Positions 1 through 51,105 of a stretch of 51,105 nt of DNA are shown piece after piece. Under the pieces are notes generated by a model that was not told where the DNA came from, did not search any database, and worked only from the letters and a program-made list of their open reading frames with translations. A program made the translations under genes and the position numbers. This stretch comes from Akkermansia muciniphila (GTDB taxonomy: Bacteria; Verrucomicrobiota; Verrucomicrobiia; Verrucomicrobiales; Akkermansiaceae): the NCBI GenBank assembly GCA_945901795.1, contig CAMDLP010000020.1, positions 1 to 51,105 of the forward strand, written 5' to 3'. The number at the start of each line of letters is the position of its first letter. Within the stretch, counting starts at the first letter, position 1.

Positions 1-1
1 C

Positions 2-139
2 TCCATCCTGCGCCGGATGGCCCTCAACGCCCACAACCGCATGCCCTTCGAAGGCAAGAAACGCAAGAGCCTGCCCAAACGCGAACTCCGAGCCACCCAC
101 GACTCCGACTATCTTGAACAACTCCTCTCCCTAATGTAG
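2..139 (+). pseudogene. C-terminal end of a transposase, probably ISAs1/H-repeat family (cut by window edge)
   Basis: An open frame enters from the left edge and ends at the TAG at 137-139. The visible 45 residues include RRMALNAHN near the start and HDSDYLEQLL near the end. This resembles the tail of ISAs1-family DDE transposases, which end in an 'LR-IALN...K-KR...DDYL' pattern. The catalytic core lies outside the window, so I cannot say whether the element is intact. The family call rests on the short tail alone. Confidence 0.5.
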
Positions 140-208
140 GGACCCTGACAATTCTGCCGACAATCGCCCCTTGACCCGGACGGCTCGGCCCTCTACCAAC
201 CCGCCCGT

Positions 209-1402
209 ATGGGATTTGACACACTTGGGCTCTCCGCAGCCGTCCTGGAAGCCATTGAGGAGTCCGGTTACACCACGCCTACGCCGATCCAGTCGCAGGC
301 GATTCCGATCATTCTCGAAGGAAAGGACGTGATCGGCGCCTCCCAGACGGGCACGGGAAAAACCGCCGCTTTCGCGCTGCCCACGCTCTCGAAGCTCGAG
401 AAAATGGGCAAACCGCAGATCCTCGTGCTCGAACCGACCCGCGAGCTGGCTCACCAGGTCGCCGAGCAATTTGAAAAATACGGCAAACACACCGGCATGA
501 AGGTCGCGCTCCTTTACGGCGGCGTCGGCCTCGGCACGCAGTCCGAGCAACTCGCCGCCGGTGCCGATATCGTCGTCGCCACTCCCGGCCGTTTGGTCGA
601 TCACTTCTACCGCACTTCCATGCGTTTCGGCGAAATCAAGGTGCTCATCCTCGACGAAGTGGACCGCATGCTCGACATGGGATTCCTCCCACAGGTTCGG
701 AAAATCGTCAACCTCTGCCCGTGGGAAGGCCGACAAACGCTGTTCTTCTCCGCCACCATGCCGCCGGCGATCCAGACCTTCGCCCAATGGTGCCTCACCG
801 ATCCGGTCAGCATCGAGATCGCCCGCACCTCCATCCCGACCAGCGTCACCCACGCGTTCTATCCGGTCGCAATGGACCAGCGCGACGAGTTGCTGCTAGA
901 GCTCCTGAAACAAACCGACTACCACTCGGTCATGATTTTCACCCGCACCCGCAAGGAAGCGGACCAGCTCACCTCGCTGATCAAATCCACCGGCCAGCCG
1001 AAGGTCGCCGCCATGCATTCGGACATCAACCAGGTGGACCGCATGAAAGCCCTCGCCGGGTTCAAGGCCGGTGACTACGAAATCCTCGTCGCTACCGACG
1101 TCGCCGCCCGCGGTATCGACATTTCCGGCGTCTCCCACGTCATCAACTACCGCGTCCCCGAAAACGCCGAAGACTACGTCCACCGCATCGGCCGCACCGG
1201 CCGCGCCGAGGCCGAGGGCGACGCCTTTACCATCCTCACTGCCGACGAACTCGACTACGCCAAGTCCGTGGAAATCTTCATCGACCAGCCGATTCCTCGC
1301 CGGAAGTTAGAAGATTTCGACTACATATACACCGCGCTCCTCGACACCACACCGATCAAATCCATCCGCCGCAAGAAAGTCGGCGGAAAAAAGCGGCGTT
1401 GA
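209..1402 (+). CDS. DEAD-box ATP-dependent RNA helicase (RhlE-like)
   Basis: A two-RecA-domain RNA helicase of 397 aa, expected to remodel RNA duplexes or RNP in ribosome assembly or mRNA decay. All family motifs are visible: Q motif (about 21-32), motif I SQTGTGKT (45-52), PTREL (76-80), TPGR (125-128), motif II DEVD (149-152), SAT (181-183), ARGID (300-304) and HRIGRTGR (325-332). Motif II reads DEVD instead of DEAD; the two acidic catalytic residues are kept, so activity is probably intact. There is only a short basic tail (KKVGGKKRR), without the long C-terminal RNA-binding extension of DbpA/CsdA. The gene stands alone, and the toxin-antitoxin operator starts 12 bases after its stop. Confidence 0.95.
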   Translation: MGFDTLGLSAAVLEAIEESGYTTPTPIQSQAIPIILEGKDVIGASQTGTGKTAAFALPTLSKLEKMGKPQILVLEPTRELAHQVAEQFEKYGKHTGMKVALLYGGVGLGTQSEQLAAGADIVVATPGRLVDHFYRTSMRFGEIKVLILDEVDRMLDMGFLPQVRKIVNLCPWEGRQTLFFSATMPPAIQTFAQWCLTDPVSIEIARTSIPTSVTHAFYPVAMDQRDELLLELLKQTDYHSVMIFTRTRKEADQLTSLIKSTGQPKVAAMHSDINQVDRMKALAGFKAGDYEILVATDVAARGIDISGVSHVINYRVPENAEDYVHRIGRTGRAEAEGDAFTILTADELDYAKSVEIFIDQPIPRRKLEDFDYIYTALLDTTPIKSIRRKKVGGKKRR

Positions 1403-1414
1403 CCGATTGCTTGC

Positions 1415-1430
1415 GCTACATTATTGTAGC
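1415..1430. promoter_or_regulatory. Palindromic operator in front of the antitoxin gene
   Basis: GCTACA-TTAT-TGTAGC is a perfect 6-bp inverted repeat ending three bases before the antitoxin ATG at 1434. Phd/YefM-type antitoxins typically autorepress by binding such palindromes over their own promoter. That this is the binding site is inference from position and symmetry. Confidence 0.5.
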
Positions 1431-1433
1431 CAC

Positions 1434-1685
1434 ATGAGAACAGCGACCGTCCGAGATCTTCGAAACCACTATACCAGCCTGTTGAGTTGGGTCAGTGAGG
1501 GCGAGGAAGTCGTCATCACCCAGCGCGGCAAGCCTGTTGCCAGGTTGATTCCTGAAAAGCCCGGGAAACCGCAGGAAGTGAATTGGGGCAATGCTCCTGA
1601 AGTCACCCGCGACCGCAGCGGCGAAAGAATGCTTTCAGCCCAAGAGTCATTGGATCTCATCCACGATGCCGCAAGCAAATGGTGA
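1434..1685 (+). CDS. Type II antitoxin, Phd/YefM family
   Basis: A small 83-aa protein that starts MRTATVRDLRNHYTSLL and continues GEEVVITQRGKPVARLIP. This is the standard Phd/YefM N-terminal DNA-binding fold with its 'R-G-K-PVA-L' strand. The C-terminal half is the part expected to wrap around the toxin. I chose the ATG at 1434 over the in-frame ATG at 1407 because the family N-terminus begins there and the operator palindrome lies between the two. The stop overlaps the toxin start by 7 bases (1679-1685), the usual coupling for such pairs. Local base composition is poorer in G+C than the neighbours, consistent with acquisition by transfer. Confidence 0.85.
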   Translation: MRTATVRDLRNHYTSLLSWVSEGEEVVITQRGKPVARLIPEKPGKPQEVNWGNAPEVTRDRSGERMLSAQESLDLIHDAASKW

Positions 1686-2131
1686 TCGCTGCGGATACCA
1701 GTTTCCTATTCGCGCTGTATGGCAACGATTGCCACAGTGTGACTGCCGCGGAATGGGTCTCTGTTTCGACCAGTCCGATTCTAATCAGTGACTTCAATGA
1801 CTTCAATGACTTCAATGACTTTGAATTGCGCAATGCGCTGCGATTTTCCGAGTTCAGCAAACGTGTGATTCCTGGAACAGCAGCCACGCATCTCTCGTTG
1901 TTACAAGATGCCATCGCGGCGGGTCGGCTTGTTCCTTTTAAATCCAATCTCTCGTCAATCCTGACGGAAGCCAAACGACTATCCATCATCCACACCCTCA
2001 CCGGCGGCCACCGTGGATTTGATATCCTCCACGTCGCTGCGGCAAATATCATTGGAGCCAGCCACTTCCTTACCTTTGACAAAAACCAGAAGCAGCTCGC
2101 AGAAAACGAAGGCCTCATCGCTCCGCTCTAA
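1679..2131 (+). CDS. PIN-domain ribonuclease toxin, VapC-like
   Basis: A 150-aa PIN-fold protein, probably the RNase toxin of the pair with the upstream Phd-like antitoxin. Acidic metal-binding candidates are D6 (VIAADTSFLF), E49 (FELRNALRF), D115 (RGFDILHVAAA) and D134 (FLTFDKNQ), all in the expected order. Residues 38-46 are three DFN tripeptides encoded by a 9-bp tandem repeat just before E49, which lengthens the loop compared with typical PIN proteins. The stop TAA shares its last A with the ruvC ATG (TAATG), so toxin and ruvC look translationally coupled. The partner antitoxin is Phd/YefM type rather than a classic VapB, a mix that is common. Confidence 0.85.
   Translation: MVIAADTSFLFALYGNDCHSVTAAEWVSVSTSPILISDFNDFNDFNDFELRNALRFSEFSKRVIPGTAATHLSLLQDAIAAGRLVPFKSNLSSILTEAKRLSIIHTLTGGHRGFDILHVAAANIIGASHFLTFDKNQKQLAENEGLIAPL
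1790..1821 (+). repeat. 9-bp tandem repeat (GACTTCAAT) inside the PIN toxin gene
   Basis: Three exact GACTTCAAT units at 1790-1798, 1799-1807 and 1808-1816 are followed by a partial GACTT. Each unit adds three codons (D-F-N), so copy changes keep the reading frame. The array lies just ahead of the codon for the putative catalytic E49. Confidence 0.95.
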
Positions 2132-2634
2132 TGCGCGTCCTCGCCATCGATCCCGCCGTCCGCAACACCGGCTACGCCGTGCTCGAAGGCGACCCGCGCA
2201 AACCGACGGTGCTCGCCTTCGACGTGATTTCCATCCCGAAGACCATCGCCCAATCCGCCGCGCTCTCCGCCATCCGCACCCATCTGGTGAACATCATCCA
2301 GAAGTTTCAGCCGGATGAAATCGCTGTCGAGGGCATCATCTACGTGCAGTCCCACCAGACCGCCATTTCCATGGGAGCCGCCCGCGCCGCCGCGCTCATC
2401 GCCGCCGCCGACCACGGACTCAAAGTTTACGAATACTCGCCGAAAAAGGTGAAAATGGCTGTCGTCGGCAATGGCAACGCCGACAAAACCCAAGTCGCCT
2501 TCATGGTCCGCGCCATCCTCGGCCTCGCCGAAACCCCACCCTCCGACGCTGCCGACGCCCTCGCCATCGGCATGGCCCACCTCCAGGCGTCTGATCCGCT
2601 CAAAGCCAAACTCCTCGAACGACGGTTGGTATAA
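2131..2634 (+). CDS. ruvC: Crossover junction endodeoxyribonuclease RuvC
   Basis: The Holliday-junction resolvase of recombination repair, which cuts symmetrically as a dimer after RuvAB branch migration. The protein is 167 aa, a normal family length. The four catalytic acidic residues are in place: D7 (VLAIDP), E67 (AVEGIIY), D139 and D142 (SDAADALA). The start ATG overlaps the toxin stop by one base. No ruvA or ruvB is adjacent here. The toxin-antitoxin pair sits directly upstream, so ruvC may be read partly from the antitoxin promoter, unless a promoter lies inside the toxin gene. Confidence 0.95.
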   Translation: MRVLAIDPAVRNTGYAVLEGDPRKPTVLAFDVISIPKTIAQSAALSAIRTHLVNIIQKFQPDEIAVEGIIYVQSHQTAISMGAARAAALIAAADHGLKVYEYSPKKVKMAVVGNGNADKTQVAFMVRAILGLAETPPSDAADALAIGMAHLQASDPLKAKLLERRLV

Positions 2635-2640
2635 GATTTT

Positions 2641-2780
2641 TCAACCGCAGATGGACGCAGATGAACACAGATGGAAGAAGGGATAAGAGTCTTCAAATGA
2701 GGAATTCTCCCACACGATTCAGAACGATCTTCTCTGGCTCCTCTCTTATCTGCGTCCATCTAGGTTCATCTGCGGTTCAA
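2641..2780. repeat. Imperfect inverted repeat between ruvC and lipB
   Basis: The left arm begins AACCGCAGATGGACGCAGAT at 2643. The right arm ends in the reverse complement, ATCTGCGTCC...ATCTGCGGTT, at about 2748-2777. The arms are about 37 bp, mismatched in places, and are separated by roughly 60 bp. The element fills the whole ruvC-lipB gap. I recognise the ACCGCAGATGGACGCAGATGA wording as a dispersed non-coding repeat seen in several high-GC bacterial genomes; that is recollection, not a search. Confidence 0.75.
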
Positions 2781-2807
2781 TTCCTCTTCATCTAAAAACT
2801 ACCGGCC

Positions 2808-3422
2808 TTGATCCAAATCCTCCACCTCCCCGCTCCCATCGACTACCACGCCGGTCTCCGCCTTCAGGACAAGCATGTGCAATCCATCCTCGACGGCACC
2901 GGCGGCGACACCATTCTCCTGCTAGAGCACCAGCCCGTCTACACCATCGGCCGCCTGCGCGACCAATCATCCCTCCGCGATCCCGCCTCGCTCCCCTTCC
3001 CCGTCCACGAAATCAACCGCGGCGGGCAAGCCACCTATCATGGCCCCGGCCAGCTCGTCGGTTATCCAATCCTCGACCTAACTCCGCGCGGCAAGGACCT
3101 CCACGAACACCTCCGGAAACTCGAAGACGCCCTCCTCCGCGCCTGCCAAAAATTCGGAGTGAACGCCGGCCGCCGCGACGGCCTCACCGGCGTCTGGGTG
3201 GAAAACCGCAAGCTCGCATCCATCGGCGTCGGCGTTAGAAAATGGATTTCCATGCACGGTTTCGCCATCAACATCACCAAGGAAAGCCTGCCGCCCTTCT
3301 TCGCCATCACCCCCTGCGGCATCGACGGCGTCTCCATGAGCTGCCTGGAAAATGAAGCGGGCCGGGAAATCACCGTCGCCGAGGCTGCGAAGGTGATCGC
3401 TGAAGAGTTGCGTGAGCTATAA
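2808..3422 (+). CDS. lipB: Octanoyltransferase LipB
   Basis: Transfers octanoate from acyl carrier protein to lipoyl domains of 2-oxoacid dehydrogenases and the glycine cleavage H protein, the first step of lipoate synthesis. The 204-aa protein shows the family signature NRGGQATYHGPGQLVGYP, the lysine strand RKLASIGVGVRKWISMHG, and the acyl-accepting cysteine in TPCGIDGVSMS. It appears to start with TTG at 2808; no in-frame ATG exists near the conserved N-terminus. The partner enzyme lipA is 42 kb away in this window (45029), so the pathway is complete but not an operon. Confidence 0.93.
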   Translation: MIQILHLPAPIDYHAGLRLQDKHVQSILDGTGGDTILLLEHQPVYTIGRLRDQSSLRDPASLPFPVHEINRGGQATYHGPGQLVGYPILDLTPRGKDLHEHLRKLEDALLRACQKFGVNAGRRDGLTGVWVENRKLASIGVGVRKWISMHGFAINITKESLPPFFAITPCGIDGVSMSCLENEAGREITVAEAAKVIAEELREL

Positions 3423-3474
3423 GGAGGGTTGACGTTCCGTCAACCCTGTTGGACCGAAGCTCCACCCTCCTTAT
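3419..3474. terminator. Nested hairpins between convergent lipB and glnS
   Basis: An outer stem pairs ATAAGGAGGGT (3419-3429) with ACCCTCCTTAT (3464-3474). Part of the left arm can instead form a tight hairpin, GGGTTGAC-GTTCC-GTCAACCC (3426-3446). The outer arms contain the stop codons of both genes. It probably ends transcription from both sides; there is no long T run, so efficiency is uncertain. Confidence 0.6.
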
Positions 3475-5162
3475 CTTCCGCCCTTTTTCACCCACGAATC
3501 CTTGAGCGCGACGGTGCGGTTGAAGACGGGTTTCACACCGGGTTGGTGGTCGATAGCGTCGGCGATGAAGTAGCCGGTGCGGTCGAACTGGCAGGAGAAA
3601 CCCGCATCCGCGGCGGCGAGCGCGGGCTCGATCTTAGCGGCGAGAGTCTTCAGCGAATCCGGATTGATCACAGATAGAAATCCGCCTTCCGCGGCGTCCG
3701 GATCTTCGACGCTGAAGAGCCTATCGTAAATGCGGACCTCGGCATCGACGCCGGTGGCGACATCGACCCAATGGATCGCGGCCTTGCAAACGACACCTTC
3801 CGGCGAGTCCGCGCCGATGGTGCCGGGGAGGATTTCCGCGCGGATGAGGGTGATGGCCCCATCCGTGTCTTTCTCGAATCCGGTGCAGCGGATGATGTGC
3901 CCACCCTTGAGCCGGACATAACGATCCGGGCCGAGGCGGAAGAACTTCTTCTCGGGGACTTCCATGAAGTCCTCGCGCTCGATCCAGACTTTGTTGGAGA
4001 TCGGAATATCGCGGTTGCCCATCTCCGGATTCTGCGGATGGTTGGCCACCTCGACGCTGGCAATCGGCTCGGCGGACCAGTTTTCGAGAACGACCTTCAG
4101 CGGATCGAGCACGGCCATGCGGCGCGGCGCGGAGTGGTTGAGGAAATCCCTGACGTCGAACTCCAACAGCGCGACATCCGTGGTGCCGCTGAACTTGGTG
4201 ATGCCCACCCGCTTGCAGAAATGCACCACCGCTTCCGGCGGATAGCCGCGGCGGCGGAGACCGGAAATCGTCGGCAGGCGCGGGTCGTTCCAACCGCTCA
4301 CATGACCTTCCTGCACGAGCTGGAGCAGCTTGCGCTTGCTCATCACGGTGTAGGTTAGATTGAGACGGGCGAACTCGATCTGCCGCGGCTTGGACGGAAC
4401 CGGGCAGTTCTCGATGAACCAGTCGTAAAGTGGTCGGTGATTCTCGAACTCCAGCGTGCACAGCGAGTGGGTGATGTGTTCGAGCGCGTCCTCCAGCGGA
4501 TGCGCGAAATCGTAGAGCGGATAGATGCACCACGCGTCGCCGGTGTTGTGGTGGCGCGCGTGCATGATCCGGTAGAGCACGGGGTCGCGCAGGTTCATGT
4601 TCGGCGAGGCGAGATCGATCTTGGCGCGGAGCACGCAGTCGCCCTCCTTGAACTCGCCGGCCTTCATGCGGGCGAGCAGGTCGAGGCTTTCCTCCGCCGG
4701 TCGGTCGCGGAATGGCGACGGCGTGCCGGGCGTGGTGAGGTTTCCCCGGTTGGCGCGCATTTCCTCGGCGGATTGTTGCTCGACGTAGGCCTTGCCGGCG
4801 CTAATGAGGTGCACGGCACAATTGTAGAAAAACGTGAAGTAGTCGCTGGCGAAATAGAGGTCGTCGCCCCAGTCGAAGCCGAGCCATTTGACGTCCGCCT
4901 TGATGCTCTCGACGTATTCGGATTCCTCTTTCTCCGGGTTGGTGTCGTCGAATCGCAGGTGGCACTTCGCGCCGACGGCGGCGTTTTCCCGAGCGATGCC
5001 GAAGTTCAGGCAGATCGACTTGGCGTGGCCGATGTGGAGGTAACCGTTCGGTTCCGGCGGAAAGCGGGTGATGACGGTGGCGTGTTTGCCGGTGGCGAGG
5101 TCATCGGCGATGATCTCGCGGATGAAATCGAGCTTGGCGGGCTGGGTGGTGGAGTCGGACAT
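3471..5162 (-). CDS. glnS: Glutaminyl-tRNA synthetase
   Basis: Class I aminoacyl-tRNA synthetase charging tRNA-Gln with glutamine. Of its 563 aa, residues 43-46 are the HIGH motif (GYLHIGHAKS) and 274-278 the KMSKS-loop equivalent (VMSKRKLL). The class opening is RFPPEPNGYLHIGH, and the C-terminal beta-barrel anticodon-binding half is full length. Presence of GlnRS means the organism need not rely on the GatCAB transamidation route for Gln-tRNA. The gene is transcribed alone, convergent with lipB and divergent from the pilT-like operon, with 206 bases between starts. GlnRS is favoured over GluRS by overall length and the GlnRS-type C-terminus. Confidence 0.95.
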   Translation of the reverse strand: MSDSTTQPAKLDFIREIIADDLATGKHATVITRFPPEPNGYLHIGHAKSICLNFGIARENAAVGAKCHLRFDDTNPEKEESEYVESIKADVKWLGFDWGDDLYFASDYFTFFYNCAVHLISAGKAYVEQQSAEEMRANRGNLTTPGTPSPFRDRPAEESLDLLARMKAGEFKEGDCVLRAKIDLASPNMNLRDPVLYRIMHARHHNTGDAWCIYPLYDFAHPLEDALEHITHSLCTLEFENHRPLYDWFIENCPVPSKPRQIEFARLNLTYTVMSKRKLLQLVQEGHVSGWNDPRLPTISGLRRRGYPPEAVVHFCKRVGITKFSGTTDVALLEFDVRDFLNHSAPRRMAVLDPLKVVLENWSAEPIASVEVANHPQNPEMGNRDIPISNKVWIEREDFMEVPEKKFFRLGPDRYVRLKGGHIIRCTGFEKDTDGAITLIRAEILPGTIGADSPEGVVCKAAIHWVDVATGVDAEVRIYDRLFSVEDPDAAEGGFLSVINPDSLKTLAAKIEPALAAADAGFSCQFDRTGYFIADAIDHQPGVKPVFNRTVALKDSWVKKGGR

Positions 5163-5368
5163 CGGGAAGGGAACGGACTTTGGAAATGAAGGGAGCAGGC
5201 GTCAAGGCTGGCGGGCGGGCAAAGTGCGACGCATAGGGCATGCAACGGCAAGCATCGGGCACTTTAACACCTCGGGGAGCAGCATTTCGCGGAAACCGGC
5301 ATTTTTGCTTCAATCCATCCTCGGGATCACCTACCAGTCCGGAACATTCCAAACGGCATCCGGCCCAC

Positions 5369-6421
5369 ATGCATTCCGCTCTCCATCAACTCATCCGCGA
5401 CGCCTTCGCGGACTCGGCGACCGATGTCTTCCTGGTCGAGGACGAGCCGCCGCGCATCCGCCGGGAGGGCGATGTCGTCGTCCTCCACCCCGGGCAGATC
5501 CCGCGCGAGGCGATGGAGGAGTTCTGGAAATCCTGCCGCATCGATCCGGCGGCACACCTGGAAGCCGATATCTCTTGGCAGGTCCCGGAAGGCGGCCGCG
5601 TCCGGGTGAATTTATATCACACGCTCGGCCGGCTCGCAGCGGTGCTCCGGCCGATCCGCAACACCATCCCGCCGCTGGCGGAGCTCGGGCTACCAGGCTC
5701 ACTGCTAGAGTCATGGATGCAGCGCCGCTACGGCCTCATCCTCATCACCGGACCGACCGGATCGGGGAAATCCACCACCGTCGCTTCCTGCCTGGACTGG
5801 ATCAACCGGAACCTCTCGCGCCACATCGTCACGCTCGAAGATCCCATCGAGTTTCTCTTCACCAACGACCGCTCGCTGTTCTCCCAGCGCGAGATGCGCC
5901 AGGATTCGACCAATTTCGCCACCGGCCTCCGGTCCGCGCTCCGCCAGAGCCCGGACGTGCTTTTCCTCGGCGAAATCCGCGATTCGGAAACCGCCCTCAC
6001 CGCGCTCCAAGCCGCGGAGACCGGCCATCTCGTCATCTCCACCCTGCACTCTAGCAGCGTCGTGGACACGCTCGACCGCTTCACCCATCTGCTCGGCACG
6101 GAAAGCACGGGCGCCCTCAGCCTGCTCGCCTCCCAGCTCGTCGGCGTCCTTTCCCAACAGCTCCTCCCCCGCCTCGGCGGCGGGCTTTTCCCGGCCCTCG
6201 AATACATGCAGAACGAGGCCGCCACCCGCCGCTGGATTCAGGAAAACCGCATCACCGAACTCCAGGATCACCTCTTGAAATCCAACGAGTCCACCAACTG
6301 CTCGCTGCTCGAATACCTCGTCGCCTCCGTCCAGCAGGGCTACCTCGATCCCGACATCGCCCGCGCCTCCTGCGCCCGGCCGCAGGATTTTGATCGCGCG
6401 ATGCGCGGAATCTCAGGATAA
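5369..6421 (+). CDS. PilT/GspE-superfamily ATPase, first of two
   Basis: A 350-aa hexameric secretion/retraction-type ATPase. Visible are Walker A GPTGSGKST (128-136), the Asp box LEDPIEF (156-162), Walker B PDVLFLGEIRD (about 195-205) and the His box ETGHLVISTLHSS (216-228). This matches PilT/PilU, which power type IV pilus retraction. I took the ATG at 5369; the longer frame from 5240 adds residues with no family similarity. A second PilT-like gene follows 12 bases downstream, resembling PilT/PilU pairs elsewhere. No pilin, PilB or secretin genes are in this window. Confidence 0.88.
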   Translation: MHSALHQLIRDAFADSATDVFLVEDEPPRIRREGDVVVLHPGQIPREAMEEFWKSCRIDPAAHLEADISWQVPEGGRVRVNLYHTLGRLAAVLRPIRNTIPPLAELGLPGSLLESWMQRRYGLILITGPTGSGKSTTVASCLDWINRNLSRHIVTLEDPIEFLFTNDRSLFSQREMRQDSTNFATGLRSALRQSPDVLFLGEIRDSETALTALQAAETGHLVISTLHSSSVVDTLDRFTHLLGTESTGALSLLASQLVGVLSQQLLPRLGGGLFPALEYMQNEAATRRWIQENRITELQDHLLKSNESTNCSLLEYLVASVQQGYLDPDIARASCARPQDFDRAMRGISG

Positions 6422-6433
6422 ACCCACCAACCC

Positions 6434-7522
6434 ATGGCCAGCGACATCACCGAATACCTCCGCCACACCATCGCCCTCGGCGGCTCGGACCTCCACCTCA
6501 GCGCCTGGGCTCCGGCCTGCGCGCGGGTCAACGGCTCCATCGTTCCCTTCGACCAGGAGCTTCTCGATCCCGTCACCGTCCGCGACCTCATCCTCGACAC
6601 GCTCACCGAATCCCAGCGCGCCACCCTCGAAGAAGAGCTCGAGCTCGACTACGCGCTGCAAGTCGATGGCGTCGGCCGTTTCCGGGGAAATGTCCACATC
6701 GCCCGCGGCCATGCGGAGGCGGCGTTCCGCTTCATCTCGCAGGAAATTCCCGCGCTGGAAAGTCTCGGCCATCACTCGATCATCCACGATTTCTGCAATC
6801 TCCGCAGCGGACTCATCCTCGTCACCGGCATCACCGGATCGGGGAAATCCACGACCCTCGCAGCAATGGTCCGCCACATCGCCGAGTCACGCAACGGCGT
6901 CATCATCACCTTGGAAGACCCCATCGAGTTCGTCCACCAGCACGCGTCCTGTTTGATCAAACAGCGCGAAGTCGGCAGCGACACCCGCAGCTTCCCCCGC
7001 GCGCTGCGCCAGTCGCTACGGCAGGACCCGGACGTCATCGTCGTCTCCGAACTCCGCGATCTCGACACCATCCGCATCGCCCTAACCGCTGCGGAAACCG
7101 GCCACCTCGTCCTCGCCACGCTCCACACCCCGGACGCCCCGCAGACCATCGACCGCATCGTCGATGTCTTCCCTGCCGACCAGCAGCCGCAAATCATCAC
7201 CCAGCTCTCCAGCGCGCTCGAAGGGATTGTCTGCCAGCGCCTGATCCCCCGCGCCGACGGCCAGGGCCGCGTGCTCGCCTCCGAAGTCCTCCGCCCCAGC
7301 CACGCCATCCGCAACTGCATCCGCGAGCGGAAACTCGAACAGATCGTCGGCCTGATGGAAATCGGCAACCGCGAGGGCAACCGCACCATCGACCAGAGCA
7401 TCGCCGCCCTGTTCGAAGCTAACATCATCACCCGCGAGGAGGCCGTTTTCAACAGCCGCGAGCGCAAAGCCTTCGAAGCACCGCCGAAAGAACCCCGCAA
7501 ACCCAAATCGATCTGGACCTAA
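6434..7522 (+). CDS. PilT-like ATPase, second of two
   Basis: A 362-aa twitching-motility-type ATPase. The N-terminus (LGGSDLHLSA, 15-24) is the classic PilT opening. Walker A is GITGSGKST (132-140), the Asp box is LEDPIEFVHQ and the His box is ETGHLVLATLHTP. Walker B reads DPDVIVVSELRD, with serine where PilT normally has glycine before the catalytic Glu. It lies 12 bases after the first pilT-like gene and 6 bases before the next gene, so the three are very likely cotranscribed. Of the two it is the closer match to canonical PilT; the first may be the PilU-like accessory. Confidence 0.9.
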   Translation: MASDITEYLRHTIALGGSDLHLSAWAPACARVNGSIVPFDQELLDPVTVRDLILDTLTESQRATLEEELELDYALQVDGVGRFRGNVHIARGHAEAAFRFISQEIPALESLGHHSIIHDFCNLRSGLILVTGITGSGKSTTLAAMVRHIAESRNGVIITLEDPIEFVHQHASCLIKQREVGSDTRSFPRALRQSLRQDPDVIVVSELRDLDTIRIALTAAETGHLVLATLHTPDAPQTIDRIVDVFPADQQPQIITQLSSALEGIVCQRLIPRADGQGRVLASEVLRPSHAIRNCIRERKLEQIVGLMEIGNREGNRTIDQSIAALFEANIITREEAVFNSRERKAFEAPPKEPRKPKSIWT

Positions 7523-7528
7523 CTCATC

Positions 7529-8218
7529 ATGGAAGCCCCAAGCCCACGCTACATCATCACCCGCGCCGCGTTCCTCATCACCGCGCTATTCGTCGTCCTT
7601 TTCACGATCAGTTTCGTGAAAAGGAAACAGCGCCAGTCCGCCATCATCGTCGAGCTGAAATCCATCTCCAGCGACAGCTCGTTTTTCCAACAGTTCTACG
7701 CCGCCGACGCGCAGAAATCCCTAATCCGCGCCATTGCCCTGATCGCCGAGGCCAACCAGCTCGGCATGGCTCCGGAAACGGCGATCGACCGCGGCCTCGG
7801 CATCGAGCCGGTGTTTTTCTCCAGCGACACCGAGCCCGACGAGCCCGCGCCCCGCGAGAAAATCATCCGCTCCACCTTGCGGAGCAACTACGAGAATTTC
7901 CTCAAGCTCGGCTACAAGGCGGATTTTCACACGCTCGAAGCCATGAAAAAAGGCGACCTGCCCGCGATCCCCGCCGGCCCTGAAGCCGGTAAAAAACCGG
8001 TGGTCGCCTCCCTCATCGATCCGGCGATTTCCCCCGGCATCGACAAGGTCATCGCCAACCTCGAAATCCGCCCGCCCCAAGGGGAAAGAAGCGCCCCGTC
8101 CGACATCGAGATCGCCGCCGCCAAACAACTCGCCCGCGACCTGGGCGATGCCAAGATCATCGAAGAGCCCGCCCGCGACCGGATCATCGACAAGCTCGCC
8201 GAGCCCTCCAATCGTTAG
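7529..8218 (+). CDS. Unknown membrane-anchored protein in the pilT-like operon
   Basis: I do not recognise this 229-aa protein. It has one hydrophobic segment near the N-terminus (about residues 11-31, AAFLITALFVVLFTISFV) followed by the basic stretch KRKQR. The rest is charged and soluble, ending ARDRIIDKLAEPSNR. Its start is 6 bases after the PilT-like ATPase, which suggests a linked role, perhaps as an inner-membrane partner of the retraction motor. That is inference from position only. Its stop is 7 bases from the end of the convergent TonB-receptor gene. Confidence 0.75.
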   Translation: MEAPSPRYIITRAAFLITALFVVLFTISFVKRKQRQSAIIVELKSISSDSSFFQQFYAADAQKSLIRAIALIAEANQLGMAPETAIDRGLGIEPVFFSSDTEPDEPAPREKIIRSTLRSNYENFLKLGYKADFHTLEAMKKGDLPAIPAGPEAGKKPVVASLIDPAISPGIDKVIANLEIRPPQGERSAPSDIEIAAAKQLARDLGDAKIIEEPARDRIIDKLAEPSNR

Positions 8219-8225
8219 GCATTTC

Positions 8226-10283
8226 TCACCATTTCCACTCGATGCCCGCGAAGACGCTACGCCCGTCGCCGGGGAGGAAATTGCGGGATTTTTGATCCGG
8301 GTCGGCACCCGCATTGGCGACGACGCCAGTGGTGGCGGCGTATCGCTCGTCAGTGAGATTCTTAGCCTCGATGAACCACGACACGCCGTTTTCCAATCTG
8401 CGGCCGAGCTTGAAGCCGAGCAGCGTGTAGGGATCGGCGCTGAGCGTGTTCGCATGATCGACGTAGGATTTCACCGGCACCCACTCGACCGTCGGCCCGG
8501 CGTAGTAGCCCGCCTTGTTTTCCCAAATCAATTCGCCGCGAATCAAATGCGGCGGGAGTCCGGCTATGGTTTTGTCGCCGTAGGTCGAGTCGTCGTCGAA
8601 CTTGAAGCGGCCGTATGTCCACATGCCACGGAGGAACAACCGGTTCTCCGCCATATCTCCCAACGAGCCGCCGAACAGATCGACCTCGCCGAACAACTCG
8701 ACGCCCCGGTGGCTCGTCTGGTCCGCGTTGGTCGTTCCTAACGGCGTTCCGGCGCTGTCGTTCAGGGCGAGGAATTCATCCTTCACCGCCGAGGCGTAAA
8801 CGGCCGCGTCCCAGCGGAAATTCGCATGACGGCCACGGGTTCCAAGCTCGATCGAGTTCGCGGTCTGCGCCTCGTTCGGCGTGAGCGCACCGTTGGTTTC
8901 CGAGAAGGACGGCGGCTCGTAACTGCCGCTGAAATTACCGAACACCTGGAAATCCCCCCTGTCCCAGCGCAGACCGATCTTGGGCGTAACGTTATCATAC
9001 GAGCGGTCGTAACTCGCTGCGGATCCCGACTGTTGCTCGTTCTCGCGCCGGTTGCTGGCGGCGGTGGCCCCGGCAACGCCCGTGAATCCGTGGCCCAACG
9101 CGAGTTGGTCTTCCACAAAGCCCTCGATGTTAGTCGCGGTTTGGTCCGCGCTTGAGGTCAGCGCTCCGCGTTCGCCGAAGTTGTTTTTGAACGTGGCCGC
9201 ATCGATGGTCCCACGGGTGAGAAACGCGCCGGCCCGCGCGCGGTTGTCACGGCCGAGGAGACGCCCCTCGCGGGTGAAAACCGCGCCTAGCAGCGTATCG
9301 TTCGAGAGCTGGTCGATCACTCCCACGAAAGGCGTGATCGGATGATCCAGGTCTTTGTAGGTGAATGCGACGATGAACTCGATGGTGTCGTTTCCGTTTC
9401 TTACCGTGGTCTTGTTCGCGATTCGATAGAGCTCGAAGTCGCGCCGGTTGTCATAGGCGACGGCCCCGAAGAGCGACTCATCCGCCTGTGAGGGATCGTC
9501 GTCCAGCTCGGCCTTCGTCAAGCTGCCGGGAAGTTCGGACCGGGAACGGACGGCGGTGATGAAGAACCGGGTCTCGGCACTGTCTGAAAGCCGCCAGCCG
9601 AAGTTGCCGAACAGGCGCTGGTTGTTCTGCTCCGCATGCTCCCGGAAACCGGTTTGATATTGCTCCGAAGCACTGAGATACGCGTCGGTGTTTCCCTCGC
9701 TGAGGCCAAGCGCCACGCGGGCGCGGAGGTAGTCGAACGAGCCGCCTTCGAGCCGCATCGAACCACCACGGGCGGTGAGTCCGGTGGCGGAAATGTAGTC
9801 GATGGCGCCGCCGAGCGTGGAGGAGCCTAGAGCAAGCGCGTTGCCGCCGCGCCAGATGTTGATGTGATCCGCAGCCAGCGGATCGATTGCCTGCATGTCG
9901 AAGGCACCATCGGCTAGATTGAGCGGCACGCCGTCCTGAAGCACGCGGATGCCGCGACCGTGGAACGTGCGCTGCATCCCGGAGCCGCGGATCGAAACGC
10001 GCGCCTCGTCCGAACCAAAGCGCGGCTGGGCGACCACCCCGGGAGACAGAGCGAAGGTGTCCGCCATCGTGCTCGCCCGCCCGCGAAGGTAACGCCCGGC
10101 CTCGACGACTTCCGTGCCGCCGGGAGTTTTCGCGAGTTCCTCGCGGCTTTCGGCGGCGGCCGGCACCGTCTTTGAAACCGGGTGGTGGTCGGCCTCCACG
10201 ACGAGGGGCGCGAGGTGGTTGGATTGCGCGCCAGCGCAGCCGGCGATACTGATGAGAATTGAAATGGAACGATTGGGAGTCAT
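8226..10283 (-). CDS. TonB-dependent outer-membrane receptor
   Basis: A 685-aa protein with an N-terminal export signal (ISILISIAGCAGAQS), then a TonB-box-like stretch (PLVVEA), a plug domain (DEARVSIRGSGMQ, VLQDGVPLNLADG, IWRGGNALALGSSTLGGAID) and a long beta-barrel ending in aromatic residues (FAGIEWKW), as required for BAM insertion. It takes up a large or scarce ligand using proton-motive force through TonB. The substrate is not evident from sequence; the barrel resembles siderophore/metal receptors. A small CALC-motif membrane protein is encoded upstream on the same strand, which favours a metal, possibly copper. Confidence 0.9.
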   Translation of the reverse strand: MTPNRSISILISIAGCAGAQSNHLAPLVVEADHHPVSKTVPAAAESREELAKTPGGTEVVEAGRYLRGRASTMADTFALSPGVVAQPRFGSDEARVSIRGSGMQRTFHGRGIRVLQDGVPLNLADGAFDMQAIDPLAADHINIWRGGNALALGSSTLGGAIDYISATGLTARGGSMRLEGGSFDYLRARVALGLSEGNTDAYLSASEQYQTGFREHAEQNNQRLFGNFGWRLSDSAETRFFITAVRSRSELPGSLTKAELDDDPSQADESLFGAVAYDNRRDFELYRIANKTTVRNGNDTIEFIVAFTYKDLDHPITPFVGVIDQLSNDTLLGAVFTREGRLLGRDNRARAGAFLTRGTIDAATFKNNFGERGALTSSADQTATNIEGFVEDQLALGHGFTGVAGATAASNRRENEQQSGSAASYDRSYDNVTPKIGLRWDRGDFQVFGNFSGSYEPPSFSETNGALTPNEAQTANSIELGTRGRHANFRWDAAVYASAVKDEFLALNDSAGTPLGTTNADQTSHRGVELFGEVDLFGGSLGDMAENRLFLRGMWTYGRFKFDDDSTYGDKTIAGLPPHLIRGELIWENKAGYYAGPTVEWVPVKSYVDHANTLSADPYTLLGFKLGRRLENGVSWFIEAKNLTDERYAATTGVVANAGADPDQKSRNFLPGDGRSVFAGIEWKW

Positions 10284-10466
10284 GAAAAAAGTTGGTTGAA
10301 ATCAAAAAAGAGCGCGATGCGTCCGCGCATCGCGTGGCCAAAGCGGCCTAGACGTCCGCCGAGCGACACGTCCTGATAGTTTCCAGCGAAAGCCCTCGGC
10401 CACGCTTCGGAATCCCCTTGGGGAAACGAGCGTGTCAGTCCGTGGATTTCGCGAGCGAATGCGGAA

Positions 10467-10856
10467 TCACGCGGCTCGCGGCGGCTGCGTCGGCACGGCG
10501 AGACAGACCTCCTCAAAGGTCCCGGAATACTCCGTCACGCGGAACACGACCACCGTGCCGCGAGGGAACGGCACCCTGACCGGAGCGGGCAGGATGACTT
10601 CCATTTTCATCTCGGATTTGAGCAGGGGCCTCTTCTCCTCCTCGCTCTTCGATTTTTTCACCACCTTGCACAAGGCGCACGGATGCTCGCCGTCGAAGGT
10701 TTTTTCAACCGCTTCCGAGATCGAGGATTGGCTGGAGAAATCCACCAGCATGTTCCCCCAGGCGATGGTCTGGAGCAGCGCCCAATGCCCGCCCATCGAG
10801 ATGATGAGCGCTCCGATCAGGAGATATTGGCCGGCACGCAAAGCCCGTTTAGACAT
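10467..10856 (-). CDS. Small membrane protein with HPCALC motif, linked to the TonB receptor (DUF2946-like)
   Basis: A 129-aa protein with an N-terminal hydrophobic segment (QYLLIGALIISMGGHWALL) and, mid-protein, the motif HPCALCKVV. Cys-x-x-Cys with a neighbouring His is a plausible metal site. Small proteins of this shape (DUF2946-like) are often encoded beside copper or siderophore TonB receptors; I recall this pattern but cannot verify membership here. I chose the ATG at 10856 because the preceding 12 residues look unrelated. The receptor gene lies 183 bases downstream on the same strand. Confidence 0.6.
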   Translation of the reverse strand: MSKRALRAGQYLLIGALIISMGGHWALLQTIAWGNMLVDFSSQSSISEAVEKTFDGEHPCALCKVVKKSKSEEEKRPLLKSEMKMEVILPAPVRVPFPRGTVVVFRVTEYSGTFEEVCLAVPTQPPRAA

Positions 10857-10953
10857 CGCGGGGAAGAGACGATTCCACCCGAACCGTGTCAAGTTGATTT
10901 TTTGTTGGAGCCTTCGTTTGCCTTTCCCGCCGGGTCATTTTAGATTCCAACCC

Positions 10954-11364
10954 ATGCAGAACCCGATCACATCCGACAAACTTGCCGCGCTGGAGCAGCG
11001 GATGGCGGTGCTCGGGATCGCGGAGGCGGATCTGTTGGAGAAATTCGTGCGCGGGTCGGGCGCGGGCGGGCAGAAGATCAACAAGACCTCGAACTGCGTT
11101 TTCCTGAAACACCTTCCCACGGGCGTCTGCATCAAGTGTCAGATGGACCGCTCGCGGGAGATGAACCGCTTCCTCGCGCGCCGCGAACTTTGCGAGCAAC
11201 TCGAGGCGATCCGCGAGGGCAAGGCGGTGGCGAAGACGCAGGCGATCGAGAAAATGCGCCGCACGAACCGGCCGCGCTCGCGGAACTCGAAAAACCGCTC
11301 CGTGGCCGACAAGCGGAATCTGTCGCAGAAAAAATCGATGCGCCGCTCGCCTTCCGGAGATTGA
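10954..11364 (+). CDS. Release-factor-like GGQ-domain protein (ArfB/MTRFR type)
   Basis: A 136-aa protein containing only the catalytic domain of peptide release factors. GGQ is at 38-40 (RGSGAGGQKINKTSNCVFLKH is the surrounding block, split here as RGSGAGGQ and KINKTSNCV). A strongly basic tail follows (KKSMRRSPS). Such proteins hydrolyse peptidyl-tRNA on stalled ribosomes without codon recognition. The wording KTSNCV...LP-G resembles mitochondrial MTRFR and bacterial relatives more than E. coli ArfB. The ATG at 10954 is chosen since upstream in-frame sequence lies in the divergent intergenic region and the CALC gene. Confidence 0.85.
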   Translation: MQNPITSDKLAALEQRMAVLGIAEADLLEKFVRGSGAGGQKINKTSNCVFLKHLPTGVCIKCQMDRSREMNRFLARRELCEQLEAIREGKAVAKTQAIEKMRRTNRPRSRNSKNRSVADKRNLSQKKSMRRSPSGD

Positions 11365-11379
11365 ACGGAGCGCCACCTA

Positions 11380-12207
11380 TCAGCCCTCGATCTTGATCGT
11401 CTTCGGGTCCCAGTTGATGGCTGGATATTCCATGTTCAGCCTCTTGAGCGTGTCGAGCATGATCCGGGCGACGCAGAGATTGCGATACCATTTCCGGTCC
11501 GCCGGCACCACATACCACGGCGCGAACTCGGTGGAGGTCTTCTGCATCACGTCCTCGTAAGCCCTCATGAAATCATCCCAGCGCGCGCGGTCCACCAGGT
11601 CGTCCGGGTTGATTTTCCAATGCTTGACCGGATCCGCCAGCCGCGCTTCCAAGCGCTTCTTCTGCTCGTCCTTGGAAATGTGCAGGAAGATTTTCACGAT
11701 CGTCGTCCCCTCCTCAGCGAGCATCCGCTCGAACTCAACGATGTGGCGCTGCCTGCGTTTCCAGACCTCGTCGGGGAAAATCTTCTTCACCCGCACGGCG
11801 ATGATGTCCTCGTAGTGGCTGCGGTTGAAAATCACCAGTTGCCCGCGGTGCGGGACCTTGGAATGCACCCGCCACAGGAAGTCATACGCCAATTCCTCCT
11901 CGCTCGGCTTCTTGAAGGAGCGGACGTGAATCCCCTGCGGGTCGATCCGTGAGAAAACGTGCTTGATACAGCCGTCCTTGCCGCCGGTGTCCATCGCCTG
12001 CATCACTACCAGGATCCGGTGCTTGTTCTGCGCGTAGAGACGTTTTTGCAATTCCTGAAGCTCGTCCTGCAGCTCATCGAACTGCTGCTGGATCTCCTCC
12101 TTGCCCACCCCCTTGAACAGGACCTTCTCGTTGCCGTCGATTTTCACCAGGTCCACCTCGGCACCGGGTTTCACCCAATATCGCTCCAACGCTCCTCTGA
12201 CTGGCAT
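11380..12207 (-). CDS. Polyphosphate kinase 2 family (PPK2) nucleotide kinase
   Basis: A 275-aa P-loop kinase transferring phosphate between polyphosphate and nucleotides, normally used to make ADP/ATP or GDP/GTP from polyphosphate. Walker A is AMDTGGKDG (71-79) and Walker B is VIFNRSHYED (125-134), both PPK2 hallmarks. The lid region has KRLEARLADPVKHWK. The single-domain length and N-terminal layout fit the PPK2 classes acting on AMP/ADP; I cannot assign the class firmly. It is divergent from the Ppx-HD/PPK1 pair with 111 bases between starts, which suggests coordinated control of polyphosphate. Confidence 0.93.
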   Translation of the reverse strand: MPVRGALERYWVKPGAEVDLVKIDGNEKVLFKGVGKEEIQQQFDELQDELQELQKRLYAQNKHRILVVMQAMDTGGKDGCIKHVFSRIDPQGIHVRSFKKPSEEELAYDFLWRVHSKVPHRGQLVIFNRSHYEDIIAVRVKKIFPDEVWKRRQRHIVEFERMLAEEGTTIVKIFLHISKDEQKKRLEARLADPVKHWKINPDDLVDRARWDDFMRAYEDVMQKTSTEFAPWYVVPADRKWYRNLCVARIMLDTLKRLNMEYPAINWDPKTIKIEG

Positions 12208-12318
12208 GGGCGCTTTATCGCGAGCCGACTCCCGCGTGACAAGCCCCGACTGATGGAAGATTCACCTTGTCACACATTGGGGGTTGAACCGCTGGCGATT
12301 GCACGTTGTCTTTGTGCG

Positions 12319-13878
12319 ATGCCGTCCGCCCGCAAATCCGCGAAAAAAGCCCTTGTCGCCGAAAACCTCTTCACCGCCCTGCACATCGGCGCGAGTTCGG
12401 TCTCCATGATGGTCGCGGAACGGGAGGAAGACGGCTCGTTCACCTCCGTCGATTTCCTCGAACAACCCGCGCCGGTCGCCCGCGACATTTTCCGCAGCGG
12501 CGGCGTCAGCCCGTCCACCACCGAGCGCGTGGTCTCGATCATCAAGGGCTACCAGAAATCCCTCGCCGAGCTCGGCCTCGACCCCCACGCCGTCACCCGC
12601 GCGGTGACCACTAACATCCTCAGCGAGGCGACCAATCACGAGACGTTCATGAACCGCATTCGCATCGCCTGCGGACTGCGGATCGGCACGATCGACGACG
12701 GGGAAATGACCCGACTGATCTATCTAAAAACCCGCCGCCGCCTGCTCAACCTGCCCGCCATGCGCAAGGACACCACGTTGGTCCTGCACGTGGGTCCCGG
12801 CAATACGCGGGCGCTGTTATTTCAAAACGGCCTCATCACCCGCTACACCAGCTACCGGATGGGCACCCACCGCACCCGCGAGGCGGTGGAGGGTTCCCAC
12901 GCGGAAGGTCCGGCCATGCTCCGCGTCATCCGCGAGCACGCCTACGGAAATCTCGCCCAAATCCGCTTCGACTACTCGGATGTCTCCATCGACGGCTTGG
13001 TGGTCATCGGCTACGAGCTGCAATCCGTCGCACCGGCGCTCACCAAAACCACCCAAGTCTGCTCGATCAAAACGCTGCGCCAATTCACCGCCGACGCCGC
13101 GAACCTCAGCGACGTGGAACTCGTGAAACGTTTCCAGCTCGACTACCAGACCGCCGAGGCCCTGCTCCCCGCGCTGGAAATCAACCTCGCCATCGCGGAA
13201 ACCCTCAAGCTCGGCGAGGTCCACATCCCCACCAGCGAATACGAGCAAGGCCTGCTCCACGATCTGCTAGTCTCCCAGGAACTCACCGGTGCCTTCGCCG
13301 AGGAAGTCCTCCGCTCCGCCCGCATCCTCGCGAAACGCTATCAGTCCGACCCCAGCCACGGCGAACACGTCGGCAATCTTTGCACCCGTTTCTTCGAGGC
13401 GCTCCCCGATCTCCATCAGCTCACTCCGCACGACGCGCTGCTGCTCCAGGTGGCCGCCATTCTCCATGAAGTCGGCACCTACGTCAGCCCGCGCGCTCAC
13501 CACAAGCACTCGGAATACCTGATCCTGAACTCGGAGGTCTTCGGGCTCGACCGGTTGGACGTCACCATCGTCGCGCTCGTCGCCCGCTACCACCGCCATT
13601 CCGGCCCGCGGCTCGACCACCCGAGCTACGCCGCCCTCAGCACCGACGACCGCATCCGCGTTTGCAAACTCGCCGCTCTCCTCCGCGTGGCCGACGCGCT
13701 CGAACGCACCCACGCCCAGCGCGTCGCGAACCTGGAAATCCGCCGCGAATCCGGCAAACTCCGCATCCGCCTGCCCGGCCTGGCGGATGCCGCCGTCGAG
13801 CGCCTGGCCATGGACTCCAAGGCCGACCTCTTCGAACAAGTCTTCGGCCTCGGCGTCGTTATCGATGAAGACAACTGA
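12319..13878 (+). CDS. Ppx/GppA-type phosphatase fused to an HD-like domain, with diverged active site
   Basis: A 519-aa protein with the two-domain layout of exopolyphosphatase/GppA (about 15-310) followed by the HD-type helical domain (about 330-470). The fold is recognisable but key loops differ. The first phosphate loop reads LHIGASSVSM where Ppx has D-I-G-S/T-N-S, and the second reads LHVGPGNTRALL instead of D-I-G-G-G-S. The region DDGEMTRLIY (127-136) keeps an acidic residue like the catalytic Glu. The HD pair reads LHEVG (382-386). Polyphosphatase activity is therefore uncertain; a regulatory or altered role is possible. The ATG at 12319 replaces a much longer in-frame start at 11959 that would run antisense through PPK2. 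ppk1 follows after 40 bases. Confidence 0.85.
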   Translation: MPSARKSAKKALVAENLFTALHIGASSVSMMVAEREEDGSFTSVDFLEQPAPVARDIFRSGGVSPSTTERVVSIIKGYQKSLAELGLDPHAVTRAVTTNILSEATNHETFMNRIRIACGLRIGTIDDGEMTRLIYLKTRRRLLNLPAMRKDTTLVLHVGPGNTRALLFQNGLITRYTSYRMGTHRTREAVEGSHAEGPAMLRVIREHAYGNLAQIRFDYSDVSIDGLVVIGYELQSVAPALTKTTQVCSIKTLRQFTADAANLSDVELVKRFQLDYQTAEALLPALEINLAIAETLKLGEVHIPTSEYEQGLLHDLLVSQELTGAFAEEVLRSARILAKRYQSDPSHGEHVGNLCTRFFEALPDLHQLTPHDALLLQVAAILHEVGTYVSPRAHHKHSEYLILNSEVFGLDRLDVTIVALVARYHRHSGPRLDHPSYAALSTDDRIRVCKLAALLRVADALERTHAQRVANLEIRRESGKLRIRLPGLADAAVERLAMDSKADLFEQVFGLGVVIDEDN

Positions 13879-13885
13879 GAGTAAA

Positions 13886-13909
13886 TGCTGAAAAACTGAA
13901 AAACTGAAA
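13886..13909 (+). repeat. Octamer tandem repeat before ppk1
   Basis: TGCTGAAA, AACTGAAA, AACTGAAA stand in tandem in the 40-base gap between the Ppx-HD gene and ppk1. The same octamer family forms a longer array at 29938-30001. Confidence 0.75.
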
Positions 13910-13918
13910 TTTCCTCCC

Positions 13919-16015
13919 ATGCCCACTCCCTACCTCAACCGCGAGCTCTCCTGGATCGAGTTCAACCAGCGCGTCCTCAACGAAGCCCTCCGCGAAGACC
14001 TGCCGCTGCTAGAGCGGGTGAAATTCCTCGCCATCACCGCGTCCAACCTCGACGAGTTCTTCCAAGTCCGCATCGGCGGGCTCATGCTGATGCGCCGCAG
14101 CGGACGCAAGACGCCGGACGCCTCGGGCCTCACTCCAGCGCGAAACCTAACCGCGCTTCGCCAGCGCATCCTCAAGATGAGCGCGGACCAATACACCCTG
14201 CTCACCGGCACCCTCGTCCCCGCGCTTGAAAAGGCCGGCATCCGGCCGCTCCAACCGTCCGGCCTTTCCGTCTCCCAGGCGGCCCAGGTCGCCGCCACTT
14301 TCGAGGACGCCATTTTCCCGCTGCTCACCCCTCTCGCAGTCGATCCTGATGGAGCGCCGCCCGTCGTCCCCGCACTGCAAATCATCGTCGCCTGCCGCCT
14401 GCTCGATCCGGAAACGCAGACCGCCCGCCACGCGCTCATTCCCATTCCGGAAATCCTCGGCCGCCGCGTGAACGTCGCCATCGAAGGCGAGGGTCATGCC
14501 TTCATCCTCATCGAGGACCTTGTCGCCACCCACGCCGGCCAGCTTTTCCCCGGCGAAGTGGTCACCTCCACCACCGCCTTCCGCGTCACCCGCAATGGCG
14601 ACATCGCCGTGCAGGAGGAGGACGCCATCGACCTCGCCGGTGAAATGGAAGACGTCCTGACCGCCCGCCGCTTCGCCGACACCGTCCGCCTCGAACTCCG
14701 CTCGGACGCGCCGCGCGATCTGGTCCGCATGATCCAGCACGTCACCGCCGCGACTCCGCAGGAAGTTTACCGAGTCGATGGCCCGCCGGGGCTGGCATCG
14801 TTCATGGAGCTCGCGTTCCTGCCCGATTTCGACCACCTCCGCGACGCCGACTGGCCCGCGCAGAACTCGCCCGCGATCGCTCCCGGCGCATCGATGTTTG
14901 AAACCATCGCCTCCAACGACGTCCTGTTGTTCCACCCCTACGAATCCTTCGAGCCCGTCCTCCGCCTCATCGAGGAAGCCGCCGAGGACCCGGACGTCAT
15001 CGCCATCAAACAAGTCCTTTACCGCACCGCGCGGAAGTCCCGGATCATCGACGCCCTCATCAAGGCCGCGGAAAACGGCAAGCACGTCACCGCGCTCGTC
15101 GAGCTCAAGGCCCGCTTCGACGAAGCCCGCAACCTCGACCGCGCCGACGAACTCCGGCGCGCCGGAGCGCAGATCGTTTACGGCGTCAAGGGCCTCAAGA
15201 CCCACGCGAAAATCTGCCTGATTGTCCGCAGAGAGTCCGGCCATTTGCGCCGCTACGTCCACCTCGGCACCGGCAATTACAACGAGACCACCTCTAGGCT
15301 TTACACCGACCTCTCCTACCTGACCTGCAAGCCGGAGTATGGAAACGACGCCTCGCTGTTCTTCAACGCCGTCACCGGCCGCTCCAAGCTGCTGCGTTTC
15401 CAGCGCCTCGTTCCCGCCCCCACCGCGATGAAGCCCGAGTTGCTCGACCTCATCGCCGGCGAGGCGGAGCGCGCCAAACAAGGCCTGCCCGCCCGCATCA
15501 TCGGCAAGGTGAACTCGCTGCAAGACCCGGAAATCATCAACGCCCTCTACCGAGCCTCGCAAGCCGGCGTCGAGATCCGTCTCAACGTACGCGGTATCTG
15601 CTGCCTCAAACCCGGCGACCCGAAATACTCGAAAAACATCGAGGTCATCTCCGTCATCGACCGTTTCCTCGAGCACGCCCGCCTCTTCTATTTCCATCAG
15701 GGAGGAAACGCCGGCGTCTATATTTCCTCGGCGGACTGGATGACGCGCAACCTCGAAAAGCGCGTCGAGCTCATGGTCCCCATCGAGGAAACCGCGCTCA
15801 AGCGCCGCCTCGTCCGCATCCTCGAAGCCTTCTTCCAAGACAACACCCAGGCCTCCCGCCTGCTCCCCGACGGTAGCTCCCAACGCATCGTCCGCGCCAA
15901 GGGCCAGAAGGCGTTCCGCGTCCAGGACCATTTCTATCAACAGGCGAAAAAAGCAGCCAAGGCCCGCGAGCACGAGCGTGCCATGACCTTCGAGCCCCAC
16001 GTCCCGGCGGAATAA
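13919..16015 (+). CDS. ppk1: Polyphosphate kinase 1
   Basis: A 698-aa membrane-peripheral enzyme that polymerises the gamma-phosphate of ATP into long-chain polyphosphate. The domain order N, head and two phospholipase-D-like C-terminal halves is intact, starting NRELSWIEFNQRVLNEA. The autophosphorylated histidine is H429 (GLKTHAKICL), and the second catalytic His is H593 (FYFHQGGNAGVYISSADW), close to H435/H592 of the E. coli enzyme. The family arginine block is NLEKRVELMVPI. It is downstream of and cotranscribed with the Ppx-HD gene, and PPK2 is divergent beyond that, forming a compact polyphosphate cluster. Confidence 0.96.
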   Translation: MPTPYLNRELSWIEFNQRVLNEALREDLPLLERVKFLAITASNLDEFFQVRIGGLMLMRRSGRKTPDASGLTPARNLTALRQRILKMSADQYTLLTGTLVPALEKAGIRPLQPSGLSVSQAAQVAATFEDAIFPLLTPLAVDPDGAPPVVPALQIIVACRLLDPETQTARHALIPIPEILGRRVNVAIEGEGHAFILIEDLVATHAGQLFPGEVVTSTTAFRVTRNGDIAVQEEDAIDLAGEMEDVLTARRFADTVRLELRSDAPRDLVRMIQHVTAATPQEVYRVDGPPGLASFMELAFLPDFDHLRDADWPAQNSPAIAPGASMFETIASNDVLLFHPYESFEPVLRLIEEAAEDPDVIAIKQVLYRTARKSRIIDALIKAAENGKHVTALVELKARFDEARNLDRADELRRAGAQIVYGVKGLKTHAKICLIVRRESGHLRRYVHLGTGNYNETTSRLYTDLSYLTCKPEYGNDASLFFNAVTGRSKLLRFQRLVPAPTAMKPELLDLIAGEAERAKQGLPARIIGKVNSLQDPEIINALYRASQAGVEIRLNVRGICCLKPGDPKYSKNIEVISVIDRFLEHARLFYFHQGGNAGVYISSADWMTRNLEKRVELMVPIEETALKRRLVRILEAFFQDNTQASRLLPDGSSQRIVRAKGQKAFRVQDHFYQQAKKAAKAREHERAMTFEPHVPAE

Positions 16016-16021
16016 AGTGTC

Positions 16022-16039
16022 GCAGGCATTCCTGCCTGC
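16022..16039. repeat. Hairpin repeat GCAGGCA-TTCC-TGCCTGC
   Basis: A perfect 7-bp stem with a TTCC loop seven bases after the ppk1 stop. No T tract follows, so it is not a classic terminator, though it may slow polymerase or protect mRNA ends. I recall this wording as a dispersed repeat in Verrucomicrobia and Planctomycetes. Confidence 0.7.
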
Positions 16040-16125
16040 ATCTTCCACCCATCCCGCGCACCTCCTGTCGGATTCCCCCTGATGAAGCTGCTTGTTTGTG
16101 ACTCGTTTCTCGGGCACTCTCAGGT

Positions 16126-17253
16126 ATGCCCGCGAAGGAATCCCACTCTCCGCTCGCCCGCTGGACACGGGACGGCGGGCAGCTGGTGTTGGCGATTTCC
16201 GGCGATTGGCGGCGCGGTGGCGCGACTCCCGCGATCGAAGGCGAAGCGCCCGCTGAGGCACCCGCCCGATATGTTACGGACCAACTCGGCGATTTCGACT
16301 CCACCCTTCCCGCCTTCATTCTCTCCCATCTGCGAAGCGTGGCAAAGCCGGCGGACGACTCGAAGCCGTCGCTCAACGGACTGCCGCCCGATCTCCGCGG
16401 ACTGATGGATCTGGCACTGGCCGTCCCCGAGGAAATCGAAGCCCGCCAGACGCCGGCGGACGTTTCCGAAATCAGAAAGCTGGGAAATACTGCGCTCGAC
16501 GTGTGGGCCGGCATCCAATCAATTGCGGAGTTCACGGGCCAATCCATGCTGGCGCTCGGACGCTTCGTGACGGGCCGGGCCCGCTTCCGGGCCCGCGATT
16601 TCTGGATGATCGTCCAGGAATGCGGCGCCCAAGCCTTGCCGATCGTCTCGCTCATCAGTTTCCTCATCGGGCTGATCCTCGCCTTTGTGGGAAACGTTCA
16701 GCTCGCCAATTTCGGAGCCAGCCTTTACGTCGCGGATCTGGTAGGCATCGCGATGGTCCGCGAGATGGGCGTGGTCATGACCGCCATCATCATGAGCGGC
16801 CGGACGGGGGCCGCTTTCGCCGCGCATCTGGGCAGCATGAAGGCCAATCAGGAGATCGACGCGTTGAAAACCTTCGGCTTCGACCCCTTCGATTTCCTGG
16901 TGCTTCCCCGCCTGTTGGCGCTGGTCCTGATGATGCCGCTGCTCACGCTCTATGCGAATGCCGTCGGCATTTTTGGCGGCATGTTAGTCGGCGCAGCAGT
17001 CGGAATTCCCCCGGTCCTCTATTGGAATGAAACCGTCGCCACCATCGACCTCACGATGGCCTCCCTCGGCGTCTTCAAAAGCGTGTTCTTCGGAGCCGTC
17101 ATCGCCATGAGCGGTTGCCTGCAAGGGATGCATGCGGGAAATTCCTCCGCCGCGGTAGGCGAGGCGACGACCCGCGCCGTGGTCGCCTCTATCACCGCCA
17201 TCATCATCCTCGACTCGGGATTCGCCGCCATTTTCACCGTGCTCGATATATGA
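16126..17253 (+). CDS. mlaE: MlaE-family lipid ABC transporter permease with N-terminal STAS-like region
   Basis: The inner-membrane permease of an MCE-type phospholipid transporter, 375 aa. Residues about 170-375 hold the MlaE core with its membrane segments and signatures (SFLIGLILAF, VREMGVVMTAIIMSGRTGAA, QEIDAL). The N-terminal 150 residues are soluble and STAS-like (DGGQLVLAISGDW), a common fusion in this family. Residues 33-47 (ATPAIEGEAPAEAPA) look like an insertion into that region. It begins a four-gene set: its stop overlaps the MlaF start by 4 bases (ATGA). Confidence 0.93.
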   Translation: MPAKESHSPLARWTRDGGQLVLAISGDWRRGGATPAIEGEAPAEAPARYVTDQLGDFDSTLPAFILSHLRSVAKPADDSKPSLNGLPPDLRGLMDLALAVPEEIEARQTPADVSEIRKLGNTALDVWAGIQSIAEFTGQSMLALGRFVTGRARFRARDFWMIVQECGAQALPIVSLISFLIGLILAFVGNVQLANFGASLYVADLVGIAMVREMGVVMTAIIMSGRTGAAFAAHLGSMKANQEIDALKTFGFDPFDFLVLPRLLALVLMMPLLTLYANAVGIFGGMLVGAAVGIPPVLYWNETVATIDLTMASLGVFKSVFFGAVIAMSGCLQGMHAGNSSAAVGEATTRAVVASITAIIILDSGFAAIFTVLDI

Positions 17254-18044
17254 CTCACTCGCCGGAAAATCCTCAGGCGAAGATCATCGTCCGCGATCTG
17301 ACGATGGCCTACGATTCCTTCGTGGTCATGCGGGATCTCAACTTCGAGGTCGCCGAGAAGGACATCTTCATCATCATGGGCGGCAGCGGCTGCGGCAAGA
17401 GCACGCTGCTGCGCCACCTCATCGGCCTACTGGAACCCACCCAAGGCAGCGTCTTCTACGAGAACGAGAATTTCACCGCCGCCAGTCTCGAGGAGCGGGT
17501 CAAATTCATCCGCCGCTTCGGCGTGATGTATCAATCCGGGGCGTTGTGGTCGTCGCTGACGCTCGCCGAAAATATCGCCATGCCGTTAGAAGAATACACC
17601 GACCTCGCGCCCAAGGCCATCCGCGACCTCGTTTCCTACAAGCTGTCACTCGTCGGCCTCTCGGGCTATGAGGACTACTATCCGGCGCAGATCAGCGGCG
17701 GCATGAACAAACGTGCCGGCATCGCCCGCGCCATGGCACTCGATCCCGACATCCTCTTCCTCGACGAGCCCGGCGCCGGCCTCGATCCGCTCAGCTCGCG
17801 CCGCCTCGACGACCTCATCCTCCGCCTCCGCGACAGCCTCGGCTCGACCGTCGTCATCGTCACCCACGAGCTTTCCAGCATTTTTGCGATAGCGAACAAC
17901 TCGATCTTCCTCGATACTGCCACACGCACCCAGGGTGCCGTCGGCAATCCCACCGAACTCCGCGACCACTCCGAGAACCCCGCCGTCCGCCTCTTCCTGC
18001 GACGTGGCGAGGAATCGGAGCCGCCATCCATACCAATGTCATGA
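17250..18044 (+). CDS. mlaF: MlaF-type ABC transporter ATPase
   Basis: The cytoplasmic ATPase that powers the MCE lipid transporter, 264 aa. Walker A GGSGCGKST, ABC signature ISGGMNKRAGIARA, Walker B ILFLDEPGAGLDP and the H-loop VIVTHELSS are all present. The start ATG at 17250 overlaps the mlaE stop; an upstream in-frame extension to 17115 lies inside mlaE and is rejected. Its last four bases overlap the MCE gene start. It follows the permease, and the order E-F-D matches other Gram-negative mla/ttg2 loci. Confidence 0.94.
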   Translation: MTHSPENPQAKIIVRDLTMAYDSFVVMRDLNFEVAEKDIFIIMGGSGCGKSTLLRHLIGLLEPTQGSVFYENENFTAASLEERVKFIRRFGVMYQSGALWSSLTLAENIAMPLEEYTDLAPKAIRDLVSYKLSLVGLSGYEDYYPAQISGGMNKRAGIARAMALDPDILFLDEPGAGLDPLSSRRLDDLILRLRDSLGSTVVIVTHELSSIFAIANNSIFLDTATRTQGAVGNPTELRDHSENPAVRLFLRRGEESEPPSIPMS

Positions 18045-19051
18045 GCAAAAAAGCCAGTCCCACCGTCATCGGCGTTTTCACCCTCATCGGCATCATCATC
18101 GCCGCGGCCACCATCGTGCTCTTCGGTGCGGGCAAGTATTTCAAAAGCACCCACGAGCTGCTGCTCTATTTCGACAAGAGCGTTTACGGCCTCCAGGTCG
18201 GCTCGGACGTGCGCTTCGGCGGCGTGCGCATCGGCAGGGTGCAGTCCATCAGCGTGCTGGTGGACCGCAAGGAAAACCGCAAGATCATTCCCGTCGTCGT
18301 CGAGCTCGGCGACAGGGAACTCAGCCTGATCAGCACCGAAGAAGGCGGCGGCATCAATCTATCCTCCTTCGAAGGCGTGGAAAAAGCCGTCAGCCAAGGA
18401 CTCCGCGCCGGGATGAAGCAACAGAGCCTCTTAACGGGGCTGCTCTACGTCGAGTTCGACATCGTGCCCGACGAACCGGGCTTTATCTATCCGTCTCCCG
18501 GCGGGCATTCGCATCCCGTCGTTCCCACCATCGGCACCGAGTTCGACGAACTCATCGCCGGCATCGCCGATGGATTGAAGAAATTCAACGCGCTCGATTT
18601 GGACGGCGTGATGATCGATCTCCGCCAGGTCCTGGTCAAAGCCAAGGAACAGATCGCAGGATTGAACGTGAAGCAAATCAATGACAACGTCATCGCCATC
18701 ACCCAGGATGTACGCAAGATCACCAGCGACGAGAAGCTCGCCAGCGCCGTGAAAAATCTCGATGAAGCGCTCGTCCAGATCGACGCCCTCGCCACCAAGG
18801 CCAATGCCGGATTTGATCCCTTGCTCGCCGATCTCAACGCCATCATCGACAAGACCGACGCCGGGCTCGCCAGGATCGACGAGGCCGCCAAGGAAATCTC
18901 GAATTTCTCCAACGCCCGTGCGCCGGTCATGCTGCGCCTGCAGAACGTGCTCCAGGAAACCGAACGCGCCTCGCGGGCGCTCAAGGAACTCTCCAACGAC
19001 CTCAAACGCGACCCCGACACCCTCCTCCGCGGCAAAGCCACCCCCGAATGA
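18041..19051 (+). CDS. mlaD: MCE-domain periplasmic lipid-binding protein (MlaD/PqiB-like)
   Basis: A 336-aa protein anchored by one N-terminal membrane helix (VIGVFTLIGIIIAAATIVLF, about 9-28). An MCE domain follows (about 38-145), with LLLYFDKSVYGLQVGSDVRF and GVRIGRVQSI as its signature. The remainder is predicted helical or coiled-coil (AKEQIAGLNVKQIND, LADLNAIIDKTDAGL), which in PqiB/YebT-type proteins builds a tunnel across the periplasm. It is longer than E. coli MlaD (about 180 aa). Overlaps of 4 bases on both sides tie it to MlaF and the lipoprotein gene. Confidence 0.92.
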   Translation: MSKKASPTVIGVFTLIGIIIAAATIVLFGAGKYFKSTHELLLYFDKSVYGLQVGSDVRFGGVRIGRVQSISVLVDRKENRKIIPVVVELGDRELSLISTEEGGGINLSSFEGVEKAVSQGLRAGMKQQSLLTGLLYVEFDIVPDEPGFIYPSPGGHSHPVVPTIGTEFDELIAGIADGLKKFNALDLDGVMIDLRQVLVKAKEQIAGLNVKQINDNVIAITQDVRKITSDEKLASAVKNLDEALVQIDALATKANAGFDPLLADLNAIIDKTDAGLARIDEAAKEISNFSNARAPVMLRLQNVLQETERASRALKELSNDLKRDPDTLLRGKATPE

Positions 19052-19635
19052 AAACACTCCTCCTCGCACTAACCGCTCCTCTCCTGCTCGCCGCCTGCGG
19101 CCTCGCGCCCGTCAAGGACACTTCGGTCAACCATCTATTAGACCCCACCATCCCCGAGCGTCAAATCACCGGTGCCAGCCCGGCCATCGCCATTTCCCGG
19201 CCTGCGCTGCCGAGTTATCTCGACCGCCAGCAGCTCGTCAGCCGCAGCCGCAGCGGCGGCGGCCAACTCGAGATGAACAGCTACCACCTCTGGGCCGAGC
19301 CGCTAGACGCCGCCATTTCCCGAGTCACCGCCATCAACCTCGGGCGGCTCATGAACTCGCTCAACATCCAGCCGGTGGAAAGCTTCGTCACCCTCGATTA
19401 CCAGACGCTGCTGGAAATCCGCGTCTCGCGCTTCGAGCCGGACTCGCCCGGCAACCTCGTTCTCGAATGCACCTGGAAACTGCAGCCCGTCAGCGGACGC
19501 GTGGCGGACACCCGCTCGTTCCTCACCCACGTTCCCATTTCCCCCGCCGACACCGCGCAGGATCTATCGGGAAGAACCGCCGCCATGAACGAAGCCCTCG
19601 CCCGCCTCGCCCGGGAAATCGCCAGCGCCCTCTAA
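19048..19635 (+). CDS. ABC-type transport auxiliary lipoprotein (PqiC-like)
   Basis: A 195-aa outer-membrane lipoprotein candidate. The signal peptide ends in a clear lipobox, LLLAACG (cysteine 17). The mature part resembles PqiC/ABC-auxiliary lipoproteins (ISRPALPSYLDRQQLV, YHLWAEPLDAAI), which help MCE tunnels dock at the outer membrane. It is the last gene of the MCE operon, starting 4 bases inside the MCE gene. The stop TAA (19633-19635) directly touches the 3' CCA end of the oppositely oriented tRNA-Arg gene, leaving no room for a terminator between them. Confidence 0.88.
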   Translation: MKTLLLALTAPLLLAACGLAPVKDTSVNHLLDPTIPERQITGASPAIAISRPALPSYLDRQQLVSRSRSGGGQLEMNSYHLWAEPLDAAISRVTAINLGRLMNSLNIQPVESFVTLDYQTLLEIRVSRFEPDSPGNLVLECTWKLQPVSGRVADTRSFLTHVPISPADTAQDLSGRTAAMNEALARLAREIASAL

Positions 19636-19712
19636 TGGTGCGCCTGACTGGATTCGAACCAGTGACCGCCCGCTTAGAAGGCGGGTGCTCTATCCAACTG
19701 AGCTACAGGCGC
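19636..19712 (-). tRNA. tRNA-Arg (anticodon TCT)
   Basis: On the minus strand the 77-nt gene begins GCGCCTGTAGCTCAG and ends in an encoded CCA. The acceptor stem pairs GCGCCTG with CAGGCGC, the anticodon stem pairs CCCGC with GCGGG around the loop CTTCTAA (anticodon TCT), and the T arm has GGTTCGAATCC. It reads AGA/AGG codons. It is convergent with the MCE operon and abuts its last stop codon. Confidence 0.97.
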
Positions 19713-19837
19713 TGAGGCGTCCGGTCTTAGCAACGTGTCGCGCCGAAGTCAAAATCCGCGTGGCAATTCCGTCGATTTGTTTTTCCGGCCTCAATTAAAG
19801 GTTTCGGTCCGGGAAATTCACCGCTAGCGTGCCGGAC

Positions 19838-20332
19838 ATGCGCACTGCGGTTTACGCCGGTTCCTTTGATCCTCCGACCAACGGTCACCTTTGGATGATC
19901 GAGCGGGGCTTGGAAATGTTCGACCGCTTGATCGTCGCGATCGGCAGCAACCCGTCGAAAAGTTACTCGTTCTCGGTCGAGGAGCGGCTTGAACTGCTTC
20001 AGGCCTCCATCGAAAGCCGCGACCACCTCGTCATCGCCCATTTCGACAACCGCTATCTCGTGGACTACGCGAAGAAGATGGGTGCGAAATATGTCCTGCG
20101 CGGCATCCGCTCGCCGAATGACTACGAATACGAGCGGGTGATGCGCCACATCAACGCCGACATGGCCCCGGAAATCACTACGGTTTTCCTGATGCCGCCG
20201 CGCGATATCGCCGAGCTTTCATCGAGCATGATCAAGAGTCTGACGGGGCCCACCGGCTGGGAGGAAACCGTGCGCCGCTATGTGCCGGAGCCTGTTTTCA
20301 AGGCTCTGGCAGCACGCGGCGGCTCGATTTGA
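19838..20332 (+). CDS. coaD: Phosphopantetheine adenylyltransferase
   Basis: The penultimate enzyme of coenzyme A synthesis, joining 4'-phosphopantetheine and ATP to dephospho-CoA. The 164-aa length is normal for the hexameric bacterial enzyme. The nucleotidyltransferase motif is [12 protein letters not shown] (T-x-G-H), with the conserved [13 protein letters not shown] block and the ELSSSMIK triphosphate loop. The ATG at 19838 gives the usual [10 protein letters not shown] start; a GTG at 19829 would add three residues. It stands alone between the tRNA and a pseudogene region. Confidence 0.95.
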
Positions 20333-20342
20333 GACGGCGTCT

Positions 20343-20563
20343 TAGATGCCGGCTTTCTTGAGAAGCGCCTGAATGTCGAATTCCGCCCGGCGCGGGGTGC
20401 GGTTGCGGAGCGCTGTTGGGAACCGGTTTGTAAAATCACTTTTTTGGCGCGCACGGCGGTGCGCAGCGCGACGGCCTCGGCGATGTTAAGTCAGCGGCTT
20501 CTGCACATACAGGTGCTTGCCGGCGAGGGCGGTTTTCAGGAAATGACGACGATGATCCATGAG
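20343..20563 (-). pseudogene. Decayed Gfo/Idh/MocA-family oxidoreductase fragment
   Basis: On the minus strand downstream of the DUF1080 gene, three pieces of an oxidoreductase-like protein occur in different frames. The first reads ALAGKHLYVQKPLT before a stop. A one-base shift restores NIAEAVALRTAVRAKKVILQ and TGSQQRS. A further shift gives RRAEFDIQALLKKAGI and a stop at 20343. The 'AGKH-Y-QKPLT..IAEA..L' pattern is typical of Gfo/Idh/MocA proteins, which often neighbour DUF1080 genes. Most of the N-terminal domain and the region between pieces is missing. The last piece may come from the C-terminus of the same gene; that is less sure. Confidence 0.7.
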
Positions 20564-20585
20564 TATTTCTGCTAAACGGGGTTGA

Positions 20586-21971
20586 TTATTTCTTCGAAAA
20601 ATCGTGAATCTTAATATTCCGATAGAACACCTGATTGCCGTGATCCTGAAGCAGGATGTGGCCTTCAGGAAGCTCCCCGAAGTTCGGCCAGATCTTGTAT
20701 TTACTGATCGCCACGAGATCGCGCCACTCCTTGCCGCCGCGTTCGATATCGATGGTTTTTTCGCCGTTGAGCCAATAGGTGAGGCGCTTGTTGTCCGACA
20801 GGATGCGGGCGTGGTTCCATTCACCGACGGGCATGAGCTTCTTGGTGGCCGGCGCGGTTTTCATGTCGTAAAGCGAGCCGATCGTGCGATTGCCGTCGCG
20901 GCCGAGCTTGGCGTCCGGGTGGCGCTCGTCGTCGAGGATCTGGAACTCCGGTCCGATGGCGGATCCCGGGCCCTTGTTCAGCTCGGGATCGACGAAAGTC
21001 TTGATCCCGCTGTTCGCGCCGGGGGTGATCTTGAAGTCGAGTTGTAGCTCGAAGTTAGAATACTTGGCCTTGGTGATGATGTCGCCTGCGGAGGCGGACT
21101 CGGCACCGCCGGTTTCATTGATGATCAGAACCCCGTCCCTGATCTCCCAGCCCTTGGTGGGGAAATCAGGACGACGGACACTGCGCCATCCTTCGCTGGA
21201 TTTACCATCCCAAAGCAGACTCCAGCCCGCCGCCATTTCCTCGGCTGAAAGGGTGTTGGCGGTGGGCGCGGCCACTTCTTGGATGCGCAGATTACGCCAA
21301 CGGACTTGGGTGCCGTCCTTATCCTTATCCTTGCCGATCCCGTGGACTTGAAGCCCGATGAATCCCGACTTCGTCAAGGAATCCTTGATCGACGCACAAG
21401 CAGTGCCGTTGAGAGTGGTTTTGATAGAATCACCGATGGCTTCGACGCGAACCTTGTTCCAATCGCCCTGTTTGAAAATCTTGCGGCCTTGCTCGGTGAA
21501 TGACTTAGCCTCGCCGCCGAGCGCGCCGGGATAGAGCCAGCCGCGGCGGGCTTCGTCATAGATTCCGGCGCTCCACCAGCGATCCTTCTTCGGATCAGGA
21601 TCGATTTCGATCTGATAGCCGTGGACCCGGCCCGCGTCGATGGTGACTTTCTTGCCCTGCCAAGTGCCCTCGATCTTTTCATCTAAGCTGTTGCTGCGGA
21701 TCTGCACGCCGGAGTTGAGCAACGGGTCCACTTTGAATTCATACTCCAGAATGAAATCCGAATAATCGCGGCCGGTGCACAGGAAGGTGTTCGGGGTGTT
21801 CAGCGCCGAGGTGCCGACGATGGCGCCGTCTTCGATTTTGTATTCGGCCTTGCCGCCGCGCTTGACCCAGCCGTCGAGGTCTTTGCCGTTGAAAAGAGCG
21901 GTCCCAAACTCAGCCGCCATGATGGTGCTGCATGCCGAGATGAGAAGGAACGTGGAACGAAGATAGGTCAT
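20586..21971 (-). CDS. Secreted protein with two DUF1080 (3-keto-disaccharide hydrolase-type) domains
   Basis: A 461-aa exported protein. The N-terminus is a short signal peptide (FLLISACSTIMAAE). Two concanavalin-like DUF1080 domains follow in tandem: one opening TALFNGKDLDGWV (about 24-230), one opening SLLWDGKSSEGWR (about 245-458). Both contain the 'NSG-IQ/K-R' type core (LLNSGVQIRS, PGANSGIKTF). Members of this family act on keto-sugars or bind glycans at the cell surface; the exact substrate is unknown. The linked Gfo/Idh remnant fits a former sugar-catabolism pair. The two repeats differ in sequence, so the duplication is old. Confidence 0.88.
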   Translation of the reverse strand: MTYLRSTFLLISACSTIMAAEFGTALFNGKDLDGWVKRGGKAEYKIEDGAIVGTSALNTPNTFLCTGRDYSDFILEYEFKVDPLLNSGVQIRSNSLDEKIEGTWQGKKVTIDAGRVHGYQIEIDPDPKKDRWWSAGIYDEARRGWLYPGALGGEAKSFTEQGRKIFKQGDWNKVRVEAIGDSIKTTLNGTACASIKDSLTKSGFIGLQVHGIGKDKDKDGTQVRWRNLRIQEVAAPTANTLSAEEMAAGWSLLWDGKSSEGWRSVRRPDFPTKGWEIRDGVLIINETGGAESASAGDIITKAKYSNFELQLDFKITPGANSGIKTFVDPELNKGPGSAIGPEFQILDDERHPDAKLGRDGNRTIGSLYDMKTAPATKKLMPVGEWNHARILSDNKRLTYWLNGEKTIDIERGGKEWRDLVAISKYKIWPNFGELPEGHILLQDHGNQVFYRNIKIHDFSKK

Positions 21972-22066
21972 CGGTTTTGGTAATTTTGAATTTCAAATCA
22001 GGTTGAGCCATACGGGCTAATCCGGCGGATCTTGCAAATTGCGGGGCGATCGTCCGCATGACAGAG

Positions 22067-24607
22067 TTAGACACCGGCTTCGCTGACTTGCTGCTCCGGC
22101 TCAGGCCGGGTGGAGACGAAATCAAGTTCCTCGGAATCGGCTTTTTTAACGACGTTGACGGCATCTCCCGGCTTCACGTCGCCGCGCAGGAGCGACTCGG
22201 CGAGCGGATCTTCCAGGAAGCGCTCGACAGCACGGCGCATCGGCCGCGCACCGTAGGCGGGATCGAAGCCTTTGACGGCCAGATGATCGCGGGCCTCGTC
22301 GGTGAGCGTGAGGGCGATGTCCTTGTCCTTGAGACGCTTGACCAGCTTGGCGACCTCGAGGTCGACGATCTGATTGAGATCAACTTTCTCCAGCATGTGG
22401 AAGACGACGAGGCTATCGAGACGGTTGAGGAACTCCGGTTTGAAGTAACGTTTCGATTCCTCGATGATCTTGTCCTTCATGCCGTCGTGGTCGGCTTCGT
22501 CCGCGGCCATGGCTCCGAAACCAAGCGTGGTTTGGCGCTTGATGGTGGAAGCCCCGACGTTGGAGGTCATGATGATGATGGTATTGCGGAAGTCGATCTT
22601 GCGACCGAGCGAGTCGGTGATGGTGCCTTCCTCAAGGATCTGGAGGAGTAGATTCATCACGTCCGGATGCGCCTTCTCGACTTCATCGAAAAGGACCACC
22701 GAATAGGGACGGCGGCGGACGGCTTCGGAAAGCTGGCCACCTTCCTCGTATCCGACGTAGCCGGGAGGCGAACCGATCAAACGGCTGGCGGTGAATTTCT
22801 CCATGTATTCCGACATGTCGATCTGGATCAACGAATCCGCGTCGCCGAACATGAACTCGGCGAGATTGCGGGCGAGGTAGGTCTTGCCGACACCTGTCGG
22901 GCCGAGGAACAGGAACGAACCGATCGGGCGGCGTGGATCTTTAAGGTCGGCGCGGGAACGGCGCAGAGCCTTGGAAATGGCGATCACCGCTTCGTTCTGA
23001 CCGATGACGCGGCTCTTGAGCTCGTCCTCCATCTTGAGTAGTTTCTCGGTTTCCTTTTCCTCCATGCGACGGAGAGGAACCCCGGTCCACTTGGAAACGA
23101 CGGCCATGATGTCGTCATCGGTGACCGTGACGACGGTTTCTTCCGAGGAGGAGCGCCAGGTTTTCAGGGCGTCCTCGAGACTCTTCTTGGCATGCTTTTC
23201 GTCGTCGCGGAGCGAGGCTGCTTTTTCGAAATTCTGCTCGGCGATGGCGGCCACCTTGTCGCGGTTGATCTGCACGATCGCGGCTTCCAGCTCCTTGATC
23301 GACGGCGGACGGGTCATCGTTCCGATCCGCGCGCGGGCGCCGGCCTCGTCGAGAACGTCGATCGCCTTGTCCGGCAGGAAGCGAGCCGTTAGATAGCGTG
23401 CGGTCAGCTTGACCGCTGCCTCGATGGCTTCCGGAGTGAACTTCGCCTTGTGGTGGGATTCGTATTTTTCCTGGAGACCTTGAAGAATCTTGATCGCATC
23501 ATCGACGGACGGTTCCTCGACTTTCACCTGTTGGAAACGACGTTCGAGCGCGGAATCCTTCTCGATGTATTTGCGATACTCGTTGAGCGTGGTGGCACCG
23601 ACGCATTGCAGTTCGGCGCGGCTGAGTGCCGGCTTGATGATGTTAGAAGCATCCATCGCGCCTTCCGCAGAACCGGCGCCAACGATCGTGTGGAGCTCGT
23701 CGATGAAAAGGATAACGTTCTTCACCTTGCGGATTTCGTCCATGACCGCCTTGATTCGCTCTTCGAATTGGCCGCGGTATTTGGTGCCGGCCACCATCAG
23801 CGCGAGGTCGAGAGTGATGACTTTCTTATCACGGAGAATTTCGGGAACGTTGCCAGTGGCGATTTCCTGGGCGAGTCCTTCGACGATGGCGGTCTTGCCG
23901 ACGCCGGCCTCACCGATGAGCACCGGGTTGTTTTTTGTGCGGCGGCAGAGGATCTGGATCACGCGTTCGATTTCGCTTTCGCGGCCGATCACCGGATCGA
24001 GTCCGCCTTCGCGGGCGACCTTGGTGAGATCGCGACCGAATGCCTTGAGCGCCGGGGTCTTGGATTTTGCTTCGGCCCCCGCAGCCGGAGCTTGGGATTG
24101 GGACTCCTCCTCGAACGGGCCTTCGCCTTCTTCGAGATCGTCATCGTCATCGTCCTGGTCGTCGGGCGAGAAGTTAGGATCGATTTCCGCTAGAATTTCG
24201 TTGCGGGTGCGTTGGATATCGACGTCGAGGCGCTTGAGTACGCGGGCGGCGACGCCTTCGCCTTCTCGGAGCAGGCCGAGGAGAAGGTGCTCGGTGCCGA
24301 CGTAAGAGTGGTTGAGGGCTTTCGCTTCCTTGTTAGCCAGCGCCAAAACTTTCTTCACCCGCGGAGTGTAGGGAATATTTCCCACGGACTTCTGAGGCGG
24401 GCCGGAGCCGACTTCTTTTTCCACTTCCATGCGGACGGCTTCGAGCTCGAGGCCCATGCGCTCGAGGACGTTGACCGCGACTCCTTGGCCGAGCTTGATT
24501 AGGCCGAGAAGCAGATGCTCGGTGCCGACATACGAATGGTTGAATCGATCCGCCTCTTTACGGGCGAGAGCGAGAACTTGTTGAGCGCGTGGGGTGAAGT
24601 TGTTCAT
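22067..24607 (-). CDS. clpC: ClpC-type AAA+ unfoldase, ATP-binding subunit of Clp protease
   Basis: An 846-aa HSP100 unfoldase. It carries a double Clp N domain ([14 protein letters not shown] occurs twice), two AAA+ modules with Walker A GEAGVGKT (near 230) and GPTGVGKT (near 570), and a short ClpC-type middle domain containing a UVR-like [10 protein letters not shown]. The LGF tripeptide in [12 protein letters not shown] marks docking to ClpP. In Firmicutes ClpC degrades proteins tagged with phosphoarginine by McsB; here the mcsB stop overlaps the clpC start by 4 bases (24604-24607), so the link is genetic as well. clpP is not in the window. Confidence 0.95.
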
Positions 24608-25731
24608 GAGTCGCCTGGATTAGAAGGTTCGGATGAGTTCTTTTCGTCTTTCGATGAGATACGGTTATCAGGTGATTCGAGAGAATGCAAACGGGAGCGC
24701 ACGATTTCTGCACGAATTGAGTCTCTCTCCTCCGGGGAAAGCTTCCGTCCTGAATGAAGTTGGAGGTGCGCCGGTTGGATATCCATTAGCAACGAGTCGC
24801 AAAGCATCACCGTTTCCGGGGCGAAAAACCCGAGCGTGCCGCCGAGGCGCAACAGCGAGAGGTGGTTGAGCGCCTCCTTGGAATCGATGATGTGGGAGTA
24901 GCGCAGGACTCCGTATGCGCGGCCGATTTTGTCGGCGACCATTTCCGGATCGTCTTCCAGCAGCTTTTCACGGGCGTTTTGCTCGTGGTTTGCAACTTGG
25001 GAAATCACCCGCTCCAAGCGGCGGATGATGGTTTCCTCGCTTTCGCCGAGCGTCGATTGGTTGGAAATCTGGTAGAGATTGCCGAGCGATTCGGTGCCCT
25101 CGCCGTAAAGGCCGCGGACGGCGAGACCGATCTTATTGACCGCCTGAAGCACTTGGCCGATCTGGTCGCTGAGCACCAAGCCGGGCAAGTGCAGCATGGC
25201 GGACGCCCTCAAACCGGTGCCGAGATTGGTTGGGCAAGTGGTGAGATAACCGAGCGTGGGGTCGAAGGCGAATTCCAGAGATTCCTCGAGCGCGGTATCC
25301 AGCTCGGAAAGCGCGGTGAAAGCGGCGGAAAGCTGCAATCCGGGGCGGATCGCCTGCATCCGCAGATGGTCTTCTTCGTTGAGCATCAGGCTGAAAGTCT
25401 GGCGGCGTTCGATGACCGCCGCCGAGCCGTCACCGCGGGCGGCGTGTTCGCGGGAAATCAGGTGGCGCTCGACGAGTACCTGTTTTTGGACGGAAGTTAG
25501 ATCGCCGAGTTCGTGGGAAAACGCGCCTTTCATCGCAGGCAATGCTTCCACCGCCGGGCGCATCAGTTCGAGGGCGGCGGCGCGTTGGTCGCGTTTCGCC
25601 CAGCCCGGGAACGGATGCCGGCGCAGGTTCCGCGCAAGGCGGATCCGGGAGGTTAGCACGGCACCATGCTCGCCCTGCCCGCCGGTCATCCAATCGGCGG
25701 GATATTTGATGAGAGTGCTGAACCGCATCAT
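24604..25731 (-). CDS. mcsB: Protein arginine kinase McsB
   Basis: A 375-aa member of the phosphagen-kinase superfamily that phosphorylates arginine residues on proteins, marking them for ClpCP. Active-site features are visible: SRIRLARNL (R29 region), LNEEDHLRMQ (acidic/His loop), CPTNLGTGLRAS (catalytic-site Cys) and RGLYGEGTES (conserved Glu). These match bacterial McsB rather than creatine or arginine kinases, which have a separate N-domain. The last 25 residues (SLESPDNRISSKDEKNSS) are a polar extension. The gene is flanked by mcsA (4-base overlap at 25728-25731) and clpC (4-base overlap). Confidence 0.93.
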   Translation of the reverse strand: MMRFSTLIKYPADWMTGGQGEHGAVLTSRIRLARNLRRHPFPGWAKRDQRAAALELMRPAVEALPAMKGAFSHELGDLTSVQKQVLVERHLISREHAARGDGSAAVIERRQTFSLMLNEEDHLRMQAIRPGLQLSAAFTALSELDTALEESLEFAFDPTLGYLTTCPTNLGTGLRASAMLHLPGLVLSDQIGQVLQAVNKIGLAVRGLYGEGTESLGNLYQISNQSTLGESEETIIRRLERVISQVANHEQNAREKLLEDDPEMVADKIGRAYGVLRYSHIIDSKEALNHLSLLRLGGTLGFFAPETVMLCDSLLMDIQPAHLQLHSGRKLSPEERDSIRAEIVRSRLHSLESPDNRISSKDEKNSSEPSNPGDS

Positions 25732-26237
25732 GATTTTGTTTCACTGAGGTTGTGGATTTCGTCGCGGATGCCGGCGGCTTCCTCGTAGCTTTCGGAGGTG
25801 ATCGCCTGATCGAGACGTGAGCGGAGCTCCTCAAGCCGTTGGTTGCGGAATTGCATCGCCATCAAGCCTTCCGGCACTTTCCCGATGTGCGAGGTCCCCT
25901 TGTGCATGCCCTTGACCATCTGCCCGACTTCCTCGCTGAAAGTGGCGTAACAATCACTGCATCCGAAACGACGAACCCTTTTCAAATCGTCGAGCGTGAA
26001 CCCGCAGGTGGGGCATTTCCTGCCGTTGCCGGGAGTGGCTGGCGACGAGCTCGCCGCCGCCGTGCCCGGACCGCCGGGAAGGCCCCCGAGTAACAGATCG
26101 GCCAGCGAAAATCCGGTCGGATCGGTGACTCCGCGCTCCTTGGCGCAACCGTCGCAAAGGCACACTTTTTTCATCTGCCCCTCGACGAGTTGCGTGAGGA
26201 AGACGGTGGCCTTTTGATCGCAGAAATCACACTTCAT
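25728..26237 (-). CDS. mcsA: McsA-like zinc-finger activator of McsB
   Basis: A 169-aa protein with paired CxxC zinc sites: C3/C6 (KCDFCDQ) with C28/C31 (CLCDGCAKE), and a second set in KCPTCGF and FGCSDCY. A UVR motif at the C-terminus (SESYEEAAGIRDEI) can bind the ClpC middle domain. In Firmicutes McsA stimulates McsB and links it to ClpC. A flexible Gly/Ala/Pro-rich stretch (about 51-72) separates the zinc sites. It is the first gene of the mcsA-mcsB-clpC operon; the CtsR repressor that heads this operon in Bacillus is absent. Confidence 0.92.
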   Translation of the reverse strand: MKCDFCDQKATVFLTQLVEGQMKKVCLCDGCAKERGVTDPTGFSLADLLLGGLPGGPGTAAASSSPATPGNGRKCPTCGFTLDDLKRVRRFGCSDCYATFSEEVGQMVKGMHKGTSHIGKVPEGLMAMQFRNQRLEELRSRLDQAITSESYEEAAGIRDEIHNLSETKS

Positions 26238-26256
26238 TATGTTGGAAATCTACCAG

Positions 26257-27126
26257 TTAAGCAAAAGGAGTGCCCGTGCTCATCGCGAGTCCGTGGAACG
26301 CCTCAAGGAAACGCGCGGTGAACGGTCCGGGCTTGCCGGTGCCGATGATCCGACGGTCGAGCGCCACCACCGGGATCACCTCTGCGGCGGTGCCAGTTAG
26401 GAAACATTCGTCCGCCGTGAAAATATCGTAACGCGTGAGCGAACACTCCTTGAATGGCACGCCGAGTTTCTCTGCGATCTCGATGATCACCGCGCGGGTG
26501 ATTCCATCGAGCGCGCCATCGCAGATCAGCGGCGTGAGCAGCGTGCCGTTTTTGAGCAGGAACAAATTGTCACCGGTACACTCGGCCACGTAGCCCTGCT
26601 CGTTGAGCATCACCGCCTCAAGCGCGTTCGCCTGGATCGCCTCGACCTTGGCCATGATGTTGTTCAGGTAGTTGAGCGATTTCACCTGCGGCATCAGCGC
26701 GCCGGGCGCCGGGCGGCGGGTCGCGCAAGTGATGATCGAGAGCCCCTCGGCGTAGGTCTCCGCCGGATAGAGCTGGATCGTCGAGGCGATGATGAACATT
26801 GACGGCGTGGGGCAGAGATACGGATTCAGGCCGAGACCGCCCTTGCCGCGAGTGATGACCAAGCGGATGTAGCCGTCGGTCAGGCCGTTCGCCGCCACCG
26901 TCTCGCAGGTGAACTTGCAGACTTCCTCCTGCGTCCACGGCAGATCCAGGATGATCGCGCGGGCGGAATCGAAGAGCCGCCGGATGTGTTCCTCCAACCG
27001 AAAGATACGTCCGTTGTAAAAACGAATGCCTTCAAAAACGCCGTCCCCGTAGAGAAGTCCGTGGTCAAAGACCGACACCTTCGCTTCAGATTCGTCCACC
27101 AATTTACCGTCGAGCCAGATTTTCAT
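26257..27126 (-). CDS. ilvE: Branched-chain amino acid aminotransferase (class IV PLP enzyme)
   Basis: A 289-aa fold-type IV PLP enzyme, most likely interconverting Leu/Ile/Val and their 2-oxo acids. The opening KIWLDGKLV and the block FDHGLLYGDGVFEGIRFYNG are family-typical. The Schiff-base lysine lies in PQVKSLNYLNNIMAK, the BCAT form of that motif. Closely related D-alanine aminotransferases and aminodeoxychorismate lyases cannot be wholly excluded. The ATG at 27126 is preferred over the longer frame to 27195. The gene ends 19 bases upstream of mcsA on the same strand, so it could be read into that operon. Confidence 0.88.
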   Translation of the reverse strand: MKIWLDGKLVDESEAKVSVFDHGLLYGDGVFEGIRFYNGRIFRLEEHIRRLFDSARAIILDLPWTQEEVCKFTCETVAANGLTDGYIRLVITRGKGGLGLNPYLCPTPSMFIIASTIQLYPAETYAEGLSIITCATRRPAPGALMPQVKSLNYLNNIMAKVEAIQANALEAVMLNEQGYVAECTGDNLFLLKNGTLLTPLICDGALDGITRAVIIEIAEKLGVPFKECSLTRYDIFTADECFLTGTAAEVIPVVALDRRIIGTGKPGPFTARFLEAFHGLAMSTGTPFA

Positions 27127-27443
27127 GTGAGATTCTGGGGCAAGGGTAAGTGGATCAACGCCTCTGGCAAGCGGGAGATTGAAGATTATCCACACTCCCC
27201 GGGAAACCGGCCATTTCCTGAACGATAGTGCCGCCAGACAAGGGTTGAAATACCGCGCGTCCGCCCGGACGTCCGCGCCCGCTGACGGCGGCAGCTGCGG
27301 TGACGCCGACAGGCAGACGACGACAGCACCTATGGAAGCACGCGCGGACTAGTCATCGGCGGGCTCTTGGCGGCCGGGGGCATCGCCTAGCATAAATGAA
27401 TGAATCCCGACCACAAAGTCGAATTCCGCCCAAAAAATCCCCA
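27127..27443. other. Intergenic stretch without recognised gene
   Basis: The 317 bases between the aminotransferase start and the end of the RAYT gene are GC-rich in the middle (27250-27390). They must hold the promoter of the aminotransferase, but no clear -35/-10 pair stands out. A short open end reading GLVIGGLLAAGGIA before a TAG (27347-27391) is too brief to call. Confidence 0.5.
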
Positions 27444-28529
27444 TCAAGAAATCCCGAGGCGCAGGTCACGCATGCTCCACAGGCTTTCCGCCGCTGGATT
27501 TCCCACTCCTCTCAATTTCCTCGCGCCGTTCTTGCGCTTCGGACCGAACCTCTCCCGCGCGGCCACAAATGCCTCGTTCACAAATTCCCGGCTGCCGATC
27601 ACCGCGCCGTCCGTGAAATAGCGCACTCGGCATCTCAACATCCTCGCGAATCGAAGTTCCTTGAGAACCGTTTCATTGTCGGCGGATTCAAGCATTTCGC
27701 GGGTGTTTTTGGTCTTCACGACCTTGCCGCTCCCGACCTCAGCCCTTCCCGCTTTCTTTTCCAACGCGATTCCCATCAGACGCCGATAGAGCCGCGAGAC
27801 ATCCCTCCATTTCTCCACGTCAAAACTCTCCTGCCGGTCTGAAAAATACGCCCGAACCAGTCCTTCGCGGGCCTTCCTCCCGTTCCCCTTTTTCCCGCCA
27901 CCGACTGCCTCACCGTAGCTGCTCCAACGATACTCCGCCGGATCGGAGACCATCCCCGCCCGCACCGGATTGAGATCGATGTAAGCCGCCATCGTCCGGG
28001 CGGCGGTGCCACTCTCCACGATCACGCTCTTGAATCGCTCCTCCCACAAGGTGCCCGTCCGCGAATGAGTCCGGTTGAACCAGCGGGTGAAGCGGATGAG
28101 CAGTCCTTTCATGAACTGACTCAGGTCATGCATCCGGTAAGTAAATCGCTCGTGGATCTCGGCTGCCAACGATTCGTTCCCCTCACCCGCCGCGATGCTT
28201 TTGCGGGCCTCCGCCATCTCTCCCGCCACGGTCGCGACCTGCGCCTCGCTGTAAATCGCCCCCAGCCGCTTCAGCAATTCCTCATCGGAAAGCCCGCCGC
28301 CCGTCATGGCTGGCACCTCAAGCAGAAGATGGAAATGATTGGACATCAAACAGTAGGACAGCACCTGACAGCCCGAAAAATTCTCATACATCCGCATGAA
28401 AATGCGGAAAGCCTCCCGTTCCCGTTCCTCGAACACAAACCTCCGGTCCACCACCCGGCTGATGCAATGGTAAATCGCCGGTTTCGTCCCGGACCCCTCC
28501 CCACTCGCCAACCACCTCGCCTTGCGCAT
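27444..28529 (-). CDS. REP-associated tyrosine transposase (RAYT, IS200-like Y1 HUH)
   Basis: A 361-aa Y1-transposase-like protein. The HUH metal site is SNHFHLLLEV, and the catalytic tyrosine is in AAYIDLNPVRAGMV, followed by the RAYT-typical YRWSSYGEAVGG. Stand-alone RAYTs move or shape small palindromic/REP repeats rather than their own gene. This one is long, with an added 110-residue C-terminal part (KTKNTREMLESADN...) unlike short IS200 enzymes. Two 32-bp direct repeats lie right upstream of its start and are candidate substrates. The reading frame is intact, so it may be active. Confidence 0.85.
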   Translation of the reverse strand: MRKARWLASGEGSGTKPAIYHCISRVVDRRFVFEEREREAFRIFMRMYENFSGCQVLSYCLMSNHFHLLLEVPAMTGGGLSDEELLKRLGAIYSEAQVATVAGEMAEARKSIAAGEGNESLAAEIHERFTYRMHDLSQFMKGLLIRFTRWFNRTHSRTGTLWEERFKSVIVESGTAARTMAAYIDLNPVRAGMVSDPAEYRWSSYGEAVGGGKKGNGRKAREGLVRAYFSDRQESFDVEKWRDVSRLYRRLMGIALEKKAGRAEVGSGKVVKTKNTREMLESADNETVLKELRFARMLRCRVRYFTDGAVIGSREFVNEAFVAARERFGPKRKNGARKLRGVGNPAAESLWSMRDLRLGIS

Positions 28530-28563
28530 GCCGCCATCCTACCACCACAAACGCAGATCCCAA

Positions 28564-28670
28564 GCGGATTCTCTATTATTTATCTGTCACTTAATATGTG
28601 TCACTTAATATGACCCATCAGGAAGCCCATCCAGCGGAGATTCTCTATTATTTATCTGTCACTTAATATG
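28564..28670. repeat. 32-bp direct repeats with an extra TGTCACTTAATATG copy, upstream of the RAYT gene
   Basis: Exact copies of a 32-bp AT-rich word (starting GATTCTCTATTATTTATC, ending TGTCACTTAATATG) are at 28567-28598 and 28639-28670, 72 bases apart. The 14-bp end word occurs once more at 28599-28612, directly after the first copy. The composition differs sharply from the GC-rich surroundings. Confidence 0.92.
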
Positions 28671-28740
28671 CTTTCATGTGGGGATGGTTGGCGTTCATGA
28701 TTTTTTCATAAAACGATTTGTTTGACTCAATCGTCCCGGA

Positions 28741-29823
28741 TCAACGGGCCTTCCATTCGAGTGCCCGGCTCAAGGAGTCGAACCACCGTTCGGCATGCTT
28801 TTCGAGACCCTTCTGGTTGAAATGCACGCCATCATGCCGGTATTCCGCTCCTAGCAGATCATCGGTGACCGGCCCCTGGAAGCAAATCCTCTTGGTCCAG
28901 AGCGATTGTTGTCCTTTGGCCACCATTTCCTGTTCCGGAGCCTTCGATCCCGGATGAAACGACGCCTGCGCCACAAACCACGGCAACTGATAGCCGGCAT
29001 CACTATTGAGCGCCTCGACAATGGTCTTGACCCGGTCGCAGTAGGTATCGACGGAAGTCCTGACCAGGGTGTCGGATTCACCCTGATGCCAGAGCACGGC
29101 GCGAACGCCTTCGTTGCCGAATGCCTTCACACAGGATGATAGATTTTTGTAGAGTCCGGTATCGGGAGGCAGCCAGGCCGCGACTTCGGTCCAGTTCAAG
29201 GAAGCGGAACGAAAACAAACGGGAACCTGTTGCGCTTCCGCAATCCGGTCTCCCAGCAGGGCCCACGGACTGCCTCCGCCGCCACACCCGCCGGGAATCG
29301 GGTCCTGCGCGTGAACGAATGCCTTGCCATCGAAATAGACCACTCGTTGGTCCCGGGCGGTTTGCCGCGGGTTGCCGAAGTTGGCGGAATTGGACTGCCC
29401 CGCCGTCACGAACACCTCTCCCACTCCCACCTTGTCCACGGACTGCTCCGCAATCATTTGCCCGCCCGCCCGCACACGGACCGAGACTTGATACCAACCG
29501 CCGGCAGGCAAGGTCAGGCGACCGGAGAATTTCCCCTGAACGCTCTGACCCTGAGGAGTGATGGCAACCCACGGTGCGGAAGTGCCGCGTTTGGCTCCCG
29601 CAGCCAAATCGGCCTTGGCTTCAATCACGCCGGCCTTGTCACCGACGACGCCTTCTATCAAAACGCCGGCCTGATCACCCTTGCCACGCTGGAACACCTG
29701 ACAGGAAACGGGGGAAGTCAGGGTCAGAGTGGTCTTTGGCTCATCCGCCTGAAGGAAGGGGGCGGCCGCGGCTATCGACACGCAGAGCGCCACGAATAAT
29801 CTGATCGAAGTTGGTTTTTTCAT
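28741..29823 (-). CDS. Secreted SASA-type carbohydrate esterase (sialate O-acetylesterase family)
   Basis: A 360-aa exported esterase. The signal peptide is KKPTSIRLFVALCVSIAAAA. SGNH-type blocks are visible: VTAGQSNSANFG (Ser), RAVLWHQGESD (the 'QGE' block) and RHDGVHFNQKG (Asp-x-x-His). Members remove acetyl groups from sialic acids or plant polysaccharides; this organism's substrate is unknown. An N-terminal beta-sandwich (GQSVQGKFSGRLTLP...) precedes the catalytic part. The ATG at 29823 is chosen: the longer frame up to 30021 only reads through a tandem repeat and would mask the signal peptide. Confidence 0.87.
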   Translation of the reverse strand: MKKPTSIRLFVALCVSIAAAAPFLQADEPKTTLTLTSPVSCQVFQRGKGDQAGVLIEGVVGDKAGVIEAKADLAAGAKRGTSAPWVAITPQGQSVQGKFSGRLTLPAGGWYQVSVRVRAGGQMIAEQSVDKVGVGEVFVTAGQSNSANFGNPRQTARDQRVVYFDGKAFVHAQDPIPGGCGGGGSPWALLGDRIAEAQQVPVCFRSASLNWTEVAAWLPPDTGLYKNLSSCVKAFGNEGVRAVLWHQGESDTLVRTSVDTYCDRVKTIVEALNSDAGYQLPWFVAQASFHPGSKAPEQEMVAKGQQSLWTKRICFQGPVTDDLLGAEYRHDGVHFNQKGLEKHAERWFDSLSRALEWKAR

Positions 29824-29833
29824 CGGTTGTTTT

Positions 29834-29880
29834 GTTGCTAAAGAATTGCTTTTGGGGTGAAGGCCTTTGAGGAAGCTCAT
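29834..29880 (-). repeat. Dispersed repeat copy 1 (reads MSFLKGLHPKSNS)
   Basis: On the minus strand, a 47-bp segment beginning CATGAGCTTCCTCAAAGG is about 87% identical by eye to 44930-44976 on the plus strand. Both copies sit upstream of a gene and would read MSFL(K/N)GLH(P/L)KSN if translated. Confidence 0.8.
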
Positions 29881-29937
29881 GAGAGGACCGGAGACGGGGG
29901 AAAAGGGGGTTGCGGGGGAAAAGGGGGATTTGGGTAA

Positions 29938-30001
29938 AGCTGAAATGCTGAAAAACTGAAACGCTGAAACGCTGAAACGCTGAAACGCTGAAACGCTGAA
30001 A
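29938..30001 (-). repeat. Octamer tandem repeat (CGCTGAAA)n
   Basis: Eight consecutive 8-bp units: three variants (AGCTGAAA, TGCTGAAA, AACTGAAA) then five exact CGCTGAAA. Read on the minus strand it gives SVSAFQRFSVSAFQ-like peptides, which explains the false N-terminal extension of the esterase gene. Confidence 0.95.
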
Positions 30002-30021
30002 GGAAGAATGCTCCGCAGCAC

Positions 30022-30034
30022 GCCGTTAAACGGC
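30022..30034. repeat. Palindrome GCCGTT-A-AACGGC
   Basis: A perfect 6-bp inverted repeat with one central base, between the octamer array and the IS91 remnant. It is part of a repeat-rich patch (29824-30145) with no gene I can support. Confidence 0.6.
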
Positions 30035-30658
30035 TGACTCGGGAGATTTCACGGCGGTTTTCATTAGCCGCGAGCGTAGCCTTCCGAACCGCTTTGCCAA
30101 GATTTCTTTTGGCGGCGGTTTTTTGGCGGATGAGCTTCCTGCTTGTCAGGTGTATTCGAGAACCAGGGTTCGGCCGTCGTCCAATTGGATTTCGTCTGGT
30201 TTCCATGTGGGGCGCTGGTCGAAGTCTTCAGGATCGGGATCGGATGGATTCCGGGGACGGTTGAACCAGTCGAGATTCGGTTCGTCGTCGGGGATCCACT
30301 CCTTGATCGCCTGCCACGGCGGTTCGATCGGCTCCATGGTTTGATTCGCCCGCCCCACCCGGCGGGCTCACCCTTCGGGCTACGGCTTCGCCTCCGTCCA
30401 AAACGCCTCCGATCCCTCGGCGTTGTTCGATGTCGAAGGGCGGAGGCGGCGGGCGTGGGAGTGTGACGATTCCCTCCCAGATGCCGTGGAGGCGGAGAAA
30501 AAATTGGATTTCCTCGCGGCGGATGACTTTGCGGACCGGTTTCATGGTGCCCTTGCAGCAGGTGCACTGGAGCGGGTCGGCACCCCAGACTTTGAGGATG
30601 AGGTCGCGCCACAGGGGACGCATTGATTTGGCGGATTGCTTCGGAGGGGCTGGGACGA

Positions 30659-30708
30659 GGAGGATTTCCGATTGATGATTGTTGATTTTGGATTTTGGAT
30701 TTGAAGAA
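30659..30708. repeat. AT-rich repeat (ATTTTGGATTTTGGATTT type) inside the IS91 remnant
   Basis: TGATTGTTGATTTTGGATTT is a low-complexity stretch of short related words, clearly different in composition from the transposase remnant around it. It resembles dispersed 'AATCCAAAATCCAAAATC' elements known from several genomes. Confidence 0.65.
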
Positions 30709-30773
30709 ACTGGAGGACGGATGATGCGGTCGGGGATGAGCGGGGTTTGGCCACGGGTTTTGTTGGAAAACAA

Positions 30774-30816
30774 GGAGCGAGACGCTCCGTGGACGGTCTG
30801 GAGCAAGATGCTCCAG
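30774..30816. repeat. Twin hairpin element inside the IS91 remnant
   Basis: Two adjacent stem-loops: GGAGC-GAGAC-GCTCC (30774-30788) and CTGGAGC-AAGAT-GCTCCAG (30798-30816). They look like a small inserted mobile repeat (REP/MITE-like) lying where the transposase's central domain should be. Confidence 0.75.
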
Positions 30817-31150
30817 CCACAGCGTTTGCGCCCGGCGCTGTCGTGGGCGGCGACGGGTTTTTCGCCGCCGTCGTGGATGTGGAAGCCGGAATGTTTCCAG
30901 GAGAGGAGGTCGGCGAGTTTTTTCGGGCTGATGTGTTTGCCGTCGCGGAGAGCTTGGAGGAAACGATGGCGGAAGAGTTCGATGGCGGGGTCGAGGTCTT
31001 CGGCGGGCATGCAGTGGAAATGGCCGTCGGGGGGGAAGAGGCCGTCGGCGGCGAGGACGTGGAGGTGCGGGTGGAAGAACAAATAGTCGCCGCTACTTGC
31101 CAAAAACGCATCATCGGGCGTAAGGATGGAAGAAGTCCGATTGATGGCAA

Positions 31151-31684
31151 GTGGCAATTCCCGAATCAGCTCCTGACAAAGCCCAGCTCCGCAGCACCAT
31201 GCGGCGGCTTTTGCGCGAGCGGCAACCCGCTTCCGACAAAGCCTGCGCGGCCCTGCGGCAATGGCTACTCGCCCACCCCGCGCTCCGCACCATCGCCGTC
31301 TATTCCCCGCTCCCCGGCGAGGTCGATTTGTCCGAAACTCTCCGACTGCGGACGAACATCCAATGGGTCTATCCGAAAGTCCGCGGCACCGACCTCACCT
31401 TCCACACCCGAGCGAATCTCGTTTCCGGAGCGTTCGGCATCCTCGAACCCGCAGACGGATCGCCCGAGGTCGCGTTGGAGGAAATCGACGCCTTCATCTG
31501 CCCCGGCCTCGCCTTCGACCCGCGCGGCGGCCGCCTCGGCCGCGGTCGCGGGTTCTACGACCGGATGCTCGCCAACGCCCGCCCCGACGCGATCAAACTC
31601 GGCGTCTGCTTCGAAATCCAACTCGTTACCGACACCTTCCCCGAACCTCACGACATCCACATGGATCACGTCATCACCGGCTGA
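31151..31684 (+). CDS. 5-formyltetrahydrofolate cyclo-ligase
   Basis: Converts 5-formyl-THF to 5,10-methenyl-THF with ATP, recycling a storage folate. The 177-aa length is a little short of the usual 180-200. Conserved parts: KAQLRSTMRRLLRERQ near the N-terminus, AVYSPLPGEVDL, and the ATP/folate loop PRGGRLGRGRGFYDRML. The start appears to be GTG at 31151, placing the Lys-containing N-terminus correctly; no ATG fits better upstream. The C-terminus ends EPHDIHMDHVITG, a few residues earlier than many homologues. A decayed nuclease fragment begins 2 bases after its stop, and the IS91 remnant ends about 60 bases before its start. Confidence 0.88.
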   Translation: MAIPESAPDKAQLRSTMRRLLRERQPASDKACAALRQWLLAHPALRTIAVYSPLPGEVDLSETLRLRTNIQWVYPKVRGTDLTFHTRANLVSGAFGILEPADGSPEVALEEIDAFICPGLAFDPRGGRLGRGRGFYDRMLANARPDAIKLGVCFEIQLVTDTFPEPHDIHMDHVITG

Positions 31685-31686
31685 TT

Positions 31687-31824
31687 GATTCCGCCGTCGA
31701 AGGCATCGCCAGCAACCGCTACCACCCGCAACCCGGGATGCAGTGCTCGTGGTGCTAGTTCAAGGACGAGTGCATGACCTGGCTGCCGGGAATGACGGTT
31801 GCCGACGTGCAAAGGGCGGCGTGA
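31687..31824 (+). pseudogene. C-terminal remnant of a PD-(D/E)XK (RecB/Cas4-like) nuclease with an in-frame stop
   Basis: The frame reads DSAVEGIASNRYHPQPG, then MQCSWC, TAG, FKDECMTWLPGMTVADVQ, and ends at TGA 31822-31824. The C-x2-C-x5/6-C pattern with 'F/Y-x-D-E-C' is the iron-sulphur/zinc tail of PD-(D/E)XK exonucleases encoded by phages and Cas4/AddB relatives. The stop replaces the residue (often Pro) between the second Cys and Phe. No catalytic part is present upstream, since the cyclo-ligase gene occupies it. Confidence 0.6.
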
Positions 31825-31847
31825 TTGCAGCACCCAACACCGAACGC

Positions 31848-31891
31848 AACACCCGCCGGGTCCACGTGATCTGGCGGGTGTTTGGTTTTTT
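31848..31891 (+). terminator. Intrinsic terminator
   Basis: AACACCCGCC (31848-31857) pairs perfectly with GGCGGGTGTT (31873-31882) around a 15-base loop, followed by TGGTTTTTT. It is in the plus orientation, ending transcription from the cyclo-ligase and nuclease-remnant unit. Confidence 0.88.
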
Positions 31892-32014
31892 CATGGATCA
31901 AAAAATTGAAGTTCCAGTTCATTCTTCAACTTTCGAACGCGAGGGCAAGAACCAAGGCCTCTCAAGAACCTGCACGAGGCCCAATTTTAGTGGTTTCACC
32001 TTCTGAATCCGGGT

Positions 32015-33460
32015 TCAAGCGATTACCGACTTCACGAGATTTCCAGCGACATCCGTCAGCCGGAAGTAGCGACCTTGGGATTTGTAGATCAGCTTTTCAT
32101 GTTCCACGCCCATCAGGTGCAGCATGGTGGCATGGAGATCGTGCACGTGGACGCCGTCACTGACGATGTTGTAACCATAGTCATCAGTCGTGCCGTGGGT
32201 GTAACCGGCTTTGACGCCGCCGCCGGCCATCCAGATGCTGAAGCAGCGGGGATGGTGGTCGCGGCCATAGTTGTTCGCGGTGATCTTGCCTTGGGAGTAG
32301 GCGGTGCGGCCGAATTCGCCGCCCCACACGACGAGTGTGTCTTCCAGCAGGCCGCGTCTTTTCAGATCGGTGATCAATGCGGCGGAGGCCTGGTCGGTTT
32401 GCTTGCACTGTTGGCTGATGCCGCCCACGACATCGCCGTGCTGGTCCCATCCTTGATGGAAGAGCTGGACGAAACGGACATCGCGCTCGATCAGGCGGCG
32501 GGCGAGCAGGCAGTTCGCGGCATAGGTTCCGGGGGTTTTACTATCAGGTCCGTAGAGGTTGAAGGTTTCCTCGGTTTCCTTGGAGAGATCGGTGGCGTCG
32601 GGGACACTGGTCTGCATCCGGAAGGCCATTTCGGCTTGGGCGACGCGCGCGTCGATCTCCGGGTCGAGTTGTTGTTCGGCCTGATAGCCGTTGAGTTTTC
32701 CGAGGGCGTCCAGCATGCCGCGCCGCACATGGGGGGAGACGCCTTCCGGGTTGGTGAGATAGAGGACCGGTTCCTTGCCAGAGCGGAACTGCACGCCTTG
32801 ATGTTCGCTGGGGAGGAAGCCGGAACCCCACAGGCGGGAGTAGAGCGGTTGATCGCGCCGGGCGTTGTTCGAAACGAGGACAATGAAGGAGGGCAGATTC
32901 TCATTGAGGCTGCCAAGTCCGTAGGAAGCCCATGCGCCCATCGAGGGGCGGCCGGGGATCTGGTTGCCGCTGCAGAAGAAAGTAATGGCGGGATCGTGGT
33001 TGATCGCCTCGGTGTGCATGGTGTGAATGAGGCAGATGTCGTCGGCGATTTTCTGGGTGTAGGGCAGGATGTTGGAGATCTCCATGCCGCATTTTCCGTG
33101 TTTGGAGAAATCGGTGAATGAGCCGGCCATGGGAAGCAGGCTTTGGTTGCCGCTCATGGTGGAGAGCCGCTGGTTGCCGATGATTTCCTTGGGCAATGCC
33201 TTGCCATGGCCGCTGCGCAGGAGGGGTTTGAAATCGAAGGTTTCGAGATGCGAGGGGCCACCGGCTTGGAATAGATAGATCACCCGCTTCGCCTTGGGGG
33301 CGAAATGGGGGGCACCGAGCGAACCGATGGAGGCGGCGCTGGCTCTCGATCCTAACAAGTTGCTCAGCGCCAGCGCGCCGATGCTGAATCCGGCTTTGCC
33401 AAGAAAATGACGCCGGGTCTGGCGCATGAGATCATCGTAGGTAGGAACGCTGGGTTTCAT
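32015..33460 (-). CDS. Tat-exported DUF1501 (sulfatase-like) protein
   Basis: A 481-aa protein with a twin-arginine signal, QTRRHFLGKAGFSIGALALS (residues about 14-33). The family is alkaline-phosphatase/sulfatase-like; typical blocks are GGPSHLETFDFKP, FVQLFHQGWDQHG, VWGGEFGRT and NYGRDHHP, the His/Asp residues probably binding metal. DUF1501 proteins are characteristically paired with DUF1549/DUF1553 proteins in Planctomycetes and Verrucomicrobia, as here: the partner's stop is 7 bases upstream of this start. The biochemical role is unproven; breakdown of sulfated or complex glycans is often suggested. Confidence 0.92.
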   Translation of the reverse strand: MKPSVPTYDDLMRQTRRHFLGKAGFSIGALALSNLLGSRASAASIGSLGAPHFAPKAKRVIYLFQAGGPSHLETFDFKPLLRSGHGKALPKEIIGNQRLSTMSGNQSLLPMAGSFTDFSKHGKCGMEISNILPYTQKIADDICLIHTMHTEAINHDPAITFFCSGNQIPGRPSMGAWASYGLGSLNENLPSFIVLVSNNARRDQPLYSRLWGSGFLPSEHQGVQFRSGKEPVLYLTNPEGVSPHVRRGMLDALGKLNGYQAEQQLDPEIDARVAQAEMAFRMQTSVPDATDLSKETEETFNLYGPDSKTPGTYAANCLLARRLIERDVRFVQLFHQGWDQHGDVVGGISQQCKQTDQASAALITDLKRRGLLEDTLVVWGGEFGRTAYSQGKITANNYGRDHHPRCFSIWMAGGGVKAGYTHGTTDDYGYNIVSDGVHVHDLHATMLHLMGVEHEKLIYKSQGRYFRLTDVAGNLVKSVIA

Positions 33461-33466
33461 GAGGGT

Positions 33467-36400
33467 TCAACGGTTGGTGATGGCGGCGTCGGAGGTAAGC
33501 AGCGTGGAACACACAATCATCATGGCGGCAAGCGGGGGATTGTCCTCGCCGCATACCGATTTTGCGGCAGCCTTGTCGGTGGTGAAGTGTTCGACCTGTT
33601 GGGCGTGAAGGTCGCGGAGAATGGTCATTTCGGTGGGTGCCGGTTGACGCGAGGTCAGCCAGAGGAATGCGAGCTGGATTTGCGGATCAAGTCCGCCGGG
33701 TTGCTCCTTGATGACACGCTTTGCGAGAGTGGCGGCGCACTCGAAGAAGCCCTGGTCATTGAGGAAGAGGAGCGGCTGGAGCGGTGTGTTAGTGGTGAGA
33801 CGGCGCGGTTGGCAAATTTCACGACTGCCGGCATCCAGCGTGAGCAGACTGGGTGGCGGCGCGGTCCGTTTGCGGTAGGTGTAGAGACTGCGGCGGTGGA
33901 GTCCCTCGCCAGTGTCCGGTTTGTATTCGCCCCCCGATGCCCCGGATTCCGACCACACTCCGGCGGGTTGCCAAGGTTTGACGCTGGGGCCACCCACGCG
34001 CTCTACTAACAGTCCTGCCGCGAGCAAGGCCTGATCCCGGATGGCCTCGGCGGACAGGCGGTAGGATGGGCCCCGTGCAAGCAGTTGGTTTTTTGGATCG
34101 ATTTCCTGCTTTTGTTTCGAGCTTGCCGATGCCTGTTGAAAGGTGGCACTCATCAGGAAGCGTTTGAGCATGCGTTTCACATCCCAGCCGTTGTGGGAAA
34201 AATCGTAAGCCAGCGTGTCGAGCAGTTCCATGTGGGAAGGTGCGTCACCCTGCATGCCGAAATTTTCCTGGGTTGCGACGATGCCATTGCCAAAACACAT
34301 CATCCACAGCCGGTTCACGGCGACACGGGACACCAGGGGGTTCTTGGGAGCGGTCATCCATTGCGCGAGGCCCAGACGATTCTTCGACGCCTTCGGGTCA
34401 AACGGGAATACGGCGGTCGGCGGCGATGCTTCGACAGGACGCTTGAGATCGGGAGAAGCATAGTCGCCGCGAGTCAGGACATGGAACTGCTTCGGATTTG
34501 GCGACTCCTTCATCACCATGATCAAGGGCAGTTTGTTTTCGAAATCATCCTCAAGGCTCTTCCATGCGGCGACGGCGGTCTCGCGGGCTTTCGCGACTTC
34601 CGGGTCAATACGCTCCAAGTAGTGTGCGCGCACCGCAGCCTTTGCCACGGGGTCTCCAGCCTTGGCGGACTGGAAGTTTGATTCTAACACGGGCGCATGA
34701 AGGTCGGCCACTTCCAGCGAAGACAGCGCCTGGCGGAAGATTTTGATTTCGTCCATCCGGCCTTCCGCAAACCCACGGTCATCGCGAGGCCGCGCGCCGA
34801 CCCGCATGATTTGGGTGGTGATATTCTTGTCGAGGTGATCGTGCAGCACCCTCATCGCGACGGGTTTGCCGTCATAGTGGATTCTCAATCCGGCGGCGGA
34901 AGAAGAGCCATCATAGGTCACCGTCACGTGAACCCACTTCGCGACCGGGAAATCGTCGGTTGTTTCGACGGAGACCGCACATCCCGGCCAAAGATGGATG
35001 CAACTCCAGCGCAGCTTGCCGTTTTCCATCAGCATTTCAAATCCAGCGGCATCCGCCATTTGCGAGAACAGAGCCGGTCCGGTATGGAAGATCGCGGCAC
35101 GTTGTTTTTTGTCGGGTGTGAACAACCGCAAGGAAACACTTAGCGGCTGATGGCGGGTGATGTCCTTGACTCCGTCGAGTTGCAGGACGGTGTCCCCGTC
35201 GAACTGCATGGCTCCGTCGACTGCACCGGGCACTGGCGAAAGCTGGCCACCTGACATGCTGCCGGGTGCGGCGGATGGAATCGTATTAGGTAGTTTTTTC
35301 TCAACAATCGCATCCAGGGTGAAGTGATCGGAGGGGACGGGTGGGGCCAGCGATGAGGTGGTGGCAAGCCATTGCTCGAACGCCCCGTCGCGGCTGGCCA
35401 ACGTGGATTTCAGGTCCGCCTGTGCGGTGGCCAGCGCGGCTTGCCGTTTTTCCAACTCGGGGATCTGGCTCGGTTCCACGATTCTCATCGAAGGCTCGGG
35501 AGCCGGGGTGTGAATGGAATAGGGTAGCAGCCCGGATTCGTCAATTTGGCCAAACATGGCACTCATGCTGTAGTAATCCGCCTGTGGCAGGGGGTCATAT
35601 TTGTGGTCGTGGCATTTGCTGCACTCCAATGTTAGGCCGAGGAATGCGGTGCCGGCCGTGTGGACACGGTCTGAGACGTATTCCTGGCGGAACTCCTGCT
35701 CGATCGAGCCTCCTTCTTCGGTTTGGCGGTGGAGTCGGTTGAAGGTGGTTGCCAACCGTTGTTCCTGCGTGGCGTTAGGCAATAGGTCACCTGCGATTTG
35801 CCAGGTGAGAAACCGGTCGTAAGGGAGATTGCTGTTGAAGGCGTCGATCACCCAATTCCGCCAGGGCCAGACAAAGCATTCATTGTCTGACTGATAGCCA
35901 TAGGTGTCGGCGAAGCGTGAGACATCCAGCCAATCAAGGGCCATTCGCTCGCCGAAACGCGGTGAGGCCAGAAGCGCGTCCACCTGCTTTTCATAGGCGT
36001 CCGGTGATGGGTCGCTAACAAATGCTGCAATCTGTTCCGGCGACGGGGGCATTCCGGTGAGTACGAAGGAAGTGCGCCGCAGCAGCGCTCCCCGGTCCGC
36101 TGGCGGGTTTGGCGTGAGTTTTTGCGATTCGAGTTTTTCGAGAATGAAACGGTCGATATCATCCTTGGGCCATGCCGTGTTTTTCACGACGGGGGCCGGA
36201 TGTTTTTCCGTGGGAATGAACGCCCAGTGCCGGGCATAGATGGCTCCTTCCTCGATCCAGCGCACGAGAATCCCCCTTTCTGCCTCGGTGAGCGGGCGGT
36301 TCAACTTGGGGGGTGGCATGATTTCGTCGGGATCTTTCTCGTGAATCCGCGTGAAAATCTCGCTGGCCTTGGGATTTCCCGGCACGATGGCCCGATTGCC

Positions 36401-36592
36401 GCTCTCCAGCTTTTCAGTCGCCCCCTCGAAAGTATCGAGCCTGAGTCCCGCCTCGCGTGTCGCACTATCCGGGCCGTGACAGGCGAAGCATCGGTCCGAG
36501 AGGATTGGGCGAACTTCACGGTTGAAATCCACAGCCCCGTGGAGCAGCGGCGTGAAGAGCAGCAGACTGGGGAAAAAAGCGCGGGCTATCAT
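33467..36592 (-). CDS. Large secreted DUF1549/DUF1553 protein with cytochrome-c-like and LamG-type domains
   Basis: A 1041-aa exported protein. After a signal peptide (FFPSLLLFTPLLHGA) comes a planctomycete cytochrome-c-type domain with one heme site, C35-F-A-C-H39. DUF1549 follows (about 140-345; DIDRFILEKLE, GERMALDWLDVSRFADTYGY, with another C-x-x-C-H in ECSKCHDHKYDPL). A LamG/concanavalin-like insert lies in the middle (about 430-640; HTGPALFSQMAD, WVHVTVTYDG). DUF1553 closes it (about 740-1000; LAQWMTAPKNPLVSRVAVNRLW). It is cotranscribed with the DUF1501 gene, 6 bases apart. Function is likely periplasmic redox-linked polymer degradation; that is inference. Confidence 0.92.
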   Translation of the reverse strand: MIARAFFPSLLLFTPLLHGAVDFNREVRPILSDRCFACHGPDSATREAGLRLDTFEGATEKLESGNRAIVPGNPKASEIFTRIHEKDPDEIMPPPKLNRPLTEAERGILVRWIEEGAIYARHWAFIPTEKHPAPVVKNTAWPKDDIDRFILEKLESQKLTPNPPADRGALLRRTSFVLTGMPPSPEQIAAFVSDPSPDAYEKQVDALLASPRFGERMALDWLDVSRFADTYGYQSDNECFVWPWRNWVIDAFNSNLPYDRFLTWQIAGDLLPNATQEQRLATTFNRLHRQTEEGGSIEQEFRQEYVSDRVHTAGTAFLGLTLECSKCHDHKYDPLPQADYYSMSAMFGQIDESGLLPYSIHTPAPEPSMRIVEPSQIPELEKRQAALATAQADLKSTLASRDGAFEQWLATTSSLAPPVPSDHFTLDAIVEKKLPNTIPSAAPGSMSGGQLSPVPGAVDGAMQFDGDTVLQLDGVKDITRHQPLSVSLRLFTPDKKQRAAIFHTGPALFSQMADAAGFEMLMENGKLRWSCIHLWPGCAVSVETTDDFPVAKWVHVTVTYDGSSSAAGLRIHYDGKPVAMRVLHDHLDKNITTQIMRVGARPRDDRGFAEGRMDEIKIFRQALSSLEVADLHAPVLESNFQSAKAGDPVAKAAVRAHYLERIDPEVAKARETAVAAWKSLEDDFENKLPLIMVMKESPNPKQFHVLTRGDYASPDLKRPVEASPPTAVFPFDPKASKNRLGLAQWMTAPKNPLVSRVAVNRLWMMCFGNGIVATQENFGMQGDAPSHMELLDTLAYDFSHNGWDVKRMLKRFLMSATFQQASASSKQKQEIDPKNQLLARGPSYRLSAEAIRDQALLAAGLLVERVGGPSVKPWQPAGVWSESGASGGEYKPDTGEGLHRRSLYTYRKRTAPPPSLLTLDAGSREICQPRRLTTNTPLQPLLFLNDQGFFECAATLAKRVIKEQPGGLDPQIQLAFLWLTSRQPAPTEMTILRDLHAQQVEHFTTDKAAAKSVCGEDNPPLAAMMIVCSTLLTSDAAITNR

Positions 36593-36633
36593 TGTGGAGG
36601 CGGATCGGATGCGATGAACCTTACATGAAGACT

Positions 36634-36665
36634 CCCTCCATTCTTACAGGAGGGCGGCTTTTTTT
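36634..36665 (+). terminator. Possible plus-strand terminator
   Basis: CCCTCC (36634-36639) pairs with GGAGGG (36649-36654), followed by CGGCTTTTTTT. No plus-strand gene precedes it closely, so it may be chance or a relic of lost sequence. Confidence 0.35.
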
Positions 36666-36733
36666 CCCGCGCTCGGCATCGGTGCGGCGGTGATCGCGGA
36701 GGGGGGGAGCTGCAATCCTTTCCGTGTGGGATC

Positions 36734-37045
36734 ATGTCCGCTGCGGCAACCCGGGCACTTCCCAGCGCAAAAGGTGAAATTTCTTGTTGCGAGGAGAGGA
36801 CCGACCTCTTGGTCGATGTGCTGAAATTCCGTGACGGCGAGGTGGTTGCGGACATTGGCTGCGGCTCGGGCTTCATCAGCCGGAAAATCGCGGGCAAAAT
36901 CGGCAAAACAGGAACAGTCTATGGCGTCGAGATCCAGCAGGAGATGCTGGATCTGTTAATGAAAAACATGAAGCGATTGGAAATCACCACGGTCAAGCCG
37001 GTGCTTGGCGCGCTCTTCGGCGTGCGGATGCTGTGGAAAGGGTGA
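36734..37045 (+). pseudogene. Truncated SAM-dependent methyltransferase
   Basis: The 103-aa frame holds motif I of class I methyltransferases, VVADIGCGSGFISRKIAG, and the following acidic strand, VYGVEIQQEMLDLL. It then breaks off after VKPVLGALFGVRM. A complete enzyme of this type would need about 100 more residues, including motifs II-IV. In the next frame a short tail (GDMGDLLIASETQRFEWDQV, stop at 37127) continues directly, suggesting a deletion or fusion with another gene's end. An ATG and an open frame are present, so a short product could still be made. Confidence 0.65.
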
Positions 37046-37173
37046 TATGGGAGACCTCTTGATCGCCTCTGAAACCCAGCGCTTCGAGTGGGATCAAGTC
37101 ATCAATCGCATCCGGGCGTATCGATGAATTGACTGGTCACCGGCAGGCAACTGCTGAATTAAATCGTCCATCG

Positions 37174-38442
37174 ATGAGTAACCCATCCAACCCCGCCCAG
37201 GAAATCCGCCATCTGCGTGATCTCTCGCCCCAACAAAAGCGCTCCGGGCTGGCGGCTTGGCTTGGCTGGTTGTTCGACGGGCTGGACATGCATCTTTACA
37301 CGCTGGTCGCTACGGCGTTCGTGGCGCAGCTGCTGATGACAGACGAGGCGGATCCGGCGGTCGGGCAGAAGGCGTCGATCATCCAGGCGGCGTTTCTTGT
37401 CGGCTGGGCGCTGGGTGGTGGTTTTTTCGGCCGGGTGGCGGATGTGCTGGGTCGGAGCCGGGCGCTGGTGCTTACGATATTGACTTACGCTTGTTTCACC
37501 GGGTTGTCGTATTTCTCGCAGGAGTGGTGGCATCTGCTGGTGTTCCGGTTTCTGGCCGCGCTCGGCATTGGTGGCGAGTGGGCGGTGGGTGCTTCATTGC
37601 TTTCTGAAACGTGGCCGAAGAAGTGGCGGCCGTGGATCGCGGCAGTGCTGCAAAGCGCGGTGAATTGCGGGGTGCTGTTAGCCTGTCTTGCTGGTGCGTT
37701 GCTGAAAGGGCACCCGCCGCAGTGGATTTTCCTCGTCGGGGTTTTACCGGCATTCATCACGCTGTGGATCCGCAGTGCGGTGCCGGAAACGGAGGAATGG
37801 ACCGAGGCGAAGAAGGGCCAGCCCACGCCGGGAATCCGGGAATTGTTCGGCCCGGAAGTCCGCAGCGTCACCTGGCGGGTGATGTTGATTTGCGCGGTGT
37901 CTCTCACCGCGCACTGGACCTTCATGTTTTGGCAGCAGAGCTACATCCGCACTCTCGCGGAGGTGAGTGATTCGAAGGCGGCCAAGGACAGCGCGACGGT
38001 GATGGCGTTGTTATGGATCATGGTTGGCTCGCTGGTTGGAAATTTCGTGGCAGGCGCGCTGGCGAAGTTCATGGGCTATGGCAAGGCGATCGCCATTTTG
38101 TTAGGCGGCTATTTCGTGGCAATGTGGGTGACGTTTTCCAGCGTCCATGATTTACATACGACTTACGCGCTGTTCGCGGTGATCGGCGTGATGCAGGGCT
38201 GCTTCGGTTTGTTTACGATGTGCCTTCCGCCGCTGTTCCCAGTGCTGTTGCGGAGCACGGGTGCCGGATTTTGTTATAACATCGGCCGCATCCTGTCGGC
38301 GGCGGGCGTGGTGTTTTTCGGTATTTTCAATAAAGTGCAGGGTGACTTCGCGGGAGTGCTGCTGATGGCGGCCTGGCTGTTTATTCCAGCGGCGTTCCTG
38401 GCACTGTTGTTGCCAGCACAACCAGACGAGGAGAAATCATGA
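37174..38442 (+). CDS. MFS transporter (sugar-acid/aromatic-acid:H+ symporter type)
   Basis: A 422-aa membrane protein with about 12 hydrophobic segments. The MFS signature loop between helices 2 and 3 reads GGGFFGRVADVLGRSRA. The N-terminal GWLFDGLDMHLYTLVA is the form seen in the aromatic-acid/sialate-type symporter families, and RFLAALGIGGEWAVG is the helix-4/5 motif. The substrate cannot be fixed from sequence. I use the ATG at 37174; a start at 37129 would add 15 unrelated residues. No catabolic genes are adjacent; the truncated methyltransferase lies upstream. Confidence 0.87.
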   Translation: MSNPSNPAQEIRHLRDLSPQQKRSGLAAWLGWLFDGLDMHLYTLVATAFVAQLLMTDEADPAVGQKASIIQAAFLVGWALGGGFFGRVADVLGRSRALVLTILTYACFTGLSYFSQEWWHLLVFRFLAALGIGGEWAVGASLLSETWPKKWRPWIAAVLQSAVNCGVLLACLAGALLKGHPPQWIFLVGVLPAFITLWIRSAVPETEEWTEAKKGQPTPGIRELFGPEVRSVTWRVMLICAVSLTAHWTFMFWQQSYIRTLAEVSDSKAAKDSATVMALLWIMVGSLVGNFVAGALAKFMGYGKAIAILLGGYFVAMWVTFSSVHDLHTTYALFAVIGVMQGCFGLFTMCLPPLFPVLLRSTGAGFCYNIGRILSAAGVVFFGIFNKVQGDFAGVLLMAAWLFIPAAFLALLLPAQPDEEKS

Positions 38443-38686
38443 ATCTCTTCCGTGGGTTTCATCTGGCCATAAGGACTGGAAACATCCGCTCGAACTCCTT
38501 GCGAACCGCTCGTTTTGCCTCCGTTAATTTTTCACCGATTCTATCCGATCGGATCAAGCCCCGCGGTAGTGCCTGACGCGGTGCTCCAAGGGCCCTGCGG
38601 AAAATGCCATCGGGTGGGTGAGGAGCTTTTTCAATTTCCTCTCATCGATCCAACTGCCCGGGCGTGGGAGCCGGGAAATCGCGAGT

Positions 38687-39082
38687 TCACGCCCAGTTCG
38701 GCACATCCAAGCGGAACTCCGGGATCCGCGCGAAGATCCACTCGCCTTCCTCGGTTTCTCCAAAAAACGCTCCGGAAGCCAGCGCCCCGCGGGCGATCAC
38801 GTGATAGCTGTTATAGGAAAAATGTCCGCCCGGCTCGATCACCGGCGTCTGCCCCACCACTCCGTCGCCCTCGACCACGGTGATCTCCCCCGCGTCCTCC
38901 TTCACCACCCACTTCCGGCCGCGGATCGTCACCGGCAGCGGCGAGTCGTTGTGGATCGAGATGAAATAGACGAACGGGTGCGGCTTTTCCGGGGGCGCGT
39001 CGAGACTCGGCATATACACCACGTCATCCACCTTCACACGAAGGCCTTCTAATTCCCGGATCACACCTGCCATGGCGGCCAT
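38687..39082 (-). CDS. apaG: ApaG (DUF525) domain protein
   Basis: A 131-aa single-domain protein with the ApaG fibronectin-like fold. The signature is HPFVYFISIHNDSPLPVTIRGRKW, given here in parts: FVYFISIHNDS and VTIRGRKWVV. The next blocks are VVGQTPVIEPGGHFSYNSYH and GAFFGETEEGEW. In proteobacteria apaG sits with apaH and rsmA; here it stands alone downstream of hemB, with 73 bases between. Its biochemical role is not established. Start choice between ATG 39082 and ATG 39073 is open. Confidence 0.9.
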   Translation of the reverse strand: MAAMAGVIRELEGLRVKVDDVVYMPSLDAPPEKPHPFVYFISIHNDSPLPVTIRGRKWVVKEDAGEITVVEGDGVVGQTPVIEPGGHFSYNSYHVIARGALASGAFFGETEEGEWIFARIPEFRLDVPNWA

Positions 39083-39155
39083 CGTTCCGCGAGTTGCGGA
39101 AACTGCCAAGCACGAAAGATCGCGGGATTTCCCGACTGAGACAACCGGGACACCT

Positions 39156-40136
39156 TCAGGATTCCAGCCAGCCGCAGGCTTGCTTGGCGAAATAGGTGAG
39201 GATCATGTCGGCTCCGGCGCGTTTGATGGCGAGCAGGGATTCCAGGACGATCGCTTTTTCATCGAGCCAGCCACCGGCGGCAGCGCTCTTGAGCATCAGA
39301 TACTCGCCGCTCACTTGATAGGCGGCGACCGGCAGCGTGCTGGTCTCGCGGACTTTCGCGATGATGTCTAGATAGAGACCGGCGGGTTTCACCATCAGCA
39401 TGTCCGCGCCCTCGGCTTCGTCGAGCAGGGTCTCGCGGACGGCTTCGCGGGAGTTCGCGGGGTCCATCTGGTAGGTTTTCTTGTCGCCGTCCTTGGGCGC
39501 GGAATCAAGCGCGCCACGGAACGGCCCGTAGAAGGCTGAAGCGTATTTCGCGGTGTAGCTGAGGATGGAGACGTGGGTGAAACCCTCGCTGTCGAGCGCG
39601 TCGCGGATGGCGGCGACGCGGCCGTCCATCATGTCGGACGGCGCGACGATGTCGGCTCCGGCGCGGGCGTGGCAGAGAGCCTGCTGGCAGAGAACCTCGA
39701 CGGTTTCGTCGTTGAGAATTTCTAACTCGCCTCGCTCATCGCGCTGGACGATGCCGTCGTGGCCGTCGGAGTTGTAAGGATCGAGCGCGACATCGGTGAT
39801 GACGCAGAGCGTGGGATGCGCGGACTTGAGCGCGCGGATGGCGCGGGGGACGAGACCGTCGTCGTTGTGCGATTCCTCGGCGAGCGGGGTCTTGAGCGCT
39901 TCCTCGATTTTCGGAAACAGCACGATGGCGGGAATTCCTAACGCGTGGGCCTCCCCGGCCTCGCGGACGAGGCTTGCCAACGACCAGCGAGTGACGCCGG
40001 GCATCGAGGCGATGGCCGTATCTTCCGCGTCCTCGTGGAAAAACAACGGCAGGATGAAGTCGGCGGGACTCAGCGTGGTTTCACGCACCATCGAGCGGAT
40101 GGCTGGCGTGCGGCGGTTGCGGCGGGGGCGGTTCAT
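39156..40136 (-). CDS. hemB: Porphobilinogen synthase (delta-aminolevulinic acid dehydratase)
   Basis: Condenses two 5-aminolevulinate molecules to porphobilinogen in heme and corrin synthesis. The protein has 326 aa, the normal length. It begins RPRRNRRTPAIRSMVRET, as in many HemB. The two active-site lysines are in SYTAKYASAFYGPF and MLMVKPAGLYLD. DPYNSDGHDG marks the metal-loop region; it lacks the cysteine-rich zinc triad (DVALDPYNSDGHDG instead of D-C-x-C), so a magnesium-type enzyme is expected. It follows acpS on the same strand, separated by an inverted repeat. Confidence 0.95.
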   Translation of the reverse strand: MNRPRRNRRTPAIRSMVRETTLSPADFILPLFFHEDAEDTAIASMPGVTRWSLASLVREAGEAHALGIPAIVLFPKIEEALKTPLAEESHNDDGLVPRAIRALKSAHPTLCVITDVALDPYNSDGHDGIVQRDERGELEILNDETVEVLCQQALCHARAGADIVAPSDMMDGRVAAIRDALDSEGFTHVSILSYTAKYASAFYGPFRGALDSAPKDGDKKTYQMDPANSREAVRETLLDEAEGADMLMVKPAGLYLDIIAKVRETSTLPVAAYQVSGEYLMLKSAAAGGWLDEKAIVLESLLAIKRAGADMILTYFAKQACGWLES

Positions 40137-40150
40137 GGGGGGAGGATGAA

Positions 40151-40247
40151 CATTGAACATCGAACTTCAAACATTGAACATCGAAGGGGAGAAAAAGAGG
40201 CGCCTCTTCACTTCAATGTTCGATGTTGAGCGTTCGATGTTCGAAAT
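40151..40247. repeat. Large inverted repeat between hemB and acpS
   Basis: The left arm CATTGAACATCGAACTTCAA... (40151-40185) pairs imperfectly with the right arm ...CGTTCGATGTTCGAAATG (40212-40247). A 14-bp perfect palindrome, AAGAGGCGCCTCTT, lies at 40195-40208 near the centre. Within each arm the word (A)TTGAACATCGAA is repeated. Translated, this gives NIEHRTSNIEH-like peptides. The acpS stop codon lies within the left arm. Confidence 0.9.
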
Positions 40248-40619
40248 GGCAATCGCGTTCGCGGCGGCGTAGTCGCGGGCGTGGGTGAGGCTGATCTGGA
40301 TTTCGGTGATGCCGTTTTGTTTGGCGAACTCGGCGGCGTTGCCCGAGAGCAGCAGTTTCGGCGCACCCGACGGATCGCGGGTGATTTCAAGGTCCAGCCA
40401 GCCGGCCTGGCCGCCGATGCCGGTGCCGAGCGCCTTGGAAACCGCCTCCTTGGCGGCGAAGCGGGCGGCGTAGTTGAGCGCGGAGTTCTTCTGTGACTCG
40501 CAGTAAGCGCGCTCGTCCGCAGTGAATAATTTCGCGAGAAACGACTCCCCACGACGCCCGATGGCGGAAGCGATCCGCTCCACCTCCACCACGTCGATAC
40601 CGATTCCGAAGATACGCAT
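40167..40619 (-). CDS. acpS: Holo-[acyl-carrier-protein] synthase with a repeat-encoded C-terminal tail
   Basis: Transfers 4'-phosphopantetheine from CoA to the acyl carrier protein. Of its 150 aa, D9 (GIGIDVVEVER) and E58 (ARFAAKEAVSKALG) are the metal/CoA-binding residues at the same numbers as in E. coli. The normal protein end is around ARDYAAANAIAI (residue 125). Residues 126-150 (SNIERSTSNIEVKRRLFF...) are translated from the inverted repeat that lies between acpS and hemB, so the repeat has replaced the original stop codon. It starts 4 bases after pdxJ, a classic pdxJ-acpS pairing. Confidence 0.93.
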   Translation of the reverse strand: MRIFGIGIDVVEVERIASAIGRRGESFLAKLFTADERAYCESQKNSALNYAARFAAKEAVSKALGTGIGGQAGWLDLEITRDPSGAPKLLLSGNAAEFAKQNGITEIQISLTHARDYAAANAIAISNIERSTSNIEVKRRLFFSPSMFNV

Positions 40620-40623
40620 TTGA

Positions 40624-41367
40624 TCAGGCGGAATAGCCGGCCATCAGCTTCTTCATTTCCCGCACCGCGGCGGTCAGTCCGACGCGGGTGGAGCGGGCGA
40701 TGATGCTGTGGCCGATGTTGAGCTCGGCGAGGTGAGGGATCGTGAGGATCTGCGCGATGTTGGTGTAGTTGATGCCGTGGCCGGCGTTCACCTGAAGACT
40801 GAGATGTCCTTCCTTGGCGGCGGCGGTGAGGCGGTCGAACTCGGTTTGCACGGCATCGCCGGTGGCGTTGGCGAAGGCTCCGGTGTGGAGCTCGATCATG
40901 TCGGCGCAGGCCTCACCGGCGGCTTCGACTTGTTTGAGATCGGGATCGATGAAAACGCTGACGCGGATGCCGGCGTCCTGCAGGCGGGCGATGACCATGC
41001 GGGTCTTGTCGAAACTGGCGAGCACGTTGAGGCCGCCCTCGGTGGTGATTTCCATGCGGTTTTCCGGGACGAGGCAGACGAACTCCGGCTTCAGCTTGAG
41101 CGCGAGCCCGACCATTTCCTCGGTGACTCCCATTTCCAGATTGAGTGGCAATTTGATTTCCTCCCGGATCCGATAGGCGTCGGCGTCCTGCATGTGGCGG
41201 CGGTCGCCGCGGACATGGATGGTGAGGGAATCCGCGCCGCCGGCGAGGGCGTCGTGGCCGGCGATGACCGGGCAGGGCTCTGCGTTCGGCGAGTCCGGCG
41301 TTTTCGCGTAGCGGGCCTGACGCAGGGTGGCGATGTGGTCGATGTTGACTCCGAGAAGCAATGGCAT
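40624..41367 (-). CDS. pdxJ: Pyridoxine 5'-phosphate synthase
   Basis: Condenses 1-deoxyxylulose 5-phosphate with 3-amino-1-phosphohydroxyacetone into pyridoxine 5'-phosphate, the last ring-forming step of the DXP-dependent vitamin B6 route. The 247-aa TIM barrel has the expected blocks LGVNIDHIATLRQAR, LTIHVRGDRRHMQD, LNLEMGVTEEM, VNAGHGINYTN and LNIGHSIIARS. It is upstream of acpS by 4 bases and likely starts the pdxJ-acpS-hemB transcription unit. Confidence 0.96.
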   Translation of the reverse strand: MPLLLGVNIDHIATLRQARYAKTPDSPNAEPCPVIAGHDALAGGADSLTIHVRGDRRHMQDADAYRIREEIKLPLNLEMGVTEEMVGLALKLKPEFVCLVPENRMEITTEGGLNVLASFDKTRMVIARLQDAGIRVSVFIDPDLKQVEAAGEACADMIELHTGAFANATGDAVQTEFDRLTAAAKEGHLSLQVNAGHGINYTNIAQILTIPHLAELNIGHSIIARSTRVGLTAAVREMKKLMAGYSA

Positions 41368-41421
41368 GAGCGGAAATAGACTCTGGACCGGAGTCCGGCA
41401 AGACTCACTTGCGACGCGAAA

Positions 41422-41832
41422 TCACGGCGGCGCGAGCAGCGTGAACGGCGGGCACGGAATATTCCGCAGAATCCAGAATCCGGCCACGATCCAGACAATG
41501 GCCCAGGCTCCGCCCGCGCCGACATTCAGGCGGAACGGCAGCGGCTTCCCGCGGACCCAGCCGAGTATTTCGATCCCGATGCCGACGCACGCCAGCGGCA
41601 GCAGGATCATGCCGACCGGATTGAATCGGAACGCCTCACCGATCCGGCCGTGCAGCGTCGCGTGGGCGGCGCGGGTCATTCCGCAGCCGGGACAGTGCAG
41701 GCCGGTTAGCTGGTGAAAGGTGCACGCAGGCAGCCTGGGCAAGCCATAAGGCCCACGCTCACGGAGGAAAAACGCTGCGCAAGCCAACGCCAGAAGCCCC
41801 AGCGCCACCCACCCTGCCCGGTCGCGGTGCAT
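41422..41832 (-). CDS. DUF2752 membrane protein
   Basis: A 136-aa protein with three to four hydrophobic segments and the DUF2752 hallmark LHCPGCGMTRAAHATLHGR, whose two cysteines could bind metal or form a disulfide. Function is unknown for the family. It ends 55 bases before the pdxJ start and begins 7 bases after the GYF/CD225 gene on the same strand. DUF2752 and CD225-type proteins are often neighbours in Bacteroidetes and Verrucomicrobia, so the two probably form one unit. Confidence 0.85.
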   Translation of the reverse strand: MHRDRAGWVALGLLALACAAFFLRERGPYGLPRLPACTFHQLTGLHCPGCGMTRAAHATLHGRIGEAFRFNPVGMILLPLACVGIGIEILGWVRGKPLPFRLNVGAGGAWAIVWIVAGFWILRNIPCPPFTLLAPP

Positions 41833-41838
41833 CGGAAC

Positions 41839-42342
41839 TCAATTCGAAGTTAGAACCGTGAAGGTCGCGCCAAGCAGCCACAAAATAAAAATCCCGACAA
41901 TCACGCCTGCGGAGACCATGCACCAGGTTTTCGCGCTGGCGGAAGCGGCCATCGCACCCGCGATGTCACCCCGCGCCCTCAGGCCATCGACCTTCGCCGC
42001 GTAAACGATCGCCGGAATCCCGAAGGGCCAGCAGCAGAAAATCGTCACCACGATCGACTGCCACAAGTAGTTGGGAATGCTCGCCCCGCTAGGCATCGGC
42101 GCGGACTGGACCGATGGCGGCGCGTAAGGGGAATTCACCACCGGCGGGGGCGCTGAGGTCGCGGACGGCAGCGTGGCGAAAGAGGCAAGCTCCGCGACCT
42201 TGCCCGCCGGTTGCCAGTCAGCCATGCCCTCCTTCCAAACCATATCCGCGGAGGAAACCTCGCCGGAAGCCAGTTTCGCGAGAAGCTCCCCTTCCCCGAC
42301 CGGGCCGAGCTGGGTGCCGTTTTTCGAGTAATACCATTGCAT
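41839..42342 (-). CDS. GYF_2 plus CD225/dispanin membrane protein
   Basis: A 167-aa protein with a GYF_2 domain at the N-terminus (WYYSKNGTQLGPVGEGEL, 3-20; MVWKEGMADWQPAG, about 34-47). A Pro/Ser/Ala linker follows, then a CD225/dispanin module with two membrane segments (WQSIVVTIFCCWPFGIPAIV about 93-112; MVSAGVIVGIFILWLLGA about 142-159) around the conserved VYAAKVDGLRARGD loop. CD225 is the domain of eukaryotic interferon-induced membrane proteins; bacterial members are uncharacterised. A longer frame up to 42822 is antisense to fabV and is rejected. Confidence 0.88.
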   Translation of the reverse strand: MQWYYSKNGTQLGPVGEGELLAKLASGEVSSADMVWKEGMADWQPAGKVAELASFATLPSATSAPPPVVNSPYAPPSVQSAPMPSGASIPNYLWQSIVVTIFCCWPFGIPAIVYAAKVDGLRARGDIAGAMAASASAKTWCMVSAGVIVGIFILWLLGATFTVLTSN

Positions 42343-42429
42343 GCGCGGAGATTCGTAACAGCTTATGGCGGGCTGACCATCGCAAAAACAGTTGCCACCC
42401 CGCCCCGCGCCGATACCTTCCGCCCCCGT

Positions 42430-43623
42430 ATGATCATTGCACCGAAGATCCGTGGATTCATTTGCACCACCGCGCACCCGGAAGGCTGCGCCAAACACGT
42501 CGCCGAGCAGATCGCCGTCGTGAAAAGCCGCGGCCTCATCGAGAACGGCCCGAAGCGCGTGCTCGTAATCGGATCCTCCACCGGCTACGGCCTTTCCTCG
42601 CGGATCGCCGCCGCTTTCGGTGCCAACGCCGCCACCATCGGTGTCGCCTTCGAGCGTCCCGGCGAGGCCGACCGCCCGGCCACCGCCGGTTGGTATAATA
42701 CCCGCGCCTTCGAGCAGGAGGCCGCCGCCGCCGGTCTCTACGCCCGCTCCTTCAATGGCGACGCCTTTTCCGACGAGGTCAAAAAGGTAGTCATCGACGC
42801 TGTCAAAGCCGATCTCGGCCAAGTCGATCTGGTCATCTACAGCCTCGCCTCCCCGCGCCGCACCGATCCAAAAACCGGCGAGGTTTACAAATCCGTGCTC
42901 AAGCCCGTCGGCGAGAGCTACACCAACAAGAACCTCAACACCACCACCGGCGTCGTCAACGAGATCACCATCGAACCCGCAGAGGGTGATGACATCCGCC
43001 AGACCATCGCCGTCATGGGCGGCGAGGATTGGGAACTCTGGACCGACGCGCTGCTCTCAGCCGGCGTGCTCGCCGAGGGCTGCCAGACCGTCGCCTACTC
43101 CTACATCGGGCCCTCCATGACCTGGCCGATTTATAAAAACGGCACCATCGGCAAAGCCAAGGAAGACCTCGAACGCGTCCAGCACGCGCTCGACGCAAAG
43201 CTCGCCCCGCTCCACGGCAAAGCCTGGGTTTCCGTCAACAAAGCGCTCGTCACCCAAGCCAGCTCCGCCATCCCCGTCGTCCCGCTTTACATCTCGCTGC
43301 TCTATCAAGTGATGAAGGACGAGGGCACCCACGAAGACTGCATCGAGCAAATGGACCGACTGCTCCGCGAACGGCTCTATAACGAAAACCCGCAGCCCGA
43401 CGATGCCGGCCGCATCCGCGTCGATGACTGGGAAATGAAACCGCAGGTCCAGGACATCGTCGCCGAGCGCTGGCAGCAGGTGAACACCGAGAATTTCCAA
43501 CAGCTCGGCGATTTCGCCGGCTACCAATCCAGCTTCCTCCGTCTCTTCGGCTTCGGCCTAAAAGGTGTCGATTACGATGCGGACACCGACCCCGCCGTCG
43601 GCATCCCGTCGCTGGAGAAATAA
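42430..43623 (+). CDS. fabV: Enoyl-ACP/trans-2-enoyl-CoA reductase FabV
   Basis: NADH-dependent reductase for the last step of the fatty-acid elongation cycle, 397 aa, the single-domain FabV/TER type. The N-terminal block is IAPKIRGFICTTAHPEGC and the nucleotide loop is VLVIGSSTGYGLSSRIAAAF. The catalytic Tyr-x8-Lys is in IYKNGTIGKAK. FabV enzymes are usually insensitive to triclosan, unlike FabI. The start ATG at 42430 is divergent from the GYF/CD225 gene, with 87 bases between. Its stop is 22 bases from the convergent murI end. Confidence 0.95.
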   Translation: MIIAPKIRGFICTTAHPEGCAKHVAEQIAVVKSRGLIENGPKRVLVIGSSTGYGLSSRIAAAFGANAATIGVAFERPGEADRPATAGWYNTRAFEQEAAAAGLYARSFNGDAFSDEVKKVVIDAVKADLGQVDLVIYSLASPRRTDPKTGEVYKSVLKPVGESYTNKNLNTTTGVVNEITIEPAEGDDIRQTIAVMGGEDWELWTDALLSAGVLAEGCQTVAYSYIGPSMTWPIYKNGTIGKAKEDLERVQHALDAKLAPLHGKAWVSVNKALVTQASSAIPVVPLYISLLYQVMKDEGTHEDCIEQMDRLLRERLYNENPQPDDAGRIRVDDWEMKPQVQDIVAERWQQVNTENFQQLGDFAGYQSSFLRLFGFGLKGVDYDADTDPAVGIPSLEK

Positions 43624-43645
43624 GCGCCCTCTATCCGGACGAGTC

Positions 43646-44449
43646 CTAAGCCCCGAGCACCGCGCGGTGAATGCGGCCGGGGGATTTCTTGAGGAACTGG
43701 CGGGCCAGCGACTCGAACTCCTCCGAGAGGTCGGTCAGGTGAAGTTCCAGCGTCCCGTCGCGGCCCGGTGTTTCCAGTAAATCCAGCCGCGTGAGCTCCT
43801 TTTTGAGATGTTCGGCACAAGTCGTCGCCGAATCCACCAGGCGGACGTCCGCCGGCAGGAGCTGCTGCAAAACAGGAATCAGCAGCGGATAATGGGTGCA
43901 GGCGAGCATCAGGGTATCAATCCCCTTCTCCACCAGCGGGTCCAAATATGTCTTCAAAACCTGCCGCGTCGCCGGGTGGTCGATCCAGTTTTCCTCGATC
44001 AACGGGACCAGCAGTGGAGTCGCCTGGCCGTGGATCATCAGCCCGGTTTTCCGCAGCGCGAGCGCATGCTGATAGGCGTGGGAGCGGATCGTGCCGCGGG
44101 TCGCGATGATGCCGATGCGCTCGGCGTTCGGGCAGGCGAGCGCGGCTTCCACACCCGGTTCGATCACCCCGAGAATGGGAATCCGGTATTTCTCATGCAA
44201 ACTCGGCAGGGCGTGGGCGGTCGCCGTGTTGCACGCCACCACGATGGCTTTCACGCCGCGGGCGATGAGAAACCGCACGTCCTCGTCCGCGAACTGGCGG
44301 ATGGTTTCCGGACTTTTCGAGCCATAAGGCAGCCGGGCGGTGTCGCCGAGATACAAAATGTTTTCCGCAGGCAAAAGTTCCTGCACCGCCCGGACGACGG
44401 TCAAACCGCCGACACCCGAGTCGAAAAATCCAAGAGGCGCTGAATTCAC
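43646..44449 (-). CDS. murI: Glutamate racemase
   Basis: Makes D-glutamate for peptidoglycan. The 267-aa protein has the two catalytic cysteines in VVACNTATAHA and LACTHYPLL, and the opening GFFDSGVGGLTV. The phosphate/substrate loop is YLGDTARLPYG. The start is GTG at 44447-44449 (MNSAPLGFFDSG). It overlaps by 4 bases (GTGA) the stop of a 25-codon open frame upstream, which may couple translation. The gene is convergent with fabV. Confidence 0.95.
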   Translation of the reverse strand: MNSAPLGFFDSGVGGLTVVRAVQELLPAENILYLGDTARLPYGSKSPETIRQFADEDVRFLIARGVKAIVVACNTATAHALPSLHEKYRIPILGVIEPGVEAALACPNAERIGIIATRGTIRSHAYQHALALRKTGLMIHGQATPLLVPLIEENWIDHPATRQVLKTYLDPLVEKGIDTLMLACTHYPLLIPVLQQLLPADVRLVDSATTCAEHLKKELTRLDLLETPGRDGTLELHLTDLSEEFESLARQFLKKSPGRIHRAVLGA

Positions 44450-44523
44450 TGGCGCGAGTGTGAACGCCCGCCCGCCGTCGCCAAGCGCAAAGCGATGTCG
44501 ATGAGGTCTTCGAGATCAGTCAT
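44446..44523 (-). CDS. Possible 25-residue leader ORF coupled to murI
   Basis: An ATG at 44523 opens a short frame reading MTDLEDLIDIALRL, ATAGGRSHSRQ, whose TGA overlaps the murI GTG. The first half would form an acidic amphipathic helix. There is no convincing ribosome-binding sequence before the ATG, so the call is weak. It could be a leader peptide or chance. Confidence 0.3.
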   Translation of the reverse strand: MTDLEDLIDIALRLATAGGRSHSRQ

Positions 44524-44550
44524 GGGGAAATATAGAGTAGCGGAGGCCGG

Positions 44551-44910
44551 TTAGCGTTTGGTGTAATGTACGGATCTACCGGAACCGTGCCGGACCAGCA
44601 AACCCGCTTGCAACATCCGAGAGAGGGTGGCCTTGACCGTGTTGCGGCTGGCACCTGTCGCCGCCACGATGGACGCCACGGAGACGCGCGCTTGGCTGGC
44701 GAGAAGCTCGCTAATAGAACGGGCCAGCGGCGTGAGCGTGGCGAGCGCTTGTTGTTCCGCATCCAGACGGCTGAGGAGCCGGTCTTTCTGGGTCTTGAGA
44801 GCTTTCAGAAAAAACAACAGCCAAGGATGCCATGCGGGTTCCGGCTCCTTGAGCGTTGTTTGGGTTTGGCGCAGCGCCAAATAGTAGCCTTCCTTGTTCG
44901 CCTCCATCAC
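44551..44910 (-). pseudogene. C-terminal remnant of a Fic-family protein with winged-helix domain
   Basis: The 119-aa frame starts EANKEGYYLALRQTQTTLKE and continues AWHPWLLFFLKALKTQKDRL. That is the region just after the Fic catalytic core in Fic/HTH proteins. A winged-helix DNA-binding end follows (VSVASIVAATGASRNTVKAT, LLVRHGSGRSVHYTKR). The Fic motif HPFxxGNGR that would lie about 40 residues earlier is absent; upstream sequence is instead a dispersed repeat (44930-44976). It could still be expressed from GTG 44910 as a small HTH protein, but not as an AMP-transferase. Confidence 0.7.
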
Positions 44911-44929
44911 GCTTTCCGCTTTTTTTTCA

Positions 44930-44976
44930 CATGAGCTTTCTCAACGGCCTTCATCTCAAAAGCAATTTCTTAGCAA
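44930..44976 (+). repeat. Dispersed repeat copy 2 (reads MSFLNGLHLKSN)
   Basis: The plus-strand segment CATGAGCTTTCTCAACGG...TTAGCAA matches 29834-29880 (opposite strand) in about 41 of 47 positions by eye. It lies at the point where the Fic gene is broken and about 50 bases before lipA. Confidence 0.8.
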
Positions 44977-45028
44977 TACTATGATTCCGCTTCCCCGCTG
45001 CCATCCGCAGGTCTAGCCTCCCGCCGAA

Positions 45029-46039
45029 ATGAGCAGCTGTGGGCCGAAAATGAAGATGGATCCGACTTTGCACCGGGACAAGAAGCCGGACTGGATCAAA
45101 GTCCGCTTGCCGAACAACCCGGCGTTCTGGTCCACCAAGTCGCTGATCACCGACTTGAAATTAGTCACCGTTTGCGAGGAAGCACAGTGCCCGAACCGCT
45201 GGGAATGCTGGGGCCAAGGCACCGCCACCTTCATGATCGCCGGCGACAAATGCACCCGCGCCTGCGGATTTTGCGCCGTGAAAACCGCCAAGCCCGACGC
45301 GCTCGAATCGGACGAACCCGCCCGCGTCGCCGAGGCCACCCGCCGGATGAATTTGCGCCACGTCGTCATCACCGCCGTCGCCCGCGACGATCTGCGGGAC
45401 GGCGGGGCCGAACATTTCAAACTCACCATCGAAGCCGTCCGCCAGGCGAATCCGGAGATCATCATCGAGGTGCTCGTGCCGGATTTCAACGACCGCGACT
45501 GGGCGCTCGCCATGGTGATGGAAGCCCGCCCGCACATTTTCAACCACAACCTCGAAACCGTCGAGCGCCTCACCCCGCTGGTCCGATCACGCGCCCAATA
45601 CCAGCGCAGCCTCACCGTCTTGAAAAAGGCGAAGGCCATGGTCAACAACAAGGTCGCCACCAAAAGCGGCATCATGCTCGGCCTCGGCGAGCGCCATGAG
45701 GAAATCCTCCGCGCCATGGACGACCTGCTAGAACACGACGTCACCGTGCTCACCATGGGCCAGTATTTGCGCCCGACGCAGAAGCATCTTCCGGTCGTCG
45801 AATACATTACGCCCGCGGCTTTCGACGAATACAAAGCCATCGCGCTCGCCAAAGGCTTCCGCCATGTCGCCAGCGGCCCGCTGGTCCGCAGCTCCTATCA
45901 TGCGGCGAATTTCCGCCCGGAGCTCGATGTCCTTGAAGCGATCGAAGCCGACGTCCGCGCCGCCCGGGGCCTTGAACTCGGACCCGAGCATCTCGCCCTG
46001 CCCTCGCCGCAGCCGGGCCTGCTCAAAGCCATCGCCTGA
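45029..46039 (+). CDS. lipA: Lipoyl synthase
   Basis: A radical-SAM enzyme that inserts two sulfurs into octanoyl groups placed by LipB. The 336 aa include the auxiliary iron-sulfur site CEEAQCPNRWECWG (C-x4-C-x5-C), the radical-SAM site CTRACGFCAV (C-x3-C-x2-C) and the C-terminal RSSYHA, whose serine ligates the auxiliary cluster. All are complete. It is transcribed with the EVE-domain gene 5 bases downstream. The partner lipB is at 2808 in this window. Confidence 0.97.
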   Translation: MSSCGPKMKMDPTLHRDKKPDWIKVRLPNNPAFWSTKSLITDLKLVTVCEEAQCPNRWECWGQGTATFMIAGDKCTRACGFCAVKTAKPDALESDEPARVAEATRRMNLRHVVITAVARDDLRDGGAEHFKLTIEAVRQANPEIIIEVLVPDFNDRDWALAMVMEARPHIFNHNLETVERLTPLVRSRAQYQRSLTVLKKAKAMVNNKVATKSGIMLGLGERHEEILRAMDDLLEHDVTVLTMGQYLRPTQKHLPVVEYITPAAFDEYKAIALAKGFRHVASGPLVRSSYHAANFRPELDVLEAIEADVRAARGLELGPEHLALPSPQPGLLKAIA

Positions 46040-46044
46040 TCGTC

Positions 46045-46509
46045 ATGCGCCACTGGTTGATCAAATCCGAGCCCGACGTTTTCAGCATCGATGACCTCGC
46101 CAAGGTCGAACGCGAGCCGTGGAGCGGCGTCCGGAACTATCAGGCACGGAATTTCATGTGGAAGGAAATGAAACCCGGCGACCTCGCCCTGTTTTACCAC
46201 TCGAACGCCAAGCCGCCCGGCGTGACCGGCATCGCCCGCGTCGTCGGAATCCCCTACCCCGACCCCACCCAGTTCGACGCGAAAAGCGAATATCACGACC
46301 CTAAGTCGAAGCCGGAAAATCCACGCTGGTGGCTCACCGATTTCGAATTCGTCGGGAAATTCCCTGAAATGCTGACGCTCGAAGCGATCAAGGCGGACCC
46401 GGTGCTTTCCGAAATGATGGTCTGCCAGCGCGGCACCCGGCTCTCGATCAACCCGGTCGATCCCCTGCATTTCAAGCGCGCCTGCAAGCTCGCCGGATGG
46501 AAACCTTGA
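46045..46509 (+). CDS. EVE-domain (YTH-related) protein
   Basis: A 154-aa single EVE domain, beginning HWLIKSEPDVFSIDDL and containing WSGVRNYQARNFMWKEMKPGD and FYHSNAKPPGVTGIARV, the typical pocket-forming blocks. (Parts quoted: WSGVRNYQARNF, MKPGDLALFYHSN.) EVE domains bind modified bases such as methyl- or hydroxymethylcytosine in DNA, or modified RNA. Stand-alone EVE genes next to housekeeping genes are common in proteobacteria and elsewhere. It starts 5 bases after lipA and probably shares its transcript. No restriction genes are nearby. Confidence 0.93.
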   Translation: MRHWLIKSEPDVFSIDDLAKVEREPWSGVRNYQARNFMWKEMKPGDLALFYHSNAKPPGVTGIARVVGIPYPDPTQFDAKSEYHDPKSKPENPRWWLTDFEFVGKFPEMLTLEAIKADPVLSEMMVCQRGTRLSINPVDPLHFKRACKLAGWKP

Positions 46510-46566
46510 TCCGTCCCCGACCTGCGTTTATTTTCGGCAGACAAATCCCGCCACCCGCTCCGGTTT

Positions 46567-47163
46567 ATGGACGAAGACACCCCCATGGCAGCTCTAACAA
46601 CAGTCTCCGAAGCATCGCCCGCCGCTTCCGCCTGGCGTGAGTGGCTGGAAGAACATGGCCCGAAGCTGTTGCTCTTCGCCCGCCAGCAAACCCGCTCCCA
46701 TGGAGACGCGGAAGACGTCTTCCAGGACGCCCTCGTCAAGCTGGTGCAAAAAGTCAGCTCGGGCGAGTTCGTCGGCGGGCAGGGAGCTTGGCAGCCCTAT
46801 CTTTACACCACCATTCGCCGCCTCGCCATCGACCTGAGCCGCCGCGACGACCGCCGCAAACGCCGCGAGGACAATGTCGGAGCCGATGCCGAGACCGGCC
46901 AGTTCGACGCATTCAATCCATGGTTCGAGAGCGATTCCTCGGATGACGAGACCCGCGCCCAACTCGAGGAAAGCCTCAAGGAACTGCCACAGAAATTCGC
47001 CGAAGTCATCACCATGAAAATCTGGGGCGAGCGCACCTTCGCCGAGATCGGTGAAATTCTCGGAATTTCCCAAAACACGGCGGCCTCGCGGTATCGCTAT
47101 GGACTTGAGGCTCTCAAGCGTCACCTGGCCAACGCCCGCCGCCGCGGAGACCTTTCCATCTAA
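46567..47163 (+). CDS. ECF-type RNA polymerase sigma factor
   Basis: A 198-aa sigma-70-family factor with region 2 (HGDAEDVFQDALVKLVQ; RRLAIDLSRRDDRRKR) and region 4 helix-turn-helix (TFAEIGEILGISQNTAASRY). There is no region 1 or 3, as expected for ECF factors. It is followed after 19 bases by a membrane protein and then a PDZ protein, all in the same direction. This resembles an envelope-stress unit of sigma factor, anti-sigma-like protein and periplasmic sensor. A binding promoter was not identified. Confidence 0.93.
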   Translation: MDEDTPMAALTTVSEASPAASAWREWLEEHGPKLLLFARQQTRSHGDAEDVFQDALVKLVQKVSSGEFVGGQGAWQPYLYTTIRRLAIDLSRRDDRRKRREDNVGADAETGQFDAFNPWFESDSSDDETRAQLEESLKELPQKFAEVITMKIWGERTFAEIGEILGISQNTAASRYRYGLEALKRHLANARRRGDLSI

Positions 47164-47182
47164 CATTATCTAGCAAGCCGTC

Positions 47183-47806
47183 ATGACTCCCGACCAACCA
47201 TCCCTCGAAGCGGACCTTCGCGAACTCCATGCCGCCGTGCTCGACGAAGCCCTGCTCGCACGACTCGAAGCCGCCGCCGACGGGACCTTGACGCGGCTCA
47301 GCCCCGGAGAAATCCGTTTTGAGGAGCTGCTCCGCGGATCTTCGCCGGCAATGCTTTCACCCGCATTTTTCGCGACTCTGGAATCCATCGTCCGCGAAGT
47401 CCCCTTCCCCGTGGACGAAAAGATCCTGCTGTTCCCGAAGGCCGTTATCCGCGCGCGCCGCCCCCGCCCGATCTGGGGCGCGGCCGCAGCCGTCGCAGTG
47501 ATCGGCGCCATCACCGCGCTCATGGTCCCCGCGACTAAAAGCCCCGTGAATCCCGCCCGTCAGGTAGCCCAAGCATCGCCGCCTGTCACCAGCGCCGCCA
47601 ATCCGAATTTCGCTCCCGCCAGTTTCAACCGCGGGCTGAGCGAGGTCCACGATGAGGGAGTCGTCTGGAAATCCAACAACCAGCCGCACACCGTGGTCCG
47701 CGTCGTTTACAAGGACTTGATCACGATCAAGGATGCTAACGGAAGAACCTTCCAGGTCGAGCAACCGCGCGTCGAATACATGCTGGTCCCCGCTAAAACC
47801 GATTGA
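47183..47806 (+). CDS. Single-pass membrane protein, likely anti-sigma factor
   Basis: A 207-aa protein. The cytoplasmic N-terminus (about 1-95) is acidic and helical (ADLRELHAAVLDEALLARLE). One membrane segment lies at about 97-115 (IWGAAAAVAVIGAITALMV). The periplasmic part ends in a small beta-rich stretch (VVRVVYKDLITIKDANGRTF). I do not recognise a known zinc anti-sigma motif (HxxxCxxC is absent). The anti-sigma role is inferred from its place directly after the ECF sigma gene and from its topology. Confidence 0.75.
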   Translation: MTPDQPSLEADLRELHAAVLDEALLARLEAAADGTLTRLSPGEIRFEELLRGSSPAMLSPAFFATLESIVREVPFPVDEKILLFPKAVIRARRPRPIWGAAAAVAVIGAITALMVPATKSPVNPARQVAQASPPVTSAANPNFAPASFNRGLSEVHDEGVVWKSNNQPHTVVRVVYKDLITIKDANGRTFQVEQPRVEYMLVPAKTD

Positions 47807-47860
47807 GCCGGAAATTTTCAAACAAAAATCCAGGGTGACCTCGATTCCAGTCAACTAGCC

Positions 47861-48832
47861 ATGAAGACTCACAAATTGCCATTCGTCACCGCCGCGTTCG
47901 CCGCTTTGACCATGCCGGCCTTCGCTCTCGAAGCGCCCGAGGATGACGCGCCGCCACCAGCCGTCGCGGAAAAAAAGGACGCCAAACTACCCGAGATCAA
48001 ACTTCAAGCCGAGGACATGCCCGCGCCAAAAGCGCAAACCGCCTTCCTCGGCGTCGTCTCCGGCGATGTCCCGGAAATGCTCGCCGACCATCTCGATCTG
48101 AAGCCCGGCGAGGGGGTCTTGGTTAGATCGTTGGTCCCCGACGGCCCGGCCGCCAAATCCGGAATCACCGCCAACGACGTGATCCTCCGGGTCGCCGGCC
48201 GGGAAATCGGATCGGCGGCGGCGATTTCGGAGGAAATCGCGACCCACCAACCGGGCGACACCATCGCCATCGATCTCATCCACAAGGGCAAATCTACCAA
48301 GCTCGATGTCACCTTGGGCATCAGGCCCGCCGCGATCGCCGGCTTGGAGCCACAACAACTCGATCCGCGCAACCTCGACGGCCTGCCGAAGGAACTGGCC
48401 GACCGAATCCGTCAGGCCATCGAGGGCAACCTCGGCGCAATGGATCTCAATCTCGGAGACCAAGGGCTACAAATGGAGGACGCCCTGCGCGACATGAAAA
48501 AGCGCATGGAGGGAGCCATGGGCAAAAATTTCCTGCCGCCGGAAGCCGCTAACGGGCAACCACAAATCCAAGGCGCCGCCACGGTTAGAATGATGGACCA
48601 GCAGGGAAGCGTGGAAGTAAAATCCAAGGATGGCGGCAAGGAAGTGACGATCCGCGACCAGCAGGACAACATCACCTGGAGCGGCCCGTGGGACACCGCC
48701 CAGGACCGGGCCGCGGCTCCCGACGACGTGCGCCAGCGGGTGCAAAGCCTCAATCTCGACACCCATTTCAACGGCAACGGCCTGAGGCTGCAAATGGGGC
48801 CGGGCGCCCAACCGGGCTTCCCCGACAACTGA
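47861..48832 (+). CDS. Secreted PDZ-domain protein
   Basis: A 323-aa exported protein with signal peptide (FVTAAFAALTMPAFALE) and a single PDZ domain (about 62-155). Its carboxylate-binding entry is FLGVVSGDVPEML, and the core is VRSLVPDGPAAKSGITANDVIL in parts (VLVRSLVPDGPAAKSG; NDVILRVAGREIG). The remainder is low in recognisable structure, with a Met-rich helical stretch (ALRDMKKRMEGAMGK). No protease triad is present, so it is probably not DegP-like itself but a binding or sensing subunit. It ends the sigma/membrane-protein/PDZ set and is followed by a strong terminator. Confidence 0.85.
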   Translation: MKTHKLPFVTAAFAALTMPAFALEAPEDDAPPPAVAEKKDAKLPEIKLQAEDMPAPKAQTAFLGVVSGDVPEMLADHLDLKPGEGVLVRSLVPDGPAAKSGITANDVILRVAGREIGSAAAISEEIATHQPGDTIAIDLIHKGKSTKLDVTLGIRPAAIAGLEPQQLDPRNLDGLPKELADRIRQAIEGNLGAMDLNLGDQGLQMEDALRDMKKRMEGAMGKNFLPPEAANGQPQIQGAATVRMMDQQGSVEVKSKDGGKEVTIRDQQDNITWSGPWDTAQDRAAAPDDVRQRVQSLNLDTHFNGNGLRLQMGPGAQPGFPDN

Positions 48833-48862
48833 CCACACAACATTTTTTCATGGAGATGGGTT

Positions 48863-48905
48863 CACACCCGCGTTCGGCAAGTGTCCGGGCGCGGGTGTGT
48901 TTTTC
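48863..48905 (+). terminator. Intrinsic terminator after the PDZ gene
   Basis: CACACCCGCG (48863-48872) pairs perfectly with CGCGGGTGTG (48890-48899), followed by TTTTT. It lies 30 bases after the PDZ stop, closing the sigma-factor operon. Confidence 0.9.
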
Positions 48906-48934
48906 CCGGCCACGGCCCTGCCAGGGTCGGAATA

Positions 48935-49090
48935 TCAGCGCATGACACGAACCCGGTAGAACCGCTTCATTACGTTGGAGATGGTCGGATCGTTGACCTG
49001 CACAACGCCGGGGGGTGCGCGGGTGAGATTCGCGGCGAGCACCGTCCATTCGGAGGAGGGATAGTCACCGTCACTTTTCTTGAACGCGTA
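48935..49090 (-). pseudogene. C-terminal remnant of a secreted Verrucomicrobia-type protein
   Basis: The minus strand reads AFKKSDGDYPSSEWTVLAAN, LTRAPPGVVQVNDP, TISNVMKRFYRVRVMR and a stop at 48935. The 'WTVLA-NLT...DP...RFYRVR' ending is typical of large secreted proteins of Verrucomicrobia that finish in a beta-sandwich domain. A stop at 49091-49093 cuts it off upstream, where the palindrome and repeat array begin. Only about 51 codons remain. Confidence 0.65.
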
Positions 49091-49105
49091 TCACAAGCCT
49101 TGTGA
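49091..49105. repeat. Palindrome TCACAAG-C-CTTGTGA at the left edge of the repeat array
   Basis: A perfect 7-bp inverted repeat with one central base, flanked by CGCG on both sides (CGCGTA before, CGCGCG after). It marks the boundary between the gene remnant and the array. Confidence 0.8.
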
Positions 49106-49109
49106 CGCG

Positions 49110-49364
49110 CGTCGAAACCCCCGTTACGCGATGTCAGAACCCCCGTTACGCGATGTCAGAACCCGCGTTACGCGATGTCAGAACCGGCGTCACGCGATGT
49201 ACGGACCCCCGTTACGCGTGGAACGATTGCCTGTTCCCGATGTACGGACCCCCGTTACGCGTGGAACGGGTGCTTGTTCCCGATGTACGGACCCCCGTTA
49301 CGCGTGGAACGAGTGCCTGTGCACGATGTCAGACACCCCGTTACGCCATGTCCGGGTGCTTGTG
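49110..49364. repeat. Tandem array with 22-bp and 43-bp periods (anchor CGTTACGCG)
   Basis: The anchor CGTTACGCG or a close variant starts at 49122, 49144, 49166, 49188, 49210, 49253, 49296 and 49339. Spacing is exactly 22 bp four times, then exactly 43 bp three times. Short units read GAACCCCCGTTACGCGATGT plus CA. Long units carry in addition TGGAACG(A/G)(T/G)TGC(C/T)TGT. Since 22 and 43 are both one more than a multiple of three, each unit shifts the frame by one, and all three plus frames stay open through it; none is a credible protein. There are no unique spacers, so it is not a CRISPR. Confidence 0.95.
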
Positions 49365-49387
49365 CGCCAGGTAACGCCCACCTGGCG
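49365..49387. repeat. Hairpin CGCCAGGT-AACGCCC-ACCTGGCG at the right edge of the array
   Basis: A perfect 8-bp stem with a 7-base loop immediately after the last array unit. A further inverted match links the array to its right flank: TGCACGATGTCAGACA (49320-49335) recurs as its exact reverse complement at 49435-49450. Confidence 0.85.
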
Positions 49388-49480
49388 GGGAGGAAAAGCG
49401 CCGCAACCGGCCTCCCCGTGTCAGAAGTCACGAATGTCTGACATCGTGCATGGACTGCGATTGACGCGCCCCTTAAGGAG

Positions 49481-49500
49481 GCACCACACTCCTGTGGTGC
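49481..49500. repeat. Hairpin GCACCACA-CTCC-TGTGGTGC
   Basis: A perfect 8-bp stem with a 4-base loop, 90 bases upstream of the SNase-HhH gene. There is no T tract. It may be another small dispersed repeat or an RNA element of the downstream gene's leader. Confidence 0.7.
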
Positions 49501-49590
49501 AGGCGGCTGCGAAATCACGGGAAAGCGCGAAAGCTCTTCCCCGTGCCCCCATCCGCCCTGCGACCGGAGCGTCACAGCTTCCCTCCTCTT

Positions 49591-50475
49591 ATGAAATCAC
49601 CCGCAGTTTACACCCCGCTCATCTCCCTCGTCGCCTGGGGCTTCCTTGCCGCGACCGGCTATGCGGCGGATCCACTGGTGGCGCTTCGCGGCTGCAAATT
49701 CATCCCTAACGAATGGGCGGATGGTGACAGCTTCGAAATCCAAGCGGTAGATGGGGTCCACCACACGCTCCGCCTCTATGGCGGGGACTGCATCGAGTGG
49801 CATGTCAACGACGAGAACGACGCCCGCCGGCTGCGCGAGCAACGACGCTATTTCGGGATCGCGGAATACGGCGGCTCACCGCAAGCATCCATTGATGCCG
49901 CCAAAGCCGCCGGCAAGAGCGCCGCCCAAGAAACCGCCCGCGCCCTTTCAAAGCCATTCACCGTCCACACCGCCTTCGCCGATGCCCGGGGTGACGGCAA
50001 ACACAAGCGCATCTATGCGTTTGTCACCACCGCTGATGGGCAGGATCTGACGGAACGCCTGGTCAAAATGGGCCTCGCACGCGCTTTCGGCGTCTATCGC
50101 GAAACGCCGACCGCCAAGTCGGCGAAGGATTATCAGGAAAATCTCCGCGATGCGGAACTCATCGCCGCCAAAGCCGCTTCCGGTGCCTGGGCCAAAACCA
50201 ACTGGGACAAGCTCTCCGCCGAACGTCAGGAACAACGAAAGGAGGACTCGGAACTCAGCCTGGCTGCGGGAACCGGCAAATCTTCCAAGGTCTTCAAAAT
50301 CAATCCCAACACCGCCGCCCGCGACGAGCTGATGAAGCTCCCCGGCGTCGGCGAGGTCACTGCCAACCGGATCATCGCCGGGCGTCCCTACAGAAAAGCG
50401 GCCGATCTGCTCAAGGTGGAGGGCTTCGGCACGAAAACCCTGGAACGTCTCATGCCTTATCTTCAGCTTCATTAG
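49591..50475 (+). CDS. Secreted nuclease: SNase-like domain plus ComEA-type helix-hairpin-helix
   Basis: A 294-aa exported protein (signal LISLVAWGFLAATGYAA). A staphylococcal-nuclease-like domain follows (about 35-175): GDSFEIQAV, LRLYGGDCIEW (Arg and Glu matching the nuclease R35/E43 pair) and KHKRIYAFV (matching R87). The C-terminal 60 residues are a ComEA-like helix-hairpin-helix DNA-binding module (INPNTAARDELMKLPGVGEV). A linker rich in charged residues separates them. It probably cuts or processes DNA outside the cytoplasm. The start ATG 49591 fits the signal peptide. The small membrane-protein gene starts 9 bases downstream. Confidence 0.88.
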   Translation: MKSPAVYTPLISLVAWGFLAATGYAADPLVALRGCKFIPNEWADGDSFEIQAVDGVHHTLRLYGGDCIEWHVNDENDARRLREQRRYFGIAEYGGSPQASIDAAKAAGKSAAQETARALSKPFTVHTAFADARGDGKHKRIYAFVTTADGQDLTERLVKMGLARAFGVYRETPTAKSAKDYQENLRDAELIAAKAASGAWAKTNWDKLSAERQEQRKEDSELSLAAGTGKSSKVFKINPNTAARDELMKLPGVGEVTANRIIAGRPYRKAADLLKVEGFGTKTLERLMPYLQLH

Positions 50476-50484
50476 AAAAGAGCC

Positions 50485-50823
50485 ATGCCCGGATCTTCTC
50501 ACAAAATTACCCCCAGATTCTGGCTGGCAGAGGCTGTGATCGTCATTCTGGCGCTGGTCGCGTTTAGAAAAGGCAATCCGTATTCCTTCTACATCTTCCT
50601 GCGTTGGATGGCCTGCCCGCTCTTCGGATGGATCGCTTGGAAGGCTTTCTCGAAGCCGGGCGGCACCGCGCTAGTCGTCGTATCCGTCTCACTGGCAATA
50701 CTTTACAATCCTCTCTTCCGTGTCGGGATGAGCCGGGACAACTGGGAGCTTGTGAATATCGTCATGATCGCCGTCGCGATCTGGTCCGCCCTCTTCTCCA
50801 TCAAAGCCGCGAGGCTTGAGTGA
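50485..50823 (+). CDS. Small four-helix membrane protein (DUF6804-like)
   Basis: A 112-aa protein with four hydrophobic segments: LAEAVIVILALVAF, FYIFLRWMACPLFGWIAWKA, TALVVVSVSLAILY and VNIVMIAVAIWSALF. The 'YNPLFRVGMSRDNWELVNI' loop resembles DUF6804-type small membrane proteins of unknown function. It lies 9 bases after the SNase-HhH gene and is probably cotranscribed. Confidence 0.75.
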   Translation: MPGSSHKITPRFWLAEAVIVILALVAFRKGNPYSFYIFLRWMACPLFGWIAWKAFSKPGGTALVVVSVSLAILYNPLFRVGMSRDNWELVNIVMIAVAIWSALFSIKAARLE

Positions 50824-51022
50824 TGCGGTGACCCAACGACTGGCAGGATCTATTGTATCCCGGAGAATTCCCCCCGGCAAATAAGGCGCGCAAAAGGCTG
50901 AGATTCGGCTAGACCGCTTGCCCGATTCCTTTCATGGTCACCCATTCCTAAGTCCTGAACAGGGTTTCCATCAGCCTCTCCGCTCGTCGAAAAACCTCCA
51001 AGTCACCTCCCCGCTATTCACA

Positions 51023-51105
51023 ATGAACCTCATCGATGCCGTCGAATTTTCGTATCGTCTCACCTTCAGTCGTTTTGATTTTGCAGCTTGGGTTTGGGCA
51101 ACTTT
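51023..51105 (+). CDS. Possible start of a gene cut by the window end
   Basis: An ATG at 51023 opens a frame reading MNLIDAVEFSYRLTFSRFDF to the window edge with no stop. It is only 27 codons, and I recognise no family. The preceding 199 bases (50824-51022) show no gene or clear terminator. Confidence 0.25.
   Translation, partial: MNLIDAVEFSYRLTFSRFDFAAWVWAT

What the first reader, a model, noticed from the sequence alone, without database searches (positions are those of the whole stretch)
49091..49450. Regular 22/43-bp repeat array framed by palindromes
Eight anchors (CGTTACGCG) are spaced exactly 22, 22, 22, 22, 43, 43 and 43 bp. The left edge has a 15-bp palindrome and the right edge an 8-bp hairpin, and a 16-bp part of the last unit recurs inverted at 49435-49450. 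Every unit shifts the reading frame by one, keeping three frames open, so protein coding is unlikely. Spacing of two and four DNA turns suggests a phased protein-binding array, or a structured RNA in the leader of the SNase-HhH gene. I know of no feature class with this pattern.
Basis: seen in the sequence. Interest (0 to 1): 0.65.

Follow-up and report, generated by a model that had tools for sequence, protein, structure and literature searches.

The report
Dispersed 21/22-bp intergenic minisatellite element
The regular 22/43-bp array is real, but it is one copy of a non-coding tandem repeat that is scattered between genes in this bacterium and some of its relatives and changes length by whole units, much like known small repeat elements in other bacteria, so it is probably not a special switch for the neighbouring nuclease gene.

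Summary
In detail: eight anchors, spaced 22x4 then 43x3 bp; 43 is a 22-bp unit plus a diverged 21-bp unit, giving 12 adjacent units at 49107-49366. It is not unique. Related arrays lie at two other places in the same genome and give hits in 10 of 73 genus genomes searched (own included); a sample of 141 genomes of the order gave the own genome only; phage, plasmid and viral searches gave none. In relative G079 arrays lie at about 15 places, 13 of them matching at least one arm of a ~600-bp element whose best copies have ~15-bp terminal inverted repeats. At one shared site three species keep 8, 3 and 3 units. The arrays are very probably not coding, are not consistently structured as RNA, and have different neighbours. 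No array lies before the same gene in the two closest relatives, and the structured stretch between array and gene is a second, REPIN-like dispersed repeat. Best reading: a minisatellite-bearing, probably parasitic, miniature element of the BrickBuilt/BOX kind, resized by slippage or unequal recombination; the window copy itself shows no ends. Oddity: G079 also carries tandem arrays of unrelated sequence with the same 21-bp period, one between the same ends.

The parts
47861..48832 (+). Upstream gene, PDZ-domain protein
   Evidence: ORF; Pfam PDZ_2 E 2.4e-13
48863..48899 (+). Terminator-like hairpin with T tail after the upstream gene
   Evidence: consensus scan, (15 pairs, 11 G-C)
49080..49115 (+). 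Left-edge predicted hairpin, containing the 15-bp palindrome 49091-49105
49107..49128 (+). Degenerate first unit (22 bp)
   Evidence: parser score 8.6 bits
49129..49216 (+). Four type-A units of 22 bp (about CGATGTMMGRACCCCCGTTACG)
49217..49345 (+).
49346..49366 (+). Last type-B unit (21 bp)
49365..49387 (+). Right-edge hairpin, 8-bp stem, 7-nt loop; possible counterparts in G000:C13 and G024:C330 were matched by eye only
   Evidence: sequences
49435..49450 (-). 16-bp exact inverted copy of 49320-49335
49454..49575 (+). REPIN-like dispersed structured repeat between array and gene; separate from the array
49591..50475 (+). Downstream gene: Staphylococcal-nuclease homologue with helix-hairpin-helix
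   Evidence: SNase 25.4 bits, cut-off 21; HHH_3 E 9.7e-14; start 49591 read from the sequence, the searches used 49594 onward

Best explanation
The array is one copy of a dispersed, non-coding, intergenic minisatellite family whose unit is a 21- or 22-bp sequence, the 21-bp form an imperfect palindrome. The family is carried, or was once carried, by miniature non-autonomous mobile elements (clear ends in some copies of one relative; a shared left segment in two other genomes; no ends recognisable in the window copy). Once in place the array grows and shrinks by whole units through replication slippage or unequal recombination, which keeps the spacing. Shown: dispersal, unit structure, unit-number difference at one shared site, defined ends in G079 copies. 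Inferred: that transposition brought it here, that slippage or recombination drives the length changes, and that it is mainly parasitic rather than serving the nuclease gene.
For: A second array (85% over 167 bp) lies at G000:C13 between sulfate-permease and UvrD genes and a 3-unit remnant before DnaJ at G000:C28. Model R1 gives hits in 10 of 73 genus genomes (six, the own included, supplied its training units; G061 only at E 0.0093), with 55 hits at about 15 places in G079, and only in the own genome among 141 of the order at E 0.001. In G079 one full copy finds 44 BLAST pieces; 13 of the 15 array loci match at least one of its arms, and the terminal motifs (..CTAATCCGCAGTT.. / its right-end counterpart) were found at both ends of three of those 15 (L093, L100, L104) and of two further copies (L190, L201). 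At the DnaJ site G012, G010 and G000 share the right flank with 8, 3 and 3 units. Thirty of 36 scanned loci gave 207 units, 164 of 175 neighbour steps at 21 or 22 bp, reversed-sequence control 0 clusters (the parser allows only 21- and 22-bp units, but Tandem Repeats Finder gives the same periods on its own). G000:C13 and G024:C107, at different sites, share 338 bp at 76%.
Against: The window copy has no leader (one search found one in the own genome only at C13), no terminal motif near the array (21 loose matches in the window, 14.7 expected, none at 47611-49597), and its flanks match no other element tested beyond 24 bp. No transposase with matching ends was found (four solitary ends examined). 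A 5-bp duplication (ATGAT) was seen by eye at one G079 copy; other copies show none. No empty site was shown: upstream genes differ in relatives, so absence may reflect rearrangement. Unit sequence and spacing are kept between species, which simple decay would not predict. Several neighbours act on nucleic acids (SNase-HhH, UvrD, MmeI-type enzyme), not tested for enrichment.
Confidence: 0.72

Rival explanations
1. A phased protein-binding array: each 21/22-bp unit is an operator-like palindrome, two helical turns apart, bound cooperatively by a dimeric protein (nucleoid, partition or repressor type).
For: 104 unique B units are palindromic about positions 12/13: 50% Watson-Crick on average against 20-26% at slid axes. 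The four core pairs do not covary (z -0.6 to -2.7), as expected for two half-sites each held to its own consensus; two outer pairs do exceed shuffles (4-21 z 3.2, 6-19 z 3.6). Periods of 21, 22, 42 and 43 bp prevail in the arrays.
Against: Loci differ in unit number and neighbours. Four consecutive 22-bp steps drift about 4 bp from a 10.5-bp helix. No hit in 63 of 73 genus genomes, some incomplete and searched with strict filters. No binding protein identified.
Confidence: 0.14
2. A structured RNA, either the array itself or its leader position before SNase-HhH.
For: Fold z-scores on the unit strand: window -3.2, G000:C13 -3.5, others to -6.5 (60 shuffles each). Right-edge hairpin may keep pairing in two other copies (by eye).
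Against: G012 and G022 arrays: z 0.3 and 0.1. No Rfam match over threshold at the array. No covariation in core pairs. Palindromic repeats fold well by construction. No sigma-70-like promoter found in 48700-49800, though the scan covers only that promoter type.
Confidence: 0.06
3. A coding repeat: 21 bp is 7 codons and one frame reads as heptapeptides in pure 21-bp arrays.
For: Open frames over arrays: 21 of 26 loci have an overlapping frame of 80 aa or more, the longest (817 aa, L035) running on into an MmeI-type enzyme whose domains start at residue 499, after the array. An in-frame 21-bp array lies inside an alanyl-tRNA synthetase gene of G079. One antisense frame over the G073 array has a weak match to DUF7470 (30.9 bits).
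Against: 22-bp units shift frame in the window, G012, G024 and C13 arrays; single-base slips occur in G079 (L097, L098). Of seven frames over arrays scanned five had no Pfam family, and of nine frames from G079 elements eight had none and one a borderline match. Both strands are often open, as in stop-poor G+C-rich repeats.
Confidence: 0.02
4. Assembly or binning artefact: contigs of a metagenome-assembled genome mis-joined at the repeat.
For: The window's genome is 120 contigs at 95.39% completeness; the array sits where synteny with relatives breaks.
Against: The array has diverged units, the same family gives hits in nine other assemblies, and the order of its last units is shared with C13.
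Confidence: 0.03

Closest known systems
BrickBuilt MITE of Porphyromonas gingivalis (PMC4596501; abstract, outline and 12 passages seen)
   Same: Tandem units of fixed length (23 nt) without spacers, between a leader and a tail with short inverted-repeat ends; found 19 times in one strain, always intergenic; no transposase remnant; a strain with only 1.5 units at one site. The 464/PgRS element there has similar ends but unrelated 41-nt repeats, as G079 has unlike arrays with like ends.
   Different: Different unit sequence and length (21/22 bp), different host, palindromic unit, mixed 21- and 22-bp units; ends seen only in G079 copies, not in the window copy; promoter activity, shown for BrickBuilt, untested here.
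BOX elements of Streptococcus pneumoniae (PMC3049150; 12 passages seen)
   Same: Modular: boxA and boxC around a variable number of boxB units; judged parasitic and non-autonomous; some large copies have open frames on both strands.
   Different: Module sequences not compared; end modules not recognised in the window copy.
REP/BIME and REPIN repeats with RAYT transposases (PMC3733652; 12 passages seen)
   Same: Short palindromes in extragenic clusters; reported in a verrucomicrobial genome (O. terrae).
   Different: No GTAG or CGTC tag consensus in the unit tables; head-to-tail 21/22-bp spacing; Y1-transposase matches (PF01797) are in 71 of 73 genus genomes, so they do not track the array.
MIRU and other bacterial minisatellite VNTRs (recalled; papers only listed)
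   Same: Interspersed loci with variable unit number.
   Different: Unit length and sequence; host.

Membership tests
[quoted passage not shown]
   Window copy: no terminal motif near the array and flanks unlike other elements. Other copies of the family in G079: present at both ends of L093, L100, L104, L201. So the window copy is not filed as an intact MITE.
[quoted passage not shown]
   ATGAT flanks one G079 copy; other copies with both ends show no match (by eye). Not testable in the window copy.
[quoted passage not shown]
[quoted passage not shown]
   Frames over the window array and over six G079 array elements have no Pfam match at E 0.01; other copies not scanned.
Minisatellite / VNTR | Tandem units of about 10-100 bp (definition recalled) | tested here: met
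Minisatellite / VNTR | Unit number varies at one locus | tested here: met
   DnaJ site: 8, 3 and 3 units in three species. Strain-level variation not testable here; the window site itself not testable.
REP/BIME | GTAG or CGTC tag beside the palindrome | tested here: not met
   Unit tables show a CGATG-type flank, no GTAG or CGTC consensus.
BOX element | boxA-boxB(n)-boxC module sequences | not tested
   Modules not compared by sequence.
CRISPR array | Repeats separated by unique spacers | tested here: not met
   Units are adjacent, no spacers.
Rfam-described RNA | Match above gathering score | tested here: not met
   only a tRNA at 19639-19712; two sub-threshold hits outside the array.
Operator or partition-site array | Specific binding protein | not testable with these tools
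   Needs binding experiments.

The most novel reading that the evidence does not exclude
The period, not the sequence, is what is kept: these genomes generate or retain tandem arrays of unrelated sequence with a unit of 21 bp (two helical turns), some between the same terminal repeats. That would point to a duplication mechanism or a DNA-wrapping protein with a 21-bp step, with the window array one product of it.
Probability: 0.17. Interest if true: 0.62.

Novelty: new member of a known kind. Interest (0 to 1): 0.36.

Why it matters
It adds a minisatellite element family in Akkermansiaceae MAGs for which my searches found no description, an independent counterpart of BrickBuilt and BOX, and warns that a regular 'phased' array seen once in a window can be an interspersed repeat. 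If the 21-bp period proves independent of sequence, the set of arrays in G079 would be a natural test of what fixes minisatellite unit length in bacteria.

Tried and rejected
Coding repeat: see rivals. CRISPR: no spacers. RAYT as the mobiliser of the array: 71 of 73 genus genomes match PF01797, so no association with the 10 array carriers. Transposase with the G079 ends: the four solitary ends examined (L185-L188) led to other 21-bp-class arrays or to contig ends; no transposase recognised, and three frames from L186 and L187 had no transposase match in Pfam. Shared core motif over all 15 array types: profile score 135.4 against shuffles 129.4, sd 2.9, maximum 137.1, so not established; the mean pairwise score (10.27 against 9.93, sd 0.10) exceeds all 100 shuffles, but several types are visibly related. 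Unit hairpin covariation: none in the four core pairs, some in two outer pairs. RNA leader of SNase: 49454-49575 is structured and kept in three species (4 double-changed pairs of 40, but 9 pairs broken or gapped in one sequence), but its model gives hits in 30 of 73 genomes at E 0.1, up to 40 per genome, often on both strands of one place and limited by the number of candidates scored, so it is a dispersed palindromic repeat. Of 31 sources (the window and 30 SNase loci) only the window, L155 (the same place), L156 and L157 have strong hits. A loose regular expression for it gave noise; its output was cut, and in the visible part only L157 was a true copy. Literature searches for this repeat or host listed no description of it; the library holds open-licence papers only, and I saw listings.

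The 21-bp survey: arrays with at least 2.8 copies, score 70 or more and period 10-60: G079 400 kb, 10 arrays, 4 at 21 bp and one at 20 (41); G000 851 kb, 9 arrays, 4 at 21, 1 at 22, 1 at 42; G003 plus G077 400 kb, 1 array, at 21. Two of the G000 21-bp arrays (L225, L240) lie in long reading frames. Numbers are small, the G079 and G000 samples contained places already known to hold arrays (G079:C4; the window), and the controls were two genomes only.

Limits: the BLAST table was cut in the output, so I repeated the comparison for the window flanks alone with eight elements. The parser allows only 21- and 22-bp units.

Full report
Observation. The array is real and stands out. Eight anchors (six exact, two with one mismatch) are spaced 22, 22, 22, 22, 43, 43, 43 bp; six exact anchors compare with 0.36 expected by chance. 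Parsing with two unit profiles shows 12 adjacent units at 49107-49366: type A, 22 bp, CGATGTMMGRACCCCCGTTACG, and type B, 21 bp, about CGATGWMCGGGTGCCYGTGCG. The 16-bp inverted copy is exact.

Surroundings. Upstream is a PDZ-domain gene followed by a terminator-like hairpin at 48863-48899. Downstream is a Staphylococcal-nuclease homologue with a helix-hairpin-helix. No sigma-70-like promoter was found between 48700 and 49800. Homologues of the nuclease at E 1e-20 are in 47 of 73 genus genomes. In G010 and G012, the closest (87-88% identical protein), DNA homology to the window starts only at about 49406 and 49448, with different sequence upstream and no array in the stretch held. So the array lies at a break in synteny. 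No empty site could be shown.

The array is a dispersed family. In the own genome a second array (85% over 167 bp) lies at C13 between sulfate-permease and UvrD-helicase genes, and a three-unit remnant lies before a DnaJ gene at C28. A sequence-only model of two units (R1, 22 training segments from six genomes, the own included) gives hits in 10 of 73 genus genomes at E 0.01 or better, one of them weak (G061, 0.0093); in a sample of 141 genomes of the order only the own genome has hits at 0.001. Both searches used strict filters. A degenerate pattern for the leader segment of several elements gave six stretches in the collection of 84,980 species genomes, all titled Akkermansia or Akkermansiaceae MAGs, and none in viral contigs. 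BLAST of the array against phage and plasmid records, and a two-unit pattern against viral contigs, gave nothing.

Anatomy in relatives. Several elements begin with a leader (about AATTCGATCCCGAGG...CCCGTGTTTCC) followed by units. The window copy lacks it. G000:C13 and G024:C107, at different sites, share 338 bp at 76%, including an AT-rich stretch left of the leader; 51 bp of that region recurs at 84% beside a G079 array. In G079 one full copy of a ~600-bp element finds 44 BLAST pieces. Of the 15 G079 array loci fetched from the R1 hits, 13 match at least one arm of it; both terminal motifs were found in three of the 15 (L093, L100, L104) and in two other copies (L190, L201). The left end reads CCTCTAATCCGCAGTT and the right end AACTGCGGATTCTAGG, with variants. 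Some copies have no array (for example L196). One copy shows ATGAT on both sides; others do not (by eye). The window has no such ends near the array, and its flanks match no other element tested beyond 24 bp.

Unit behaviour. In 30 of 36 loci scanned the parser found 207 units in the orientation of the unit; of 175 neighbour steps 145 are 21 bp, 19 are 22 bp and 11 are 41-44 bp. The parser allows only 21- and 22-bp units, so this is partly by construction, but Tandem Repeats Finder gives mainly periods of 21, 22, 42, 43 and multiples at these arrays on its own. The reversed-sequence control gave no cluster. At the DnaJ site G012, G010 and G000 align in the right part and flank, with 8, 3 and 3 units; G010 lacks a block of whole units that G012 has. 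B units are palindromic: 50% Watson-Crick about the axis at 12/13 against 20-26% at neighbouring axes; the four core pairs do not covary, two outer pairs do (the 104 unique units include close relatives). RNA folding z-scores on the unit strand range from -6.5 to +0.3 over ten arrays, two near zero. By a simple reading-frame caller the arrays lie between the main frames, but 21 of 26 loci also have an overlapping frame of 80 aa or more. Of seven such frames scanned, five had no Pfam family, one (L035) is the open upstream part of an MmeI-type enzyme, and one has a weak DUF match. I take most as stop-poor frames.

Mechanism. The best-supported account is a minisatellite carried by miniature, non-autonomous elements and resized by slippage or unequal recombination. 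Dispersal, a unit-number difference at one site and, in some G079 copies, defined ends are shown; transposition into this site and lack of function are inferred. A binding array stays possible; a SNase-specific RNA leader is unlikely. The structured stretch at 49454-49575 (4 double-changed pairs of 40 in three species) also proved to be a dispersed, largely palindromic repeat: its model gives hits in 30 of 73 genus genomes at E 0.1, eight hits at six places in the own genome and 39-40 hits in four others, often both strands of one place. Its GGAG-flanked hairpins look like REPINs (recalled comparison).

Known relatives. BrickBuilt of Porphyromonas gingivalis has leader, 23-nt tandem units, tail and short inverted ends, 19 intergenic copies, and a fellow element with like ends but unrelated 41-nt repeats (PMC4596501: abstract, outline and passages). 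BOX of Streptococcus pneumoniae has end modules around variable boxB units and was judged parasitic (PMC3049150: passages). REPs of the GTAG type are reported in Verrucomicrobia (PMC3733652: passages), but the unit lacks those tags.

An open oddity. G079 carries other tandem arrays with a 21-bp period and unlike units, for example CTGACAGCGCCTGGGAATTGA (11-17 copies in L186, L187, L197), GGCTTAAGTGTCGATTACGGA (12 copies, L188) and a short array of about 21-bp units inside a ~190-bp copy with both G079 ends (L190). The first has 86 pattern hits in G079, 6 in G076 and none in the other 71 genus genomes. In samples, 21-bp-class arrays make up 5 of 10 (G079, counting one of 20/41 bp), 6 of 9 (G000, two in reading frames) and 1 of 1 (controls). 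A shared core over all types is not established. This is compatible with, and does not prove, a preference for a two-turn period.

Verdict. It is a new member of a known kind, interest 0.36.

Noticed in passing
window 49454-49575: REPIN-like dispersed structured repeat directly before the SNase-HhH gene; eight hits at six places in the own genome and up to 40 hits in relatives. Kept at this site in three species.
   Followed up: partly
L186, L187, L197 (G079): A second tandem family with 21-bp units CTGACAGCGCCTGGGAATTGA, 11-17 copies; L186 and L187 have the same right terminal repeat as the array element nearby; 86 pattern hits in G079 and 6 in G076.
   Followed up: partly
L212:12200-12360 (G079:C4): A 21-bp tandem array in frame inside an alanyl-tRNA synthetase gene.
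   Followed up: no
L226:12394-12600, L233:370-492, L230:5970-6174 (own genome C5, C12, C9): Further tandem arrays of 21 or 42 bp with other units; only short frames (at most 167 aa) cover them.
   Followed up: no
window 29939-30001 and 13888-13909: 8-bp tandem repeats GCTGAAAC and CTGAAAAA; TTTCAGCT-type repeats occur in G079.
   Followed up: no
L045:940-1440 (G073): Element with two leaders and a run of about eleven 21-bp units GACGAACGGGAGTCCCTGCGC beside a DEAD-box-like helicase gene (named by eye); G022 has a shorter array beside the same gene.
   Followed up: partly
L035 (G024:C330) and L036 (G015:C24): Array remnants directly upstream of similar starts of reading frames in two species; in L035 the frame is an MmeI-type restriction-modification enzyme, in L036 the similar frame looks short (by eye).
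   Followed up: partly
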